From: Bacillus niameyensis
Lineage (GTDB): Bacteria > Bacillota > Bacilli > Bacillales > Bacillaceae_C
Direction: 5' to 3'
DNA: 64,000 nucleotides
Assembly (NCBI RefSeq): GCF_001375535.1
Contig: NZ_LN831197.1
Location: 4,089,823-4,153,822, forward strand
This document shows positions 1 to 64,000 of the stretch, one piece after another. The position numbers and the translations under genes are program-made. How positions within the stretch are numbered: the first letter of the stretch is position 1; each line of letters begins with the position of its first letter. Under the pieces are notes generated by a model. The model did not search any database, was not told where the DNA came from, and saw nothing but the letters and a program-made list of their open reading frames with translations.

Positions 1-1
1 G

Positions 2-445
2 GCTTTTATTGGATTTACAATGATCGCTGCGTCTGGATTCGCAGAGGTTTTAGATAAAACAGGTGATGTAAATGAGCTTGTCCAAAATGCTGCAAATTTA
101 ATTGGAGACAATAAATCATTAGGAGCCCTAATTATGTTGCTAGTCGGTCTTCTTGTTACGATGGGAATTGGTTCATCATTCTCTACGATCCCAATCATTG
201 CAACGATTTTTGTCCCGCTTGCTCTAGAGCTTGGTTTTAGCCCGCTTGCAACAATTAGCATCGTAGGAACAGCAGCCGCATTAGGCGATGCGGGATCACC
301 AGCTTCCGATAGTACACTTGGACCTACAGCAGGGTTAAATGCCGATGGAAAGCATAATCATATTTGGGATTCCTGTGTTCCAACATTTTTGCATTATAAT
401 ATTCCACTCGTCATTTTTGGTTGGATTGCCGCCATGATTTTATAG
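2..445 (+). CDS. YuiF-like Na+/H+ antiporter family protein, C-terminal part
   Basis: The reading frame is open from the left edge (base 2), so only the last ~147 residues are visible and the start lies outside the window. The fragment is strongly hydrophobic, with about three membrane spans, and carries the polar motif [19 protein letters not shown] followed by an [10 protein letters not shown] stretch. That pattern is typical of the NhaC-like/YuiF family of secondary transporters. It ends in a short hydrophobic tail ([10 protein letters not shown]). The substrate (Na+/H+ or amino acid) cannot be decided from this fragment. A small inverted repeat (453-471) without a T-run follows the stop. 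Confidence 0.75.
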
Positions 446-540
446 TAGGAAAACTGGGGGAATTGCCCAGTCCATCCGCCTTCTTGTCGCATAAACAAAT
501 AGGGAAGAGCTTTTGCTCATAGACAAAGGAGGTAGCTAAA

Positions 541-798
541 ATGATGAATCATTATCGTGGTCCAGAACCTTATCCTGCAAATCGCTTTTTCTTCGGGGCT
601 CCTTTATTAGGAGGATTTGTAGGGGGGTTGCTCGGCGGTGGAATTGCTAATGCATTTTTACGACCGCGTCCGTACTACCCAGGTTATCCACCACGACCAT
701 ACCCTTATGGAGCTGGTCCATACGGTGGTTACGGAGGTTATCCAGGTTATCCACCTGGTCCAGGTCCGTACGGCGGTTATGGTGTCCCATACAGATAG
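541..798 (+). CDS. Small Gly/Pro/Tyr-rich protein of unknown function
   Basis: 85 residues, ATG start behind AAAGGAGG (524-531). The N-terminal half has a short glycine-rich hydrophobic stretch ([18 protein letters not shown], residues ~18-35). The C-terminal half is built of repeated PYGGYGG/YPGYPP units with many Arg/Tyr residues. Such low-complexity proteins are common in spore coats and cell surfaces of Bacillaceae, but I recognise no named family. A weak hairpin terminator follows at 854-877. It is a single-gene unit. The function is unknown; a surface or coat role is only a guess from composition. Confidence 0.6.
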   Translation: MMNHYRGPEPYPANRFFFGAPLLGGFVGGLLGGGIANAFLRPRPYYPGYPPRPYPYGAGPYGGYGGYPGYPPGPGPYGGYGVPYR

Positions 799-853
799 AG
801 TGGAATGACTTGGAGAACAATGCTCCAGATTAATAATAAAATGGGTAAGTTCC

Positions 854-877
854 AAAGCCCTCTTAGTTGGGGGCTTT
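854..877 (+). terminator. Hairpin terminator of the Gly/Pro/Tyr-rich gene
   Basis: AAAGCCC (854-860) pairs with GGGCTTT (871-877) around a 10-nt loop. The T-run is weak (tttacctt), so efficiency is uncertain. Confidence 0.5.
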
Positions 878-1273
878 ACCTTGTGCCGACGGGTAGTCGT
901 ACATTGTACAGATTTCTACGCAGAATGAGTTGACTTTTCAAATCACCCAAACTGCCTTCTTCTTTAAGTACTTGTTTTTTTAAAAGCTAAATAAAACATA
1001 ATTAAAAAATATTTATATTAGGGTGTCCTTTTGGATTCTATTGATCAAAAATCCTTGCAAATGACAACGGAAACAGAAGGAATAGTCAAGGCCGTCACAA
1101 ACCGCCCCCTAAATAATTTAGTGAAAAAAGGTCATGAGTCTAACTCGTGGCCTTTATTACTTATAAAATCCATAAAGTTCGGAAACAATAATTGATATGA
1201 CCATGTTTCTGATCGATTTTCATATAAGTTTTAAGGAGTAAGAAAAAGGGAAAAGAGTAAATTAATTCTCCAA
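878..1273. other. Intergenic stretch without a convincing gene
   Basis: About 400 bases. The only structured element is an imperfect hairpin, AAAGGTCATGAGT (1127-1139) with ACTCGTGGCCTTT (1143-1155). It looks like a terminator left without an upstream gene. A 54-codon TTG-initiated frame (1031-1195) runs through this hairpin and has no matching features, so I do not call it. The stretch may be a scar where genes were lost or the PIN/RM block was inserted. Confidence 0.4.
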
Positions 1274-1288
1274 ATGAGGAGGAATATT

Positions 1289-1522
1289 ATGGACATGTGT
1301 AGAAATAGTGATAACGATAAGAATAATTCCCAAAAATATAGTGATGAGGTGGTAAAAATGCTTTCAATGCCTCTGACAAAAGCGGCTCCAACTAAAACAG
1401 TTGGTAGAAAGATTGTAAAAAATCCAAAGAAAAAACGGAGTGCTCTTGAGATTTCAAATTCCATTGGTGTTCATGGTGCTTTCGGACGAACCCTATCGGA
1501 ACTACATAAGCAAGGGAGATAG
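1289..1522 (+). CDS. Small basic protein preceding PIN-domain gene (possible antitoxin)
   Basis: 77 residues from the ATG at 1289, chosen because GAGGAGG (1276-1282) lies 6 nt upstream. The upstream in-frame ATG (1274) overlaps that binding site. The N-terminus is polar (Asn/Asp/Lys-rich). The C-terminal half is basic (KIVKNPKKKRSALEIS) and ends in a short predicted helix (RTLSELHKQGR). The stop is 2 nt before the PIN-domain gene, which implies translational coupling. Small basic or charged proteins directly upstream of PIN ribonucleases are usually antitoxins, but I recognise no named antitoxin fold, so the role rests on gene order. Confidence 0.55.
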   Translation: MDMCRNSDNDKNNSQKYSDEVVKMLSMPLTKAAPTKTVGRKIVKNPKKKRSALEISNSIGVHGAFGRTLSELHKQGR

Positions 1523-1524
1523 GT

Positions 1525-2280
1525 ATGGACTTTATTATCGGGGGAGAACAAGTTGATCAGGAAGATTTCTCTGGAGCATCTATTTATTTAGATGCTTGTT
1601 TTATATTGGCTTTTTTGGATCTAGATGATGATCGTCGCCCTGAAGTTGCAAGAGTGCTTGATGTTTGGTCAGATCATCCAGGAGTAATTTTAGGGGTTAG
1701 TAATCATACTATAGCTGAAGTAATCAATCGACTTTTTCAAATGAATATTTTAGGAGCATTAGAAACCTATCATCGAAACAATAAACTCATCAACCAGACA
1801 AGAGATGGCCTTAATAAATTATCTTTCGAACAGAGAATTAAATTGTTAGATATAGATGGTATTAGATTTTTATACGGCTTGGCAAAACGTGAAGAAATCA
1901 TTAGCTTCTACAATAAAAATATCAATATTCATGTAAAAGTAATGGAATTAATCAAATTAGCCAAAAAAGATGAAGAAAATCGAAAAAAATTAGATGTCTT
2001 TTATCGTGCAGCAGTTGATACCTTTGAAGAATTCATTCATATGATGACGGTTGAGGCAGGCTTTGAAGTAGTCGAAATTTTGGACTCAACAGGAGATATA
2101 TCATATTTCGCAGCTACAGTATTTATGAAACAATTTCAACTGGATATTACCGATTCTTTCCATTTGGCGATCGCTCAAGAAAATGAATATAATTATCTAG
2201 CGACACTTGATGGGGATTTTCTGAATCATTTCTATTCTAGAGAGGCCTCTTTATCAACTAGAATTATAAAAGTGGCATAG
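1525..2280 (+). CDS. PIN-domain protein, putative ribonuclease toxin
   Basis: 251 residues. The N-terminus has the PIN signature SIYLDACFILAFLD with the first acidic residue (~residue 23), then TIAEVINRLF with the conserved Glu (~residue 65). Near the C-terminus come DITDSFHLAIAQ and LATLDGDF, which supply the last Asp residues. PIN proteins are Mg2+-dependent single-strand RNA nucleases, the toxin of VapBC-type pairs. At 251 residues it is almost twice the length of a classic VapC; the extra sequence lies in a helical middle segment (~80-190). It follows a small basic gene by 2 nt and sits next to a type I RM locus, consistent with a defence or stability module. Activity is not provable from sequence. 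Confidence 0.7.
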   Translation: MDFIIGGEQVDQEDFSGASIYLDACFILAFLDLDDDRRPEVARVLDVWSDHPGVILGVSNHTIAEVINRLFQMNILGALETYHRNNKLINQTRDGLNKLSFEQRIKLLDIDGIRFLYGLAKREEIISFYNKNINIHVKVMELIKLAKKDEENRKKLDVFYRAAVDTFEEFIHMMTVEAGFEVVEILDSTGDISYFAATVFMKQFQLDITDSFHLAIAQENEYNYLATLDGDFLNHFYSREASLSTRIIKVA

Positions 2281-2306
2281 CATAGTCTTTATTTATTTAC
2301 TTAAAC

Positions 2307-2336
2307 AAAAACACTTCCATAGCGGGAAGTGTTTTT
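2307..2336 (+). terminator. Rho-independent terminator after PIN gene
   Basis: AAAAACACTTCC (2307-2318) and GGAAGTGTTTTT (2325-2336) form a 12-bp stem with a 6-nt loop and T-run. It works in either direction and separates the PIN unit from hsdM. Confidence 0.85.
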
Positions 2337-2500
2337 GATGTATATATGAGTAATATATGTCTATTTTTAACATTTCTAAAAAAACGCCACTCTATTTTTT
2401 GAAGCTATGGTATCATTTTGATAGGACTATATCCTTAGTAGAAAAATGGAACTACTATCTAACTTTAACCATATGAAAACAATAAAAAGGTGAATATACA

Positions 2501-4285
2501 ATGAATGAATTCAATCGTAATGTTCAAACATCCATCAATGTTCAGAAACAAGCCAATCTGATTTGGAACGTAGCCGATATTTTACGCGGCCTTTATAAGC
2601 CACATGAATATGGGAAGGTTATACTTCCAATGACGGTCATTAAACGCCTACATGATACGTTAATGCCAACACGTGAAGCCGTTTTAAAAGCGGCTGAACA
2701 ATTTAAAGATATGAATGAAACAATGCGCAATCGATTCTTGGAAAAAGCTTCTGGCTATTCTTTCTATAATACGAGTCTTTATACATTTGAAACATTGCTT
2801 GCAGATCCAGCCAATATTGAGGTTAACTTTAAAGCCTATTTAAACGGTTTCTCTGATAATATGCAAGATATTATTGCAAACTTTAAATTTGATATGGAAA
2901 TTACCAATATGGCAGACAATGACGCATTGTACCATGTCATCACAGAATTCAATAAAAAAGAATCATACTTAGGACCTGACAAAGTGACAAGTACAGATAT
3001 GGGGTATATTTTCGAAGAGTTAGTCCGAAAATTCTCGGAGAGTTATAACGAAGAAGCAGGAGCCCATTTCACGAGCCGCGATATTATTTATTTAATGACA
3101 GACTTGTTATTAGCGGAAGACCGCGAAACGTTAACTGGGGAAGATGTCGTGAAAACAGTGTATGACCAAACAATGGGAACATCGCAAATGCTATCGGCGA
3201 TGATCGAGAGGATTCATGACTTTAATAAGAGTGCGGAAGTACGTACCTTTGGTCAAGAAATTAATCCAGAAACATATGCAATTGCGAAAGCCGATACGAT
3301 GATTCGCGGCGGAAATCCTGACAATATGGCTTTAGGTAGCACATTATCCCATGATCAATTTGAAGGCTATACATTCGATTACTGCATTTCCAATCCTCCT
3401 TTTGGAATTGACTGGAAAAAGGATAAAAAGAATGTTGAAGAAGAACACCGAAAAGGAGAAAATGGCCGTTTTGGTGTCGGGTTACCGAAAATTAGTGATG
3501 GTCAATTGTTATTTCAGCTCAATGGAATTTCTAAATTGAAAAAAAAAGGGCGGATGGCGATTGTTCATAATGGTTCGGCTTTGTTTTCAGGAAATGCCGG
3601 TGGTGGCGAAAGCGCGATTCGTCAATATGTCATTGAAAATGATTGGTTGGAAGCGATAGTGCAATTGCCAACAGATTTGTTCTATAACACAGGCATCTCA
3701 ACATACGTTTGGATCTTGACGAAAAATAAATCGGCTGAACGACAAGGCAAAGTTCAATTAATTGATGCTTCTAAAATGTTTGAAAAGCGTCGTAAAAGTA
3801 TTGGGGAAAAGCGTGTCGATATAAGTGAAGAATGTCGCAAAGTGATTGTTGAGGCTTATGGAGAATTTGGTAATAAAGAATATTATTTGGATGAAAGAAT
3901 GGTAGAATCCAAAGTATTTGACAACGAAGAATTTGGCTTCACGAAAGTAACCGTCGAGAGTCCTGAACGAGACGCAGAAGGCAACATCATTTTGAAAAAG
4001 GGAAAACCAGTCGCCGATACAAAATTACGTGATACAGAAGATATTCCGTTGAGAGAAGATATCCAAGCCTATTTTGAACGCGAAGTAGTACCTTTCAATC
4101 AAGATGCTTGGATGGATCGTAAAAAAGACAAGATTGGGTATGAAATCCCATTCACTCGCTTGTTTTATAAATACACAGCCCCAGAGCCATCTGAAGTGAT
4201 CGCGGAACGTATTAAAAAATTGGAAGAATCGATTGTAGCGAACTTTGAGGCGTTGTCTGGTAAGGATGTGAGTAGTGGTGAGTAG
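2501..4285 (+). CDS. hsdM: Type I restriction-modification DNA methyltransferase subunit (HsdM)
   Basis: 594 residues; ATG preceded by AAAGGTG. N-terminal HsdM helical domain (LIWNVADILRGLYKPHEYGKV), then the methylase core with motif IV NPPF (in CISNPPFGIDW, ~residue 300), the adenine-N6 methylation signature. It modifies the recognition site chosen by HsdS and is needed for restriction by HsdR. An oddity is that motif I, usually DPxCGxGG-like, reads DQTMGTSQML at ~residues 223-232: the Asp, Gly and Met-Leu are kept but the Cys and glycine pair are not. Gene order M-S-R; the gene overlaps hsdS by 11 nt. Confidence 0.93.
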   Translation: MNEFNRNVQTSINVQKQANLIWNVADILRGLYKPHEYGKVILPMTVIKRLHDTLMPTREAVLKAAEQFKDMNETMRNRFLEKASGYSFYNTSLYTFETLLADPANIEVNFKAYLNGFSDNMQDIIANFKFDMEITNMADNDALYHVITEFNKKESYLGPDKVTSTDMGYIFEELVRKFSESYNEEAGAHFTSRDIIYLMTDLLLAEDRETLTGEDVVKTVYDQTMGTSQMLSAMIERIHDFNKSAEVRTFGQEINPETYAIAKADTMIRGGNPDNMALGSTLSHDQFEGYTFDYCISNPPFGIDWKKDKKNVEEEHRKGENGRFGVGLPKISDGQLLFQLNGISKLKKKGRMAIVHNGSALFSGNAGGGESAIRQYVIENDWLEAIVQLPTDLFYNTGISTYVWILTKNKSAERQGKVQLIDASKMFEKRRKSIGEKRVDISEECRKVIVEAYGEFGNKEYYLDERMVESKVFDNEEFGFTKVTVESPERDAEGNIILKKGKPVADTKLRDTEDIPLREDIQAYFEREVVPFNQDAWMDRKKDKIGYEIPFTRLFYKYTAPEPSEVIAERIKKLEESIVANFEALSGKDVSSGE

Positions 4286-4289
4286 GGAG

Positions 4290-5489
4290 ATGAAGGATTC
4301 GGGGGTTGAATGGATTGGAGAAATTCCTAAGAGCTGGAATATTTCTAAAAGCAAATACTTTATTAAATTACATTCAGGAGAACCTATAGAAAAACAAATA
4401 GAAAAAAATGATGAGTTTCCATATCCTATTTATGGCGGAGGTTCTTTACTGGGATATACAAATAAATATAATGTCAATGAAAGTAACCTATTAATAGGCC
4501 GTGTAGGTAGCGCTGGAAAAATAACTGTCCTCAAAAATAATGCTTGGGCAACAGATAATGCATTAATTGTAAATCATTTTAACATAGATAAAAGTTTTCT
4601 TGCCTTTTTACTTGAAGCTATGAATCTACAAAATCTATCTACTTCCAATGCTCAACCTTTAATTACATCGAGTAAAGTTCTTAAACAATATATTGCCTAT
4701 CCAGATATCAATACACAGAAACGCATTGGGGAAAAAGTCAAAAAAAGTACTGAAAAGATTGATGGAATTATCAAAAATACTCAGCATTCCATCGAAGAAT
4801 TAAAAAAATACAAGCAATCCTTAATTACAGAAGCCGTAACAAAAGGGTTGGATAAGAATGTAGAAATGGAAGACAGCGGGATTGAATGGATGGGGCATAT
4901 TCCTAAGAACTGGGATTTAACGAAAATTAATAGATTATTTTCTATTAAAAAAGATATTGCCAATCAAACTGGCCACGATGTATTATCTGTCACTCAATCT
5001 GGATTGAAGGTTAAAGATATCAGTCGAAATGAAGGACAAATGGCTGCAGACTATAGTAAATATCAAATTGTTAAGCCGGGGGATTTTGTAATGAATCATA
5101 TGGATTTATTAACTGGCTGGGTTGATGTAGCAACTCAAGAAGGTGTTACGAGTCCAGATTATAGAGCTTTTCACGCAAGAAATGGAAAATTAGTTTTCAG
5201 TAAGTTTTATTTATATGTATTCCAAGTATGTTATATGAATAAGATTTTTTATGGATTGGGGCAGGGAGTTTCCAATCTAGGCAGATGGAGATTACAAACA
5301 GATAAATTTTTAAATTTCTATTTACCTCTTCCATCTCTGAAAGAACAAAAGGAGATAGTTGAGTTTTTGGATAGTAAACTATTACAGATAAATTCTATGC
5401 TTGAGCAAAAGGAGCAATTGCTAAGCGAACTAGAACACTACAAAAAATCCCTAATCTACGAATACGTCACGGGGAAAAAAGAAGTCTAG
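4290..5489 (+). CDS. hsdS: Type I restriction-modification specificity subunit (HsdS)
   Basis: About 399 residues from the ATG at 4290; GTG at 4275 is an alternative start. Two target-recognition domains are visible, each opening with the same motif: KDSGVEWIGEIPKSW at the N-terminus and EDSGIEWMGHIPKNW near residue 195. Each is closed by a helical coiled-coil spacer (STEKIDGIIKNTQHSIEELKKYKQSL; then LLQINSMLEQKEQLLSELEHYKKSL). This is the standard two-half-site HsdS layout specifying a bipartite target. The start region overlaps the end of hsdM and the stop lies just before hsdR, so the three are one operon. The target sequence cannot be predicted here. Confidence 0.9.
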   Translation: MKDSGVEWIGEIPKSWNISKSKYFIKLHSGEPIEKQIEKNDEFPYPIYGGGSLLGYTNKYNVNESNLLIGRVGSAGKITVLKNNAWATDNALIVNHFNIDKSFLAFLLEAMNLQNLSTSNAQPLITSSKVLKQYIAYPDINTQKRIGEKVKKSTEKIDGIIKNTQHSIEELKKYKQSLITEAVTKGLDKNVEMEDSGIEWMGHIPKNWDLTKINRLFSIKKDIANQTGHDVLSVTQSGLKVKDISRNEGQMAADYSKYQIVKPGDFVMNHMDLLTGWVDVATQEGVTSPDYRAFHARNGKLVFSKFYLYVFQVCYMNKIFYGLGQGVSNLGRWRLQTDKFLNFYLPLPSLKEQKEIVEFLDSKLLQINSMLEQKEQLLSELEHYKKSLIYEYVTGKKEV

Positions 5490-5492
5490 GGG

Positions 5493-8400
5493 GTGATGGG
5501 TTTGGTTGAAACGAAAGAAATTCGTTTTGAACAAGATATTGAAACAAGTTTAACGCAGTATGGTGGATGGCAAAAAGAGAGATTCCAAGATTCACAATTT
5601 AATGCGTCGATTGGACTTGATTTAGATAAGTTGCTAAATTTTATTCAGGAAACACAACCGAAACAATGGGAACGGTATGAAAAGATTTATAAGGAAGACA
5701 CCCGCCGAAAGTTTTTGAAACGGTTCAATGAAGAAGTAAACATGCATGGGTTGCTACATGTTTTGCGTAATGGCATCAAAGACCGTGGTGTTCCCTTAAA
5801 AGTTGCCTACTTTAAGCCTGTTTCCGGGTTGAATTATGATGTGCTCGAAAAGTATGAGGCGAATCGTTTTACGTGTACACGTCAATTTGCTTACAGTCCG
5901 AAAAACCGCAATACGATTGATATGGTGCTTTCTTTAAACGGGATTCCGATTGTCGCCCTAGAGTTGAAAAACCAGTACACAGGTCAGTCGGTTGAAAATG
6001 CAAAAGTACAATTCCAAAAGGATCGTGATCCGAAAGAATTGGTTCTTCGCTTCAATACCAGATTTTTAGTGTATTTTGCTGTAGACCATTATGAGGTCTT
6101 TATGACGACGAAATTAGCGGGGAAGAAGACGTATTTCCTGCCGTTTAACCAAGGCTCCAATGGTCCAGGCCATGTCGGCGGAAAGGGTAATCCTAAAAAT
6201 GCAGACGGTTATCCAACAGCTTATCTTTGGGAACAAGTCCTTCACCGTGACAATGTCATGGACATTATTCAGCGCTTTATGAACTTGGAAGTGAAGAGGG
6301 AAAAGGAAGGAAATCGGGAAGTAACGAAAGAAACACTCATTTTTCCTCGCTATCACCAGCTTGATGTTGTCCGCAAACTGCTTGCCGATGTGAAAGGGCA
6401 TGGCAGTGGCGAAAATTATTTAATCCAACATAGTGCAGGGTCTGGAAAGTCTAACAGTATCGCTTGGCTCGCCTACCATTTAGCTTCTGCTCATGATCAG
6501 GAAAATAACCCGATTTTTACCTCGACGATTATTGTAACAGACCGTACTGTTTTAGACCGGCAATTGCAAAACACGATTATGAGTTTTGATCATACAACAG
6601 GACAAGTCGAGACAATTGATGACAAGAAAACGTCGCAGGATTTAAAAAATGCGATCAATGATGGTAAGAAAATTATTATTACAACGCTGCAAAAGTTTCC
6701 GATTATTTATCAAGAAGTTGATGCCGCAAGTGGCAGAAATTTTGCGGTGATTGTCGATGAGGCCCATTCTTCGCAAACAGGGAACAGCGCTCAAAAGTTA
6801 AAAGCGGCTTTAGCTGATAAAGAAGCGACACTAAAAGAGTTTCAAGAGATTGAAGAGGAAATTGAAAATACTACTTTAGATGATCAAGATGAGTTAGTGA
6901 AAACGTTACTTGCTCAAGGACACCACCAAAATTTAAGTTTCTTCGCTTTTACGGCAACACCGAAAGAGAAAACGATTGAAATGTTTGGAACGAAACAACC
7001 AGATGGCAGTTTTGCACCTTTTCATGTGTATAGCATGCGCCAAGCGATTGAAGAAGGCTTTATTTTAGATGTATTGAAAAACTATATGACCTATAAAACA
7101 TCTTACAGGATTGCAAAGGAAATTGAGGATAATCCTGAACTCCCGAAGACAGAAGCAGTTCGGGCGATTGCGCGTTATCAATCTTTTCACCCTTGGGTAT
7201 TGCGCCAAAAAACAGAGGTTATGGTGGAACAATTCCGGGCCGTTACAATAAAGGAGATTGGCGGGCGTGGGAAAGCGATGGTTGTCACACCATCTCGTTT
7301 ACATGCTGTGCGCTATATGCAAGAATTCAAATCATACATTAAAGAAAAGGGCTATAAGGACTTGGATGTGTTAGTTGCTTTCTCTGGTTCTGTTACGGAT
7401 GAAGGTGTGGAATATACCGAACCAGGGATGAATATTACACAGGGCGGAGAACGGATTAAAGAAAATCAATTAAAGGAAGCCTTCCATACAGATGATTTCA
7501 ATCTTTTAATTGTTGCTGAAAAATATCAGACAGGTTTTGATGAACCGCTACTCCATACGATGTTTGTCGATAAGAAATTAAGCGGTGTGAAGGCAGTTCA
7601 AACATTATCACGCTTAAACCGCACGATACCAGGGAAGAAAGATACGTTTATACTAGATTTTGTCAACAGTGAAGAAGAGATTTTACAAGCTTTCCAGCCG
7701 TTTTATGAAGTCACCACTTTAGATAGTGAAATCAATATTAACTTAATTTATGATACACAAAGTAAATTGAGGAAATATGCGATCTATAATCAAGAGGATA
7801 TTGATCAAGTATTGACGCTTGTCAAACAGGCGCAGAAGAAACAAGATGAACGTTTGTTAGGACGGATTTCCAGCCTGTTTAAGCCAATAATTGAGCGGTA
7901 TGAGGATCTTCCGAAAGATACTCAATATGAGTTTCGTGTTACGTTGCGCAATTTTGGTAAATGGTACAATTATATTTCTCAATTAGACCGCACGTTTGAT
8001 AGGCAACTTTTAGAAGAAAGCATTTTTACAAACTATCTTTTAAAGTTCATTCCGAAAGAACAACGGGAAAAAGTCGATATCACTGATAAAGTTAAACTGG
8101 AATATTACAAACTACAAAAGGATTTTGAAGGCGAGATCATGCTCGTCGCAGAAGACTCTGAAAGTGGAATATTAAGCAATCCGAAAGAAATAAATGCAGG
8201 GATTAAACCACCTGAGGAGCGGGATTCCCTAGAAGAAATCATTTATCGTGTGAACGAACGCTTCCCAGATGAATTCACAGAGGCTGATAAGGTGTTGTTG
8301 GAAACCTTATATAAATCATTTAAACAGAAACCGGATGCAAAAGTAGTGAATATGGCGAAGAATAATAGCGCAGAAATGTTTATTCACAATTTGTTTAAAG

Positions 8401-8546
8401 ATGTTTTTCAAGATAAAGTAATGGATGAATACGCACAAGGCCAAAGTGCATATGGGAAACTATTTGGGGCTGACGAAAATTATTATAATGTAGTGTACTC
8501 ACTATTAGCGAAAGATTTATATAGGTGGTTTAGAGCTCTAGAGTAG
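5493..8546 (+). CDS. hsdR: Type I restriction endonuclease subunit (HsdR)
   Basis: Just over 1000 residues. It has an N-terminal PD-(D/E)xK-type nuclease with Asp in NTIDMVLSL and the ELK triad in IVALELKNQYTG (~150-165). The SF2 translocase motor follows: Walker A SAGSGKSNS (~315), DEAH box VIVDEAHSSQ (~425) and motif III FAFTATP (~495). It ends in a long helical domain that contacts HsdM. It cuts unmodified DNA after ATP-driven translocation. The start is uncertain: GTG 5493, ATG 5496 or TTG 5502. The AGGGGGTGATGGG tract fits TTG 5502 best by spacing. No frameshift is visible, so the system looks intact. Confidence 0.93.
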   Translation: MMGLVETKEIRFEQDIETSLTQYGGWQKERFQDSQFNASIGLDLDKLLNFIQETQPKQWERYEKIYKEDTRRKFLKRFNEEVNMHGLLHVLRNGIKDRGVPLKVAYFKPVSGLNYDVLEKYEANRFTCTRQFAYSPKNRNTIDMVLSLNGIPIVALELKNQYTGQSVENAKVQFQKDRDPKELVLRFNTRFLVYFAVDHYEVFMTTKLAGKKTYFLPFNQGSNGPGHVGGKGNPKNADGYPTAYLWEQVLHRDNVMDIIQRFMNLEVKREKEGNREVTKETLIFPRYHQLDVVRKLLADVKGHGSGENYLIQHSAGSGKSNSIAWLAYHLASAHDQENNPIFTSTIIVTDRTVLDRQLQNTIMSFDHTTGQVETIDDKKTSQDLKNAINDGKKIIITTLQKFPIIYQEVDAASGRNFAVIVDEAHSSQTGNSAQKLKAALADKEATLKEFQEIEEEIENTTLDDQDELVKTLLAQGHHQNLSFFAFTATPKEKTIEMFGTKQPDGSFAPFHVYSMRQAIEEGFILDVLKNYMTYKTSYRIAKEIEDNPELPKTEAVRAIARYQSFHPWVLRQKTEVMVEQFRAVTIKEIGGRGKAMVVTPSRLHAVRYMQEFKSYIKEKGYKDLDVLVAFSGSVTDEGVEYTEPGMNITQGGERIKENQLKEAFHTDDFNLLIVAEKYQTGFDEPLLHTMFVDKKLSGVKAVQTLSRLNRTIPGKKDTFILDFVNSEEEILQAFQPFYEVTTLDSEININLIYDTQSKLRKYAIYNQEDIDQVLTLVKQAQKKQDERLLGRISSLFKPIIERYEDLPKDTQYEFRVTLRNFGKWYNYISQLDRTFDRQLLEESIFTNYLLKFIPKEQREKVDITDKVKLEYYKLQKDFEGEIMLVAEDSESGILSNPKEINAGIKPPEERDSLEEIIYRVNERFPDEFTEADKVLLETLYKSFKQKPDAKVVNMAKNNSAEMFIHNLFKDVFQDKVMDEYAQGQSAYGKLFGADENYYNVVYSLLAKDLYRWFRALE

Positions 8547-8670
8547 GAAAGGTATTAAAGGAGGTCCCTTGGTACTGTGATATTTTACTGCACTGAGGGA
8601 CTTTAATAAAATATACATGTGAAGGTCGCCTCATAAGGGGGCTTTTGTGATTAGGAAGGGAAAAGTTTAA

Positions 8671-9051
8671 ATGGAAAAGCAAACATTAATCGAAACTCTT
8701 GGAATTGAATTTCTTGAAGTAGGGCACGGAAAAGTAACGGCAACGATGCCTGTAGATGGACGAACGAAACAGCCATATGGGTATTTGCATGGGGGAGCAT
8801 CTGTTGCACTTGCCGAAACAGTTGCTAGCTATGGTGCTACAACGATGATTGATTTAGAAAAAGAAATTTGTTTTGGCTTAGAGATTAATGCAAACCATGT
8901 TAAAGCGAAAAAAGATGGCATTGTTACAGCTACAGCTGAAGTACTCCATAAAGGGAAAAGTACGATGATATGGGATGTCAAAATTAAAGATGAAGAAGAG
9001 CAGTTGATTTGTGTGTCACGATGTACGATCGCGATTGTTCCCAAAAAGTAA
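8671..9051 (+). CDS. yuxO: Hotdog-fold thioesterase (YuxO/PaaI family)
   Basis: 126 residues, ATG after GGAAGGG. It shows the PaaI-type hotdog core with the signature PYGYLHGGASVALAETVAS (~residues 32-50), in which the HGG turn and Glu are catalytic in this family. It probably hydrolyses small acyl-CoA thioesters; the substrate is unknown. In B. subtilis, as I recall, yuxO follows comA and faces the end of the mrp operon. It faces mrpG here too, which supports orthology, but upstream lies a type I RM locus rather than com genes. Confidence 0.85.
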   Translation: MEKQTLIETLGIEFLEVGHGKVTATMPVDGRTKQPYGYLHGGASVALAETVASYGATTMIDLEKEICFGLEINANHVKAKKDGIVTATAEVLHKGKSTMIWDVKIKDEEEQLICVSRCTIAIVPKK

Positions 9052-9064
9052 AAAGATAGTATTA

Positions 9065-9631
9065 ATGGTTAATACAGGTAGGACAGATAAAGAAATTGTT
9101 GTCGATCATTTAGACTTGACCAATGGACATATTCATATCATCGGGGATGGGAAACTAACCATTTATGTTACGAACAAAACGACGTTTGGAAGTGGAAGTA
9201 CGATAAATAGAAATGGGGATGTTAACAAATTCAATCTCTTTCTAAAAGGTTCTCAAGGTCTACTTTTACGCGGGAGCCAAGAGATTTATGGTTCCATTTA
9301 TGCGGAAAAAGGAGACATAGACCTTGGTGCCGGTGCTGGTGTAAAAGGAAATTTATTTTCTGGTGGTCAAAGTTTTAAAGTATCTGGAGGAACTTGGGCT
9401 ACTTCACCTTTAATATTCGCCCCATATGCGCACTTTGATCATTCAAATGGCACAATTAACGGTACTCTTATCGCCAAGTCATATAGCGGTACAGGAGGAG
9501 CGACACTTCATCAGAAAGATATGGATTTTATAAAAGGCCCCATTTCAATTGAAGGCATTAATAAAGAAAATGGTAACAACAATCCAACAGAATGGCTTAT
9601 AAAGAAAAAGCAATTACTCGAGAAAGAATAG
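9065..9631 (+). pseudogene. C-terminal remnant of a surface/pilus-type protein (DUF7305-like beta-solenoid domain)
   Basis: The frame is open from before the yuxO stop, and the first usable ATG (9065) has no ribosome binding site. The 188 residues resemble the C-terminal beta-rich domain found at the end of larger secreted or PilX-like proteins. Motifs include GHIHIIGDGKLTIYV, repeated polar turns (LLLRGSQEIYGSIYAEKGDIDLGAGAGVKG) and a C-terminal GTLIAKSYSGTGGATLHQ. There is no signal peptide and no N-terminal part. I infer a gene fragment fused behind yuxO by deletion. A short functional product cannot be excluded. Confidence 0.5.
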
Positions 9632-9648
9632 AATCTGCCAGCATTTTA

Positions 9649-9692
9649 AAACAAGCAGGAGAGAATAGGACTTATTTCTCTCCTGCTTGTTT
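9649..9692. terminator. Bidirectional terminator between yuxO side and mrp operon
   Basis: A perfect 17-bp inverted repeat, AAACAAGCAGGAGAGAA (9649-9665) and its complement (9676-9692), with a 10-nt loop. It lies between the convergent yuxO/fragment and mrpG and can stop both transcripts. Confidence 0.9.
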
Positions 9693-9727
9693 GATTACCG
9701 CGATATTTAGGTTTTACCTGCTATCCT

Positions 9728-10096
9728 CTACAAGCCATCTTTTCGCGTTTTCTCACCTGTCTTCGCAAGGTCATCTCGTACACTCCGTTCCGCTAGTTTC
9801 ACACCGGTATTGTACGCCGCTCGGCTAATAAGGTGCCCGGCAACAGGAGCGGTGATGAAGATAAACAAGATTCCTAATAATAGTCTGGCGTTGATAATGC
9901 CGTCCTCAGCATAATAAAAAATTAATGCTCCCACTAGAGTGAAGAGAACTCCTAATGTTGTCGATTTAGAGGCTGCGTGATTCCTTGAATAGACATCGGG
10001 AAGTCGAATGACTCCGAAAGCAGCTACAATGCTTAGAAACGTACCAATTAAGATGCAGATTGCAATAATCCATTCAATTGCGCCGTTCATTTTCAA
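9728..10096 (-). CDS. mrpG: Na+/H+ antiporter subunit MrpG
   Basis: 122 residues with three hydrophobic spans, starting with a span in IEWIIAICILIGTFLSIVAAFGVIRLPDVYSR. The RLPDVYSRNHAASKSTTLG motif is characteristic of MrpG/PhaG/MnhG. It is the last gene of the seven-gene operon and overlaps mrpF by 23 nt. It is a small membrane subunit of the hetero-oligomeric cation/proton antiporter for Na+ and alkali resistance. Confidence 0.95.
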   Translation of the reverse strand: MKMNGAIEWIIAICILIGTFLSIVAAFGVIRLPDVYSRNHAASKSTTLGVLFTLVGALIFYYAEDGIINARLLLGILFIFITAPVAGHLISRAAYNTGVKLAERSVRDDLAKTGEKTRKDGL

Positions 10097-10358
10097 TGAT
10101 CTCCCCTTTCTCTAAAAACTTGGAGAATGCAATCGTTCCAATAAAGGAAAGAATCCCAAATAGCAAAATGACATCTAGATAGGCAGATGTGTTTAGGATC
10201 ATAGAGACGAGAGCCGTAATAGCTGCCAAGTTAATTCCCATTGCATCAAGAGCAACAACACGGTCTGGGACGCTTGGCCCCTTAATAACACGAATAAGTA
10301 AGATGAGTGAAGAGAGGGAAAAGCCGACTAAAGCAATTTTAAAAATAATATCTAACAT
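10074..10358 (-). CDS. mrpF: Na+/H+ antiporter subunit MrpF
   Basis: 94 residues with three membrane spans. The conserved RVIKGPSVPDRVVALDAMG sits between spans 1 and 2 and is the family signature of MrpF (Mnh/Pha F). It overlaps the last base of mrpE and the start of mrpG. In B. subtilis MrpF also supports cholate/Na+ efflux (family knowledge). Confidence 0.95.
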   Translation of the reverse strand: MLDIIFKIALVGFSLSSLILLIRVIKGPSVPDRVVALDAMGINLAAITALVSMILNTSAYLDVILLFGILSFIGTIAFSKFLEKGEIIENERRN

Positions 10359-10834
10359 TAGCGGCTCACCTCCAAAATGGCTTTTTCAAAGGAGTTTTTA
10401 ATCCCTTCAATAGCATCCTCGACTTCTTGTATATCAATCGCATGGATATACAATGTTTGATTATCGTCGGACAACTTCACAACTAGTGTCCCAGGAGTTA
10501 ATGTAATCAAGTTTGCAAGCAAAGTAATTTCCCAACCGGACTCGAGCTTCGTTTGTAAAGCGAAAATTCCTGGACGGATATTGAGTTTTGGACGTAATAC
10601 TAGTTTTAATACAGCAAGATTGGATAGAAATAATTCTTTGATAAAAATTAGCAGCAATTTTACAATCGCTATTACCCTCCATAAATAGAATCTCGAGTTG
10701 AAAAAGCGCCGCATAATTAAAAGAATCAAAAGCCCAAGCAAATATCCGATTAAAAAGGTATTGATCGAAAAGGAACTTTCAAAAATCATCCATAAAAATG
10801 CAAGTAAAAAATTTAATAATATTTGAAAAGCCAA
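10358..10834 (-). CDS. mrpE: Na+/H+ antiporter subunit MrpE
   Basis: 158 residues. Two N-terminal hydrophobic spans are followed by a soluble beta-rich domain with the LITLTPGTLVVKLSDDNQTLYIHAID motif that defines MrpE. It lies 24 nt downstream of mrpD and overlaps mrpF by one base. It is an assembly and activity subunit of the Mrp complex. Confidence 0.95.
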   Translation of the reverse strand: MAFQILLNFLLAFLWMIFESSFSINTFLIGYLLGLLILLIMRRFFNSRFYLWRVIAIVKLLLIFIKELFLSNLAVLKLVLRPKLNIRPGIFALQTKLESGWEITLLANLITLTPGTLVVKLSDDNQTLYIHAIDIQEVEDAIEGIKNSFEKAILEVSR

Positions 10835-10858
10835 TGTGCGTGCCTCCTTTGGCCCAAG

Positions 10859-12340
10859 CTACCTATTAAGGACAGCCTTTATATAGATTTCTGGCTGCAT
10901 CAATACTTCAGTAGCTTGAATGATATAGCCGTTTATCCATTCGGAACATACACCGTAAAAAACAGCAACTACTACTAATGCAATTACTGGAATCAAGAGT
11001 TTCCCAACAGGAATATCCTTATTAACAGAACTGCCAGCTGGGTCGCCCCAGAAACTGTTTAGAAATACTCGCATGAGTGAATAGAGAACAAACAGACTAG
11101 AAAGCAAAATGATCAGTGCCCCGACGGCATCACCTGCCGCAAAGCCTCCGCTTGCGATTAGTAGCTTTCCTACAAATCCGCTTAAAGGCGGGATTCCAGC
11201 GAGTGCCAACACGGCTATAAAAAATGTCCAGCCAAGGATTGGATAGTGGCGAATTAGTCCACTGTATTTACGATAATCACTAGAACCTGTAATCGCAATG
11301 ATGATTCCGACAAGTAAAAATAATACTGCTTTAATGATCATATCATGGACTAAATAAAAAACAGCCCCACTTAATCCATCTGAATTCATCATCGCGATTC
11401 CGTAAACAATTACACCAATGGCGATGATAATATTGTAAATAACAATTTTCTTAATATCTTTATAAGCAATTGCTGCAATGGAGCCAAGAATAACAGTTAG
11501 CAGTGCTAAGACAGCAAGGATTTCATGCGTAAAGCCTGTGTCATGATAGAAAAACAAGGTGTATGTTCTCATAATCGAATAGACTCCCACTTTTGTAAGT
11601 AGTGCACCAAAGAGAGCCATAACGGGAGCGGGTGGCGCATAGTAAGCACCAGGAAGCCAGAAGTAGAGCGGGAAAATCGCTCCTTTTAAACCGAAAACGA
11701 TTAGGAACAGCACTGCAATAACTGTTAAGATCGCTGGTTGATCGACCTCCGCAATTCTTTCGGATATATGAGCCATGTTTAACGTACCAACTACAGAATA
11801 CAAATACCCGACGGTAATGACGAATAGTGCTGATGAAGTGACATTGACCAAAATGTATTTTATTGATTCACGAAGTTGGATTTTTGTTCCTCCAATGACA
11901 AGCAGTACATAAGAAGACATGAGCATCACTTCAAAAAAGACAAACATATTAAAAATATCGCCTGTAGTAAATGCCCCGTTTACACCAACAATAAGGAATT
12001 GAATTATAGAATAATAGTAAAAATTCTCTCGTGCCTTGCCGATCGAATAAAAAGAATAGATTACAGAGCAAAGGGCAATGAGTGAAGTAGTCGCAACGAG
12101 CAAAGCTGATAGCATGTCCGACACAAGGGTAATTCCAAAAGGTGCAGGCCAGCTTCCAATATTCAGCGTTTGAATACCATCATGATCAATTTTATTAATT
12201 AAGATCAGTGATGCGATCAAAGTACCACTTAAAGAGATGGCGGAGATCCAGCGCTGAATGACTACTTTTTTTGCAAAAAACATTAAGATCACGGCTGTTA
12301 AGAGCGGGATAATAATGGGCAATATGAGTAAATTAATCAT
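10859..12340 (-). CDS. mrpD: Na+/H+ antiporter subunit MrpD
   Basis: 493 residues with about 14 membrane spans. It belongs to the proton-translocating NADH-quinone oxidoreductase ND4/ND5-like family. Conserved Glu/Lys elements are visible in the [15 protein letters not shown] region and in [25 protein letters not shown]. It overlaps mrpC by 8 nt. MrpD together with MrpA forms the ion-conducting modules. Confidence 0.95.
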
Positions 12341-12674
12341 TATTTTTAGAACCTCTCATCTCGTCAATGTTATCTGTTCCCAATTCCTGGTATGCACGGT
12401 AGGCCAGTACAAGGAAAAATGCTGTAACACCAAAACTAATTACGATCGCTGTTAGTATAAGTGCTTGAGGTATTGGGTCTGTATAGTTTGTTGCTTCTTC
12501 TCCAAGAAGTGGAACAGTCCCCCGTTTTAAACCGGCCATTGTTAAGAGCAAAAGATGGGCCCCATGGCTTAAGAGACCTGTTCCAATAATGATGCGCAAC
12601 AAGCTTTTCGAGAGCATTAAGTAAACAGCACTTGCAAAAAGCAATCCAATTAGAATGGACATGAGGATTTCCAT
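12333..12674 (-). CDS. mrpC: Na+/H+ antiporter subunit MrpC
   Basis: 113 residues with three membrane spans, homologous to Nuo[23 protein letters not shown] and [23 protein letters not shown] are diagnostic of MrpC. It overlaps mrpB by one base and mrpD by 8 nt, showing translational coupling throughout the operon. Confidence 0.95.
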
Positions 12675-13096
12675 TATTCACTCACTCCAATCGTTTCAAT
12701 AATCGTCATCGTTGCTCCAACTACACAGAGGTAGACTCCAATATCAAACAAGACAGCGGTATGCAGTGATGTTTTTCCGAGAAGAGGAAGTGTAAAATAT
12801 CCAAACGCATGCGTCAGTAAAGGAACATTAAATAAAAATGAACCAACTGCTGTTCCAATAGCGAAAAGAAGGCCGACTGCAATCATTAATCGGTAATTGA
12901 TAGGTAAGCTCTTCTTTACCGTTTTCACATCGAATGCAAGCAAGAGAAGGACAATTGCTCCGGATGTAAGCAGTCCGCCAACAAATCCTCCGCCAGGATA
13001 ATAATGACCGGCAAAGAAGATATGAAGTGCAAAAAGCAAAATGATGAAAACAACTGTTTTCGTTGCGGTTTGTAAAATGAGATCATTCGTTTTCAT
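12674..13096 (-). CDS. mrpB: Na+/H+ antiporter subunit MrpB
   Basis: 140 residues with four hydrophobic spans. [12 protein letters not shown] at the N-terminus and [21 protein letters not shown] are the MrpB family marks. The ATG overlaps the mrpA stop (ATGA). Confidence 0.95.
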
Positions 13097-15498
13097 CGAT
13101 CCTGCCTCCTTGAAAGTCTTAGTTTAATCATCCCGTAAACACCGAGCGCGGCAATCCCGAGTACAGCAATTTCAAACATCGTATCAAACCCACGAAAGTC
13201 AACAAGAATGACGTTGACCATATTTCCGCCGCCTGCTTTATCTGCTGTGTTTTCAATATAATACTCTGAAATAGACTTAAATAATTTATTACTATGGGCA
13301 GAGAGGGCGATGATCGTTACAACAATCCCAACCCCTGCAGCGACTATTGCATTAGTTAATTTAAACCTCATTCGCTCTTCTTTTCGATTGATTTTCGGTA
13401 AATGATAAAAAGCAAGCAGGAAGAGCGCAACCGAAACTGTTTCAATGACAAGCTGGGTCAGAACAAGATCTGGTGCTCGAAATAATACAAAGAATAAGGC
13501 TACGGTATAGCCAATCGCTCCTAATGCAATAATCGATGTTAATCTTGATTTTGCCATTAAAATAGTTATGGCTGCAGCTACAATAATGAGCGTTAACACA
13601 ATTTCATATATCCCAATCGGAGCAAGGTCAGATTTATCCATGAAAAAGGCGTCTTTTTTTATGATCGTGATGGTCAGTAGACCAATGAACGCAATAAAGA
13701 TATAAACCATATAGTTACGAATGGAACCATTCATATAAAAATCCGTTACTTTATTTGACCCTTTTTCTGTATGAACAAGTCCTTGATCATACAAGTGGTT
13801 CAACGATAGAGAAGAAGGGAACTTATTATAAATTGCTGTCCATTTAGGCATTGTTTTATATAAAAGTACTCCAACCACGATAACTCCAATTGTCATAAAC
13901 AGTTCTGGTTTAAAACCGTGCCAGAAAGAAATATGAATATCGAAAGAATGGCCCTCATTAATTAATGGTGATTGGATGACTTCGGCAGCTGGCTTAAGAA
14001 TCGTATTTGATAAGAGATTTGGGAAAAAGCCAATTAGAATAACTAGAGAGCCCAAAATTGCAGGAGGAATCCACATCCCTACTGGTGCTTCATGCGGTTT
14101 CTTCTTCAACTTTTCAGATTGGTATTGGCCTCTGAAAGTCTTAAAGAAAAGCATCATGCTGTACACAAACGTGAAGACACTCGCAATCCAGGCAAGAATT
14201 GGGAAGAGTGCACCCCATGTTTCTAAATTGAAAATATCTAGACTTAGTACATGAATCACGCTAGTAAAGAACATTTCTTTACTGAGAAAACCGTTAAACG
14301 GTGGTAGACCAGCCATTGAAAATGTACCGATGAAAGCAATTGTCGCTGTAATCGGCATAAACTGCATGAGCCCACCAAGTTTGCGAATATCACGTGTCCC
14401 TGTCTCATGATCGACAATGCCTGCAACCATAAACAAACTTCCTTTGAAGGTTGCATGATTGATTAAGTGGAAGACAGCTGCAACTGTAGCACCCATATAA
14501 ATATTTTCCGATAAATGGTCATAATGAAGTGCTGCGGCCCCTAAGCCAAGCATGGACATGATCATTCCCAATTGACTGATAGTAGAAAAGGCGAGAATTG
14601 CTTTTAAATCAGTTTGCTTTACAGCGTTGAATGAACCCCAAAATAGAGTAAGTAAACCAACTCCACCAACAAGCCAAATCCATAATCCTTGTTCTGCAAA
14701 AACTGGACTCATTCTTGCAACGATGTAAATGCCTGCTTTAACCATCGTTGCCGAGTGCAAATAAGCACTAACAGGGGTTGGAGCTTCCATTGCATCAGGA
14801 AGCCAGATATGGAATGGAAACTGTGCAGATTTTGTAAAAGCTCCTAATAGTACAAGGACTAAAGCAAGAATAAAGAAAGGCTCTGTACTAATTTCTCCTG
14901 CCTGGGAAATAATTTCACGAATACTAAATGTACCAGTTAACAACGAAAGGATGATGAATCCCCCGAGCATAGAAAGACCGCCAAATACTGTAATTAGCAT
15001 CGACTTTTGGGCGCCATGGCGTGAGCGTTCTTTCGTGTACCAGAAACCAATTAATAGAAACGATGAAAAAGACGTCAGCTCCCAAAACGCATATAGGACA
15101 ATTAGATTATCTGAGAGAACGACACCTAACATGGCCGCCATAAACATTAGGAGATAGACATAAAAGCTACCAAGGTTCTCTTTATCCTTCGCTAAATAAT
15201 AAATGGAGTAGAAAACAACCAATGTTCCGATTCCTGTGATCAGCAGTGCAAACAGTAACCCAAGACCATCCACATAAGCGGTAAAGTTGATCCCCAATGA
15301 AGGAATCCAATTGAAGGTCTTTTCAACGAATCCTTGATTTTTAATATCAGGGAGATACTGAAGAAAATAGATGAATAAAATGGCAGGTAGCCAAAGAACA
15401 AACCAACCAGTATGTATGGAACGGAATCTTTTATAAACAAAGGGAATGAAGATTGCAAGTAATAATGGTGCCAATATAGCGATATGCAACAGTGACAA
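13093..15498 (-). CDS. mrpA: Na+/H+ antiporter subunit MrpA
   Basis: 801 residues if initiated at the TTG at 15498, which I prefer because AAAGGAGG lies 7 nt upstream. The in-frame GTG at 15528 lies before that binding site. 801 residues also equals the B. subtilis MrpA length as I remember it. It has about 20 spans. The N-terminal part is ND5-like (LIVLYAFWELTSFSSFLLIGFW; HIWLPDAMEAPTPVSAYLHSATMVKAG). The C-terminal extension resembles an NuoJ/MrpB-like module (VILVDFRGFDTMFEIAVLGIAALG). It is the first gene of mrpABCDEFG and confers Na+-dependent pH homeostasis. The leader between 15498 and the MFS terminator is only ~170 nt. Confidence 0.95.
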   Translation of the reverse strand: MSLLHIAILAPLLLAIFIPFVYKRFRSIHTGWFVLWLPAILFIYFLQYLPDIKNQGFVEKTFNWIPSLGINFTAYVDGLGLLFALLITGIGTLVVFYSIYYLAKDKENLGSFYVYLLMFMAAMLGVVLSDNLIVLYAFWELTSFSSFLLIGFWYTKERSRHGAQKSMLITVFGGLSMLGGFIILSLLTGTFSIREIISQAGEISTEPFFILALVLVLLGAFTKSAQFPFHIWLPDAMEAPTPVSAYLHSATMVKAGIYIVARMSPVFAEQGLWIWLVGGVGLLTLFWGSFNAVKQTDLKAILAFSTISQLGMIMSMLGLGAAALHYDHLSENIYMGATVAAVFHLINHATFKGSLFMVAGIVDHETGTRDIRKLGGLMQFMPITATIAFIGTFSMAGLPPFNGFLSKEMFFTSVIHVLSLDIFNLETWGALFPILAWIASVFTFVYSMMLFFKTFRGQYQSEKLKKKPHEAPVGMWIPPAILGSLVILIGFFPNLLSNTILKPAAEVIQSPLINEGHSFDIHISFWHGFKPELFMTIGVIVVGVLLYKTMPKWTAIYNKFPSSLSLNHLYDQGLVHTEKGSNKVTDFYMNGSIRNYMVYIFIAFIGLLTITIIKKDAFFMDKSDLAPIGIYEIVLTLIIVAAAITILMAKSRLTSIIALGAIGYTVALFFVLFRAPDLVLTQLVIETVSVALFLLAFYHLPKINRKEERMRFKLTNAIVAAGVGIVVTIIALSAHSNKLFKSISEYYIENTADKAGGGNMVNVILVDFRGFDTMFEIAVLGIAALGVYGMIKLRLSRRQDR

Positions 15499-15673
15499 TG
15501 AAAATCCTCCTTTACTAACATCGAACACATTATTAAGATTATAACGTAGATTCCACTTTGTTTCACAAGATACAATTGAAGGTTTATTTAGTTATTAAAT
15601 AGGTAGGAACGGATCAATAGAACTATATTGTTCACAAAGTGTTCGTAAACCGTTCGTGGTTATTGAAATAAAA

Positions 15674-15698
15674 AACTTCCAGTTTTAGACTGGAAGTT
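15674..15698 (-). terminator. Terminator of the MFS transporter gene
   Basis: AACTTCCAGT/ACTGGAAGTT, a 10-bp stem with a 5-nt loop. It is followed on the minus strand by a T-rich tract and overlaps the last base of the MFS gene. Confidence 0.8.
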
Positions 15699-16912
15699 TA
15701 ATAGCTTTCTCTTAAATTTTCCTGTTTATGCTTGAGACTCCACCATAGAAGTACAACACCAAGGAGGAACAATCCTCCTGTGACATAAAAAACAGATGAA
15801 ATTCCACCAAAGACCCCTGCTACATATCCACCTAATGTAGGGCCAACAACATTACCTAAAAATCGGAAGCTTTGGTTATAACCAAGGACTTCCCCTTGCA
15901 TATCAAGTGGAGCTTCCATTCGAATATAGGCAGTAATACATGGAAGCATGCCGCCAACTGCCATTCCGTATAGAAATCTTAATAAAACTAATTGCCAAAG
16001 CTCGTGAACAAGTGCCTGTGGGACAATTAAAATGGAGGCAAGCACAAGGAGAATTAATAATACTTTTTCATAGCCGATCGAATCTCCAAGTTTTCCCCAT
16101 TGTCTAGTTAACAAAAGATTACCGAATCCTGTTGCAGAAAACGCTAGACCCGAAAGAAAGGCAACACTTGCAGCTCCTGTCAAATCACTAACATAAAGCG
16201 CAAGAAGCGGTTGAATGCTAAAGTTCCCTATTTGGATTAATAAGGCAATCAACATGACCATAATCAATAGCTTTTTATTGAGTATGAGTTTTATAACATC
16301 TTTACTTGTGTGCGGTTTAATTGCTCGCTGTTCAGCCTCTGTTGGTCTAATTTCGCGAATTCCAAAGAGTACGAGTGTTGCTGAAATGGCAACCCCGATA
16401 GATGTGATGATAAATGTGTATTCAAACCCAAACGAATCTGCCATCATTCCGCCGATTAGTGGGCCAAATAAACTACCAGAAACATTCCCCATTTGTAATG
16501 TGCCAAGTGTTTTTCCGGCTTCCTCTTTAGGAGTTTGTTTGGAAATCAAGGCGATGGAAGTTGGGATAAAACCTGTCACAACTCCCATGAATAATCTCAA
16601 AAGAAAGAGTCCCATGACATTATCCACAAGTCCCATGACAAACACGGAAGCTGCAATCCCATACCCTGTTAATAAAAGTATTGGTTTGAATCCATATTTA
16701 TCACCAATCTTTCCCCATAGGGGTGAAAAAAGGAAGGCACTTAGGAAGGTAACTGCAAAAACAAGACCAGCCCAGCGTTGCACATATTCTTCACTAAAAT
16801 CCCCGAATGACTCAATATATAGTGAAATAAACGGTGTAACCATTGTCATACTTGCCGCGATGATGAAGTTACAAATCCACATAATCAACAGATTACGTTT
16901 TGCATTACTGAT
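15698..16912 (-). CDS. MFS multidrug-type efflux transporter
   Basis: About 396-404 residues with 12 predicted membrane spans. It has the MFS loop motif FSPLWGKIGDKYGFKPILLLTG between spans 2 and 3 and a second half beginning after the cytoplasmic loop (~residue 200), typical of the DHA1 drug:H+ antiporters. Start: the annotatable TTG (16888) has no ribosome binding site and would remove the usual polar N-terminus (SNAKRN). AGAAGGTG at 16919-16926 is correctly placed for ATC 16912 or ATT 16915, so a non-canonical start is likely. The position next to kapB recalls B. subtilis yuxJ, but I cannot confirm orthology. Confidence 0.75.
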   Translation of the reverse strand: MSNAKRNLLIMWICNFIIAASMTMVTPFISLYIESFGDFSEEYVQRWAGLVFAVTFLSAFLFSPLWGKIGDKYGFKPILLLTGYGIAASVFVMGLVDNVMGLFLLRLFMGVVTGFIPTSIALISKQTPKEEAGKTLGTLQMGNVSGSLFGPLIGGMMADSFGFEYTFIITSIGVAISATLVLFGIREIRPTEAEQRAIKPHTSKDVIKLILNKKLLIMVMLIALLIQIGNFSIQPLLALYVSDLTGAASVAFLSGLAFSATGFGNLLLTRQWGKLGDSIGYEKVLLILLVLASILIVPQALVHELWQLVLLRFLYGMAVGGMLPCITAYIRMEAPLDMQGEVLGYNQSFRFLGNVVGPTLGGYVAGVFGGISSVFYVTGGLFLLGVVLLWWSLKHKQENLRESY

Positions 16913-17050
16913 AATAACACCTTCTTGATCGAAAAGTATTTCGTTACCCTAAGTAATATTATAAATGTTTCACAAATTAATTCAAGATTACTGAGTGCGA
17001 TTATAAGAATTAGCTCCATTTTTTGGGGGAGTAAGTTTTTAATCAAAAAG

Positions 17051-17090
17051 AGCAAGTGGAGAAAAATATTCGATTTGATCTCCGCTTGCT
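17051..17090 (-). terminator. Terminator-like hairpin downstream of kapB
   Basis: AGCAAGTGGAGA (17051-17062) pairs with TCTCCGCTTGCT (17079-17090) with one G-T pair. On the minus strand it is followed by CTTTTTGATT. It probably ends the kapB transcript before the MFS gene. Confidence 0.65.
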
Positions 17091-17097
17091 GCTATAT

Positions 17098-17338
17098 GCT
17101 ATTTCTGAGGAAAACGGTAACGATTGGCGCAAAATCGTTCCCGTACTGTGCTATTTCTGAGAGAACGGTAACGATTGAGGCCGAATCGTTCCCGCACCGT
17201 GCTATTTTTGGGAGTTACGGTAACGATTGAGGCCGAATCGTTCCCGCACCGTACTATTTTTGGGAGTTACGGTAACGATTGGCGCAGAATCGTTCCCGTA
17301 CTGTGCTATTTCTGAGAGTTACGGTAACGATTCGGACT
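17098..17338. repeat. Tandem array of ~52-bp palindromic repeats (4 full and 1 partial copy)
   Basis: Units start at 17098, 17150, 17201, 17253 and 17305 (period 51-52). Each unit reads gctattt(c/t)tg-ggagttACGGTAACGATT-spacer-AATCGTTCCCG. It therefore contains an inverted repeat (GGTAACGATT/AATCGTTCCC, one mismatch) able to fold as a hairpin. The spacer alternates between two versions (ggcgca and gaggccg). It occupies the gap between kapB and its terminator hairpin. Confidence 0.9.
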
Positions 17339-17348
17339 GAACAATGAT

Positions 17349-17750
17349 TTATTCCTTTTTGATATGCATGGAATACATAAGCTCGTATTCTTTTATTACA
17401 CCATTTAATGCTTCTAAAGCTCGTTTATTATAAGGATGATCTGAATCAGCTTCGAGCGTTTCGCGGAGTTTTTCAACGGCTTCTTTTAAAGATTCCTTAT
17501 AATCAGGAACTTCTTCGTTATATGGTTTCACAATTCTTTTTTGAACATTTGTCTGTTCCCGATACGCCAGTGCCTTTCTTTCATGAAAAAAAGGAACATC
17601 TGCATCCAAGGGGTTATGTAAATCACCTTGTCTCGGATGATTTAAAACAGCAAGTATACGGATTGTATACATATCTTCGTTCGATGCAGTTATTTCACCA
17701 ATATATTTACCAGTCTTTTTATTCGTGATGACGATATCTCCAATGTTCAT
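17349..17750 (-). CDS. kapB: Kinase-associated lipoprotein B homologue (KapB)
   Basis: 133 residues from ATG 17750, 7 nt after AAAGGAGG; the earlier ATG (17756) is too close to it. It begins with a small SH3-like beta-barrel (IGDIVITNKKTGKYIGEITAS) followed by a charged helical part (DYKESLKEAVEKLRETLEADS). No lipobox is present despite the family name. In B. subtilis KapB is needed for KinB-dependent activation of the sporulation phosphorelay. kinB is not adjacent here, but patB lies nearby as in B. subtilis. Confidence 0.8.
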   Translation of the reverse strand: MNIGDIVITNKKTGKYIGEITASNEDMYTIRILAVLNHPRQGDLHNPLDADVPFFHERKALAYREQTNVQKRIVKPYNEEVPDYKESLKEAVEKLRETLEADSDHPYNKRALEALNGVIKEYELMYSMHIKKE

Positions 17751-17865
17751 GGTCATACCTCCTTTAACACGTTCTTTCTTCCATTATGGTAGAGAATGGG
17801 AAAAAAGGAAAGAAGGATGATTTTTTTTCCCATTTCCTGTAAAGTAACTTTTGGAGGGAAAGAAG

Positions 17866-18600
17866 ATGAAGAAAATACTTATTCTGCTTTTTTCCATACT
17901 AATATTAACTGCTTGCGGGACACAGGGATATGAAATAAGATTATTGGATGAAGTTGTCGCAAAACAGTTAGACAAAAAAGAAGGAGATGCAGAAATGACG
18001 GATCAAACAATATACCCACAGTTAACAACAGAAGTATTAGAAAATGAAAAATTGGTGCAAATGAACACAAATATGGGTTCCATTAAAATTAAACTTTTTC
18101 CAGAACAAGCACCAAAAACTGTTGAAAACTTTATCACTCATGCAAAAGATGGCTATTACAATGGTATTATTTTCCACCGCATTATTAAAGATTTCATGAT
18201 TCAAGGTGGCGACCCTACAGGTACAGGTATGGGTGGAGAAAGTATTTATGGCGATTCTTTTGAAGATGAATTTTCAATGGAATTATTTAACTTACGCGGT
18301 GCTCTTTCCATGGCAAATGCTGGACCAAATACAAATGGCAGCCAATTTTTTATCGTTCAAAATAGCTATTTAGATGCAGGTTATCAATCCCAATTAGAAA
18401 ATGCTGGTTTTCCGAAAGAGATCATTGAGGCTTATATGAAAAATGGCGGAACACCTCATCTTGACCATAGACATACTGTGTTTGGTCAAGTAGTAGAAGG
18501 TATGGATATTGTTGATAACATTGCTAACGTAGAAACTGGACGTGCAGACAAGCCAGTTAGTGATGTCGTAATTGAGAGCATAGATATAATTAAGGAATAA
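17866..18600 (+). CDS. Cyclophilin-type peptidyl-prolyl cis-trans isomerase lipoprotein
   Basis: 244 residues from ATG 17866 (GGAGGGAAAG upstream). It has a lipoprotein signal peptide with lipobox LTAC at residues ~16-19, then a linker and a cyclophilin domain (~65-244). The active-site pattern is [21 protein letters not shown] and [14 protein letters not shown], and the C-terminus [19 protein letters not shown] is canonical. It is an extracytoplasmic, membrane-anchored folding catalyst. It forms a single-gene unit divergent from kapB and is closed by a strong terminator. Confidence 0.92.
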
Positions 18601-18607
18601 GCAGGGG

Positions 18608-18631
18608 AAAACCGCCGATTTCGGCGGTTTT
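18608..18631 (+). terminator. Terminator of the cyclophilin gene
   Basis: AAAACCGCCGA/TCGGCGGTTTT with a 2-nt loop and T-run; GC-rich and strong. Confidence 0.9.
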
Positions 18632-18655
18632 TCACATATTTGTCGAAGATTGAAA

Positions 18656-18685
18656 TTGGTTTAGGGTCCTATCCTTTGATATAAT
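18656..18685 (+). promoter_or_regulatory. Sigma-A-like promoter for the small membrane protein
   Basis: TTGGTT (18656-18661), 18-nt spacer, TATAAT (18680-18685) preceded by TGA. It lies 33 nt upstream of the chosen start. Confidence 0.6.
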
Positions 18686-18717
18686 GAGAATACATTGTTT
18701 TGGAAAGGATGTTTCCA

Positions 18718-18936
18718 TTGTTATCGATTTTTGATACGTTTGTATTGTCTATTATCCCATTATATTTTCCTGAAGATAAATCTGAGTATATACCGGCGTT
18801 TATACAACTTGCGCTAGTTGTTGTTGCGGCCGTTTTAGTCGTCGTCTTTTTAAAAAAGTTATCCAAGAAGCAGGAAAAAGAAGCGAAGGAATTAGAGGAA
18901 CGACTAAACCAAGAAGAGAAAAACAAGCACCTATAA
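18718..18936 (+). CDS. Small single-span membrane protein with charged tail
   Basis: 72 residues from TTG 18718, placed 8 nt after GGAAAGGA. The earlier TTG (18700) and ATG (18709) sit before or too close to that site. It has an N-terminal amphipathic segment, one membrane span (FIQLALVVVAAVLVVVFL, ~residues 29-46) and a highly charged coiled-coil-like tail (KKQEKEAKELEERLNQEEK). I recognise no family. It has its own promoter. Confidence 0.6.
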   Translation: MLSIFDTFVLSIIPLYFPEDKSEYIPAFIQLALVVVAAVLVVVFLKKLSKKQEKEAKELEERLNQEEKNKHL

Positions 18937-19167
18937 TAAACGATCTAACTATTTAGTCCTTAATAAATTTATTAAGGACTATTTTCTTTGTTTTGAAACC
19001 CTTTGGTCATTATGAGGGATTACAAAAGACTCCTTTTAACTTAATTTTAATTATTTTGAAATTCTCTGTACCATGCTATTCCTCCTTATTTTTCATAAAA
19101 AATTAGGTTATTTCCCAATATGGTTGGCAATAATGACGAACAATGAATTCTTTAGGGAGGGCTATGT

Positions 19168-19695
19168 GTGAAGAAAATTTCTCTGTTCATTATTTGTCTA
19201 TTTTTAGTTGCTTGTACGAATCCACCTCCCAAAAAGTTGGATATCGATATGAAAAATGCCGATGGAGATTCGCTTGGGAAAATTAATTTGGAAGAGCAAG
19301 CTGGTGGTGTTAAAGTGAAAGTTGATTTAAAGGGACTTCCGCCAGGAGAACATGCCATTCATATTCATGATAAGGGAGAATGTGAGGCACCTGACTTTTT
19401 GTCAGCGGGAGATCATTTTAACCCAGAAGATAAGGAGCATGGCCTATTAAATCCGAAAGGTCCACATGCGGGCGATCTTCCAAATTTAACAGTTGATGAA
19501 GCTGGTAGTGTTAAGGTTGATTTTGTTGCAAGCGGGGTTGAATTCAAAGAAGGGAAAAAATCTCTTTATACAAAGGAGGGAACATCCATCGTCATTCACG
19601 AAAACGCAGATGATGGAATGACCCAACCCGCTGGTAATTCAGGGGGCCGTATTGCATGTGGGGAAATTACGAAAGACAGAAAACCAGCTAAATAA
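19168..19695 (+). CDS. Cu/Zn superoxide dismutase-like lipoprotein (YojM/SodC family)
   Basis: 175 residues, GTG start after AGGGAGG. It has a lipoprotein signal with lipobox LVAC (residues ~13-16). The SOD fold is evident: HIHDKGEC (Cu ligand pair HxH), AGDHFNP (bridging His), GPHAGDLPN (Zn ligands), VIHENADD (fourth Cu His), and NSGGRIACG (disulphide Cys and active-site Arg). All metal-ligand positions seem to be kept. As I recall, B. subtilis YojM has lost Cu ligands, so this copy may be a genuine enzyme. It is extracytoplasmic and probably protects the envelope from superoxide. Confidence 0.88.
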
Positions 19696-19775
19696 GGGGG
19701 AAGGGTGGGAGTGTCCATCATCGCCTGGATGAAGGACACACTTGGCTTATTTCATGAGTTCCTATTCATCATACT

Positions 19776-19811
19776 AAAAACACACGGGTCATATAAAATC
19801 CGTGTGTTTTT
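19776..19811. terminator. Bidirectional terminator between sodC-like gene and patB
   Basis: AAAAACACACGG (19776-19787) and CCGTGTGTTTTT (19800-19811) form a perfect 12-bp stem with A- and T-tracts on both sides. Confidence 0.9.
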
Positions 19812-19820
19812 CCAATAGGA

Positions 19821-20987
19821 CTAATTTTTAAAAGAAACTTTCAGTCTTTCCAAGCCTTCTTCAACAATTGACCGAGGACAAGCCACATTCAAGCGGATAA
19901 ATCCTTCACCGCCATCACCGTATGATTGTCCGAAATTGACAGCGAGTTTTCCCTTTTTCAGTAATCTCTCACGTATTTCTTGATCATTTAATCCAGTTTT
20001 TCGGCAATCAATCCAAATGAGATATGTACCTTCAGGAGCCATTACTTCTAATTCAGGTAAATGTTCTGCTATTTCTTTTTGAACGAGATCAATATTTTCT
20101 TTTATGTAAGAAATACCATCTTTTAGCCAATCCTCACCATATCGATAGGCTGCTTCCATAGCGATGACACCAAATGTATTCATTTGTGAAAAACCTTGGA
20201 GTTTTTGAATGGCTGTCATTTTTTTGCGCATTTCTGGATTAGGAATAACCATAAAAGAAGCTTGTAAGCCAGCTAAATTGAACGTTTTGCTAGGCGCCAT
20301 GAATGTAATGACTGTATCATCGTAAGCTTGGTCAATTGAAGCCAATGGAATATGCTGATGAGGTGCATGGACAATATCAGCATGAATTTCATCAGAAGCA
20401 ATTACCACTTCGTATTTCTGGCAAAGTTCCACAATCTTAACAAGCTCTTCTTTTGTCCAAACCCGACCACCTGGATTGTGCGGGCTGCATAATAAAAATA
20501 ATTTTACGCCACTTTTTAACTTTTCTTCAAAATCAACAAAATCAATTTCATAGCGACCATTTACAATTTTTAAAGGAGAATTCACAACTTCCCGCATATT
20601 ACTTTCAATCATATTGAAAAATGGTGTGTAGACAGGTGATTGTAATAATACTTTATCTCCCACTTCAGTAAAAGCCTGAATAGCCATTCCAATGGAAGGG
20701 ACTACTCCTGGGCTAAATAGTAGCCATTCTGGTTTAATCTCCCAATTATGCTGTTTACGAACCCAGTCGGTGATTGCTTCAATCGTACTATCTCCAATAA
20801 GGGTATACCCGAAAATTCCGTGTTCAACTCGTTCTCTCATTACTTCAATTACTTTTTCGGGAGGACGGAAATCCATGTCGGCGACCCACATTGCTAAAAG
20901 TTCATCATCACCAAAACCTGGTTTCATGCCATCCCACTTAAGGGAGAGCGTATTTTTTCTATCGATACTTTGATCAAGGTTGTTCAT
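19821..20987 (-). CDS. patB: PLP-dependent C-S lyase / aminotransferase (PatB, MalY family)
   Basis: 388 residues with fold-type I PLP architecture. Its features are MWVADMDFRPPEKV near the N-terminus, the SPHNPGGRVWTKEEL substrate/PLP motif, DEIHADIV, and the Schiff-base lysine in MAPSKTFNLAGLQ (~residue 233). PatB cleaves cystathionine/cysteine to pyruvate, ammonia and thiol. In B. subtilis patB lies beside kapB, as here with three intervening small genes. ATG start at 20987. Confidence 0.9.
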   Translation of the reverse strand: MNNLDQSIDRKNTLSLKWDGMKPGFGDDELLAMWVADMDFRPPEKVIEVMRERVEHGIFGYTLIGDSTIEAITDWVRKQHNWEIKPEWLLFSPGVVPSIGMAIQAFTEVGDKVLLQSPVYTPFFNMIESNMREVVNSPLKIVNGRYEIDFVDFEEKLKSGVKLFLLCSPHNPGGRVWTKEELVKIVELCQKYEVVIASDEIHADIVHAPHQHIPLASIDQAYDDTVITFMAPSKTFNLAGLQASFMVIPNPEMRKKMTAIQKLQGFSQMNTFGVIAMEAAYRYGEDWLKDGISYIKENIDLVQKEIAEHLPELEVMAPEGTYLIWIDCRKTGLNDQEIRERLLKKGKLAVNFGQSYGDGGEGFIRLNVACPRSIVEEGLERLKVSFKN

Positions 20988-21057
20988 TCTTATACCCCCT
21001 AAACGAAATCAAGATAATTCTATATTATATGTAGAATCGTTGAAATTAAAGAAAAAG

Positions 21058-21879
21058 CTATTTGCAAAGGAAATTTCGTATTTCTTTATACACTTCCCAT
21101 GGCTTTTCTTCAGGAAGTAAATGGCCAGTTTTTGAAAAAACAACAAGCTTTGCATTTGGTAAGTCGTGGGCAAGGCGTTTTCCTAAATTTAATGGAACAA
21201 TCCGATCATTTTCGCCCCACACAAGGAGACAAGGATTATTAATCGTTTCAAGGACATCATATTTAAGGTCACCTTCAAAATCGCGAATCATTTTCCTGAG
21301 GGCGATGAAAATTTGATCATCGCGAAAAGGATCTGTATAGCCTTGAATCATTTCTTCATCGATCATTTTTTGATCATAAACAACACTATGTAAATTTCCA
21401 AGTACACCTGTTTTCCCAAGTTGGCGTTTTATTAATCTGTCAAAGAAAGGCAGGTAGGAAAAATACGTAAGTGCCGGTTTCATCTTAGGTAAGTAAGCGG
21501 AACTGCATAATAATATTCCCTTTTTTATCAAATCGGGTTGTTTCTGCATCATACTAAGAACAATTTGTCCCCCCATCGAATGACCAGCAGCGTAGATCTT
21601 TTCATATCCCAGTTGTGTAAGTAATTTTATAATACATTCCGCGATATTTTGGTAGGAGTATGTAAAATTTTTGATTTTGCCACTTTTACCAAAAGGAGGG
21701 TAATCAATTGAAATCACATTGAAATCATTCGCTAGCAGTGGTGCTAATTTTCGGTAGCAAAAGGTAGAGGACAAAAATCCATGTAATAAGAGGATTGTTT
21801 CCACATTTTTCTTATGATCAAATTTTTCATAATAAAAATCAACGCCATTGATTTGAATAGTTGAACCATTCATTTGCAT
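21058..21879 (-). CDS. yugF: Alpha/beta hydrolase (YugF-like)
   Basis: 273 residues from ATG 21879, 6 nt after AGAGGTG; the upstream GTG (21888) overlaps that site. Alpha/beta hydrolase core: oxyanion HGF (LLLHGFLSS), nucleophile elbow GHSMGG (~residue 98), acid Asp in LLVWGENDRIVP, and His in SKTGHLLPEEKP. The substrate is unknown. Synteny with patB and yugI supports the yugF assignment. Confidence 0.85.
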   Translation of the reverse strand: MQMNGSTIQINGVDFYYEKFDHKKNVETILLLHGFLSSTFCYRKLAPLLANDFNVISIDYPPFGKSGKIKNFTYSYQNIAECIIKLLTQLGYEKIYAAGHSMGGQIVLSMMQKQPDLIKKGILLCSSAYLPKMKPALTYFSYLPFFDRLIKRQLGKTGVLGNLHSVVYDQKMIDEEMIQGYTDPFRDDQIFIALRKMIRDFEGDLKYDVLETINNPCLLVWGENDRIVPLNLGKRLAHDLPNAKLVVFSKTGHLLPEEKPWEVYKEIRNFLCK

Positions 21880-22135
21880 AGTTTTCACCTCTATTCTATA
21901 TTTCCCGATCGGACAATAAATTTCACATAAAATGTTTGAACAAGGTAAAAAAAGGGTAAGTCATTTATGTGGAAAGTTATTTAAAGGTTTGAAGACAATA
22001 AGGTATGTAACATGCGTTATTTACTACTTATGAATGCAGACCTCATGCGAAACATTTTACTTTCCCCAGTTTACAATGATATAATACACAATTGCGAAAT
22101 TGGAATGAAATTAAATAAAAATTGGGAGTGTTTCC

Positions 22136-22531
22136 ATGACAACAAAATATGAATCAGGTTCAGTCTTGACAGGAAAGGTAACAGGTATTCAACCATACGG
22201 TGCCTTTGTTGCATTGGATGAGCAGACACAAGGTCTTGTCCATATTTCCGAAATTAAACACGGTTTTGTTAAAGATATTAATGATGTTCTATCCGTCGGG
22301 GATGAAGTAAAAGTTAAGGTCATTCAAGTGGACGAAGAAAAGGGCAAAATTAGTCTTTCCATTAAGGCAACAGAGGAAGAACCAGTAAGACAACAACCAA
22401 AAAAACCTCGCCGCCAAGGTACAGTAAAAGCAGCAACACCAGAAGCCGAGGCTGAAGGATTTAACACTCTTAAAGATAAGCTGCAAGAGTGGATTGAACA
22501 GTCTCAAGCGAATGATCTAATTAAGAAATAA
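22136..22531 (+). CDS. yugI: S1-domain RNA-binding general stress protein (YugI/GSP13)
   Basis: 131 residues. A single S1 OB-fold occupies residues ~5-75 (GSVLTGKVTGIQPYGAFVALDEQTQGLVHISEI; VKVKVIQVDEEKGKISLSIK). A basic linker (RQQPKKPRRQG) and a short helical tail follow. GSP13 is a ribosome-associated stress protein in B. subtilis. Its own terminator follows at once. Confidence 0.92.
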   Translation: MTTKYESGSVLTGKVTGIQPYGAFVALDEQTQGLVHISEIKHGFVKDINDVLSVGDEVKVKVIQVDEEKGKISLSIKATEEEPVRQQPKKPRRQGTVKAATPEAEAEGFNTLKDKLQEWIEQSQANDLIKK

Positions 22532-22535
22532 AGTG

Positions 22536-22570
22536 AAAAGGGATGTCTTCTAAACATAGACATCCCTTTT
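22536..22570 (+). terminator. Terminator of yugI
   Basis: AAAAGGGATGTCT (22536-22548) pairs with AGACATCCCTTTT (22558-22570), followed by more T. Confidence 0.92.
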
Positions 22571-22899
22571 TTTGACGAGTCTCCTAATATTTCTATGAAA
22601 ATCAACCACGTTCAACCCTATCATTTTGACTTGATTCTATGGTAAAATTGAGTCAATCAACATGCGATCAGGGAGGGAATAGCGAATTAAGCAGAAAATG
22701 GGATACGGGATGGGTCAATTAAAACCGCTTGCAGGCGGATATCCTAGCTGCTTTTTGAAGATTAACCTTGTATTTCGTAAGAGAATGGCTTAACCTTTTT
22801 AGGAATCAGTGAATTTTAGACATTAGACCATTTTGGAATTAGGAAATTTTCATCGGCAATTATGAATCTGATTATAAAATAAAGAGGCGAAATGAAACA
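22571..22899. other. Long leader region upstream of glutamate dehydrogenase
   Basis: About 330 nt without a convincing gene. It contains a small CCGC-TTGCA-GGCGG hairpin (~22733). A 31-codon frame (22698-22793) has no well-placed ribosome binding site. I see no T-box or known riboswitch signature. It probably holds the gudB promoter and leader. Confidence 0.4.
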
Positions 22900-24144
22900 A
22901 TGGCAGAAAATCTAAACTTGTTTACATCAACTCAAGAGGTAATCAAAGAAGGCCTCCACATGCTTGGTTTTGGAGAGGAAATGTATGAATTATTGAAGGA
23001 ACCAATAAGAATGATGACGGTTCGAATTCCAGTTCGTATGGATGATGGCTCCGTTAAGGTTTTTACAGGTTTTCGTGCTCAACATAATGATTCTGTTGGT
23101 CCAACAAAGGGCGGAGTACGGTTTCACCCTGATGTAAATGAGGAAGAAGTAAAAGCAATGTCCATGTGGATGACAATTAAATGTGGAATTGTCAATCTCC
23201 CGTATGGTGGTGGGAAAGGCGGAATTATTTGTGATCCGCGCACGATGTCAATGGGAGAAATCGAAAGACTTAGTCGTGGTTATGTCCGGGCAATCAGCCA
23301 AATCGTTGGACCGAGTAAAGACATTCCCGCTCCTGATGTTTATACGAATTCGCAAATTATGGCATGGATGATGGATGAATATAGCCGTCTTCGTGAAAAT
23401 GACGCACCTGGATTTATTACCGGAAAGCCAATTGTATTAGGCGGTTCACAAGGTAGAGAAAAGGCAACAGCTCAGGGAGTAACAATCTGTATTGAAGAAG
23501 CTGCAAAAAAACGAGGGCTTGAAATTAAGGATGCTCGCATCGTTATTCAAGGATTTGGAAATGCTGGCAGCTTCTTATCAAAATTCTTGTATGACGCTGG
23601 AGCTAAAATCGTAGGGATTTCTGATGCCTATGGTGCCTTACACGACCCAGACGGATTAGATATTGATTATTTATTGGATCGCCGTGATAGCTTCGGTACG
23701 GTAACAACTTTATTTGAAGATACAATAACAAATAAAGAATTATTTGAACTTGATTGTGATATTATCGTTCCAGCTGCAGTAGCTAATCAGATTACTGGGG
23801 AGAATGCTCCAAATATTAAAGCATCAATCGTTGTGGAAGCCGCAAATGGGCCAACAACTGAAGAGGCAACTCGAATTTTAACCGAAAAAGGAGTATTGCT
23901 CGTCCCGGATGTTTTGGCAAGTGCTGGAGGCGTGACAGTATCCTACTTTGAGTGGGTTCAGAATAACCAAGGCTACTATTGGACTGAAGATGAGGTTAAC
24001 GAAAAGCTTCGGAAAAAACTAGTAGAAGCATTTGAAAATGTATATAACACAGCCGATAACCGTCGTGTTAATATGCGTCTTGCTGCTTACATGGTTGGTC
24101 TACGTAATGCTGCAGAAGCATCTCGTTTTAGAGGTTGGGTGTAA
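22900..24144 (+). CDS. gudB: NAD-specific glutamate dehydrogenase (GudB/RocG family)
   Basis: 414 residues, ATG after AGAGGCG. N-terminal substrate domain with GPTKGGVRFHPDV and the catalytic Lys in LPYGGGKGG (~residue 100). The NAD-binding Rossmann fold follows (VIQGFGNAGSFLSKFL, ~residue 215). It oxidatively deaminates glutamate to 2-oxoglutarate and ammonia. There is no internal duplication of the kind that inactivates gudB in B. subtilis 168, so the enzyme should be active. Confidence 0.93.
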   Translation: MAENLNLFTSTQEVIKEGLHMLGFGEEMYELLKEPIRMMTVRIPVRMDDGSVKVFTGFRAQHNDSVGPTKGGVRFHPDVNEEEVKAMSMWMTIKCGIVNLPYGGGKGGIICDPRTMSMGEIERLSRGYVRAISQIVGPSKDIPAPDVYTNSQIMAWMMDEYSRLRENDAPGFITGKPIVLGGSQGREKATAQGVTICIEEAAKKRGLEIKDARIVIQGFGNAGSFLSKFLYDAGAKIVGISDAYGALHDPDGLDIDYLLDRRDSFGTVTTLFEDTITNKELFELDCDIIVPAAVANQITGENAPNIKASIVVEAANGPTTEEATRILTEKGVLLVPDVLASAGGVTVSYFEWVQNNQGYYWTEDEVNEKLRKKLVEAFENVYNTADNRRVNMRLAAYMVGLRNAAEASRFRGWV

Positions 24145-24203
24145 AAATTTAAATATTAAGCGGAGCAAAATATAAAATTTTGCTTCCCCTATAAACTCTA
24201 TAA

Positions 24204-25112
<909 letters not shown>

Positions 25113-25117
25113 AGAAG

Positions 25118-26509
25118 ATGGATGTGTATTTGAAAAATTATTGGTTACTAAACGTAGAATTTATAGAGGCGTTTTCCAGCTTAAACTATAAAAATATCCC
25201 ATTGCCACTTTTAAGTAATTTTTATCACTATTTGGATGAAGAATTGAAATCAGAAATGGAAAATCCTGAATTCAACTCTAAACAAACATTCAATGAAAGC
25301 GACATTCAACCGCACTTCGAAAAATGGCTAAAACCTTTACGTGCACCGATGCAATTTAAACAAGGAAAGCTGTTAATTAATTTTGACTATCTTCGATTTT
25401 TGCCGGAAAATTATTTGCAATTTTCGCCGCAAACAACACTGGTGCTAACAAGATGGAAAGCAAAAGAACTTTATCAAATACCTGTTATTAGTATGAAAGA
25501 TTTTATCAATAATCACTCCGATAAACCCTCGTTCATCCAAAAAGCAGAACAACTTTTTGAAAATCATGATCATCATCCTGTCTTTGGAAAAAGAGAGTTT
25601 CAAGAACGGTTTCTATCCGATATTCCGAAAATGATTGACACTATTGAGATGTGTGATTCTATATTTGATCATGAGCCAATCTCCGCAATATTAGTTGGAA
25701 CAACTGAGGAATTAACTAGTCGTGTTTTGAGCCTGTTTGCGGCGATTCATGGAATTCCAAGTTTCTGTTTACAGCACGGTCTGATCCTAGGAGAGGAAGC
25801 GTATATACCTGCCTTTGCTTCGAACTATCTTGTATATGGGCAATTTGAAAAAGATTGGTATGTGCAAAGGGGTGTTAGTGAGGAGCAAATTCATATTGCT
25901 GGTCATCCCCGCTATGATAGCATTTTTACGAACCAGCATTTAAATCGTCAACAAGTACTCAAACAATTAAAATTATCTCAAGCTAAAAAGACTGTATTAA
26001 TGGCGACTCAACCGTTTAATACTGATTTTTATGTGGAGCTAACAAATTTAATCGCGATGGATCCGAACATTCAAGTCATTATTAAACCACATCCATGGGA
26101 AAAAGCGAAGAACCGCACAGAATGCTACATCGAATTAGAGAAAAGATATCCACAAGTTAAGTATGTAACAACAGAAATTCCTCTTTATAGTTTAATTGCA
26201 ACTTCTGATATCGTCGTTGTAGCCAATTCGACCGTTGGTTTAGAGGCGATGTTATTAGATAAGCCAGTCGTTGTATATAAATCCCCAAATGCAAATCGAG
26301 ATTACCCCTATTTTGATTCATTGGGCAATCTCGTATTAACGAATACGTTAGATATTAAAAAAACGATTCACTCCATTTTAACTTCCACTTCATCTCAGAA
26401 ATCGGCAAAACAAATCAGGGAAGCGTTTATTGCTAGCAACTATCCAATTAAGCACTCCACTCTTCAAATCCAAAATATTATCCAAGAATTTTCAGTAGGG
26501 GAGGTGTAA
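25118..26509 (+). CDS. spsB: SpsB-like polysaccharide biosynthesis protein (glycerophosphotransferase-like)
   Basis: 463 residues from ATG 25118 after AAGGAGGTG. The C-terminal half has a GT-B-like/TagF-like nucleotide-binding domain: PSFCLQHGLILGEEAYIP, HIAGHPRYDSIF, VIIKPHPWEKAKNR and SDIVVVANSTVGLEAMLLDKPVVVY. These match CDP-glycerol glycerophosphotransferase-type proteins, to which B. subtilis SpsB belongs. It probably transfers a sugar or glycerol-phosphate unit during spore-surface glycan assembly. The acceptor is unknown. Confidence 0.82.
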   Translation: MDVYLKNYWLLNVEFIEAFSSLNYKNIPLPLLSNFYHYLDEELKSEMENPEFNSKQTFNESDIQPHFEKWLKPLRAPMQFKQGKLLINFDYLRFLPENYLQFSPQTTLVLTRWKAKELYQIPVISMKDFINNHSDKPSFIQKAEQLFENHDHHPVFGKREFQERFLSDIPKMIDTIEMCDSIFDHEPISAILVGTTEELTSRVLSLFAAIHGIPSFCLQHGLILGEEAYIPAFASNYLVYGQFEKDWYVQRGVSEEQIHIAGHPRYDSIFTNQHLNRQQVLKQLKLSQAKKTVLMATQPFNTDFYVELTNLIAMDPNIQVIIKPHPWEKAKNRTECYIELEKRYPQVKYVTTEIPLYSLIATSDIVVVANSTVGLEAMLLDKPVVVYKSPNANRDYPYFDSLGNLVLTNTLDIKKTIHSILTSTSSQKSAKQIREAFIASNYPIKHSTLQIQNIIQEFSVGEV

Positions 26510-26512
26510 CGT

Positions 26513-27517
26513 ATGTTTTTCAAAGGAAAAAAAATATTAATTATTGGTGGAACGGGGACGATTGGGCGAAGGATTATGGAAAGAGTTCTTGAGGAAGAAC
26601 CTGAGGTCGTTCGAATTTTTAGTCGAGATGAACATAAACAATTTACTATGCAAAGCAAATGGAATAACAATCGAAAGTTGCGGTTTTTAATTGGCGATGT
26701 CCGGATGTATGATCGCGTTTATAGTGCGATGGAGGATATTGATTATGTCTTTCATACTGCGGCGATGAAACATGTATCCTTTTGCGAATATAACCCTTAT
26801 GAGGCGGTTTTAACAAATATTGTCGGAACCCATAACGTTATAAAAGCAGCGATTGCACAAAAAGTAAAAAAGGTAGTTTTTACGAGTACAGATAAAGCTA
26901 TTTCTCCAACAAATAATTACGGCGCGACAAAACTGACCGCGGAAAAGCTGATTACGTCGGCAGAATTATCGAAAGGGTCGGCAAAGACGATTTTTGCGAG
27001 TGTTCGCTTCGGAAATGTAATGGGATCGCGAGGATCTGTTATTCCGCTATTTAAAGAGCAAATTATCGAGGGTAAAGAAATTACTGTTACAGACAAACAG
27101 ATGAGTCGATTCATGATGACTGTTCAACAAGCTGCATCATTAACGATCCAAGCAATGAAATTAGCGGTAGGCGGGGAGACTTTCATCTTAAAAATGCCGG
27201 TCATCTCTTTAAGCGATTTAGTAGAAGTGATGATCGAGGAAGTAGGCGAAAAGTACAATATCCCTCTGGAAGAAATCAAAATTAAGGAAATTGGTTTACG
27301 GCCTGGAGAGAAGAAGTATGAAGAGTTAATGACATATGATGAATCTCTCCATGCATTTGAATTACCGCAAATGTTTGTCATCCCAGGGCCTTTTCTTTCG
27401 ATATTACCCTATGAGAATAGCAAAAAAGCTACACCAGGCACATATCAATCAGGCGATCAGCAACCGATTACGAAGGAAGAACTACGATTTTTTATAAAAG
27501 GAGAAAATTTGATTTGA
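26513..27517 (+). CDS. UDP-GlcNAc 4,6-dehydratase-type SDR (PseB-like)
   Basis: 334 residues. NAD-binding IIGGTGTIGRRIM at the N-terminus, then FHTAAMKHVSFCEYNPYEAV, STDKAISPTNNYGATK (YxxxK catalytic pair) and FGNVMGSRGSVIPLFKEQI. These are hallmarks of the FlaA1/PseB/CapD short family. In the pseudaminic acid pathway PseB makes the 4-keto-6-deoxy sugar from UDP-GlcNAc. All other Pse enzymes follow in the same operon, which supports that role. B. subtilis sps lacks this gene as I recall. Confidence 0.85.
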   Translation: MFFKGKKILIIGGTGTIGRRIMERVLEEEPEVVRIFSRDEHKQFTMQSKWNNNRKLRFLIGDVRMYDRVYSAMEDIDYVFHTAAMKHVSFCEYNPYEAVLTNIVGTHNVIKAAIAQKVKKVVFTSTDKAISPTNNYGATKLTAEKLITSAELSKGSAKTIFASVRFGNVMGSRGSVIPLFKEQIIEGKEITVTDKQMSRFMMTVQQAASLTIQAMKLAVGGETFILKMPVISLSDLVEVMIEEVGEKYNIPLEEIKIKEIGLRPGEKKYEELMTYDESLHAFELPQMFVIPGPFLSILPYENSKKATPGTYQSGDQQPITKEELRFFIKGENLI

Positions 27518-27531
27518 AAGGAGATGGCGTT

Positions 27532-28476
27532 ATGAATGTTCTAGTGACGGGTGGAGCAGGTTTTATCGGCAGATGGGTAACGAAAAAATTATTAGATGAT
27601 GGTCATCAAGTATGGATCGTTGATAATCTATCAAACTCGAGTACGAAGAACATAGAAGAGTTTACGTATTATGAAAATTTTCGCCACTTTACTCATGAAG
27701 ATATTAAAGAAAAAGGCAAACTAGAACAATTGTTTAAAGAGCATCAGTTTGATATTTGTTATCACTTAGGCGCAAGCATTAATGTGCAAGATAGTATTGA
27801 TGATCCTGAAACAACTTTTGCTAATGATACGATCGCCACTTTTTATATTTTGGAACTGTGTAAAAAATACGATACGAAACTAGTATTTATGAGTACTTGC
27901 ATGGTGTATGACCGAGCAGAGGATGAGAGTGGGATTCAAGAAGTAGATCCGATCAAACCAGCTTCTCCTTACGCTGGATCAAAAATTGCTGCAGAGAATA
28001 TGGTGTTATCTTATTTTTATGCATACGGTTTACCTGTTGTCGTTGTCCGCCCATTTAACACATATGGTCCTTTTCAAAAAACTGGGGGTGAAGGTGGGGT
28101 TGTGGCGATATTTATTCACAATCAGTTAGATGGCAAGGTATTAAATATTTATGGAGATGGGACTCAAACAAGAGATTTGCTCTACGTTGAAGATTGCGCC
28201 GACTTTGTAGTTGCCGCAGGTTATTCAGATGAAGTCAATGGGGAAATCGTCAACGCGGGTACAGGCAGAGATATTGCGATTAACGATCTTGCTTTATTGA
28301 TTGCCAAAGATTCATCCAAAATCCAACATGTCGAACATATTCACCCGCAAAGCGAAATTCCGAAGTTGCTTTGTAATTTTGAAAAGGCAAAAAGGTTATT
28401 AAACTGGGAGCCGAAAATCTCGTTAGAAGAAGGAATTAAACGAACAGAAAAATGGATTAAATCTGTCAAAGGGTAA
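27532..28476 (+). CDS. NAD-dependent nucleotide-sugar epimerase/dehydratase
   Basis: 314 residues from ATG 27532 after AAAGGAGATGG. Extended [14 protein letters not shown], then STCMVYDRAEDESG, YAGSKIAAE (YxxxK) and the C-terminal sugar-binding motif NTYGPFQKTGGEGGVVAIF. It may epimerise or modify the PseB product, or act on another UDP-sugar of the glycan; specificity cannot be read from sequence. It lies between pseB-like and pseC-like genes in the operon. Confidence 0.85.
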   Translation: MNVLVTGGAGFIGRWVTKKLLDDGHQVWIVDNLSNSSTKNIEEFTYYENFRHFTHEDIKEKGKLEQLFKEHQFDICYHLGASINVQDSIDDPETTFANDTIATFYILELCKKYDTKLVFMSTCMVYDRAEDESGIQEVDPIKPASPYAGSKIAAENMVLSYFYAYGLPVVVVRPFNTYGPFQKTGGEGGVVAIFIHNQLDGKVLNIYGDGTQTRDLLYVEDCADFVVAAGYSDEVNGEIVNAGTGRDIAINDLALLIAKDSSKIQHVEHIHPQSEIPKLLCNFEKAKRLLNWEPKISLEEGIKRTEKWIKSVKG

Positions 28477-28491
28477 AAAGGAGTTTTCAAA

Positions 28492-29697
28492 ATGGGAGAA
28501 AAACTAGCAGTATACGGAGGTCCATCCATTAGAAAAGATTTTCTACCATATGGCGGACAGTGGATTGATGAGAATGATATTCAGGCCGTGGTCGACGTAT
28601 TAAAAAGTGATTATTTAACGACTGGTCCAGCAGTAGGTCGATTTGAACAGGCGTTTGCCAAATACGTCGGAGCAAAGTATGCTATTGCATTTTCCAACGG
28701 AACAGCCGCCCTCCATGCGGCTTGTTTTGCAGCTGGGATTGCTAAAAATGATGAAGTGATTACGTCTCCGCTTACATTTGTCGCAAGTGCTAATTGTATT
28801 CTCTATACGGGTGGAAAGCCCGTTTTTGCTGATATTGATCCCGCAACTTATAATATTGATCCGAGATCGATTGAAGCAAAAATAACAAAGAATACAAAAG
28901 CGATAATCCCAGTACATTTTGCAGGTCAACCTGTAGATTTGGATGAGATTCATAAGCTTGCAAAAAAATATAATTTAATCGTGATCGAGGATGCCGCCCA
29001 TGCTCTAGGGGCTCACTATAAGAATAGGAAAATTGGAGCACTCAGTGAGATGACAATGTTTAGCCTGCATCCAGTCAAACATATTACGACTGGTGAAGGT
29101 GGAATGATCACGACAAATAATAAGGACTATTATCAAAAATTGCTCCAATTTCGTACTCACGGGATTACGAAAGATGCTAATGAATGTTTTAAATATGATG
29201 GACCTTGGTATTATGAAATGCAATATCTAGGTTACAACTATCGAATGACGGATATGCAAGCGGCACTAGGATTGTCACAGTTACAGAAAGTAGATATCTT
29301 TATCGAACGGAGAAAGAAGTATGTTGCTTTTTACAATGAAGCATTTAAAAAGATGGAGGAGATTATCTGCCCTAAACAAATGTCAGGAGCAGATTCAAGC
29401 TGGCATTTGTATGTTATTAGATTAAATTTAGAAAGATTAACAGCGGATCGGAAAGCAATATATGAAGCTTTACAGAAAGAAAATATCGGTGTCAATGTAC
29501 ATTATATTCCCGTTCATACCCAACCCTTTTATCATAAATTAGGCTATCAATCTGGCATTTGCCTTACTGCAGAAGATATTTACAATGAGATCATCACATT
29601 ACCTTTATTTCCAAAAATGGAGGAAAAAGATGTTAGAGATGTTATTGCGGCCGTGAATAAAGTCATTCATTTTTATTCAAGGAAGGATGTGGAATAA
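28492..29697 (+). CDS. spsC: DegT-family sugar aminotransferase (SpsC/PseC-like)
   Basis: 401 residues. PLP-dependent DegT/DnrJ/EryC1 fold: SNGTAALHAACFAAGI, TFVASANCILYTGGKPVFADID, VIEDAAHALGAHY and the Schiff-base Lys in SLHPVKHITTGEGG (~residue 195). It aminates the C4 keto group of the UDP-sugar, as PseC does in pseudaminic acid synthesis. The stop overlaps the next ATG (TAATG). Confidence 0.9.
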   Translation: MGEKLAVYGGPSIRKDFLPYGGQWIDENDIQAVVDVLKSDYLTTGPAVGRFEQAFAKYVGAKYAIAFSNGTAALHAACFAAGIAKNDEVITSPLTFVASANCILYTGGKPVFADIDPATYNIDPRSIEAKITKNTKAIIPVHFAGQPVDLDEIHKLAKKYNLIVIEDAAHALGAHYKNRKIGALSEMTMFSLHPVKHITTGEGGMITTNNKDYYQKLLQFRTHGITKDANECFKYDGPWYYEMQYLGYNYRMTDMQAALGLSQLQKVDIFIERRKKYVAFYNEAFKKMEEIICPKQMSGADSSWHLYVIRLNLERLTADRKAIYEALQKENIGVNVHYIPVHTQPFYHKLGYQSGICLTAEDIYNEIITLPLFPKMEEKDVRDVIAAVNKVIHFYSRKDVE

Positions 29698-30479
29698 TGA
29701 GAAAAAAACCGAAAATTGCAGTTGTTGTCAGCTGCCGCCTAAAATCAACAAGACTTCCGCTGAAAGCATTATTACCTATTAATGGAATTTCCTTAATCGA
29801 GCGTTGTCTAATGAATTGCTTAGCTATCCCAGAAGCGGATGCAGTCGTTTTAGCTACCTCCTATCTCCCGCAAGATAATCCTTTAGAAGCTATTACATTA
29901 GATGGGAAAGTTACGGTTGTAAGAGGAGATCCTGAAAATCTCGTAGATAGAACGATTGAGGCTGCAAAGGCAGTGAACGCAGATATTGTCTTCAGGGTGA
30001 CTGGTGATAATCCGGCCGTTTCGCCTGAGATTTCAAGCTTTCTCATTCAAGAACATTTAAAAAATGATGCAGATTATACGCAGGCAAAAGCAAGCAGCGT
30101 TGGAACAGCAGGTAATGTCATCAATGTTAAGGCACTTGAACGTCTCACTAATCTTGTAAAACCACTAACCCATACAGAATATTTACCTTTTTATTTTCTC
30201 AACAATCCCTCTTATTTTTCCGTATTAAATCTTGATTTACCTTCAGAATTACTTTACCCAGAATGGCGTTTAACGATTGATGAAATAAAGGACCTCGAAA
30301 TGTTTCAGAAGCTCTATGAAAATCTCCATATTGGTCATCGTCCGTTGTTTTATAAGGAGATGAGAGACTACTTGGTTCAACATCCAGAGGTTTGGGAAAT
30401 AAATAAGGATGTTCAGTTGAAATGGCGGGATGATCTAGAATTAGTAGAGGAGGTTAATCGTGCCACGACATTGGAGTAA
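29697..30479 (+). CDS. spsF: CMP-sugar cytidylyltransferase (SpsF/PseF-like)
   Basis: 260 residues. Nucleotidyltransferase fold with IAVVVSCRLKSTRLPLKALLPINGISLIERCL at the N-terminus and a VTGDNPAVSPE metal-binding region (~residue 100). It activates a nonulosonic acid as the CMP-sugar, the last cytoplasmic step. It overlaps the next gene by 20 nt. Confidence 0.87.
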   Translation: MRKKPKIAVVVSCRLKSTRLPLKALLPINGISLIERCLMNCLAIPEADAVVLATSYLPQDNPLEAITLDGKVTVVRGDPENLVDRTIEAAKAVNADIVFRVTGDNPAVSPEISSFLIQEHLKNDADYTQAKASSVGTAGNVINVKALERLTNLVKPLTHTEYLPFYFLNNPSYFSVLNLDLPSELLYPEWRLTIDEIKDLEMFQKLYENLHIGHRPLFYKEMRDYLVQHPEVWEINKDVQLKWRDDLELVEEVNRATTLE

Positions 30480-31524
30480 TCGATTAAAAGTCGTTTTCCG
30501 TGCCGATGCATCGACAGAACTCGGCTCAGGGCATATTTCGCGCTGTCTCATCCTGGCAGAAAAATTACATGAGGTAGGAGCAAAGGTTTCTTTCATCTGT
30601 CGTGCTGATGAAGGAAACCTTTGTCACCTTCTTTGGACTAAAGGATTTGTCGTCACAACGATAGGTAGAATTACGAATTTTTCAATGAAGACCGATATGA
30701 AAGAAACAATCGGTGTTTTACAAATGATGGAGCAAGTAGATTGGCTTATTATTGATCACTATCAACTTGATTATGCCTGGGAGCATTCTATGCGTCCTTA
30801 CGTTAAGAAGATCATGGTCATTGATGATTTAGCGAATCGTAAACATGATTGTGATGTTTTACTAGATCAAACTTTTGGGGTGCAACGGTATTCTTATTCG
30901 ACCCTCATACCTGAAAGCTGTCAGCTCTTATTAGGTAGCTCATTTGCCCTTTTAAAGGCCCCTTTTAAAACCTATCAAAAAAGAGTCCCGCCATCCTTTA
31001 AAACGATTCGGAAAGTTCATGTGTTTTTTGGTGGAATGGATCTGAAAAATTTCACATATACGTATAGTCTGCTATTATTAGAGAATTTTCCTTATTTACA
31101 TTTAAGAATCATTGTTGGAAAGCATTATCCATATACGGATTTGCTCCAGCTTTTACAAGAAAAGTATAGGGAAAGAGTGCAATGGGAGCAGGATGTACCT
31201 AATATGGCTGAATCGCTGGCTGAATGTGAAGTAGCCCTTGGTGCTCCCGGTATTACAACATGGGAACGTGCCTGTGTTGGTCTGCCAGCAGCCTATTTAG
31301 CTATCGCTGATAATCAAATTAATATTGTCGAGGATCTTGATGAAAAAGGGTTGTGCGTTTATTTAGGTCAAGCAAATTCCATGAAGAGCGATGAGTTTAT
31401 ACACAAATTTCATCGTTTTATTCACAATGAAAGGAAATTAGGAGAATTATATAAAAATAGTGTGAGAAATGTGGATGGTTATGGTGTTGAACGAGTGATA
31501 CCACATTTATTGGGAAAGGAGTAG
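30460..31524 (+). CDS. spsG: UDP-sugar hydrolase (SpsG/PseG-like)
   Basis: 354 residues, GTG start after AGAGGAGG. GT-B-like fold: FRADASTELGSGHISRCLILAEKL with the conserved G-S-GHxxR motif and catalytic His, VIDDLANRKHDCDVLLDQ, and GAPGITTWERACVGLPAAYLA. PseG releases the free diacetamido sugar from UDP for condensation by PseI. It overlaps spsF and precedes the acetyltransferase gene. Confidence 0.88.
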   Translation: MPRHWSNRLKVVFRADASTELGSGHISRCLILAEKLHEVGAKVSFICRADEGNLCHLLWTKGFVVTTIGRITNFSMKTDMKETIGVLQMMEQVDWLIIDHYQLDYAWEHSMRPYVKKIMVIDDLANRKHDCDVLLDQTFGVQRYSYSTLIPESCQLLLGSSFALLKAPFKTYQKRVPPSFKTIRKVHVFFGGMDLKNFTYTYSLLLLENFPYLHLRIIVGKHYPYTDLLQLLQEKYRERVQWEQDVPNMAESLAECEVALGAPGITTWERACVGLPAAYLAIADNQINIVEDLDEKGLCVYLGQANSMKSDEFIHKFHRFIHNERKLGELYKNSVRNVDGYGVERVIPHLLGKE

Positions 31525-31528
31525 AAAA

Positions 31529-32038
31529 TTGAAGAAAATAAGGTTTCTTCCTTATACAAAAGAACATGACGAAAAAACAGTTCAATGGTTAAATGATCCG
31601 AGTGTTGCCGAAGGTTTTGGATTAACGAAACAGATTACTGTCGCTTCTCACCGGAAGTGGATCGAGAAACAGACCCACTATTATATATGGGCTGTCTATG
31701 ACGAATTGGACCATCGAGGCAATGTTGCATTAACTCACAATCCGCATCATTATTCGGCTTACTTTCAAATGTATATTGGTGATCCAGAAGCACGAGGAAA
31801 AGGACTGGGCTATTCAGCACTTCTTTTTGCGATTAAATATGCCTTTGAAGTATTGCAAGTCCATCGTTTATGGCTTCATGTCTTTCCAGATAATGAATCT
31901 GCTATCCATCTTTATGAAAAGGTTGGATTCCAACAAGAAGGAATTGAAAGAGATGCCCATTATTCTAACGGCAAGTTTCGTGATCAGGTCATTTACTCCA
32001 TCCTCAAACAGGAATGGGAGAAGGGTGAGCTAGAATGA
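31529..32038 (+). CDS. spsD: GNAT N-acetyltransferase (SpsD/PseH-like)
   Basis: 169 residues, TTG start after GGAAAGGAG. GNAT motif A: MYIGDPEARGKGLGYSALLFAIKYAF (acetyl-CoA pyrophosphate loop GKGLGY), followed by LWLHVFPDNESAIHLYEKVGFQQEG. In a pseudaminic-type pathway this acetylates the C4 amino group produced by the SpsC/PseC-like enzyme. The stop overlaps the next start (ATGA). Confidence 0.87.
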   Translation: MKKIRFLPYTKEHDEKTVQWLNDPSVAEGFGLTKQITVASHRKWIEKQTHYYIWAVYDELDHRGNVALTHNPHHYSAYFQMYIGDPEARGKGLGYSALLFAIKYAFEVLQVHRLWLHVFPDNESAIHLYEKVGFQQEGIERDAHYSNGKFRDQVIYSILKQEWEKGELE

Positions 32039-32748
32039 AATGCGCCATTATGCAACCAACATATCTTCCTTGGGCAGGTTATTTTTCTTTGCTTTCAACT
32101 GTTGATACATTCGTCTTTCTCGATGATGTCCAATTTTCAAAAGGTTCGTGGCAGCAAAGAAATCGAATTTTACTCAATGGGAAGGAGCATTATTTAACAG
32201 TCCCTATTTTAAAAAAGGGAAAGAGTACACAATTGATCTCAGAAGTTAAAATTGATCATAGCAAACCTTGGAAGAGAAAACACCTTCAAACGTTAAAGCA
32301 AGCATATATAAAATATCCTTTTGCTGAGGAGATTATCCCTTTATTGAAGGAATGGATTGATTCAGAAAATAAGTTTTTAGTCGATTTGAATATCAAAATA
32401 ATTAAGGGGATATCTGAAAAATTAGATCTACATCCAACATTTGTGAAAAGTAGTGATATAGCAGTAAGTGGAAAAAGATCAGAATATCTCATCAATATTT
32501 GCCAGCAATTGCGAGCGGACACATACATTAGTCCACCTGGCTCCAAACAATATATTGATGAAGAGGACCTATTTGCAAAAAGCGATATTAACATCGAATA
32601 TTTTTCATACTCTCCACAGCCTTATTTACAACTGAAAAATTCAAATTTTATCTCCCATCTTTCGATAGTGGATATGATTGCCAATATAGGCTTTGAAGAA
32701 ACGAAAAACGATATAGGAGGGAAGGGAAATGACGATTCAAATCGGTAA
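32035..32748 (+). CDS. WbqC-family protein
   Basis: 237 residues. CAIMQPTYLPWAGYFSLLSTVDTFVFLDDVQFSKGSWQQRNRI is the diagnostic N-terminus of the WbqC-like family found in O-antigen and surface-glycan clusters; GSKQYIDEEDLF is also conserved. The biochemical role is not settled; an acyl- or aminoacyl-type modification of an amino sugar has been suggested for relatives. Position between pseH- and pseI-like genes suggests it decorates the sugar intermediate. Confidence 0.82.
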   Translation: MKCAIMQPTYLPWAGYFSLLSTVDTFVFLDDVQFSKGSWQQRNRILLNGKEHYLTVPILKKGKSTQLISEVKIDHSKPWKRKHLQTLKQAYIKYPFAEEIIPLLKEWIDSENKFLVDLNIKIIKGISEKLDLHPTFVKSSDIAVSGKRSEYLINICQQLRADTYISPPGSKQYIDEEDLFAKSDINIEYFSYSPQPYLQLKNSNFISHLSIVDMIANIGFEETKNDIGGKGNDDSNR

Positions 32749-33775
32749 TTACTCGATTGGGAGTAATAACAAACCATTCATCATCGCAGAGATGTCTGGA
32801 AACCATAACCGATCATTAGAAAGAGCTCTTGAGATTGTTGAAGCCGCGGCTAAAGCAGGAGCACATGGATTGAAGCTTCAGACATATACACCAGAGACGA
32901 TGACGTTAAATTTGGACAGTGGGGACTTTTATGTTGGTGATCCAGAAAATCCTTGGACTGGGAAAAACCTTTTCGAGCTTTATGATGAAGCACATACGCC
33001 GTGGGAATGGCATCAAGCGATTTTTGATAAATGTAAGGAATTAGGAATGGTTCCTTTCAGTACTCCTTTTGATGAAACGGCAGTGGACTTTCTGGAAACA
33101 TTAAATGTTTCATGCTATAAAATTGCCTCTTTTGAAAATAATGATCTTCCATTAATTCGAAAGGCAGCCTCAACTGGAAAGCCATTAATTATCTCTACCG
33201 GGATGGCTTCGCTCGCAGAGTTAGATGAGACCGTAAAGACTGCTAGAAAGGCAGGCTGTAAAGACTTAGTGTTATTGAAATGCACAAGCACATACCCCGC
33301 TGAGCCGACGAACTCCAATATTGCCACAATTCCACATATGAAAGAATTGTTCGGGTGTGAAGTTGGTTTATCTGACCATACGTTAGGCGTTGGAGTCGCA
33401 GTAGCTAGTGTGGCAATGGGAGCAACCGTTATTGAGAAGCATTTAACATTATCACGAGCAGAAGGCGGCGTTGATGCAGCCTTTTCGTTGGAGCCGGAGG
33501 AATTTCGTTCCCTTGTAAGCGAAACGGAAAAAGCATGGCATTCCATCGGGGAAATTTCATATGGTCCTACTGAGAAAGAAACGCAATCTCTCCAATATCG
33601 TCGTTCTCTTTATATTACTGAGGAAATGAAAAGGGGAGATGTGTTAACAAAAGATAATATACGAGCAATACGACCAGGAAATGGATTACCGCCAAAATAT
33701 ATTGATATAATTTTAGGGAAAAAGATAAAAAAAGATGTTGAGAAGGGAACGCCTGTAAGTTGGGATCTGTTATAA
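32729..33775 (+). CDS. spsE: Pseudaminic/sialic acid synthase (SpsE/PseI/NeuB family)
   Basis: 348 residues. The N-terminal TIM barrel has FIIAEMSGNHNRSLERALEIVEAAAKAGAHGLKLQTYTPETM, with KCTSTYPAEPTNSNIATI and GLSDHTLGVGVAVASVAMGATVIEKHLTL. The C-terminal SAF/antifreeze-like domain is RRSLYITEEMKRGDVLTKDNIRAIRPGNGLPP. It condenses PEP with the 6-deoxy-diacetamido sugar. It is the last gene of the operon, followed by a terminator. Confidence 0.92.
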   Translation: MTIQIGNYSIGSNNKPFIIAEMSGNHNRSLERALEIVEAAAKAGAHGLKLQTYTPETMTLNLDSGDFYVGDPENPWTGKNLFELYDEAHTPWEWHQAIFDKCKELGMVPFSTPFDETAVDFLETLNVSCYKIASFENNDLPLIRKAASTGKPLIISTGMASLAELDETVKTARKAGCKDLVLLKCTSTYPAEPTNSNIATIPHMKELFGCEVGLSDHTLGVGVAVASVAMGATVIEKHLTLSRAEGGVDAAFSLEPEEFRSLVSETEKAWHSIGEISYGPTEKETQSLQYRRSLYITEEMKRGDVLTKDNIRAIRPGNGLPPKYIDIILGKKIKKDVEKGTPVSWDLL

Positions 33776-33799
33776 AGTGGGGAAATAATAATTTTAAAA

Positions 33800-33825
33800 A
33801 AGCTGCCATGTATATTGGGCAGCTT
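33800..33825 (+). terminator. Terminator at the end of the sps operon
   Basis: AAGCTGCC (33800-33807) / GGCAGCTT (33818-33825), 10-nt loop, followed by aacctttt. Confidence 0.75.
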
Positions 33826-33871
33826 AACCTTTTGAGAGATTAACTGCACTTTTTCAATTTTATATAAGGGG

Positions 33872-34306
33872 TTATTTTGCTCTTTTTATTTTTCTTAACT
33901 CTACTTCGTATTCAAAAGATTTCAGAGCGAGTGTTTCGTAATGATTTTCCAATTTTATTTGACCAACATATAAATCGCTAATTTTTTCTGAGTTTTCTGC
34001 AACTTGCTTAGCAATAGAGTCCACTTTACTTTCGATTCTATCTGCTTTTGTTTCAATGTCGGTAACTCTAGTGTCGATTTCATTAACCTTTGTTTCAATG
34101 TTAGAAACTCTAGTGTCGATTTCATTAACTTTTGTTTCAATGTTAGAAACTCTAGTGTCGATTTCATTAACTTTTGTTTCAATTCCAGAAACTCTAGTAT
34201 CGATTTCATTAACTCTTGTTTTAATTTCCTTTATGTCAGATATGACTGTTTCTTCCAAATTCGTTACTTTTTGAACCAACAATTCAAGTAATGCACGATC
34301 TGCCAT
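33872..34306 (-). CDS. Coiled-coil repeat protein, function unknown
   Basis: 144 residues. The central part is four to five near-identical 14-residue units (consensus ETKVNEIDTRVSNI), two heptads each, encoded by 42-bp direct repeats. The N-terminus (ADRALLELLVQKVTNLEETV) and the tail (YETLALKSFEYEVELRKIKRAK) are also helical. It has no signal peptide or membrane span, and probably forms a long dimeric or trimeric rod. Similar small coiled-coil proteins are scattered in Bacillus genomes. It faces the sps operon and has no obvious link to glycan synthesis. Confidence 0.65.
   Translation of the reverse strand: MADRALLELLVQKVTNLEETVISDIKEIKTRVNEIDTRVSGIETKVNEIDTRVSNIETKVNEIDTRVSNIETKVNEIDTRVTDIETKADRIESKVDSIAKQVAENSEKISDLYVGQIKLENHYETLALKSFEYEVELRKIKRAK
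34050..34215. repeat. 42-bp direct repeats inside the coiled-coil gene
   Basis: About four copies of a 42-bp unit (ttgtttcaatgttagaaactctagtgtcgatttcattaac, minor variants). This is a likely site of copy-number change. Confidence 0.85.
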
Positions 34307-34606
34307 GAGTAAACCACCCTTTCTTTAAATATTTAAGTCTAGAAATATTATAAGCCAAAAGACATATAATAGAAAGAGGATTAAACTCGCTTTTTGTAGA
34401 AGTTATTCTCACTTGCTGCTCATAAGGGGAGGGATCTCGCAAAGGAAAAACGAATTTAAAAGAAAAATGTTCGAACTTGAAAGATTAAATCTCTAACTCG
34501 AAAGAATACGGACCGAACTCAAAAAATCCCCTCCAAAATTTGAAAGAATAGTTCCCAAACTTAAAAGAATGCCGTTCAAACTAAAAAGCAAATTGTTAAA
34601 CACTGA
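34307..34606. repeat. Degenerate 21-bp tandem array in intergenic DNA
   Basis: Exactly phased units begin at 34453, 34474, 34495, 34516, 34537, 34558 and 34579, with the consensus AActtgAAAGAATn(8). No gene is supported here. The rest of the interval (34307-34452) shows nothing recognisable. Confidence 0.75.
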
Positions 34607-34639
34607 AAAACAAGCTGGCCTTTATAAGGCAGCTTGTTT
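34607..34639. terminator. Bidirectional terminator at the end of the cgeB-like gene
   Basis: AAAACAAGCTG-g-CCTT pairs with AAGG-CAGCTTGTTTT around a 3-nt loop, with A/T tracts on both sides. It overlaps the last codons of the minus-strand gene. Confidence 0.75.
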
Positions 34640-35599
34640 TTGAATCATATTCAGGATCTTATTAATTCTATTTTGAAATGTATGCTCATTTAATACTTTG
34701 TTTCGTACAATTGCTGCGACACTCTTACGAATGTTTTCCTCCCTTAAATAAAACTCAACTTTCTCTAGACAATCTTCCAATCCTGTATAAGAGACCATCT
34801 CTGCCTCCGAAAAAAAGTTGCGTAAATCGGCAACATCCTCTATTAACTGGAAGGCCCCACATACAGCAATATCAAATGTACGGTTATTTATACTTTCATT
34901 CTCGATATTTTCTCGGTTTTGATTATGGGAAAACGAGGAACTGCGATGAGGATTCAAGACAATCTTCGCGCCATTATAAAATTTTGCTATTTCTTCTGGT
35001 TCCAACCATACATTATAAGTTTTAAGATTCGGATGTGTTCGGAACTTTTTGGAGAGAAGATTATGCCACTGTTTCCCTATCACTGTAATTTTAAAATCTC
35101 CAAACTTCAAAAGAAATTCTACTAACTGCACCCGTGAAGGGTAGGGGTATCCTACGAGTAGAACATCACTGTTATAGCGAGCATCGCTATACTCTTCGGT
35201 AAATATCGTAGGATCTGTCCCTAATGGTAAGTGATAAACATGCGTAAAGCCGAGTGACCGATATTTTTTTAGTGCACCTGAATCTACAGTAAAAACATAA
35301 TCATAATCTCTTATTTCCTTAATAGTTTGATCGATATAAAAAGGGTCTTCTGTCAACCAAACGGCTAGCTCTATCTTATTTTTCTTTAAGAGGTCAATAG
35401 TCCGCGGAGACAAATGATTGCCTAGTAACGTAAAAGCAAAAAACGGGAAATTACTTTCATTAGATTGTAGAGTATCTTTTAATTGCTGCGGATGAACGAT
35501 CGTGTAATTCTGATACGTTTCTTGAAGTACCTTTTTAATCGCTCTATCAAAATATTCGTAAACAAGTGGATATCCTGAGGGGATATAGACAATATTCAT
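34622..35599 (-). CDS. cgeB: CgeB-like glycosyltransferase (spore maturation)
   Basis: 325 residues, close to the ~317 of B. subtilis CgeB. GT-B-type: an N-terminal domain with LAVWLTEDPFYIDQTIKEIRDYDYVFTVD and HLPLGTDPTIF. The C-terminal glycosyltransferase domain has VLLVGYPYPSRVQLVEFL, KIVLNPHRSSSFSH, NRTFDIAVCGAFQLIEDVADL and a DCLEKVEFYL end, typical of CgeB/DUF3880-type enzymes. B. subtilis cgeAB is sigma-K/GerE controlled and affects the outermost spore layer. It lies 3 nt downstream of a small partner gene and a sigma-K-like promoter. Confidence 0.83.
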   Translation of the reverse strand: MNIVYIPSGYPLVYEYFDRAIKKVLQETYQNYTIVHPQQLKDTLQSNESNFPFFAFTLLGNHLSPRTIDLLKKNKIELAVWLTEDPFYIDQTIKEIRDYDYVFTVDSGALKKYRSLGFTHVYHLPLGTDPTIFTEEYSDARYNSDVLLVGYPYPSRVQLVEFLLKFGDFKITVIGKQWHNLLSKKFRTHPNLKTYNVWLEPEEIAKFYNGAKIVLNPHRSSSFSHNQNRENIENESINNRTFDIAVCGAFQLIEDVADLRNFFSEAEMVSYTGLEDCLEKVEFYLREENIRKSVAAIVRNKVLNEHTFQNRINKILNMIQKQAAL

Positions 35600-35602
35600 T
35601 GA

Positions 35603-35827
35603 TTACTCTATCTCTTGAAAGCTAATGGATTCAACCTTGCTAGCACCAAACTTAACGATAGAAGAAGTTGGCGGAGAGATCGCCCCTTGTTCCTCTAATG
35701 TTACAATCCCATTCGTAGTATCATATTCCGTAAAAACAGCCGGACCGATGAAATTGCCCGAGTCCATTGTAACAGTAACAATCGTTCCAGGGATTAACCG
35801 ACGAAAAATATAGTCTCCAAAATTCAT
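35603..35827 (-). CDS. Small beta-rich spore-associated protein (cgeA position)
   Basis: 74 residues, ATG after GAGGTGATATT. Sequence such as GTIVTVTMDSGNFIGPAVFTEYDTTNGIVTLEE followed by KFGASKVESISF suggests a small Sm-like or DUF2642-like beta-barrel, a family of spore-associated proteins. It is coupled to the cgeB-like gene (3-nt gap), the place of cgeA in B. subtilis, although sequence relation to CgeA is not evident to me. It is driven by a sigma-K-like promoter at 35949-35975. Confidence 0.7.
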   Translation of the reverse strand: MNFGDYIFRRLIPGTIVTVTMDSGNFIGPAVFTEYDTTNGIVTLEEQGAISPPTSSIVKFGASKVESISFQEIE

Positions 35828-35948
35828 AATATCACCTCATTCATTTTATTTTTTTGGCTTCTGTTGATAGACCAACTTCGACTACAAAGAACCTTCCACT
35901 TTCCATTCATGAAAGGTCCTTTAACAAAGCCTTTAAGACGGTACACGA

Positions 35949-35975
35949 TAATTTATGTTAGTTTAATTTTATCGT
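35949..35975 (-). promoter_or_regulatory. Sigma-K-like promoter of the cgeAB-like unit
   Basis: On the minus strand: AC (35975-35974), 16-nt spacer, CATAAATTA (35957-35949), a perfect match to the sigma-K pattern AC-N16-CATANNNTA. The leader to the ATG is ~115 nt. Confidence 0.65.
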
Positions 35976-36073
35976 TTAGACCTCCAACCTATTAAAGTGA
36001 AAAATCCACCTTTTTACTATAATCCATCGTACGTAGAACTAGAGAATATTCATCATTTTTAAAGAGTATAAAC

Positions 36074-36088
36074 GGTTGTCTACACTAC
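36074..36088 (-). repeat. Inverted copy of the 24241-24255 element
   Basis: GTAGTGTAGACAACC on the minus strand. It overlaps the -35 region of the plus-strand sigma-K-like promoter. Confidence 0.6.
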
Positions 36089-36110
36089 TTCATCCATACT
36101 TCATACATTA
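36084..36110 (+). promoter_or_regulatory. Sigma-K-like promoter of the 36142 gene
   Basis: AC (36084-36085), 16-nt spacer, CATACATTA (36102-36110), again a full match to AC-N16-CATANNNTA. It lies 31 nt before the chosen start codon and is divergent from the cgeAB-like promoter. Confidence 0.65.
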
Positions 36111-36141
36111 ATAAAGAATGAACTTGAAGGGAGGAAAAGTG

Positions 36142-36354
36142 ATGGCTGTTGTTAAAAGAACTTTTTTACAACAATTAACAAATGCTACAGAATCGGGGCA
36201 ACCGATTCCTGTTATTCGCTTAGTAGGAGGGGAAGTATTACGTAATCTGGTCGTTAGAAATGTAGGTATTGACTATGTCGAGTTAGGAGACCTTGATACA
36301 GAAGGGACGATGTATGTTCCTTTTAATCAATTGTTAAGTATAGGAACAATGTAA
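36142..36354 (+). CDS. Small beta-rich spore-associated protein
   Basis: 70 residues from ATG 36142, 7 nt after AAGGGAGG; the ATG at 36118 lies before that site. After a short helix (FLQQLTNATESG) it is all predicted beta strands (VIRLVGGEVLRNLVVRNVGIDYVELGD, then MYVPFNQLLSIGTM). The pattern is like the 35603 product and the C-terminus of the 42552 product, possibly a shared small barrel. Its own sigma-K-like promoter and terminator make it a monocistronic late-sporulation gene by inference. Confidence 0.65.
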   Translation: MAVVKRTFLQQLTNATESGQPIPVIRLVGGEVLRNLVVRNVGIDYVELGDLDTEGTMYVPFNQLLSIGTM

Positions 36355-36360
36355 GTTCAC

Positions 36361-36383
36361 AAAACTCCGAATTTCGGAGTTTT
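36361..36383 (+). terminator. Terminator after the 36142 gene
   Basis: AAAACTCCGA / TCGGAGTTTT, 10-bp stem, 3-nt loop. Confidence 0.85.
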
Positions 36384-36538
36384 GTCTTTACGAGCTCATG
36401 CATAATAGACTAGCAACATCTATGTTTCTACCTATGACAAGTTTACATCGGCTCATTTCTCGCCATGTTTACTTTATCTCGTCAGAAACTAAAGCGTCTG
36501 CACCTTTAACTATTTTTTAGAGGAAGGATGTGTCATCT

Positions 36539-37276
36539 ATGAAAGGAGTCATTTTAGCTGGCGGAACGGGTACTCGCTTACAGCCCATTACGAAAATTAC
36601 GAATAAGCACCTCCTGCCTGTCGGGCCTTATCCGATGATCTATTGGCCAATCAAGAAGCTTAAAGAAGCTGGTATTCAAGAAATATTAATTATTACGCAT
36701 GAAGAATATATTGATTCATTCGAAAAATTACTAAATGATGGCGGGGATTTAGGAGTCTCCCTTCATTATGCGATTCAACCAACTGCATCGGGTATTTCTG
36801 ATGGCCTGGCACATGCCAAAGATTTTGTAGGCAAAGAAAAATTTGTCCTTATTTTGGGAGATAATATCTTTGAAGATTCCCTGCGCCCATTTACTCAAAG
36901 CTTCCAAAAGCAAAGAATAGGGGCACGGGTGTTAGTAAAGAAAGTAGATGATCCTAATCGTTTTGGAGTTGCGCAATTAAATGAGGACGATCAATCAATT
37001 ATATCCATCATTGAAAAGCCAAAGTCCTTTATTTCCAATTATATTGTGACGGGAATTTATATGTATGGACCTGAAGTATTTTCGTATATCGATGACCTTT
37101 CTCCTTCTGACAGGGGAGAATTGGAAATTACAGATTTAAACAATATATATATTCGAAAGTCGATTTTACAGTTCGATCAATTGCCTGGCTGGTGGGTCGA
37201 TGCAGGGACACATGAATCTCTTTTTCTAGCTAATCAACTCATCCATGATGAATTACGGGAGAGGGATTATTCATGA
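36539..37276 (+). CDS. spsI: Glucose-1-phosphate thymidylyltransferase (SpsI/RfbA)
   Basis: 245 residues from ATG 36539 (GTG 36530 is an alternative). Signature [36 protein letters not shown], metal-binding [10 protein letters not shown] and [18 protein letters not shown]. It is the short RfbA form, as in B. subtilis SpsI. It makes dTDP-glucose, the first step of dTDP-L-rhamnose synthesis. It overlaps spsJ by 4 nt. Confidence 0.92.
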
Positions 37277-38238
37277 CAAAAGAAATATTAATTACAGGGG
37301 GCGCTGGGTTTATCGGCATCAATTTTGTCTACTATTTGATGAAAAATGCAGATTATCAGCTTACAAATATTGATGCTCTTACCTATGCTAGTCATCCATT
37401 TATCAAAGATGAATTTCAAGAAAATGACCGTTATCGGTTTATCAAATGTGATATTTCGAAGCAGCAGGAGTTAGATAAAGCTTTAGACCGCTCCTACGAT
37501 GCGATTATTAACTTTGCTGCCGAATCCCATGTAGATAGAAGTATTGAAAATGCTGCTCCGTTTATTCAAACTAATATTACAGGAACTATGAATTTATTAA
37601 ATGCTGTTCTAGCTGGAAAGGCTAAGAAGATGATCCAAATTTCAACTGATGAAGTTTATGGGACGCTATTACGAACCGATAAAGCATTTACAGAATCCAC
37701 TCCACTTTCGCCAAATAATCCTTATTCTGCGAGTAAAGCTGCTGCGGATTTACTCGTTCAATCCTACTTTAACACATATCAATTGCCTGTCATGATTACT
37801 CGTTGCAGTAATAATTACGGGCCCTTCCAGCATTTAGAAAAATTCATCCCAAAGGTTATTACATCAGCCTTGTTAAACAAACCGATTCCTATTTATGGAG
37901 ACGGACAACAGATTCGTGATTGGTTATATGTTGAGGATCATTGTCGAGCGATCTATACCGTCCTCAATAATGGAAAAGCAGGAGAAGTTTACAATATTGG
38001 CGGTGGGAATGAACAAACGAATCTTCATGTAGTTTCAAAAATCATTAATTATCTAGGAGCGGATCAAAGCTTAATCAGGCATGTTGAAGATCGATTGGGG
38101 CATGATCGCAGATACGCGATTAATTATGAGAAGATCAAAAGAGAGTTAAACTGGGAGCCTCAAGTTCTATTTGAAGATGGACTTTTAAAGACGATTAATT
38201 GGTATCGGGACAAGATCCAAAGAGTTGATTACACATGA
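37273..38238 (+). CDS. spsJ: dTDP-glucose 4,6-dehydratase (SpsJ/RfbB)
   Basis: 321 residues. Extended SDR with [37 protein letters not shown] (catalytic T-D-E), [14 protein letters not shown] (YxxxK) and [26 protein letters not shown] near the C-terminus is RfbB-specific. It converts dTDP-glucose to the 4-keto-6-deoxy sugar. It overlaps spsK by 4 nt. Confidence 0.94.
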
Positions 38239-39083
38239 AAATTTTGATTACGGGTGCTAATGGTCAGCTTGGGAAGGATTTACTTTCAGTTTTTCAAAAC
38301 GATTTTAATGTCATAGCGTTTACGAAAGAAGAACTGAATATTACGAATGAACGGAAAGTGAATGAAATCATTTCAGAGAAAAAGCCTAATTTGATAATTA
38401 ATGCGGCTGCTTATACCGCTGTGGATGATTGTGAGACTAATCGGAAATTAGCTTTTGAGGTTAATAGTTTCGGAGCGTATTATTTAGCGAAAGCAGCAAA
38501 GTCAATAGATGCGGACATTATACAAATTAGTACAGATTATATTTTTAACGGAAAAACATGTAAACCATATGAAGTGGATGACACCCCTGATCCTTTATCG
38601 GTTTATGGTCAAAGTAAATTATTAGGAGAGCAACTCGTCCAATTGGCGTCTGAAAAATATTACATTGTCCGAACATCATGGTTATATGGTCACCATGGAA
38701 AAAATTTTGTTAAAACAATGCTTCAACTAGGAAAAGAGGAGAAAAAGGTTACCGTTGTAGAGGATCAGGTCGGATCTCCGACTTTTACAAAAGATTTGGC
38801 TCAAGCAATTAAACAACTAATTGGTAAGCCGTATGGCACTTATCATATAGCGAATGCAGGTGAATGCAGTTGGTTTCATTTCGCACAATCCATTTTCGAA
38901 ACTGCACATTATGAGCCATCATTCGTTCAACCTTTATCTACGGAAGAATACGGAGCTGCCGCACAACGACCAAGCTATTCCGTTTTAAGTAGGAGAACAT
39001 TGGATCAGGCAGGGATCAAGATGAGACATTGGCATGGGGCTCTACAAGAATTCATTGAAAAGGAGGAAAAAGGGTATGATTGA
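38235..39083 (+). CDS. spsK: dTDP-4-dehydrorhamnose reductase (SpsK/RfbD)
   Basis: 282 residues. [69 protein letters not shown] (YxxxK) and [18 protein letters not shown] are all RfbD marks. It makes the final reduction to dTDP-L-rhamnose. The stop overlaps the start of spsL. Confidence 0.94.
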
Positions 39084-39531
39084 TGGAGTGATCGTAAAAA
39101 AAATCGTCAAGTACTCTGATGATCGTGGTTTCTTCGCAGAACTAGTGCGAGATGATGAGCAAATTTTAGATAGATTTGGTCAAGCGTCCTGGTCAATGAG
39201 CTATCCAGGTGTTATTAAGGCATTTCATTATCATGAAAAGCAGGATGATCTATGGTTCTTTCCTTCTGGCAATGCACAAGTCGTTCTTCATGATCTCAGA
39301 CCTGATTCTGCTACAAAAGGAGAAACTAACACTTTTTATATGGGAGTAGAAAATCCCATTCTCGTTTTAATTCCTAAAGGAGTTGCTCACGGCTATCGAG
39401 TTTTAGGGAATGAGCCAGCGACGATTATATATTTCACAACTGAATCTTATAATCGTGAAAATCCAGATGAACATAGAATACCTTGGGATGATCCAAAAAT
39501 TAGCTATGATTGGGAAACGAAGAATAGATAA
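39076..39531 (+). CDS. spsL: dTDP-4-dehydrorhamnose 3,5-epimerase-like cupin (SpsL/RfbC)
   Basis: 151 residues from ATG 39076 after AAGGAGG. Cupin: RGFFAELVRDDEQ, SYPGVIKAFHYHEKQDDLWFFPSGNAQVVLHDLR and ILIPKGVAHGYRVLGNEPATIIYFTTESYN. It contains the catalytic His/Tyr pattern of RmlC-like epimerases. The product length equals B. subtilis SpsL as I recall. Confidence 0.88.
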   Translation: MIDGVIVKKIVKYSDDRGFFAELVRDDEQILDRFGQASWSMSYPGVIKAFHYHEKQDDLWFFPSGNAQVVLHDLRPDSATKGETNTFYMGVENPILVLIPKGVAHGYRVLGNEPATIIYFTTESYNRENPDEHRIPWDDPKISYDWETKNR

Positions 39532-39546
39532 AATGTGGTGCTTGTT

Positions 39547-40812
39547 ATGAAACCGACAGTATCGATTATTTTGACGAGTTACAATAAGCCATGGTTCATA
39601 GCTCAAACGATTGAAAGTATTTTGAAACAAACGTGGTCTGAGTGGGAGTTATTTATTATGGATGATCATTCGAATGATGTGACTGTACAATTGATCAAAA
39701 AGTATGTAGATAATCCCCGAATCTTTTACCGCAATAGTTTCATAGAAAAAGAAAACCGCTATAAAACTACAAGATATGCAACTCTTATCAACGAAGCAAT
39801 TCCATTAACAAAGGGAAAATACGTGACTTACATTACAGATGATACCGTCTATCTTCCAAATCGTCTTTCAGAGATGGTTAAACACTTGGAGAGTAACCCG
39901 TCTAAAGAGATTGTTTTTTCTTCTCAACTTGTGAAAATCGTTGATCGACAATTGAATTGTTTAAGAGAATTTAAAAGGGAAGCGACCCAAGTTCTTACGA
40001 ATGCAGCTGATATTGTGGATCATTGTTCAGTTATGCATACGAGAAATATAGCTGAGAAGGTAAGCGAGAAATTTGGAACATATTGGAATGAAGATCCACT
40101 TTATTGGTGCCGGGGAGATGCAGCCTTTTGGAACCGGCTTAATGTTTTTCAACCCTTTTACCCTATACGACAAGTGTTGGATATAACGTATAAAACACCA
40201 CACTCTGTTCAAACTTTATTTCAACATTTGCCTAACAATCTTCCAAATGGGATTCTGGTAAAAGGAACGAATGAAGAGGTCTATTTAATTGATCAAGAAA
40301 AACGAAGATTAATAACTCCAGCTATGTTTTCCTTTTTTAAATACGATGAAAAGGAGATTACTGAAATTCCTGACCCATTACTCCATAAATATGAAGAAGG
40401 AGATCCGGTCGATTTCGATCATTTTCCAAATTATTGTCTTTTTCGGGATGAAAAAGGAGAACTATACTATTTTGAACGTTATCAAAGAAGAAAAATTGGA
40501 AATTCATTCGTTTGGGGAAAGTTTCGTTTTAATATAAGGAAAATAATTGAAGTTGAAACAGAAAGGTTAAAGAAGATTCCACTAGGTCCGGACCTCAATA
40601 TCCATCCTTCAAGGCTCCATCCACTTCCAGAAGGAAGAATATATAAAAATCAAGTGCAATATTGGATTTTGAAAGGAGATACAATTTATCCTATCGATAA
40701 AAAAGTTCTTCAGCGACTGAGGTTAGAGCAAGAACATATAGAGCTCCCAGGTAATGTTATAAAGCAATATAAAATAGGAGATGCGAGCTTTTATGCGGCT
40801 ATTGATATGTAA
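39547..40812 (+). CDS. SpsA-like glycosyltransferase fused to a C-terminal beta-repeat domain
   Basis: 421 residues from ATG 39547. Residues 1-~235 are a GT2 domain very like the 24345 product (VSIILTSYNKPWFIAQTIES; MDDHS; TDDTVYLPNRLSEMVKH; DHCSVMHTRNIAEKV). From ~236 a different region carries three imperfect repeats of the kind GILVKGTNEEVYLIDQEKRR, LFRDEKGELYYFERYQRRK and YKNQVQYWILKGDTIYPIDKK. These resemble the LIKGSGPxVYxIxNGKKR repeats of surface proteins. It is the last gene of the spsIJKL operon. The added domain may bind glycan or anchor the enzyme; that is inference. Confidence 0.8.
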   Translation: MKPTVSIILTSYNKPWFIAQTIESILKQTWSEWELFIMDDHSNDVTVQLIKKYVDNPRIFYRNSFIEKENRYKTTRYATLINEAIPLTKGKYVTYITDDTVYLPNRLSEMVKHLESNPSKEIVFSSQLVKIVDRQLNCLREFKREATQVLTNAADIVDHCSVMHTRNIAEKVSEKFGTYWNEDPLYWCRGDAAFWNRLNVFQPFYPIRQVLDITYKTPHSVQTLFQHLPNNLPNGILVKGTNEEVYLIDQEKRRLITPAMFSFFKYDEKEITEIPDPLLHKYEEGDPVDFDHFPNYCLFRDEKGELYYFERYQRRKIGNSFVWGKFRFNIRKIIEVETERLKKIPLGPDLNIHPSRLHPLPEGRIYKNQVQYWILKGDTIYPIDKKVLQRLRLEQEHIELPGNVIKQYKIGDASFYAAIDM

Positions 40813-40950
40813 TGAGGACTATTGACTCTATGGGTCGAGGTCCTTTTCTTTATCGGTATTTCCTATTAGCAGGGAAATTTCTTGAAAAAACAATTTTGTT
40901 TGTATAGAGTATTAGGATATGGTGGTAAAAAACAACAAGGAGGAAAGATG

Positions 40951-42297
40951 ATGGGACATATTCGTTTTGATTATTCCAAAGCTCTTGCATTTTTTGGTCA
41001 GCATGAAGTCGACTATTTACAAGCTGCAGTGGAAACAGCCCATACTCAACTACATGAAAAAACAGGTGCTGGAAATGACTTTTTAGGTTGGATTGACCTG
41101 CCTGTTGACTACGACAAAGAAGAGTTTTCTCGTATTCAAAAATCAGCAGAAAAAATTAAGCAGGATAGCGATATTCTACTTGTCATTGGTATTGGCGGAT
41201 CTTATTTAGGAGCTCGTGCTGCTATCGAAATGCTGAACCATAGTTTTTATAATGAATTACCTAAAGAAAAACGCACTACTCCACAAATAATCTTTGTTGG
41301 AAACAGTATTAGTTCTACATATATGAGAGATTTGATGGATCTTTTAGATGGCAAAGATTTCTCCATCAACGTGATTTCCAAGTCAGGAACAACTACAGAG
41401 CCAGCGCTCGCTTTCCGTATCTTCCGTAAGATCCTAGAAGAAAAATATGGTGTTGAAGAAGCGAAACATCGTATTTTCGCTACGACCGATCGTGAAAAAG
41501 GGGCATTAAAGACGCTAGCGAACGAAGAGGGGTATGAGAGCTTCGTAATTCCTGATGATGTTGGCGGTCGTTATTCTGTTTTAACGGCTGTAGGATTGCT
41601 TCCAATCGCTGTCAGTGGGGTAGAAATTGAAGCAATGATGAAGGGAGCAGCTGATGCACGCTCAGAATTCAGCTCACCTGAACTGGAAAAAAATGCCGCT
41701 TACCAATATGCGGCGATCCGTAACGTTTTATACAACAAAGGTAAAACAATTGAAATGCTCATTAATTATGAGCCAGGTCTTCAATATTTCTCAGAATGGT
41801 GGAAACAGCTATTTGGTGAAAGTGAAGGAAAAGATCAGAAAGGGATTTATCCTTCTTCTGCGAACTTCTCTACTGACCTCCATTCACTTGGACAATACGT
41901 ACAAGAAGGTCGTCGTGACTTGTTTGAAACAGTTATTAAAGTTCAAAATGTACGCCATGAACTAACAATTGAAAGCGAAGAGAACGATCTTGACGGGCTT
42001 AACTATTTAGCTGGTAAAACAGTTGATTTCGTAAATGATAAAGCTTTTGAAGGAACATTGCTTGCTCATACAGACGGAGGCGTTCCGAATCTAGTTGTCG
42101 AAATTCCGGCAATGGATGCATACACATTTGGCTATCTCGTCTATTTCTTCGAAAAAGCTTGCGCGATCAGCGGCTACCTACTAGGTGTCAATCCATTTGA
42201 CCAACCTGGAGTAGAAGCTTATAAAGTGAATATGTTTGCTTTACTAGGCAAGCCTGGATTTGAAGAGAAGAAAGCAGAGTTAGAAGAACGATTATAA
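40951..42297 (+). CDS. pgi: Glucose-6-phosphate isomerase
   Basis: 448 residues from ATG 40951 ([12 protein letters not shown], matching the B. subtilis start), 7 nt after AAGGAGG; the long upstream extension has no site. Pgi signatures: [50 protein letters not shown] and the C-terminal [28 protein letters not shown]. It interconverts glucose-6-P and fructose-6-P and feeds the sugar-nucleotide pathways around it. In B. subtilis pgi lies near yugI, so the 24-40 kb block looks inserted between them. Confidence 0.96.
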
Positions 42298-42311
42298 AAA
42301 CATTAAAAAGG

Positions 42312-42339
42312 GGCATCTGCGAAATGGCAGATGCCTTTG
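42312..42339 (+). terminator. Terminator of pgi
   Basis: GGCATCTGC (42312-42320) / GCAGATGCC (42327-42335), followed by TTTG. Confidence 0.85.
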
Positions 42340-42488
42340 TAAGTTGGACAGGAACAGATATTAAGAATGATAAGGATCTTTTTCTCTCTACTATATTGTA
42401 TTGAAACAAATTATAGATGATTGGACAAACAAACTGATGAAAATGCGGGGTTTTAAGTATGAGGATTTGTAGTTTATTCTTGAATAAG

Positions 42489-42520
42489 AACTGAGTTCCT
42501 TACTAGGAAGGAACTCAGTT
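42489..42520 (-). terminator. Terminator of the Cys-rich coat-like gene
   Basis: A perfect 13-bp inverted repeat AACTGAGTTCCTT / AAGGAACTCAGTT with a 6-nt loop. It lies downstream of the minus-strand gene. Confidence 0.85.
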
Positions 42521-42551
42521 TAATAGTTATAGTATGCCTTAAAGTAGTCTG

Positions 42552-43043
42552 TTAAGGTGTCATTCCAACGACCTGGATTTCCTTACAATTAATGATAATT
42601 GTACCTAAGTCTGTAGCAGGTCCCGGTGCACCAGGTATTTCAGCATTAATAAAAGTTGCACAGCAAGTATTACGATCAAAAGAGACAAAAGTTGCTATAA
42701 CAGGATTGGCGCTACCTCTTAATAATAAGGTCACCTCTGTATTCATTGCTAAATTTCTTAATTGGTTACATACACAATTATCTTGCCCACAAGAGCACTT
42801 TCCAGCAGGTCCTACTCCACATGAGTCCACATTATTACCTCCTTCAGCTTCCTCGCGGATAATATGGTGGTATACATGTTTTTCCTCTCTTATTGGATCA
42901 ACATGGCCACCACATCCACAGTCTGGGTTTCTATCAGTATCTGCCTCAACTAGGTTACATTCACAAGCTACATTTAAGTCATTGTTTCTTCTTCTATTTC
43001 TACGAAAGTCTTCCGCAAATAAAAGTTCTTCATCGTAATACAA
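42552..43043 (-). CDS. Cys-rich probable spore coat protein
   Basis: 163 residues, TTG start (43043) 6 nt after AAGGAGAG. The N-terminal half is Arg/Asn/Asp-rich with many Cys/His (ACECNL, PDCGCGGH, HHIIREE, DSCGVGPAGKCSCGQDNCVC). The C-terminal ~65 residues (NQLRNLAMNTEVTLLLRGSANPVIATFVSFDRNTCCATFIN, then GTIIINCKEIQVVG) look like a small beta-barrel. That pattern recalls crosslinked outer-coat or exosporium proteins (CotY/CotZ/ExsY type composition), but the sequence is not one I recognise. It forms a monocistronic unit with its own terminator. Confidence 0.65.
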   Translation of the reverse strand: MYYDEELLFAEDFRRNRRRNNDLNVACECNLVEADTDRNPDCGCGGHVDPIREEKHVYHHIIREEAEGGNNVDSCGVGPAGKCSCGQDNCVCNQLRNLAMNTEVTLLLRGSANPVIATFVSFDRNTCCATFINAEIPGAPGPATDLGTIIINCKEIQVVGMTP

Positions 43044-43499
43044 TGAAATCTCTCCTTTCGATTTTTGTGCTGGTTATCCAGCTTTCACTATAGTTTATTA
43101 GGAAAAATGAATAGTGACTGGACAAACATTCTGGTGAAAACTCCCATTTTTCATAAATTCATAATAAAGTGGGAGAATTTGAAAGCTATATCCAAAAATA
43201 GGTAAATGAATGTGAAGAAAGAGTCTATAATCACTTACTCCAATAAATTATTGATACTTTGATCATTTACTTTATCTTATTTTCTTTAGCCAAAATGGAT
43301 TGGACAAACAGTCTAGTGCAAACTCACATTTTTTAAGAGTTTATAGGAAATTCTCAAAATAACATGAACTATTGTAAAAATAACTTAGTTTTCAAAAATA
43401 CTCGTTTTTATCAGACGGTTTGTCTAAGCAATATTGCTGTTTTTTAATATAGTAGTTATTAAGGTCGGCCGGCTTTAATATTCGCTTAGGGGGATGGAA

Positions 43500-43703
43500 A
43501 TGAGTTATTGTGGAAATAATTCTGTTGGTGGAGTCGAGGATAATCGGAGACCAAGAAAGTTAGTTTGTCAATGTCGCGAGGTTCGTGGTGATTTCTTTGC
43601 TTGCAGATGCCGCGAAGTTCGTCAAGAATCTGATTTTGATTGGATTTGTAGACCAAGAGAAAATCGGGTTGAGGCAGCAGAAGATCGTTATTGCGATTAT
43701 TAA
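43500..43703 (+). CDS. Small Cys/Arg-rich protein, probably spore coat
   Basis: 67 residues from ATG 43500, chosen because AGGGGG lies 6 nt upstream (ATG 43494 overlaps that spacing). It has a repeated CxCREVR unit (CQCREVRGDFFACRCREVR) and further Cys/Arg/Tyr residues, with no signal peptide or membrane span. Composition suggests a disulphide-crosslinked coat component or metal binder. It neighbours another Cys-rich gene in the opposite orientation. Confidence 0.6.
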   Translation: MSYCGNNSVGGVEDNRRPRKLVCQCREVRGDFFACRCREVRQESDFDWICRPRENRVEAAEDRYCDY

Positions 43704-43723
43704 TGCCTAAGAAAGTTCTGCTG

Positions 43724-43749
43724 AGAAGAGGTCTATAATGACCTCTTCT
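43724..43749 (+). terminator. Terminator of the small Cys/Arg-rich gene
   Basis: AGAAGAGGTC (43724-43733) / GACCTCTTCT (43740-43749), followed by TCTTT. Confidence 0.8.
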
Positions 43750-44033
43750 TCTTTACGATTTCTACCTACATATATGTTTGACTCAAAAATTTGTGGAATA
43801 GTCCTGATAGAGGACAAGTCCACTTTTTCATAGTAGAAACGTGAGGGAAATCTTCCTCAAAGTGTCATGAGGGAGTATATCTACGTTATGAAAGCAGATG
43901 AAGGATAATTGTTTGCTTCTCGAATAGAACCTGATTATCCTAAAAATAGCTTCTATTTAGGAACGTTGCCTTTTTTCTTTCGAAATTAGGATATGTTATA
44001 CTTAATAGGAGTAAGCGAAAGAAGGAATTTTTT
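43750..44033. other. Leader region of the TerC-family gene
   Basis: Some 280 nt. I looked for a yybP-ykoY (manganese) riboswitch, which often precedes this family, and see no convincing conserved core. A possible promoter is TTTCTT-N17-TATACT, its -10 in gttatactt near 43995-44000, just upstream of the gene. Nothing else is recognisable. Confidence 0.35.
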
Positions 44034-44759
44034 ATGGATCTAGGAGCAGCAGTATTTAGCATCACGTTAACTTCAGCATCAATGATCGCTCTTTTAAAGA
44101 TTATTGCCATCGATATTATTCTTTCAGGGGATAATGCGATTGTGATCGCGATGGCTACGCGAAATTTACCGAAAAAGCAACAGAACAAGGCAATTTTATG
44201 GGGGACAGGTGGTGCGGTCATCCTCCGAATTCTGTTTGCCATAGTGATTGTTTGGTTATTAAAAATTCCGTATGTTAATATTATCGGCGGTATCCTATTG
44301 TTATGGATTTCCTATAAAGTATTGGTTGGTGGAGATGAAGAAACGCATGTGTCATCCCAAAGCAGTTTAATTAAAGCGATTGGAACTATTATTATGGCAG
44401 ACGCAGTTATGAGTTTAGATAATGTTGTCGCTATTGCTGGCGCAGCTAATGGCCATATCTTAATGATTGCTTTAGGCGTTTTAGTTAGTATCCCTATTAT
44501 GATTTTTGGCTCGAAATTAATCGTAAAGGTTATGGAGAAATTTCAATGGATTAGTTATATTGGCTCTGGAATTCTCGCTTGGGTTGCTGGGGAAATGTTA
44601 TTAAAGGACAAGCATATAGATCGTTTGTTTGGAATCGAAGGACCAGTAGAATATATCGTTCTAATTTCATTAACAATATTAGTTCTTTTAGTCGGGTTTA
44701 TGGCTAATAAAAAGAAAGCTGTAAACAAAGATAAATTAATTCCTAAAAATGAGCATTGA
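44034..44759 (+). CDS. TerC-family membrane protein (YjbE/YkoY-like, probable Mn2+ exporter)
   Basis: 241 residues with seven hydrophobic spans. Motifs IDIILSGDNAIVIAMATRNLP and MADAVMSLDNVVAIAGAANGH, each with an SxDN signature, define the TerC/Alx family, which moves manganese out of the cytoplasm and metallates secreted enzymes in Bacillus. Good ribosome binding site AGAAGG. It is monocistronic with a terminator at 44769-44816. Confidence 0.88.
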   Translation: MDLGAAVFSITLTSASMIALLKIIAIDIILSGDNAIVIAMATRNLPKKQQNKAILWGTGGAVILRILFAIVIVWLLKIPYVNIIGGILLLWISYKVLVGGDEETHVSSQSSLIKAIGTIIMADAVMSLDNVVAIAGAANGHILMIALGVLVSIPIMIFGSKLIVKVMEKFQWISYIGSGILAWVAGEMLLKDKHIDRLFGIEGPVEYIVLISLTILVLLVGFMANKKKAVNKDKLIPKNEH

Positions 44760-44768
44760 TCTGAATAA

Positions 44769-44816
44769 GATAAGCAGCTTGACCATCAACGGTTAAGCTG
44801 CTTATCTTTTAAATCA
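44769..44816. terminator. Terminator of the TerC-family gene
   Basis: GATAAGCAGCTT (44769-44780) / AAGCTGCTTATC (44805-44816), perfect 12-bp stem, large loop, followed by TTTT. Confidence 0.85.
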
Positions 44817-44825
44817 ATTATTCGC

Positions 44826-44854
44826 TTGACAATGATTAAAGGAGGTGTTATTTT
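44826..44854 (+). promoter_or_regulatory. Sigma-A promoter of the lasso-peptide operon
   Basis: TTGACA (44826-44831), 17-nt spacer, TATTTT (44849-44854). The expected start of transcription is near 44861, just before the 16-bp palindrome. Confidence 0.75.
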
Positions 44855-44867
44855 TTTATATATTAGT

Positions 44868-44883
44868 GTTCTTTATAAAGAAC
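44868..44883. promoter_or_regulatory. SinR-like operator 1, lasso promoter
   Basis: GTTCTTTATAAAGAAC, a perfect 16-bp palindrome at about +8 to +23. It is identical to the site in the eps promoter at 52236. Each half matches the SinR half-site GTTCTYT. Confidence 0.75.
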
Positions 44884-44950
44884 CTAAATAACTTTTTAAA
44901 GAAAAATAAAAAATACATAGTTTTTAAAAATAATGTATTAAGTTATAACC

Positions 44951-44974
44951 TTTTGTTCTTTAATAAGAACAAAA
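44951..44974. promoter_or_regulatory. SinR-like operator 2 / leader hairpin, lasso operon
   Basis: The core GTTCTTTAATAAGAAC (44955-44970) is extended by flanking TTTT/AAAA, giving 10-bp perfect arms. It lies 16 nt before the lasso cyclase start and could also fold in RNA close to the ribosome binding site GAGGGAGGGAG. Confidence 0.6.
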
Positions 44975-44990
44975 ACGAGGGAGGGAGAAC

Positions 44991-46925
44991 ATGAGTGCAA
45001 TCGTTGGAATATATCATCGAAACGGTGAAACTATAACCGTTGAACATAGTCAGGGAATGATGACAGCATTGGGAAAATTCCCTGCTGATGACATTCAGAC
45101 ATGGCAAAAAGGTAATTTGTTTCTCGGCTGCCACGCTCAATGGATGACTCCCGAATCAATTGGAGAAACACTTCCATTCTATGATTATATGAGGCAACTT
45201 GCTATTACCGCAGATGCGATTATTGATAATCGGAATGAATTATTTGAAAAACTGCAAGTTGAGTATGAAGATCGAGAACACATGACAGACAGTCAGTTGA
45301 TTTTGCTTGCTTACTATAAATGGGGTGAGGAAACACCGAAACATTTAGTTGGCGACTTCGCTTTTATGATTTGGGATGAGAAAGAGCGAAGACTGTTTGG
45401 AGCACGGGATTATTCTGGAACACGTACTCTTTATTTTTTTCGTAACCAAGAAAAATATGCTTTTAGTACGGTTATGAAGCCTTTGCTTTCTTTACCCTAT
45501 GTATCGAATGAGCTAAGTAAACAATGGCTTGCTGAATTTCTTGCCAATCCATTAATGTTTGATTCGCTTGAGCCAGCTTCAACTGTTTATCGTCAAATAG
45601 AACAAATTCCACCATCACATTCGGTAACTGTAACAGATTCTTCGATTTATTTTTCAAGATACAGCACTTTACCAGAGGGAAAGCAACTAAAGTTAAAATC
45701 AGATGCAGAATATACAGAAGCTTTTCAAGATGTATTTCAAAGAGCGGTGAATGATCGCCTGCGGACACATCATCAAGTCGGTGCTCATTTAAGTGGCGGG
45801 CTAGACTCCTCGTCGGTATCTAGTTTCGCAGCTAAAACATTAAGGAAGAAAAATCAACCATTACATACATTCAGTTATGTTCCAGTTGATGATTTCATTG
45901 ATTGGACTCCTAAAAGTCGAATTGCCAATGAAAGGCCCCAAGTAGAATCGATTGTACAATATGTTGGCAATATATCTCCAAATTATTTAAGTTTTCCTGA
46001 GAGGAATTCTTATTTGGAAATTGATGATTGGATAGAGAAAATGGAAATGCCCTATAAATATTTTGAAAATACATTTTGGTTAAAGGGTGTTTATGAAGAG
46101 GCAAGGAAAAAGAGTGTTGGCATTTTATTAACTGGACAGCGAGGGAATTGGTCGATCTCTTGGGGCCCAGTGATGGATTATTATGCATTGTTGTTAAAAA
46201 AAATGAAATGGCTCCGTCTTAATCAGGAAATGCTGCAATATTGCTTCAATATTGGATCTGGTCGAAAGAAAGTGTTAACAGCTGTTACGAGAAAGGCCTT
46301 CCCTCTCTTATTTCAACAACAAATTTCAAAGGAAGATGACTTTCCAATATTTATTCATCCTGATCTTGCATCAGACACAATGGTATTTGAGAAATTACGG
46401 GATCATGGAATTGACCCAAGGGGAAGGATCGATTCAAATTCCTATAAAATTAGAATGCGTCAGTATCAACAATTGTATTATTGGAACACAGTTGGAACTT
46501 ATGAAGCAAAGCTAGGGCTACATTACGGCATTGTAAGTCGTGATCCAACTAATGATTTGAGAGTCGTTCAGTTTTGTTTATCGCTTCCTGAGGAGCAATA
46601 TGTTCAAAACGGTTTTGGGCGATCACTCGTTAGAAGAGCGACAGAAGGCTATTTACCAGATGATATTCGCTTGAACTTTAAAACAAAGGGAGTTCAAGGT
46701 GCAGACGGGGTTCATCGGATGAAAGTAAATTGGGATGAGTACATTGCTGAATTAGAAAAACTTCCGAAAGATCCCAACCTTCAGGAGTTAGTGGATATGG
46801 ATGTGATCAAAAATTGCCTCACTGTTTTGAAAGCAGAACCTAAGCCAAACCTCGTCTTTGAATTTGAAACGAAAGTGTTAATGAGATGCCTGATTTTAAG
46901 TCGCTTTATGAAATCCTTCACTTGA
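44991..46925 (+). CDS. Lasso peptide cyclase 1 (asparagine synthetase-like C protein)
   Basis: 644 residues, ATG after GAGGGAGGGAG. The N-terminal glutaminase-like domain lacks the catalytic Cys2 (MSAIVGIY), as in lasso C proteins, which do not need glutamine. The C-terminal ATP-pyrophosphatase domain has the PP-loop SGGLDSSS (~residue 267), HTFSYVP and EMPYKYFENTFWLKG. Lasso cyclases adenylate the ring Asp/Glu and close the macrolactam with the core N-terminus. It is the first gene of the operon and is strongly similar to cyclase 2, indicating duplication of a C-A cassette. Confidence 0.9.
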   Translation: MSAIVGIYHRNGETITVEHSQGMMTALGKFPADDIQTWQKGNLFLGCHAQWMTPESIGETLPFYDYMRQLAITADAIIDNRNELFEKLQVEYEDREHMTDSQLILLAYYKWGEETPKHLVGDFAFMIWDEKERRLFGARDYSGTRTLYFFRNQEKYAFSTVMKPLLSLPYVSNELSKQWLAEFLANPLMFDSLEPASTVYRQIEQIPPSHSVTVTDSSIYFSRYSTLPEGKQLKLKSDAEYTEAFQDVFQRAVNDRLRTHHQVGAHLSGGLDSSSVSSFAAKTLRKKNQPLHTFSYVPVDDFIDWTPKSRIANERPQVESIVQYVGNISPNYLSFPERNSYLEIDDWIEKMEMPYKYFENTFWLKGVYEEARKKSVGILLTGQRGNWSISWGPVMDYYALLLKKMKWLRLNQEMLQYCFNIGSGRKKVLTAVTRKAFPLLFQQQISKEDDFPIFIHPDLASDTMVFEKLRDHGIDPRGRIDSNSYKIRMRQYQQLYYWNTVGTYEAKLGLHYGIVSRDPTNDLRVVQFCLSLPEEQYVQNGFGRSLVRRATEGYLPDDIRLNFKTKGVQGADGVHRMKVNWDEYIAELEKLPKDPNLQELVDMDVIKNCLTVLKAEPKPNLVFEFETKVLMRCLILSRFMKSFT

Positions 46926-46939
46926 GAGGAGGTGAGACG

Positions 46940-47077
46940 ATGAAGAAAAATTGGCTGAAACCGGAGTTGGAAGTACTTAATGTCACCATGACGATGGCCG
47001 GACCCGGAATAAAAACACCGGATGCTGTCCAACCAGATCCTGATGCAAATGACCATGATGTGGTTCATTACAGTTAA
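46940..47077 (+). CDS. Lasso peptide precursor A1 (paeninodin-like)
   Basis: 45 residues, ATG 6 nt after GAGGAGGTGAG. Leader MKKNWLKPELEVLNVTMTM (19 residues) with the KPxLEVL recognition motif and Thr at -2. The 26-residue core begins AGPGIKTPD, so Ala1-Asp9 would form the nine-membered ring. It continues AVQPDPDANDHDVVHYS and ends in Ser. I recall paeninodin as beginning AGPGTSTPDAFQPDPD and ending in a phosphorylated Ser, so this is a close relative with a longer tail. It lies 14 nt after cyclase 1. Confidence 0.92.
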   Translation: MKKNWLKPELEVLNVTMTMAGPGIKTPDAVQPDPDANDHDVVHYS

Positions 47078-47101
47078 TCCAGAACACGACAGTAAACGGC
47101 T

Positions 47102-47129
47102 GCCCTTATGCAAATAACAGTATAAGGGC
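47102..47129 (+). promoter_or_regulatory. Hairpin downstream of precursor A1
   Basis: GCCCTTAT (47102-47109) / ATAAGGGC (47122-47129), then CCTTCTAAAAAA. There is no T-run, so it is likely an RNA-stability or attenuation hairpin. The same stem recurs after precursor A2. Confidence 0.7.
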
Positions 47130-47161
47130 CTTCTAAAAAATGATATTGAGAGGGTGAGAAC

Positions 47162-49111
47162 TTGAGTGCGATCATGGGAATCTTGCAGTTTCAGCAAAAT
47201 CAAACTTTGGAGCAGGGGTATCAACTCTTAAAGGCATATGATCAATTCCCTTTCGATTATACAGAAACGTGGAAAAACGAAAATGTCTTTTTTGGCTGTC
47301 ACGCGCAACGGATCACCCCTGAATCCATTCATGAACGTTTACCCTTTTATGACTATGAGCGAAAGCTCGCCATTACAGCGGATGCGATTATAGATAATCG
47401 CGAGGAATTATTTGAACGATTAAAGGTTGCTTATGGGGATCGTAAAACGATAACAGATAGTGAGTTGATTCTTCGAGCCTATTTAAAATGGGGAAAGCAC
47501 ACTCCGAATTATTTGCTTGGTGATTTTGCCTTTATGATTTGGGATGAACGAAAACAAACACTATTTGGTGCAAGAGATTTTTCTGGGGCTCGGACTCTTT
47601 ATTATTTTAAAAATGATGTCTACTTTGCTTTTTCAACAATCATCGAACCTTTATTTCGTATGCCTTTGATCGAGAAACGTCTTAATGAAGCCTGGTTAGC
47701 AGAGTTTTTAGTCATTCCAACGATCGTAGAAAGTGCTGATGTCCACCATACTCCATATGAAAAGATTTATCAGCTTCCGCCAGCGCATAGTTTATTGATC
47801 AAGTCTGGGAATGTTTCAATAGAAAGATATTGGCAATTGGGATCAATAGAGCCTTTGCGGCTAAAAAATGACTGGGAGTATCAGGAAGCCTTCTATGATG
47901 TTTTCAACCGAGCAGTTAAAGAAAGAATCCGAACAGATGGTATTGTTGGATCTCATTTAAGTGGTGGATTAGACTCAGGGTCTGTTGTTAGTTTTGCAGC
48001 AGAAGCACTTCGCGAAGAAAATAAACAATTACATACATTTAGCTATATACCAGAAGAAGATTTTACAGATTGGACACCAGCATATTACATCGCCAATGAA
48101 AAGTCCTTTATCGAAGAGACGGTTCGGTATGTGGGAAATGTCATTCCTCATTACTTGGATTTCCGAGGAAAAGATCCTTATTCAGAGGTGGATGATTTTC
48201 TAGAAATCATGGAAATGCCCTATAAATTCTTTGAAAATTCCTTTTGGTTAAAAGGAATTAATGAGGTAGCTCATAGACAGGAAGTTAAAATATTATTAAA
48301 CGGTTCTAGAGGAAACCATTCAATTTCATGGGGAACTTGGCAATTAAACTTGGACTATTATTCTACCCTTTTAAAAAGAATGAGGTTTATTCATCTTAAT
48401 CAAGAGCTTAATCAATACTGTCGGAATTTTCGTACAGGTAAAAGGATTATGTTACCAATCATCGCAAAGAATACATTTAATAGACTTGTTTCAAAAGGCG
48501 ATGATCCTGACAAGTCTTTATCGATGATTCATCCTGATTTTGCATACAAAACAGATGTTTATGAGCGGCTACAACAGTTGGGTATGAATGGAAATTATGG
48601 GAGCGATTTGAATAGATATCGTAAGCAGCATTATAACGAACCCTATTTTTGGAATAAAAGTGGAACAGCAACAACGAAATTATCTTTACGCTATGCTTTA
48701 TGGGATCGTGATCCAACAAATGATTTGCGTGTCATTTTATTTTGTTTATCTCTTCCAGAAGAACAATATGTTAAAGCCGGAATGGAGCGCTCGTTTTTAA
48801 GAAGAGCAACGAAGAACATCCTCCCAGATAAAGTTAGATATAATCACCGGATACGTGGTATTCAAGGTGCTGATACAATCCACAGAATGAAGCGGCATTG
48901 GCAAGCTTTTTTAAGTGAATTGCAAAAAATGAAGAATGATTGTGTATTAACTGAGTTTATTCATAGAGAAGTACTTGAAAACGCTCTTGCGAAGATCGAT
49001 AACGAACCTGACCCATCCCTCATTTGGAAGAATGAATTTAAAATTTTGACACGCAGTTATATCGTGCAACGTTTTCTTCAGAAAAATTTTGTAATGGAGG
49101 AGGTGAAATAA
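47162..49111 (+). CDS. Lasso peptide cyclase 2 (asparagine synthetase-like C protein)
   Basis: 649 residues, TTG start after GAGGGTGAG. Same architecture as cyclase 1: MSAIMGIL without Cys2, ITADAIIDNREELFERL, LLGDFAFMIWDERKQTLFGARDFSG, PP-loop SGGLDSGS (~residue 267), EMPYKFFENSFWLKG and RDPTNDLRVI. It probably pairs with precursor A2 or shares both substrates. Divergence from cyclase 1 is spread along the whole protein, so the duplication is not recent. Confidence 0.9.
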   Translation: MSAIMGILQFQQNQTLEQGYQLLKAYDQFPFDYTETWKNENVFFGCHAQRITPESIHERLPFYDYERKLAITADAIIDNREELFERLKVAYGDRKTITDSELILRAYLKWGKHTPNYLLGDFAFMIWDERKQTLFGARDFSGARTLYYFKNDVYFAFSTIIEPLFRMPLIEKRLNEAWLAEFLVIPTIVESADVHHTPYEKIYQLPPAHSLLIKSGNVSIERYWQLGSIEPLRLKNDWEYQEAFYDVFNRAVKERIRTDGIVGSHLSGGLDSGSVVSFAAEALREENKQLHTFSYIPEEDFTDWTPAYYIANEKSFIEETVRYVGNVIPHYLDFRGKDPYSEVDDFLEIMEMPYKFFENSFWLKGINEVAHRQEVKILLNGSRGNHSISWGTWQLNLDYYSTLLKRMRFIHLNQELNQYCRNFRTGKRIMLPIIAKNTFNRLVSKGDDPDKSLSMIHPDFAYKTDVYERLQQLGMNGNYGSDLNRYRKQHYNEPYFWNKSGTATTKLSLRYALWDRDPTNDLRVILFCLSLPEEQYVKAGMERSFLRRATKNILPDKVRYNHRIRGIQGADTIHRMKRHWQAFLSELQKMKNDCVLTEFIHREVLENALAKIDNEPDPSLIWKNEFKILTRSYIVQRFLQKNFVMEEVK

Positions 49112-49112
49112 A

Positions 49113-49280
49113 ATGAAACGAATATGGCGGCAACCAATATTGGAAGTTTTGGATATTAGTATGACGATGAATGGTCCCGGGAATGCCAATGCCGATTGTT
49201 TTGATGTATCTGAGGGAAAACACGAAACTCATCCTGGGCAATCAAATGCCAGCTGTTTAAAAAATGGATTTGATAGCTAA
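49113..49280 (+). CDS. Lasso peptide precursor A2, long core with Asn1 and two Cys
   Basis: 55 residues, ATG after GGAGGAGGTG, one base after the cyclase 2 stop. Leader MKRIWRQPILEVLDISMTM (19 residues) has the same QPxLEVL/MTM signature as A1, with Thr at -2. The predicted 36-residue core starts NGPGNANADC: Asn1 would supply the amine and Asp9 the acid of a nine-membered ring. Cys10 and Cys29 could form a disulphide and the last residues are NGFDS, ending in Ser as in A1. Asn at position 1 and this length are unusual for the class. It was too short for automatic calling by size but is well supported by context. Confidence 0.88.
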   Translation: MKRIWRQPILEVLDISMTMNGPGNANADCFDVSEGKHETHPGQSNASCLKNGFDS

Positions 49281-49289
49281 TGAATTGAA

Positions 49290-49310
49290 GCCCTTATAAA
49301 TTATAAGGGC
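49290..49310 (+). promoter_or_regulatory. Hairpin downstream of precursor A2
   Basis: GCCCTTATAA / TTATAAGGGC, followed by CTCATAAAAA. The stem is identical to the one after A1, without a T-run. It separates the precursor from the kinase gene. Confidence 0.7.
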
Positions 49311-49339
49311 CTCATAAAAATATTACCTTGGGGGAAAAA

Positions 49340-50263
49340 ATGGCTATAACATTAAAAAAGATCGTCTATAAAGCTTTTGGTTTACACGTCCAAAGTGACG
49401 TCCCCTTGCCCGAGTTACCACAGATCATGGGACTAGGGGAGGATGTCGATATTGTTATCCAGACGAAGGACTTAACTGATTTATGGAATGACTGTGCTGG
49501 ATCTTCCCCTTATTTTGCTATGAAAGGAAACATGATTTTGTTTCACATTCCTGGAGTAGCCATTTACTGTATTGAGGATGGGATGAAAATTTTTGTTTCT
49601 CCAATGAAAAATGCCCACGCGGATCAAATTCGCCTTTATATTCTTGGTTCTTGTATGGGTGGCTTATTACTTCAAAGGAGGGTTTTGCCATTACATGGAA
49701 GTGCAATTGCTATTAATGGTAAGGCATATGCAATTGTTGGCGAATCCGGTGCAGGTAAGTCGACTCTGGCAGCGGCATTTTTACAAAAAGGTTATCCCTT
49801 ATTAAGCGATGATGTTATCCCCATTACACTATCAGAAGAAACTTTCCCGATCGTCACGCCTGCTTATCCTCAGCAAAAGCTATGGCAGGAAAGTTTGGAT
49901 GCCTTTGGAATCGAGTCAAAGGGATACCGGCCCATTATTCAGCGAGAGACAAAATTCGCGATCCCTGTTTCAGCGCAATTTTCAACGTCGACCTTTCCAC
50001 TCGCAGGTGTGTTCGAATTAGTGAAAACCGAAGGCGATCAACCTAGTATAGAACCGATCTTGCATTTGCAACGGTTGCATACTTTGTTTCAACACACTTA
50101 TCGCAATTTTTTACTGAATCATCTTAAATTAAGAGAATGGCATTTTCAAATCACTGCCGCTATTGCGAACCAAACTCAACTTTATCGAATACAGCGTCCA
50201 ATTGATCGGTTTACTGCTCATGACTTAACTGCGATGATTTTAGAGACATTAAATAAGGAGTGA
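49340..50263 (+). CDS. Lasso peptide kinase (HPr kinase-like, K protein)
   Basis: 307 residues from ATG 49340 after TTGGGGG. HprK-like fold: LPLHGSAIAINGKAYAIVGESGAGKSTLAAAFL with P-loop GESGAGKST (~134-142), then PLLSDDVIPI (catalytic Asp pair) and PAYPQQKLW. In paeninodin-type clusters this kinase phosphorylates the C-terminal Ser of the precursor. Both A1 and A2 end in Ser, which fits. A catabolite-control role of true HPr kinase is excluded by context and by the missing HprK N-terminal domain. Confidence 0.9.
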   Translation: MAITLKKIVYKAFGLHVQSDVPLPELPQIMGLGEDVDIVIQTKDLTDLWNDCAGSSPYFAMKGNMILFHIPGVAIYCIEDGMKIFVSPMKNAHADQIRLYILGSCMGGLLLQRRVLPLHGSAIAINGKAYAIVGESGAGKSTLAAAFLQKGYPLLSDDVIPITLSEETFPIVTPAYPQQKLWQESLDAFGIESKGYRPIIQRETKFAIPVSAQFSTSTFPLAGVFELVKTEGDQPSIEPILHLQRLHTLFQHTYRNFLLNHLKLREWHFQITAAIANQTQLYRIQRPIDRFTAHDLTAMILETLNKE

Positions 50264-50270
50264 AAAATGG

Positions 50271-50570
50271 ATGATTACAAAACAAAATATTTCATTGAGC
50301 GATTATGTTGTCCAGTCAGAAGGAAATATTGTGAGTGACATGGGCAGTGAGAAAGTAATGCTTAGCATTCATAATGGAAAATATTATAATTTAGGTGAAA
50401 TCGGCGGAGGAATTTGGGATCTAATGAAAGAGCCAATCCAAGTAGAGAAAATGGTGAGTACTCTTACTTCTAGTTATCTCGTTGAAAAACAGGAATGTGA
50501 AGAACATGTACTTTCCTTTTTAACTCATTTATTAGAAGAACAGTTAATTCAGATTGCTTCCAAAGAGTAG
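50271..50570 (+). CDS. Lasso peptide B1 protein (PqqD-like leader recognition element)
   Basis: 99 residues. PqqD/RRE winged-helix fold: ISLSDYVVQSEGNIVSDMGSEKVMLSIHNGKYYNLGEIGGGIWDLM is typical of B1 proteins. It binds the leader (KPxLEVL region) and presents the precursor to the B2 peptidase and the cyclase. It lies 7 nt after the kinase gene. Confidence 0.92.
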   Translation: MITKQNISLSDYVVQSEGNIVSDMGSEKVMLSIHNGKYYNLGEIGGGIWDLMKEPIQVEKMVSTLTSSYLVEKQECEEHVLSFLTHLLEEQLIQIASKE

Positions 50571-50579
50571 GGGAACATA

Positions 50580-51032
50580 ATGATTTTGTCAAAATTCATG
50601 ACCATTTTTAAAACACATCCGAAAACGATCGTCCTTTTTCTGGAAGCATATATGTTTCTGGGCTGGGCACGAATTCTAAAAAAAGTCCCATTTCAAAAAG
50701 TGGCGCCAATGTTAGGCGATCATATGAATGAAACGCCTTACTATAGTGAAGATAACAATACGAGAACGATTAAAAATATTTCAAATGCCATTCAAATTAT
50801 GAGCAAATACACCTTTTGGGAGAGCCAATGTTTAGTTAGAGCCATGGCTGGAATGAAAATGTTGGAAAGGCGTGGTATTGAGAGTACTCTTTATCTAGGT
50901 ACGGCGAGAGATGAAGAAGGAAAGATGATTGCTCATGCATGGTTACGAAGTGGATCTTATTATATTTCTGGATCAGAGGGAATGGAAAAGTTTACGACCG
51001 TCAGTATGTTTGCGAAAAGAGATGTCATGTGA
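50580..51032 (+). CDS. Lasso peptide B2 leader peptidase (transglutaminase-like)
   Basis: 150 residues. Cysteine protease of the transglutaminase-like family: WESQCLVRAMAGMKMLERRGIESTLYLG with the catalytic Cys (~83) and IAHAWLRSG with the catalytic His (~119). The third acid of the usual Cys-His-Asp triad is not obvious in the short C-terminal part (SYYISGSEG). It removes the leader after the Thr(-2)-Met sequence. Its stop lies 12 nt before the N gene. Confidence 0.9.
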   Translation: MILSKFMTIFKTHPKTIVLFLEAYMFLGWARILKKVPFQKVAPMLGDHMNETPYYSEDNNTRTIKNISNAIQIMSKYTFWESQCLVRAMAGMKMLERRGIESTLYLGTARDEEGKMIAHAWLRSGSYYISGSEGMEKFTTVSMFAKRDVM

Positions 51033-51043
51033 AAGGGAAAGTT

Positions 51044-52210
51044 ATGAATAAACAAATCGAACTAAAATTGGATCAGATCCCAAGAGAATTAAAATTGATG
51101 CTTGAATGGATTCAATTAGAGAATCATCCGTCTCAAGAAAGCTACGACACAATAGACTGGGAATTATTTTTACAATTAAGTATCCACCATAGGCTTTATC
51201 CATTGTTATATACGAAAATGAAAGATTGCGAACGGATACCTGAACAAGTTCGTCTCACACTGGAAGACTTATATAAACATAATACATTTCAAATGCTTCA
51301 CCTTTCTGCGGAAATGGAGAAACTAAGTAAACTATTATTAAAAAGTAATATTCCATCGCTATTTTTGAAAGGGCCTGTTTTATCTGCAGATTTATACGGG
51401 GATATTTCAAAACGAACATCAGGTGATTTAGATATTCTGATTCCGATTAACGATTTACAAAGAGCAGAACACCTACTTGTCGAATTAGGATATAAAAAGG
51501 ATGAGTACATCCAAAGTTTATTAAACGATTGGAAGTGGAGGCATCATCATTTTACTTATTATCATCCAATTAGGCGAATTAAAGTAGAAATACATTGGCG
51601 CTTGAACCCGGCTCCAAGTAAAGAGCCAAGTTTCCAGGAGCTATGGAGCAGAAGGAGAAAAAGTTCGATTACGAATTTTCCAGTTTATATGCTTGGTTTG
51701 GAGGATCTTTTCTTTTTCTTAGTTACTCACGGTTCACGACATGGCTGGTCGCGCCTCCGTTGGTTAATGGATATTCACCAACTCATTCACAAAGAGTTGG
51801 ATTGGAGTAGGGTGTTTAAAAGGTTAAAAAAATACCAAGCAAGGCATATTGGAGGACAATCGCTTATTTTGGCTAATCAATTATTGCGAAGTACTCTGAC
51901 GAAGGAAATGCAGCCTTTAATAATAGGAAATCGCTCCAGTAAAATCGCTCAAGAAACGATCTTTTACTTAGAACAAATGGTTAATTTGCACAATGATCCG
52001 GTACCTAAAGAAGTTGCGAAATATCATGCAATGCATTTATTCTCTTTAATGTCCTTTCAACAAAAAATACTCTATTTATTAAGTACACTTCATCCTTATT
52101 ATACGGATGTTGAGACATTGCCATTACCGAATAAGCTTCATTTTCTTTACTTTCCTCTTCGTCCATTGTTATGGTTTTGGAGGAAAACTAAGAAACAGGA
52201 AATTTCTTAA
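51044..52210 (+). CDS. Nucleotidyltransferase-family protein (lasso tailoring N protein)
   Basis: 388 residues from ATG 51044 after GAAAGGG; the long upstream extension overlaps the B2 gene. NTase domain: LFLKGPVLSADLYGDISKRTSGDLDILIPINDLQRAE with the metal-binding DLDIL (~126-130), then HHHFTYYHPIRRIKVEIHWRLN and LFFFLVTHGSRHGWSRLRWLMDIHQLI, typical of the NTP_transf_5 family. Relatives sit in paeninodin- and pseudomycoidin-type clusters and are thought to add groups to the phosphorylated tail. It is the last gene of the operon and no exporter follows. Confidence 0.87.
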   Translation: MNKQIELKLDQIPRELKLMLEWIQLENHPSQESYDTIDWELFLQLSIHHRLYPLLYTKMKDCERIPEQVRLTLEDLYKHNTFQMLHLSAEMEKLSKLLLKSNIPSLFLKGPVLSADLYGDISKRTSGDLDILIPINDLQRAEHLLVELGYKKDEYIQSLLNDWKWRHHHFTYYHPIRRIKVEIHWRLNPAPSKEPSFQELWSRRRKSSITNFPVYMLGLEDLFFFLVTHGSRHGWSRLRWLMDIHQLIHKELDWSRVFKRLKKYQARHIGGQSLILANQLLRSTLTKEMQPLIIGNRSSKIAQETIFYLEQMVNLHNDPVPKEVAKYHAMHLFSLMSFQQKILYLLSTLHPYYTDVETLPLPNKLHFLYFPLRPLLWFWRKTKKQEIS

Positions 52211-52228
52211 ATATTAGCTAAAAATGTG

Positions 52229-52257
52229 TTGACTTGTTCTTTATAAAGAACTACAAT
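52229..52257 (+). promoter_or_regulatory. Sigma-A promoter of the eps operon with embedded operator
   Basis: TTGACT (52229-52234), 17-nt spacer, TACAAT (52252-52257). The spacer is filled by GTTCTTTATAAAGAAC (52236-52251), so a bound repressor would block RNA polymerase. Confidence 0.85.
52236..52251. promoter_or_regulatory. SinR-like operator in eps promoter
   Basis: A perfect 16-bp palindrome identical to the one at 44868. B. subtilis eps is repressed by SinR binding to GTTCTYT repeats, which makes SinR the natural candidate. Confidence 0.8.
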
Positions 52258-52308
52258 AGAGTTTGTAGAAAGCCCACATTTGTGATTTCTTTATTTTTTT
52301 CTTGCGTT

Positions 52309-52324
52309 GTTCTTTATTGGGAAC
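52309..52324. promoter_or_regulatory. Second SinR-like operator, eps leader
   Basis: GTTCTTTATTGGGAAC, a degenerate copy 73 bp downstream of the first and 33 nt before epsA. The spacing (seven turns) would allow cooperative or looped binding. Confidence 0.65.
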
Positions 52325-52356
52325 GGCATAAGAAATAAGCCGATAAGGTGGTTTAT

Positions 52357-53097
52357 ATGAATCGTATCCATTCGTATTACAGTGAAGACAGACGAATAGC
52401 AAAAGAAATTAATTTAAAAGAATTATACCGCGTGATTAAGAAGCGTTATTGGATCGTTCTCGTGATAACGGTACTTGCTACAATAGCGGGTTGGTATTAT
52501 AGCAATCTCAATAAGGCAGAACCTCTATACGAATCTTCCACAAATATTATTATCGGGGCCGATTCGGAGTATCGAAAAACACTTCAAGTCATTATTAAAG
52601 ATACGATTGTACTTGAGACAGTTATAAGTAATTTGGGATTGGATAAATCATCAAAGTCTTTAGCTAGTCAAATAAATGTAGAAAGTATTGATAGTTCACA
52701 GGTCGTAAAGATTAGTGTTACTGATACAAATCCAGAGCGAGCAGCGGAAATAGCTAATATGGCTGCAAAAGTATTTAAAGATGAAATTCCGAATATCCTT
52801 GGATTTGAGGAAGTCCAAATATTGTCCGAGGCGCGTGTTAACCCTACTCCAATCAATGACAGCAACCCAAATAAAATAATAATAGCCGCTTTTGTTTTCG
52901 GAATTATTGTTGGGATTGGTTTAATCTTTCTTATCGACTCCTTAGATGATTCAATTAAATCGGAGCGGGATATCGAAATGGTATTAGGGATTCAAGTATT
53001 GGGAAGTATTTCAAAAATCAACAATAAAAATGTACGGAAAAGGAAGGGACAGAAAACAGAATTAGCGTTCAGAGGTGAAACCATTGGCTTTAAATAA
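52357..53097 (+). CDS. epsA: Exopolysaccharide chain-length/kinase modulator (EpsA)
   Basis: 246 residues from ATG 52357 after AAGGTGG. Wzz-type protein: an N-terminal cytoplasmic stretch, TM1 (YWIVLVITVLATIAGWYY), an extracellular domain and TM2 (IIIAAFVFGIIVGIGLIFLIDSLDD), followed by a cytoplasmic tail. It acts with EpsB in B. subtilis to control exopolysaccharide synthesis. It overlaps the epsB start. Confidence 0.88.
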   Translation: MNRIHSYYSEDRRIAKEINLKELYRVIKKRYWIVLVITVLATIAGWYYSNLNKAEPLYESSTNIIIGADSEYRKTLQVIIKDTIVLETVISNLGLDKSSKSLASQINVESIDSSQVVKISVTDTNPERAAEIANMAAKVFKDEIPNILGFEEVQILSEARVNPTPINDSNPNKIIIAAFVFGIIVGIGLIFLIDSLDDSIKSERDIEMVLGIQVLGSISKINNKNVRKRKGQKTELAFRGETIGFK

Positions 53098-53746
53098 GCG
53101 AAAACGGATACCAAGTCGGAAACAAAGAAATTTAATTACACACTCTAATCCAGAATCAATTATTTCTGAACAATTCCGAACGATCCGAACGAATCTCCAT
53201 TTTATATACGGAGATAAAAATAGCAGTACTCTTCTCATTACCTCTCCTGGCAAGTGGGAAGGGAAGTCAACAACAGCTGCAAATATGGCTGTATCGATGG
53301 CGCAACAAAAGGAAAAAATTTTGCTAGTTGATGCAAATTTAAGAAATCCGAGTATACACAATATCTTTAAAACGTCGAATATGATCGGGCTAACAGATGT
53401 GTTGGAGGGAAATGTAAGCTTTGAAGAGGCGATTTATCCGTCTAGAATTGGTAAATTAGACATTCTGACGAGCGGAGATACTCCTTATAATCCAGCGGAA
53501 TTATTAGCATCAGATGCGATGGAGCAATTTTTTCAAAAGGTCGGCTCCCTTTATGATATTGTGCTAATTGATTCGGCATCGGTTTTAGAAGTAAGTGATA
53601 CGAAAATTATCGCAAACTTATGTGATGGTGTCGTCTTAGTTGTCAGACAAGATAAAACAAATATCGAAAATGCCTTTGAATCAAAAAAAGTTCTTGAGTA
53701 CGCAAAAGCGCAAATTGTTGGTGTCATTTTAAATGAAAAAAGTTAG
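53084..53746 (+). CDS. epsB: BY-type tyrosine kinase (EpsB)
   Basis: 220 residues from TTG 53084, 6 nt after AGAGGTG. ESIISEQFRTIRTNLHF, Walker A SPGKWEGKSTTAANMA (a KW pair where PG is usual), Walker A' LLVDANLRNPSIHNIF and Walker B YDIVLIDSASVLEVSDTKI. It activates EPS glycosyltransferases by phosphorylation in B. subtilis. The protein stops at GVILNEKS and shows no C-terminal Tyr cluster, the usual autophosphorylation site. Confidence 0.87.
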   Translation: MALNKRKRIPSRKQRNLITHSNPESIISEQFRTIRTNLHFIYGDKNSSTLLITSPGKWEGKSTTAANMAVSMAQQKEKILLVDANLRNPSIHNIFKTSNMIGLTDVLEGNVSFEEAIYPSRIGKLDILTSGDTPYNPAELLASDAMEQFFQKVGSLYDIVLIDSASVLEVSDTKIIANLCDGVVLVVRQDKTNIENAFESKKVLEYAKAQIVGVILNEKS

Positions 53747-53769
53747 TATTTCTTTTTTTTTGTAAATTT

Positions 53770-53785
53770 GTTCGTTATTAGGAAC
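53770..53785. promoter_or_regulatory. Degenerate palindrome ahead of the EAR element
   Basis: GTTCGTTATTAGGAAC, related to the operators at 44868, 52236 and 52309 but more diverged. It may be a further SinR-like site inside the operon or merely an RNA hairpin. Confidence 0.45.
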
Positions 53786-53794
53786 GAAATAACG

Positions 53795-53930
53795 GAAGGT
53801 GATGTCTCCTCGCCTTTATCAAAGGAGGCACTCGGTCATGCTGTGGGTTTTTAGAACCTTAGACGCTTGTCGTCGATAGTGTGATGTGAGGAGGGGTTGA
53901 ATGCCCTAAATTTTAAAGGTTTTAATTATG
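53795..53930 (+). ncRNA. EAR (eps-associated RNA) antitermination element
   Basis: It is placed between epsB and epsC exactly as in B. subtilis. It starts with ggtgatgtctcc, a GCCTTTATCAAAGGAGGC hairpin and cactcggtcatgctgtgggt, continues with accttagacgcttgtcg and tagtgtgatgtgagg, and ends with gaggggttgaatgccct. I recall such blocks as conserved in EAR RNAs. EAR modifies RNA polymerase so that it reads through terminators in the long eps operon. The bounds are approximate; the rest of the gap (to 54078) shows only the epsC ribosome binding site AAAGGAGG. Confidence 0.85.
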
Positions 53931-54078
53931 GTGTTTTTGTGCATTGGGTTTACTGGCTATCACTGAGATCCTAGTTACTTTTTATCATGAGTGAATGTAT
54001 TACTCAAGATGAAAAAACACTGTAATTAAGCTCTTTAAGATTAAATAAATCGTAAACGTTCATAAAGGAGGTTGCTCA

Positions 54079-55905
54079 GTGTCTTATCCACAAAGATTGT
54101 CCGTATTTATTTTAGTAGATTCATTTCTTATTCTCACGGCTATTATTTTCAGTCATTTTCTAGTCAATGTAACATTTGGCCTTTTTACTTTTCCCATTTT
54201 TATTAGCACGGTTTCAATTATTTTGAGTCATCATTTATTTTCTATTCTTTTTAAACTGTATAAAAAGTCTTGGGAATACGCCAGTATCGGAGAACTCCTA
54301 ATAATTTTTAAGGTAGTGACGCTCTGTTTGGTCACAGGGATAGTCGTTCAGCAAATCGCTCTGAATGTCATTCACCTGAGATTTCTTGCTGTTACTTGGT
54401 TGCTTCATATGTTATTTATTGGCGGTACAAGATTTTGTTGGAGAATCTATAGAGATCATGTTTTAAACAGGGTTGAAGTGAAAAGGAGAACTTTGATCGT
54501 TGGCGCAGGATCAGCAGGTGCAATGGTTGTACGGCAACTACAGAAAAGTAAGGATACTGAACTATTGCCAGTTGCTTTTATTGATGATAATCCGAAGAAA
54601 CACCAGCTTGATATTTTAGGAGTACCCGTTTTTGGGGGAATCCATCATCTTGAGCAAGCCGTTCAAGATTTGAATATTGAGCACATTATTATTGCTATCC
54701 CCTCATTAGAAAAGCGAAAGTTGAATACGATCTTTCAAGAATGCGCAAAAACAGAAGCGAAAACACAAATTTTGCCGCTATTAGAGGATCTTGTAAGTGG
54801 GAAAGTATCTGTTAATCAATTTCGCGATGTGCAGGTCGAGGATCTTTTAGGAAGAGAACCAGTCAAGCTTGATATTGAAAGTATTTCTGAATATGTAACA
54901 GACAAGGTCGTCTTAGTAACGGGGGCTGGCGGCTCTATAGGCTCTGAGATCTGTCGACAAATATCCAAATTTCATCCAGAAAAGCTCGTATTATTAGGGC
55001 ATGGAGAAAACAGTATTTATTCGATTGAATATGAGTTAAAAGAAAAATATGGTCACTTGCCAATTGAATTTTTAACTGAAATTGCAGATATAAAAGACGC
55101 TAAAAAAATGATGTCGATCATGAGTACATATCAACCTCATGTCGTGTACCATGCTGCTGCTCATAAACATGTACCTTTAATGGAGAGAAATCCAGAGGCT
55201 GCCGTTCAAAACAATATTATTGGAACAAGAAATGTAGCGGAAGCCGCTAGCTGGCATGGAGTAGAAACATTCGTCATGATTTCAACAGACAAGGCTGTTA
55301 ATCCAACGAGTGTAATGGGAGCAACGAAGCGCCTGGCGGAAATGATTATTCAGAATATGGATACAAAAAGTAAGACTAAATTTGTCGCAGTTCGGTTCGG
55401 AAATGTATTGGGCAGTCGTGGAAGTGTCATCCCTCGATTTAAACAGCAAATTGAAAAAGGGGGACCAGTTACAGTCACACATCCTGAAATGGTTCGTTAT
55501 TTCATGACGATTCCTGAGGCATCACGACTTGTCATACAGGCCGGGGCTGTTGCAAAAGGCGGGGAAATTCTTGTATTAGATATGGGGGAACCCGTGAAAA
55601 TTGTCGATCTTGCGCGCAACTTAATCAAACTTTCGGGTTATTCCCTGGAGGATATTCCCATTCATTTTACTGGAATGCGTCCAGGGGAGAAGTTGTTTGA
55701 AGAGTTGTTGAAGGAGGATGAAATACAAGAAAAGCAAGTGTATCCCAAAATTTATGTGGGAAAAACAGCCGAACTCTATATAGAAGAAATTGAAGAAATT
55801 ATAAAAAATTATGCCGTTTTAGATAATAAAAGGTTAAGAGAATTACTTATTAACTTGGCGAATAATCAAGTAGCTATTTTCCCGATGTCCGTGATGAGTG
55901 TATAA
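54079..55905 (+). CDS. epsC: UDP-sugar 4,6-dehydratase, membrane-anchored (EpsC)
   Basis: 608 residues, GTG start 7 nt after AAGGAGG. Four N-terminal membrane spans, a CoA/NAD-binding-like domain (LIVGAGSAGAMVVRQL, ~140), then a C-terminal extended SDR (VLVTGAGGSIGSEICRQISKFHPEKL, AAHKHVPLMERNPEAAV, STDKAVNPTSVMGATK, RFGNVLGSRGSVIPRFKQQI). The catalytic Tyr is Met (VMGATK), as in the FlaA1/CapD/PglF group. It makes UDP-4-keto-6-deoxy-HexNAc for the repeat unit. Confidence 0.93.
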   Translation: MSYPQRLSVFILVDSFLILTAIIFSHFLVNVTFGLFTFPIFISTVSIILSHHLFSILFKLYKKSWEYASIGELLIIFKVVTLCLVTGIVVQQIALNVIHLRFLAVTWLLHMLFIGGTRFCWRIYRDHVLNRVEVKRRTLIVGAGSAGAMVVRQLQKSKDTELLPVAFIDDNPKKHQLDILGVPVFGGIHHLEQAVQDLNIEHIIIAIPSLEKRKLNTIFQECAKTEAKTQILPLLEDLVSGKVSVNQFRDVQVEDLLGREPVKLDIESISEYVTDKVVLVTGAGGSIGSEICRQISKFHPEKLVLLGHGENSIYSIEYELKEKYGHLPIEFLTEIADIKDAKKMMSIMSTYQPHVVYHAAAHKHVPLMERNPEAAVQNNIIGTRNVAEAASWHGVETFVMISTDKAVNPTSVMGATKRLAEMIIQNMDTKSKTKFVAVRFGNVLGSRGSVIPRFKQQIEKGGPVTVTHPEMVRYFMTIPEASRLVIQAGAVAKGGEILVLDMGEPVKIVDLARNLIKLSGYSLEDIPIHFTGMRPGEKLFEELLKEDEIQEKQVYPKIYVGKTAELYIEEIEEIIKNYAVLDNKRLRELLINLANNQVAIFPMSVMSV

Positions 55906-55949
55906 GATTCAAAACATTGTTCAAATACGATATATGGGTGAGGAAAATG

Positions 55950-57128
55950 ATGAAAAAACTTTGTGTTGTTACTACAACATCGATTACAATTAAAAGTTTT
56001 TTAATAAACCAGCTTTCATACTTAAGCCATCATGGATATGTCGTAACAGTAGTCTGCGATTATGATGCCGACCTAGCTAAAATCTTGCCAAAAAATATTA
56101 ACTATAATCCCATCTCGATGAATCGTGGAGTGGAAGGTATTGGCATGATAAAAAGTATATGGAATTTATATCGCTTTTTTAAATCGAAAAAATTTGACAT
56201 CGTTCAATATTCTACCCCTAATGCGGCCTTTTACTCTTCCGTTTCCGCATGGGGAGCAAAAATACCTATACGGCTTTATTGCCAATGGGGAATTCGCTAT
56301 GTGGGCTACACCGGTTGGAAACGGAAGTTATTTAAAATAGTAGAAAAGTTAACTTGTAAACTTTCAACGAATATTCAACCAGACAGCTACGGAAATTTAC
56401 AGTTTGGGAGAGAGGAAGGACTCTACTCTGCTTCGAAAGGTGAAGTTATTTGGAATGGAAGTGCTAATGGAGTTGATTTAAATACATTTGATGTGCAGAA
56501 AAAAGATCAGTGGAGGTTGCATATAAGGGAATTATATAAAATCGAAGAAAAAGACTTTGTTTTTGGATTCATAGGTAGATTAAATAAGGATAAAGGTGTA
56601 AATGAATTACTCCATTCTTTTAAAAACGTTTATCAAAAATACCCACATGCTAAGTTACTTATTGTTGGACCGGATGAGGGGATAGAAACTATTAATCCGC
56701 AAATATATCGATGGTCAACACAGTGTAAAGGAGTTATTTATTGCGGCTATAAAACTGATATTGAAAAATATTATGCAGCAATGGATGCTTTCGTATTACC
56801 AAGTTACCGTGAAGGTTTTGGGAGTGTTGTCATTGAAGCTGGAATTATGGGTGTTCCAGCTATTGTTACTAATATCCCAGGTCCTACAAATGCAATGAAA
56901 CCAAATGTCACAGGTTTTGTTGTCCCAAAAGCTTCAGTAAATCCCCTTCAAACATCAATGGAAAAAATATTGTTAGATAGGGATTTATGTCGACAAATGG
57001 GCTTGAACGCTTACTTATTTACTCGAGATCACTTTGAACAAAAGACGCTCTGGAAACACATATTAGCTAATAGGAATGAGCTTACAAATAGGGAGATGAG
57101 TATCAAACATGTTCAAGGACAATCCTAA
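55950..57128 (+). CDS. epsD: Family 4 glycosyltransferase (EpsD)
   Basis: 392 residues from ATG 55950 after GGGTGAGG. GT-B: an N-terminal acceptor domain (FLINQLSYLSHHGYVVTVV), IWNGSANGVDLNTF, FGFIGRLNKDKGVNELL and the EX7E-like SYREGFGSVVIEAGIMGVPAIVTNIPG (donor binding). It is an EPS assembly transferase and overlaps epsE by 20 nt. Confidence 0.88.
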   Translation: MKKLCVVTTTSITIKSFLINQLSYLSHHGYVVTVVCDYDADLAKILPKNINYNPISMNRGVEGIGMIKSIWNLYRFFKSKKFDIVQYSTPNAAFYSSVSAWGAKIPIRLYCQWGIRYVGYTGWKRKLFKIVEKLTCKLSTNIQPDSYGNLQFGREEGLYSASKGEVIWNGSANGVDLNTFDVQKKDQWRLHIRELYKIEEKDFVFGFIGRLNKDKGVNELLHSFKNVYQKYPHAKLLIVGPDEGIETINPQIYRWSTQCKGVIYCGYKTDIEKYYAAMDAFVLPSYREGFGSVVIEAGIMGVPAIVTNIPGPTNAMKPNVTGFVVPKASVNPLQTSMEKILLDRDLCRQMGLNAYLFTRDHFEQKTLWKHILANRNELTNREMSIKHVQGQS

Positions 57129-57945
57129 AGTTTCAATTATTATGGGCGTATATAATTGTGCGGATACTCTTTCCCAAAGTATAGAGTCAATTATAAAACA
57201 ATCTTTTACTGACTGGGAATTTATTATTTGTGATGATGCCTCCACAGATGATACTTATAAAATTGCTAGTTTTTATGCTGAAGGGTATCCAGGGAAAATA
57301 AAATTACTCAGAAATGAATCAAACAAAAAGCTTGCTGCGACTTTAAATCGCTGTTTATCTGTTGCTTCAGGCCAATATATTGCTCGTCAAGATGGAGACG
57401 ACATTTCATTGAGTAATAGACTTGAAAAGCAAGTGGCTTTCCTTGATTCTAACCCTGAATATATGTTAGTTGGTACAGGAATGATTCCATTTGATGAAAA
57501 CGGTGATATGGAAGCTCGAATTGGAAAAACAGAGCCCGTAAAGCAAGACATCCCAGTGAATAATACGTTTATGCATGCAACCATTATGATGCGTAAAGAA
57601 GGATATGAGGAATTAAAAGGTTATCGAGTGATGAAACAAACGAGAAGAGCTGAAGATTATGATTTATGGATACGATTTTTTGCTGCCGGGTTTAGGGGGT
57701 ATAACTTACAAGAAGCATTATACAAGGTGAAAGAGGATAAAGAAGCCTTAAAGCGGAGGAAATTAAGATATTATTTTGACACGTCTCAATTAATTTTTAT
57801 AGGCTGTCGTACTTTGAAACTGCCAATAAAGTATTACCTTTTTATATTTAAACCGATTCTTATAGGAATGACTCCAAAACAATTTGTAAAAAAATACTAT
57901 AAATATCGGGATAAAAAATTAATAAAGAATGTTCATATGAATTAA
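57109..57945 (+). CDS. epsE: Family 2 glycosyltransferase (EpsE)
   Basis: 278 residues, the same length as B. subtilis EpsE as I recall. VSIIMGVYNCADTLSQSIESIIKQSFTDWEFIICDDASTDDT, then DGDDIS (DxD) and HATIMMRKEGYEELKGYR with RRAEDYDLWIRFFAAGFRG. In B. subtilis EpsE is a transferase that also disables the flagellar motor (clutch). The gene order C-D-E is conserved. Whether the clutch function holds is not visible. Confidence 0.88.
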   Translation: MFKDNPKVSIIMGVYNCADTLSQSIESIIKQSFTDWEFIICDDASTDDTYKIASFYAEGYPGKIKLLRNESNKKLAATLNRCLSVASGQYIARQDGDDISLSNRLEKQVAFLDSNPEYMLVGTGMIPFDENGDMEARIGKTEPVKQDIPVNNTFMHATIMMRKEGYEELKGYRVMKQTRRAEDYDLWIRFFAAGFRGYNLQEALYKVKEDKEALKRRKLRYYFDTSQLIFIGCRTLKLPIKYYLFIFKPILIGMTPKQFVKKYYKYRDKKLIKNVHMN

Positions 57946-57982
57946 GAGGTGCAATCATAAAATTATCAAAGGTTGGTCTGTG

Positions 57983-59062
57983 ATGACAGTTTTATGGATT
58001 AATTTTACAATGGTCTATTTTCTTTCCCTTTTTTCAAGATATTTCTCAACACCAACTTTTAAAACTGATTTATCAACTCCCCTGCGACCTAATAAAGTAT
58101 TTGCTTTCGGAGCTTTGATGGTTTTAGTTTTAGTTTCTGGGCTACGTTCCAATATTGGAGATACTTACGTATATAAAAAAATTTATGAGACAAACGAATT
58201 TACGTGGGGCTACATTTCCTTACAAAAAGACATGGGTTTTGGCATTTTGCAAATGGCTCTAAAGATGTTTTCTGATGACCCTCAAATTATGATATTAGCA
58301 ACAGCTGTCATCACAAACTTACTAATTATAATTGTCTTCTTTAAATACTCAAGAATGTTTGAAATCAGCACTTATGTATATGTAGCAGGTGGTCTGTTTT
58401 TAGTTTCTATGAATGGCATTAGACAATTATTAGCAGCATCAATTATTTTTATAGGTACCAAATATTTAATTGAAGGCAATTGGGTAAGGTACTTTATAAT
58501 CGTCTTTATTGCGTCCACTTTTCATCAAAGTGCTCTTATTCTTGTACCTATTTATTTCATTGTAAGGTATAAAGCGTGGTCTAAGGCAACATATATTCTA
58601 TTAATATTCTCTGTCGTTGTTGTAGTAGGTTATGAACAATTTTCTTCTCTTTTGTTTTCTGCAATCGAAGACACTCAGTATGGGCATTATTCTGGCTTCG
58701 ATGAAGGCGGTGCAAATATGATCCGCGTATTTGTAGATGCGGTTCCACTCCTTATCGCCTTTTTAGGAAGGGAAAAACTAAGAGAGATCTTTCCAAGCAG
58801 TGATTACGTTGTGAATATGTCCTTAATCGGTCTGCTCTTTATGATAATTTCAACTCAAAACTGGATCTTTGCACGCTTTGCAATTTATTTTAATTTATAT
58901 CAATTAATTCTAATTGCATGGATTATTAAACTTTTTCATGAAAAATATCAAAGGTTTGTTTATTTCGCATTAATTGTATGCTATTTTTTTTACTACTATT
59001 ATGAAAACGTAATTAACCAAACAATTGTCTATCGAAGTGGCTTTTTCGATGGGCTTTTTTAA
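57983..59062 (+). CDS. epsG: EpsG-like polysaccharide polymerase
   Basis: 359 residues from ATG 57983 (GTG 57980 just before). About 10 membrane spans, with VLVLVSGLRSNIGDTYVYKKIYE, SMNGIRQLLAASIIFIGTKYLIEG and FHQSALILVPIYFI. The R-x(3)-GD-Y and NxxRQxxA patterns are those of EpsG/Wzy-type polymerases. It is inverted in order relative to B. subtilis (here it precedes the EpsF-like gene). Confidence 0.85.
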   Translation: MTVLWINFTMVYFLSLFSRYFSTPTFKTDLSTPLRPNKVFAFGALMVLVLVSGLRSNIGDTYVYKKIYETNEFTWGYISLQKDMGFGILQMALKMFSDDPQIMILATAVITNLLIIIVFFKYSRMFEISTYVYVAGGLFLVSMNGIRQLLAASIIFIGTKYLIEGNWVRYFIIVFIASTFHQSALILVPIYFIVRYKAWSKATYILLIFSVVVVVGYEQFSSLLFSAIEDTQYGHYSGFDEGGANMIRVFVDAVPLLIAFLGREKLREIFPSSDYVVNMSLIGLLFMIISTQNWIFARFAIYFNLYQLILIAWIIKLFHEKYQRFVYFALIVCYFFYYYYENVINQTIVYRSGFFDGLF

Positions 59063-59078
59063 TAAGGGGGTGAGTCGG

Positions 59079-60260
59079 ATGGAGTACCCGCAAAGGATCC
59101 TTCATATTGTCAGTGCAATGGGAAGGGGCGGCGCAGAAACATTAATCATGAATATATATAGAAAAATTGATCACAGTAAAGTGCAATTTGATTTTATAAC
59201 TCATGGTGAGATGCATGGAGATTATGAAAATGAAATTTTATTACTTGGCGGACGTATTTACAATATACCAAGTCTTGGTGTTTCTGGACCCATTCAATAT
59301 TTACGTAATTTGATAAAAATTATGTCCCGGGAAAAGTTTATCGCTGTTCATGCCCATACGGATTTTCAAAGTGGCTTTCCAGCACTAGCAGCAAAAATTT
59401 GTAAAATTAAATATCGGATCTGCCATTCTCACAGTAGTAATTGGTTAAAAAGTAATTATTTTAAAGAAAAGGTTACTTTGAAAATATTACAATCAATGAT
59501 TAAGTTATCAGCTACACATCTTTGTAGTTGCAGTGAAGAAGCAACAGAGTTTTTATTTGGAAGAAAAAGGAATGTAATTTTTCTTAAAAATGCTATCGAT
59601 TTAGAGAAATATGAGGATTTAGATTGGAGGAAGAGCAGAATAAGTGCAATAAGGGAGCTCCAATTGGAGGAAGACACAAAAATTATTGGGCACGTAGGTC
59701 GGTTTTCCGAGTCCAAGAATCATATGTTTATGTTAAAGCTATTAAAATCTTTAATATCTGAAGATACACGCTATAAGCTTTTATTTATTGGGGACGGTCC
59801 TCTTAAAAAGGAGATTGAAAACGAAGCTACCAAACAAGGATTACAGGAAAACATTCGATTCCTAGGAGTTCGATCCGATATTCCAAGACTTATGAAGGCT
59901 TTTGATCTATTTCTCTTCCCATCCTTATTTGAAGGCTTTGGCATTGTGATGCTAGAAGCTCAAAGTGCAGGAACACCATGTATTGCAGCAACAACAGTGC
60001 CTGCTAGTACGGATATGGGTCTTGGTTTAGTTAAGTACGTTGACCTTGAAGACCCGATCGACAAGTGGTGTACGGAAATAAAAGCGGCCTTATCGTGGGA
60101 ACGACCTGACCAACATACAATTTTTAATAAGATTACGAATCAAGGTTTTAATATTCAAGAGAATGTTAGTGATTGGCTAAAACTATATGGAATTTACGAT
60201 CAGCAATCGAATAGCGAGGTTGTACATAATGAAGAAAAAAATCTTAATTTCTTCCTTTGA
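59079..60260 (+). CDS. epsF: Family 4 glycosyltransferase (EpsF-like)
   Basis: 393 residues from ATG 59079 after AAGGGGGTGAG. ILHIVSAMGRGGAETLIMNIYR, CHSHSSNWLKSNYFK, FLKNAIDLEKYED, IIGHVGRFSESKNHMFML and LFPSLFEGFGIVMLEAQSAGTPCIA. This is standard EpsF-like GT4 with the conserved ER-type donor region. It overlaps the next gene by 32 nt. Confidence 0.87.
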   Translation: MEYPQRILHIVSAMGRGGAETLIMNIYRKIDHSKVQFDFITHGEMHGDYENEILLLGGRIYNIPSLGVSGPIQYLRNLIKIMSREKFIAVHAHTDFQSGFPALAAKICKIKYRICHSHSSNWLKSNYFKEKVTLKILQSMIKLSATHLCSCSEEATEFLFGRKRNVIFLKNAIDLEKYEDLDWRKSRISAIRELQLEEDTKIIGHVGRFSESKNHMFMLKLLKSLISEDTRYKLLFIGDGPLKKEIENEATKQGLQENIRFLGVRSDIPRLMKAFDLFLFPSLFEGFGIVMLEAQSAGTPCIAATTVPASTDMGLGLVKYVDLEDPIDKWCTEIKAALSWERPDQHTIFNKITNQGFNIQENVSDWLKLYGIYDQQSNSEVVHNEEKNLNFFL

Positions 60261-61428
60261 TTTAGCTATCGGCGGAGTAGAGCGTAGTCTGATCGGCCTA
60301 TTGCAGCAAATGGATTATCAAAAATATGAGGTCGATTTAATGCTCTTTAAACATGAAGGTGAATTTCTTCCCTATTTACCCGCTGGACCGAAGCTTCTAA
60401 CAGAAATCTCCCAATATACAACCTTTAGAAAATCGATTAGGCAAGTTGTAGGAGAAGGACATTATCAAATTGGAATGTCACGTTTAATGGCCAAAATGGC
60501 TAGTATCATTCACGGAAAAGTAAAGCGGATTGATGAACCAGGATATTTGACGATTCAATACGGTTGGGAGTTAGCAAACCCTGTCCTTCCAAAACTGAAT
60601 AAAGAATATGATGTGGCCATAGGTTTCCTATGGCCACATCATTTTATCGGGGAAAAAGTAAACGCCAAGAAAAAAATTGGCTGGATTCATACTGACTATT
60701 CCAATATCCAACTTAATCAAAAAGTGGAGTCGCGGATGTGGGAGAAGGTTGATGAGATTGTCGCGGTATCGGAAGAATGTTCTAAAACGTTCTTAACAAT
60801 TTTTCCAGAGCTTACTAAAAAAATGCACGTGATTGAAAATATACTCTCACCACAAATGATTAAGGAATTAGCACAAGAGCCGGTTGATGAACTAAAGAAT
60901 TCGCAAGGAAAAACAATACTTGTCACAGTTGGTCGGCTCTCACATGCAAAGGGAATCGATCAAGCCGTTCATGCTTGCAAGAGATTGATTGATGCTGGAT
61001 ATAATTTGGCTTGGTATGTGGTCGGCTATGGACCACTAGAGGAAGGGTTGAAAAAATTAATCATCGATCTAGAATTGCAGGATCACTTCTTTCTTCTAGG
61101 AAAAAAAGTAAATCCTTATCCCTATATAAAATCATGCGATATTTATGTGCAACCATCACGATATGAGGGAAAGGCCGTTACGATACGAGAAGCTCAAATT
61201 TTAGGAAAGCCTGTTGTGATGACTAATTTTCCGACCGCGAAAAGCCAAGCGAAGGACCAGTTCGATGCTGTTATAACTCCTCAGGATATTTCCGGGATTG
61301 TCGAAGGGATACAGGGCTTAATAGACAATGACTATTTAAGGAGAAAATTAATCTCGAATATGATTAAACAAGATTACGGAAACGAGACTGAAGTAGAAAA
61401 GTTGTATCAATTAATAGAAGCAACGTAA
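60229..61428 (+). CDS. Family 4 glycosyltransferase in eps operon
   Basis: 399 residues from ATG 60229 (GAGGTTG upstream). ILISSFDLAIGGVERSLIGLLQQM, IGWIHTDYSNIQLNQ, TVGRLSHAKGIDQAVHACKRL and VQPSRYEGKAVTIREAQILGKPVVMT. Retaining GT4. I see no counterpart in the B. subtilis eps order, so it probably reflects a different repeat unit. Confidence 0.85.
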   Translation: MKKKILISSFDLAIGGVERSLIGLLQQMDYQKYEVDLMLFKHEGEFLPYLPAGPKLLTEISQYTTFRKSIRQVVGEGHYQIGMSRLMAKMASIIHGKVKRIDEPGYLTIQYGWELANPVLPKLNKEYDVAIGFLWPHHFIGEKVNAKKKIGWIHTDYSNIQLNQKVESRMWEKVDEIVAVSEECSKTFLTIFPELTKKMHVIENILSPQMIKELAQEPVDELKNSQGKTILVTVGRLSHAKGIDQAVHACKRLIDAGYNLAWYVVGYGPLEEGLKKLIIDLELQDHFFLLGKKVNPYPYIKSCDIYVQPSRYEGKAVTIREAQILGKPVVMTNFPTAKSQAKDQFDAVITPQDISGIVEGIQGLIDNDYLRRKLISNMIKQDYGNETEVEKLYQLIEAT

Positions 61429-61444
61429 GGGAGGGAGATAAAGA

Positions 61445-62482
61445 ATGGCAATCTTAATTACAGGTGGAGCCGGTTTTATTGGCAGCCATACATGTGTGGC
61501 GTTATTGGAAGCAGACTACGATATTGTTGTTGTGGATAATTTTAGCAATAGTGAACCGGAAGCTTTACGTCGAGTGATGGAGATTACTGGAAAATCATTT
61601 AAAGTGTACGCATTTGATTTATTGAATGAGAAAGATTTGGAAACTGTTTTTATCGAAAATCACATTGAAGCTGTTATTCACTTTGCCGGACTAAAAGCAG
61701 TAGGCGAATCTGTTGCAATCCCACTTTCTTATTATCAAAACAACATTACTAGCACGGTCATTTTATGTGAAGTAATGAAGAAATTTAACGTGAAAAACTT
61801 AGTCTTCAGCTCATCGGCAACTGTCTATGGAATCCCAGAGCAAAATCCAATTAGTGAGGATGCAAATCTATGGGCAATGAACCCCTATGGCCGTACAAAA
61901 TTGATGATTGAAGAGATATTGCGAGACCTTTATCAATCTGATCAAAGTTGGAGTATTGCGCTTTTGCGTTATTTCAATCCGATTGGGGCTCATGAAAGTG
62001 GAATGATTGGCGAAAATCCGCAGGGAACGCCCAATAACATTATGCCGTATGTTACACAAGTGGCAATTGGGAAACTTCGGGAGTTAAAGGTTTTCGGTAA
62101 TAATTATCCAACTATAGATGGAACAGGAGTAAGAGACTATATACATGTAGTCGATCTTGCTCATGGTCATTTAATGGCACTTGAAAAAATTTGCGGGCAA
62201 ACGGGAATCGAAGCGTATAATCTTGGAACTGGCAAAGGATATAGCGTGTTAGAGTTGATATCAACATTCGAGAAAATATCAGGCGTGAAAATTCCCTATC
62301 GAATAGTAGAGAGAAGGCCGGGGGACAGTGCAGTGAGCTTTGCTGATCCTTCAAAAGCCGAGCGGGAACTAGGTTGGGCAGCCAAAAAGGGGCTCGCAGA
62401 AATGTGTGCAGATTCTTGGAGATGGCAATCAAAAAATCCGAAGGGATATGAGGAATTAAAAGGTATGAAGGCCTTATTGTAA
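61445..62482 (+). CDS. galE: UDP-glucose 4-epimerase
   Basis: 345 residues, ATG after [96 protein letters not shown] (YxxxK) and RYFNPIGAHESGMIGE are all GalE. It supplies UDP-galactose/GalNAc precursors for the exopolysaccharide. Confidence 0.94.
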   Translation: MAILITGGAGFIGSHTCVALLEADYDIVVVDNFSNSEPEALRRVMEITGKSFKVYAFDLLNEKDLETVFIENHIEAVIHFAGLKAVGESVAIPLSYYQNNITSTVILCEVMKKFNVKNLVFSSSATVYGIPEQNPISEDANLWAMNPYGRTKLMIEEILRDLYQSDQSWSIALLRYFNPIGAHESGMIGENPQGTPNNIMPYVTQVAIGKLRELKVFGNNYPTIDGTGVRDYIHVVDLAHGHLMALEKICGQTGIEAYNLGTGKGYSVLELISTFEKISGVKIPYRIVERRPGDSAVSFADPSKAERELGWAAKKGLAEMCADSWRWQSKNPKGYEELKGMKALL

Positions 62483-62588
62483 ATCCCCCTTTTTAAAAAG
62501 GGTTTCTTCGTGAAGGCGCGTTCGCGTTAAACAGATTTTCTTCATGATAGCATTAATTTCAATTGCAATATAAGGAAGTGGAAAACAT

Positions 62589-62738
62589 ATGCAACAAATA
62601 GCACCTTTATCAAGCCAGCAGTTCAAACAGCTGTTAGAAGATGTCTATCAACTAGTGGAAGGATCCAATTTTATTAGTGCAGAAGATACGATCAAACTAA
62701 TTCAATTAAAATGGCTAGCATTCCAAATAGAGAAATAA
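62589..62738 (+). CDS. 49-residue helical protein of unknown function in the eps operon
   Basis: ATG 62589 after AAGGAAGTGG (well spaced), stop at 62736-62738, 49 residues. Two predicted helices (SQQFKQLLEDVYQLVEG and AEDTIKLIQLKWLAFQIEK) are joined by a polar turn SNFIS. The helical-hairpin layout faintly recalls SinI-type antirepressor peptides, but sequence identity is too low to claim that. It sits between galE and epsL. Confidence 0.6.
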   Translation: MQQIAPLSSQQFKQLLEDVYQLVEGSNFISAEDTIKLIQLKWLAFQIEK

Positions 62739-62763
62739 ATCGTTTATTTAGGGGTTGGAAAAA

Positions 62764-63378
62764 GTGAAAAGATGTTTTGATTTTTTTAGCTCGATTTTCT
62801 TATTTATTATCTTTTCACCAATTATGTTGCTCATTAGTCTCTTCATCAAGTTAACACAGGGTGGCCCTGTATTGTTTACTCAACAACGTCCGGGCCTACA
62901 TGGCATTCCGATTCATATATTCAAATTCCGCACAATGACAAATAAAAGGGACAACAAGGGAATTCTTTTACCTGATGAACAGAGGCTTACACGTTTTGGT
63001 CAATTTTTACGAAAAGCTAGTTTAGATGAATTACCGCAACTTTTGAATGTCATAAAAGGGGATCTGAGTCTCGTAGGTCCTCGGCCATTATTAATGGAAT
63101 ATTTACCACTGTATACGGAAGAGCAAGCAAAACGGCATTTAGTGAAACCAGGAATCACAGGCTGGGCTCAAGTAAATGGCCGCAATGCTATTAGTTGGGA
63201 AGAGAAGTTTCAATTGGATGTTTGGTATGTATATCACCATAATTTTTTATTAGATTTAAAGATATTATTATTAACTCTGAAAAAGGTCATTCGTTCGGAG
63301 GGAATTAATCAAGCTGGAAATGCCACTGTTGAAACCTTTAAAGGTTCAAAGTCAATCTGGAAAGAGGGGCATGGATGA
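62764..63378 (+). CDS. epsL: Undecaprenyl-phosphate sugar phosphotransferase (EpsL)
   Basis: 204 residues from GTG 62764 after GGGGTTGG. One N-terminal membrane span (FSSIFLFIIFSPIMLLISLFI), then the bacterial sugar transferase domain: GGPVLFTQQRPGLHG, FKFRTMTNKRD, RLTRFGQFLRKASLDELPQLLNVIKGDLSLVGPRPLL and KPGITGWAQVNGRN. It starts the repeat unit on the lipid carrier. The stop overlaps the epsM start (ATGA). Confidence 0.92.
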   Translation: MKRCFDFFSSIFLFIIFSPIMLLISLFIKLTQGGPVLFTQQRPGLHGIPIHIFKFRTMTNKRDNKGILLPDEQRLTRFGQFLRKASLDELPQLLNVIKGDLSLVGPRPLLMEYLPLYTEEQAKRHLVKPGITGWAQVNGRNAISWEEKFQLDVWYVYHHNFLLDLKILLLTLKKVIRSEGINQAGNATVETFKGSKSIWKEGHG

Positions 63379-64000
63379 AAATAGCGATTATTGGTCAGGG
63401 TGGTCATAGTAAAGTGATTCGTGATTTGATTTCTTTTAATCAGCATGATCAAATTATTGCTTATCTGGATGATAAAATAACCGATTTTTATCAACGGGAC
63501 AATATTTATTTTGGACCGATTTTTTATGCAGAGTTCCTTAAGAATATGTTTCACGATCTGAAACTTTTTATTGCAATCGGTCATAATCAAACACGAAAAG
63601 CGATTGTGAACCGACTGCAGTTTCCAGCAGAGAACTATATAACACTTATCCATAAAACAGCTATTGTGAGCCCGAGCTCCAAAATTGGCCACGGATCGAT
63701 CCTTATGGCTCATTCTACTGTGAATGCAGACTCCTTAATCGGAGAGCATACGATCATTAATACTAGTTCCGTTGTTGAACATGATAGTCGAGTTGGTGAT
63801 TTTGTGCATATTTCCCCTAATGCGACTTTAACAGGCTCTGTTCAAGTTGAGGATGGTGTGCATATCGGCGCAGGGGCTACGGTCATACCTAATCTTACTA
63901 TTGGTGAGTGGTCCGTGATAGGAGCGGGTGCAACCGTGATCGATTCTATACCAGCAAGTAGCATCGCTGTGGGCGTACCGGCCAGAGTGAAAAATAAACA
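63375..64000 (+). CDS. epsM: Sugar O/N-acetyltransferase (EpsM), 3' end beyond window
   Basis: ATG 63375 overlaps the epsL stop; the frame is open to the window edge (~208 codons, close to full length). NeuD/PglD-like: IAIIGQGGHSKVIRDLI, LFIAIGHNQTRKAIV, then left-handed beta-helix hexapeptides (SKIGHGSILMAHSTVNADSLIGEH..., GVHIGAGATVIPNLTIGEWSVIGAG) and IAVGVPARVKNK. In the B. subtilis eps operon epsM acts with epsC and epsN to make UDP-diNAcBac; epsN would be expected next. Confidence 0.88.
   Translation, partial: MKIAIIGQGGHSKVIRDLISFNQHDQIIAYLDDKITDFYQRDNIYFGPIFYAEFLKNMFHDLKLFIAIGHNQTRKAIVNRLQFPAENYITLIHKTAIVSPSSKIGHGSILMAHSTVNADSLIGEHTIINTSSVVEHDSRVGDFVHISPNATLTGSVQVEDGVHIGAGATVIPNLTIGEWSVIGAGATVIDSIPASSIAVGVPARVKNK

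Follow-up and report, generated by a model that had tools for sequence, protein, structure and literature searches.

A two-precursor paeninodin-type lasso peptide operon of Bacillus niameyensis preceded by SinR-type operators

Genes and precursors of the operon

A lasso peptide operon of Bacillus niameyensis, at positions 44826..52210 of the window (the whole 64,000-nucleotide stretch of DNA analysed here), carries two precursors and two cyclases. A first-pass annotation had given the gene order as C1-A1-C2-A2-K-B1-B2-N, and open reading frames (ORFs) were found exactly there, all on the forward strand. It had also described two cyclases of about 645 residues with PP-loops. C1 (44991..46925), next to a Cys-free precursor, has 644 residues with the motif SGGLDSSS, and C2 (47162..49111, TTG start), a member of a clade of cyclases adjoining two-Cys precursors, has 649 residues with SGGLDSGS. 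In profile scans, the best model for both was the lasso cyclase NF033535 (387 and 400 bits, respectively, neither reaching the curated cut-off of 525), and the asparagine synthase model TIGR01536 gave 154 bits for each. The possibility that C1 and C2 are asparagine synthetases, which the annotation itself had named as one case against its reading, was rejected on these scores, those for lasso cyclase being far higher; as the cyclase tree contained no asparagine synthetase, this exclusion rests on the profiles.

The precursors A1 (46940..47077, 45 residues, leader at 46940-46996) and A2 (49113..49280, 55 residues, leader at 49113-49169) scored 57.4 and 48.2 bits against NF033524, "paeninodin family lasso peptide", whose cut-off is 27. 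Both have the W-x-x-P leader with penultimate Thr of the PadeA family, and the leader length of 19 residues and the core lengths of 26 and 36 residues agree with those first described. The predicted A1 core, AGPGIKTPDAVQPDPDANDHDVVHYS, is free of Cys with an Ala1-Asp9 ring, and the predicted A2 core, NGPGNANADCFDVSEGKHETHPGQSNASCLKNGFDS, has an Asn1-Asp9 ring and two Cys in its tail. Ser is C-terminal in both, in a third precursor, A3, found elsewhere in the genome (its leader plan is the same by sequence; the NF033524 scan covered A1 and A2), and in 168 of the 170 precursors read, a set from which the spurious read L148 was excluded. Hairpins with similar stems lie 3′ of A1 (47103..47128, forward strand; z of the entire spacer −3.07) and of A2 (49290..49310, forward strand; −1.80).

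Concerning the remaining genes, K (49340..50263, or from a TTG start at 49328) scored 30-33 bits against HprK-related models, all below their cut-offs, and its sequence contains the His, P-loop Lys and Asp-Asp stretches. We read it as an HprK-related kinase, which, together with the C-terminal Ser, corresponds to a paeninodin-type cluster in spite of the scores under the cut-offs. A PqqD-like leader-binding protein, B1 (50271..50570; PF05402; 136 bits against NF033536, cut-off 80), and a separate transglutaminase-like leader peptidase, B2 (50580..51032; PF13471; 104 bits against NF033537, cut-off 33), are present as expected of such a cluster, followed by the nucleotidyltransferase-like N (51044..52210; PF14907, 211 bits). 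No regulator gene was seen among the profile-named genes of the operon. Among the best 80 of 193 relatives of C1/C2, the locus held a homologue of K in all 80, of B1 in 75, of B2 in 75 and of N in 73, so that the set does not reflect chance. With the precursors, B1 and B2 above their family cut-offs, the paeninodin-type assignment is upheld, and the results support a paeninodin-type operon with two dissimilar precursors, two cyclases and a single set of K, B1, B2 and N.

The A1 core resembles paeninodin, and the paeninodin cluster is reported to have a single precursor and a single cyclase. The window differs from that cluster in having two cassettes in the operon with a third elsewhere, an exporter gene, D, outside the operon, and SinR-type operators. 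The precursor family, C, K, B1 and B2 are common to the window and the cluster of Paenibacillus dendritiformis (Zhu 2016), in which the C-terminal Ser is the kinase substrate, as we propose here (PMC9266682, in excerpt). In the pseudomycoidin cluster, the C-terminal Ser becomes phosphorylated and hexosylated through the kinase PsmK and the nucleotidyltransferase PsmN; K and N likewise occur together in the window, whose operon has two precursors as against one product there (same excerpt).

SinR-type operators at the operon head

We defined a SinR-type operator as GTTCTT-N4-AAGAAC. Two exact copies of this inverted repeat precede C1, operator 1 (GTTCTTTATAAAGAAC, 44868..44883) and, 87 bp after it, operator 2 (GTTCTTTAATAAGAAC, 44955..44970). 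A promoter-like site on the forward strand (44826..44854; TTGACA-17-TATTTT, with TG ahead of the second hexamer) ends 13 bases 5′ of operator 1; it is a consensus match, of a kind found twice against 1.1 expected in shuffles. GTTCTYT is the published SinR half-site consensus (PMC3163267 and PMC5733473, in excerpt), and an inverted repeat spaced 7-2-7 is the geometry best bound by SinR (PMC3163267, in excerpt). Both exact sites before C1 have this sequence and geometry near the promoter-like site. The genome encodes SinR and SinI (L006:5541-5981 and 5944-6090), and its SinR matches that of B. subtilis with an E value of 2.5e-41, the stretch AEKAGVAKSYLSSIERN being identical.

Six exact sites were found in the 4.68 Mb genome. 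Two of these precede C1, and three others stand singly before the operon of a Wzz gene, before the cyclase gene C3 of the third cassette and, at the sinI-sinR locus, before a SinI-like ORF. The sixth falls at window positions 26585-26600, within a coding ORF. No separate operator precedes C2 of the window. A one-mismatch site lies 84 bp 5′ of the start of D. Since one-mismatch sites are no commoner genome-wide for the motif (47) than for its reversed control (41), lone weak sites, that of D included, mean little alone. Four A/T-rich one-mismatch sites were examined, of which three lay in coding ORFs and one was intergenic without an evident link. Operator claims in this genome are limited to the exact sites and the one before D.

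The Wzz/chain-length protein gene (52348..53097, forward strand, PF02706) is the first gene of the exopolysaccharide operon adjoining N, and is preceded by an exact operator at 52236..52251 and a weaker one at 52309..52324 (two mismatches to GTTCTTTNNNAAGAAC). Among the relatives, 36 loci contain Wzz, and in 19 of these the SinR-type element precedes the Wzz gene. Of the 80 relatives' loci, 77 hold a homologue of exporter D, which follows N in 56 of them and B1/B2 in 19; none was found in the operon or anywhere in the 64-kb window, and both D and the third cassette, C3-A3, lie about 25 kb downstream in the same genome. No K, B1, B2 or N is found near C3-A3. Between the right end of the window and C3, the exopolysaccharide locus also encodes a second SinR-like protein of 114 residues (L007:1227-1571).

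Operators were then counted in relatives' lasso operons, drawn from the best 80 of 193 relatives (first sample, cyclase pieces under 1700 bp left out) and from an even draw of 397 genomes of the order. For the latter, 80 of the 90 lasso-bearing genomes were taken and 77 of these fetched (not G238, G283 and G440), G460 in addition, and G192 and G232 twice; 16 loci with 97% identity or more to a locus of the first sample were removed before counting. In the first sample, 54 of 82 operon heads had, within 250 bp, a site with one mismatch or none (34 exact), as against a mean of 0.15 heads and a maximum of 2 in 20 rounds of dinucleotide shuffling. The other 29 permutations of the arms gave at most one head, and other gaps of 0-11 at most five. 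The second, non-overlapping sample gave 49 of 67 heads, and a scan for dyads free of any motif ranked the SinR-type dyad first (exact in 60 of 149 heads). The 103 operator-bearing upstream regions formed 82 clusters that are mutually non-alignable. Chance palindromes were rejected on the shuffles, permutations, gap scan and non-alignable upstream regions.

At up to one mismatch, operators occurred in 19 of the 26 genera represented in the first sample, and at up to two in 24 of the 26 (genera as given in record titles, two of which are doubtful). Where the locus holds a marker gene for exopolysaccharide, 27 of 36 heads had a site; where it does not, 27 of 46 did. Control upstream regions had a site in 46 of 521 cases. 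By homology to window proteins, these 46 comprised 16 Wzz, eight CapD/GalE-like, two N-like, two K-like and one D-like gene and one stray lasso cyclase, with six of one further cluster and ten singles unlabelled; this homology led us to reject the view that they are random genes.

We also compared operators with the domain PF08671, which marks either SinI or SinR (whether SinR is intact was checked for the window's genome alone). Sites with no more than one mismatch were present in 100 of 133 loci from genomes with PF08671 and in none of seven from genomes without; these are raw counts of loci rather than genomes, because L125 and L134, second loci of the first-sample genomes G192 and G232, are included (L048 and the second loci L050, L070 and L084 are left out). 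On the tree there are only four independent contrasts (three agreeing, none opposing, one tie; p 0.25), so the descent-corrected test lacks power. Absence of the operator had been forecast beforehand for G403, and for G460 if it lacked SinR, and it was absent in both. Among loci in PF08671 genomes, 33 of 133 had no site with up to one mismatch and 17 of 133 none with up to two, for example three of four Peribacillus heads. Within the order, PF08671 was found in 88 of 90 lasso-bearing genomes and 211 of 307 others.

These sites may not be read by SinR itself. Palindromes of a two-lasso operon could be read by another Xre/SinR-like regulator (the 114-residue paralogue or SlrR-type heteromers), with activation or other timing possible, an alternative that we hold to be unlikely. 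The paralogue matches B. subtilis SinR with an E value of 5.3e-25, and an Asn is aligned with Ser33 of SinR, a residue which differs in SlrR and may alter specificity (PMC3163267, in excerpt). Homologues of the paralogue are found in 13 of the 80 relatives' loci (best 80 of 193), but operator-bearing loci far outnumber these. The half-site and spacing are moreover those published for SinR (PMC3163267 and PMC5733473, in excerpt), and no site occurred in the seven loci from genomes without a SinI/SinR domain. That the palindromes are instead specific to lasso promoters (a local regulator or a hairpin) and unrelated to biofilm genes would agree with their binding being a prediction and with the siteless genomes that have a SinI/SinR domain, but is very improbable given the same element before relatives' Wzz genes and the SinI-like ORF, and an operon with no regulator among its profile-named genes.

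Origin and pairing of the two cassettes

The first-pass annotation had considered cassette duplication within one operon unusual, with products made by own or by shared cyclases. Recent duplication of a single C-A cassette in place, with both cyclases relaxed and shared, would account for the alike leaders of A1 and A2 and the alike hairpins behind them. However, C1 and C2 are 51% identical and occupy separate clades in the cyclase tree, each with members in other genera and its own precursor type. The nearest relative of C1 is the first-position cyclase of a related locus (L017, 72%), and that of C2 the second-position cyclase of another (L016, 65%). The 24 cyclases adjoining two-Cys precursors form one clade (one change, SH-aLRT 96). 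In the 32 tandem loci read, each of the 30 second precursors that were readable had exactly two Cys, every valid first core lacked Cys (the spurious read L148 is included in the first-precursor counts), and the order, Cys-free then two-Cys, was constant in the readable loci. Nor is it supported that the arrangement is unusual, since five of six lasso-bearing genomes of the genus have at least two cyclases. The tree, a check suggested in the annotation, places C1 and C2 in clades with distinct precursor types and leads us to reject recent tandem duplication, a reading with hardly any probability left. Because the nearest relatives of C1 and C2 hold matching positions and the two-Cys clade is single, the operon is, judging from the tree, a union of two long-separated cassettes and no local duplication.

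As for the cyclases, core type required 10 changes on the tree, as against 51.6 with shuffled labels. This co-segregation favours a dedicated cyclase for each precursor and disfavours shared ones. Nothing on two-cyclase or two-precursor lasso operons was found among the literature matches listed, and the excerpts of PMC11705953 and PMC10931772, which cover paeninodin-type clusters, held no two-cyclase operon.

A SinR-controlled two-product operon as the proposed reading

We consider it likely that the locus is a two-product paeninodin-type lasso operon within the SinR (biofilm) regulon, with C1 acting on A1, C2 on A2, and export by D in trans. Active SinR would occupy the paired 7-2-7 operators between promoter and C1, keeping the operon off, and would likewise shut the adjoining exopolysaccharide operon; titration of SinR by SinI would induce lasso peptides, exporter and exopolysaccharide together. 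C1 would close the Ala1-Asp9 ring of the Cys-free A1, and C2 the Asn1-Asp9 ring of A2 with its long tail, whose two Cys probably form a disulfide. K, B1, B2 and N would serve A1 and A2, and probably also A3, because C3-A3 has no such genes of its own nearby. K would phosphorylate the C-terminal Ser and N add a further group, sugar or nucleotidyl, to it, and the exporter would be the D transporter, encoded about 25 kb downstream behind a putative operator of its own.

What is new here is the proposed regulation, with SinR-type operators before a lasso operon. The B. subtilis SinR regulon (epsA-O, tapA-sipW-tasA) has the same GTTCTYT half-site, 7-2-7 spacing, several operators per promoter and an exopolysaccharide target, and no lasso peptide operon is among the targets named in the excerpts (PMC3163267, PMC5733473). 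In the literature searched, SinR and lasso peptides coincided only in an unrelated paper, and for SinR and RiPPs the matches listed were mostly genome reports. LPP and paeninodin clusters sit in capsular polysaccharide loci of Bacilli and have W-x-x-P leaders, like the window (PMC13381572, Nat Commun 2026, in excerpt). Its authors judged a biofilm role tempting but untested and stated that the role of paeninodin-type lassos is unknown; "SinR" does not occur in the main text, and neither an operator nor a two-cyclase system was found in the excerpt. The operators ahead of most related operons read point this family towards biofilm formation, and make the tempting link directly testable.

If SinR does control the operon, little lasso product would be expected in planktonic culture, and a way to switch on paeninodin-type clusters suggests itself. 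A more speculative reading, to which we give a low probability, is that paeninodin-type lassos belong to the SinR-controlled biofilm matrix, exported with exopolysaccharide and held to it by a K/N-made phospho-sugar on the conserved C-terminal Ser. The tandem pair would then be a lineage-variable Cys-free and a conserved two-Cys peptide, mostly with Asn1, that jointly serve as a kin label, a matrix clip or a co-acting antagonist. In any case, a Cys-free and a two-Cys peptide with separate cyclases in one operon form a natural two-peptide system for cyclase specificity and synergy. Felipeptins A1/A2 are reportedly a synergistic pair.

Both Cys of A2 fall after the predicted ring, as class IV would need and as in the class IV lassos LP2006, pandonodin and felipeptins, whose clusters, unlike the window, share no extra genes beyond A-D (PMC9266682, in excerpt). 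Asn1 is predicted in 29 of the 170 precursors read, and is ring residue 1 in metanodin, reported from a gammaproteobacterium as the first Asn1 lasso peptide (PMC12670498, in excerpt). A fourth, weak cyclase match in the genome (4224707) lies in a 630-residue ORF that resembles, by eye, an ordinary asparagine synthetase.

A two-precursor lasso operon and the origin of its cassettes

The two-precursor lasso operon claimed in the first-pass annotation was confirmed in place and order. It comprises cyclase C1 (44991-46925), precursor A1 (46940-47077), cyclase C2 (47162-49111, TTG start), precursor A2 (49113-49280), the HprK-related kinase K (49340-50263), PqqD-like B1 (50271-50570), leader peptidase B2 (50580-51032) and the nucleotidyltransferase-like N (51044-52210). 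In profile searches, A1 and A2 exceeded the cut-off of NF033524 (paeninodin family), as did B1 and B2 those of the lasso models, and N matched PF14907 with 211 bits. C1 and C2 scored 387 and 400 bits with the lasso cyclase model, both below its strict cut-off of 525, versus 154 bits each with true Asn synthase, in agreement with their annotation as lasso cyclases. The predicted cores are AGPGIKTPD-AVQPDPDANDHDVVHYS (26 aa) for A1 and NGPGNANAD-CFDVSEGKHETHPGQSNASCLKNGFDS (36 aa) for A2. Asp9 is the predicted ring acceptor in both, and both end in Ser. Passages of a review (PMC9266682) describe phosphorylation of the C-terminal Ser by homologous K-type kinases, and hexose on this residue when PsmN is present. 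The operon's components are of a known kind. Similar CCCTTAT hairpins lacking a T run lie immediately 3' of A1 (47103-47128) and A2 (49290-49310), and are perhaps 3' stabilisers favouring precursor over downstream mRNA.

The best 80 of 193 relatives' loci in named genomes were fetched and read (first sample), and 101 cyclases were placed in a tree, with core types set by pattern and partly by hand. C1 clustered with cyclases that stand first in their loci, from Bacillus sp. FJAT-50079, B. aerolatus and Lederbergia wuyishanensis, and C2 with second-position cyclases of the same three and Bacillus dakarensis. As C1 and C2 are only 51% identical and each groups with other genomes' cyclases of its own position, the cassette duplication first proposed does not hold. 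The 24 cyclases neighbouring two-Cys precursors formed a single clade (1 change, SH-aLRT 96), and core type changed 10 times across the tree, versus 51.6 with shuffled labels. The first-pass annotation had left open whether the precursors use their own or shared cyclases; this pairing of cyclase clade with core type favours an own cyclase for each, with K, B1, B2 and N probably in common. The cyclases of L037 (titled Thermincola ferriacetica MAG) and L019 (Pseudomonas sp. ISL-84) grouped with those of Bacillaceae, and these records are perhaps mis-binned or mislabelled.

In a second draw, 90 of 397 genomes from the order contained a cyclase, and 80 regions were fetched. Over all loci read, 32 tandem pairs (second C start within 1600 bp) were found, and at least two cyclases were present in 5 of the 6 lasso-bearing genomes of the genus, so that the arrangement can hardly be called unusual, as had been thought. 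The first precursor was read as Cys-free in 31/32 pairs, one of these (L148) being a spurious read; that of L073 has Cys in its leader. The second had exactly two Cys in all 30 readable cases (2 unread), mostly with a predicted Asn1 core. Second cores were 32-47 aa long and first cores 22-34 aa, the spurious read aside. Single cassettes had no Cys in 94 cases, one in 5 and two in 10, with 11 unread. The clades, the few core-type changes and this order rule therefore indicate that a two-Cys cassette of single origin was joined, in second place, to several kinds of Cys-free cassettes. Our literature search on two-cyclase lasso operons, with subscription papers outside its scope, found no earlier fixed Cys-free/two-Cys pair; as far as this absence, itself weak evidence, can tell, the pair is new.

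In Oceanobacillus (L067 and L083, 10001-10696), a short piece of cyclase gene just 5' of an intact C (W-type core) is perhaps a decaying first cassette. By the penultimate-Thr rule, the first acidic residue of cores like ASTVWGPYTDEAY (L035, L045, L056, L059, L073, L080, L108, L118, L126, L135, L136, L140, L143 and some others) is residue 10 instead of 9, pointing either to cleavage that falls one residue further on or to a ring of 10 residues.

SinR-type operators before the lasso genes

The stretch between a promoter-like site and C1 holds GTTCTT-N4-AAGAAC twice in exact form, and a further exact copy lies 5' of the Wzz (chain-length) gene following N. The whole genome (4.68 Mb) has six, the others preceding C3 (a third cyclase, outside the window) and a SinI-like ORF beside sinI-sinR, and lying within a coding ORF of the window. 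C2 has no operator of its own. The genome's own SinR is closely related to that of B. subtilis. Excerpts of published work give the SinR consensus as GTTCTYT (PMC3163267, PMC5733473), and report about 10-fold better binding (Kd 300 nM) to the inverted 7-2-7 repeat in TTTGTTCTCTAAAGAGAACTTA than to tandem or single sites (PMC3163267).

In the first sample, the site (≤1 mismatch) was found within 250 bp upstream of 54/82 operon heads (first genes); 34 heads had an exact site and 26 two or more. The same heads gave a mean of 0.15 with shuffles, at most 1 with the 29 other arm permutations and at most 5 with other gaps. The second sample, which does not overlap the first, had the site in 49/67 heads. 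A motif-free dyad scan of 149 upstreams returned the GTTCTT-N4 palindrome as top exact 6+6 dyad (60 times), with frames of it at ranks 2-6. The 103 site-bearing upstreams fell into 82 clusters that cannot be aligned to one another; the site therefore outlasts the surrounding sequence. First-sample heads with exactly two sites (≤2 mismatches) had them 58-166 bp apart (mean 99). Control upstreams from the same loci had the site in 46/521, including 16 Wzz genes and 14 other homologues of the window's polysaccharide or lasso genes. The operator was present in 27/36 heads of loci with an exopolysaccharide marker and 27/46 without. Internal C genes had their own (≤1 mismatch) in 9/16 cases (L025, L040, L041, L043, L059, L063, L073, L080, L089).

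The SinI/SinR domain PF08671 was present in 48/50 and 23/26 genomes of the first sample and 79/80 of the second. G403 and, should it prove SinR-less, G460 had been predicted in advance to lack operators; neither genome has a PF08671 hit, and neither has a site. With ≤1 mismatch, the site occurred in 100/133 loci of PF08671-bearing genomes and 0/7 without (Fisher 1.0e-4), and with ≤2 in 116/133 and 0/7 (1.9e-6); excluding the doubtful MAG L037 gave 0/6 without the domain (3.6e-4 and 1.1e-5). Corrected for descent, the test has only four contrasts (3 agree, 0 oppose, 1 tie, p 0.25). The domain was found in 88/90 lasso-bearing genomes of the order and 211/307 others, counts uncorrected for descent.

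We propose that SinR would repress the lasso operon until SinI frees it, whereupon lasso peptides would appear together with exopolysaccharide. A search on SinR with lasso peptides or RiPPs, subscription papers again lying beyond it, returned, among the matches listed, no prior SinR control of paeninodin-type operons; such conserved SinR-type control is thus new as far as the literature searched shows, the absence of reports being weak evidence.

At the sin locus, a small SinI-like frame without a clear ATG (L006:5282-5413) lies ~75-90 bp 3' of its exact operator, which possibly provides feedback on SinR. The exopolysaccharide locus downstream of the window encodes a second SinR-like protein (L007:1227-1571, 114 aa, weak SinI domain), whose counterpart of SinR Ser33 is Asn (Lys in SlrR) and which has homologues in 13/80 loci (best 80 of 193 relatives). 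It is possibly a local modulator.

Exporter and third cassette outside the window

Among the loci of the 80 best of 193 relatives, 77 have a homologue of the ABC exporter D: it follows N in 56 of them and B1/B2 in 19, and takes another place in the other 2. None was found within the 64-kb window. The D of this genome (L007:12839-14632; 44-67% identity to relatives' D) immediately precedes C3 (L007:14962-16920), which is followed by A3, MKKAWTKPQLELLEVSETK-AKWTGDSWDGFFIGRYNKPGEPDPGGSDLDS. No homologue of K, B1, B2 or N occurs in the 19.8-kb stretch holding C3-A3. Cassettes lacking B1/B2 are also found in relatives with a complete operon elsewhere in the genome (L050 with L046; L084 with L058). 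A one-mismatch site lies 84 bp upstream of D; such sites show no excess genome-wide (47 vs 41 for the reversed pattern). The D genes of relatives had a site (≤1 mismatch, 300 bp upstream) in 0/78 cases. A separate site for D, which here lies outside the operon, would fit selection for joint timing. Two large proteins, alike by eye, flank D-C3-A3 (L007:10446-12482, minus strand; L007:17395-19551, plus strand), the latter with a right-handed beta-helix domain (PF13229). In L025, a protein resembling them by eye has an exact operator.
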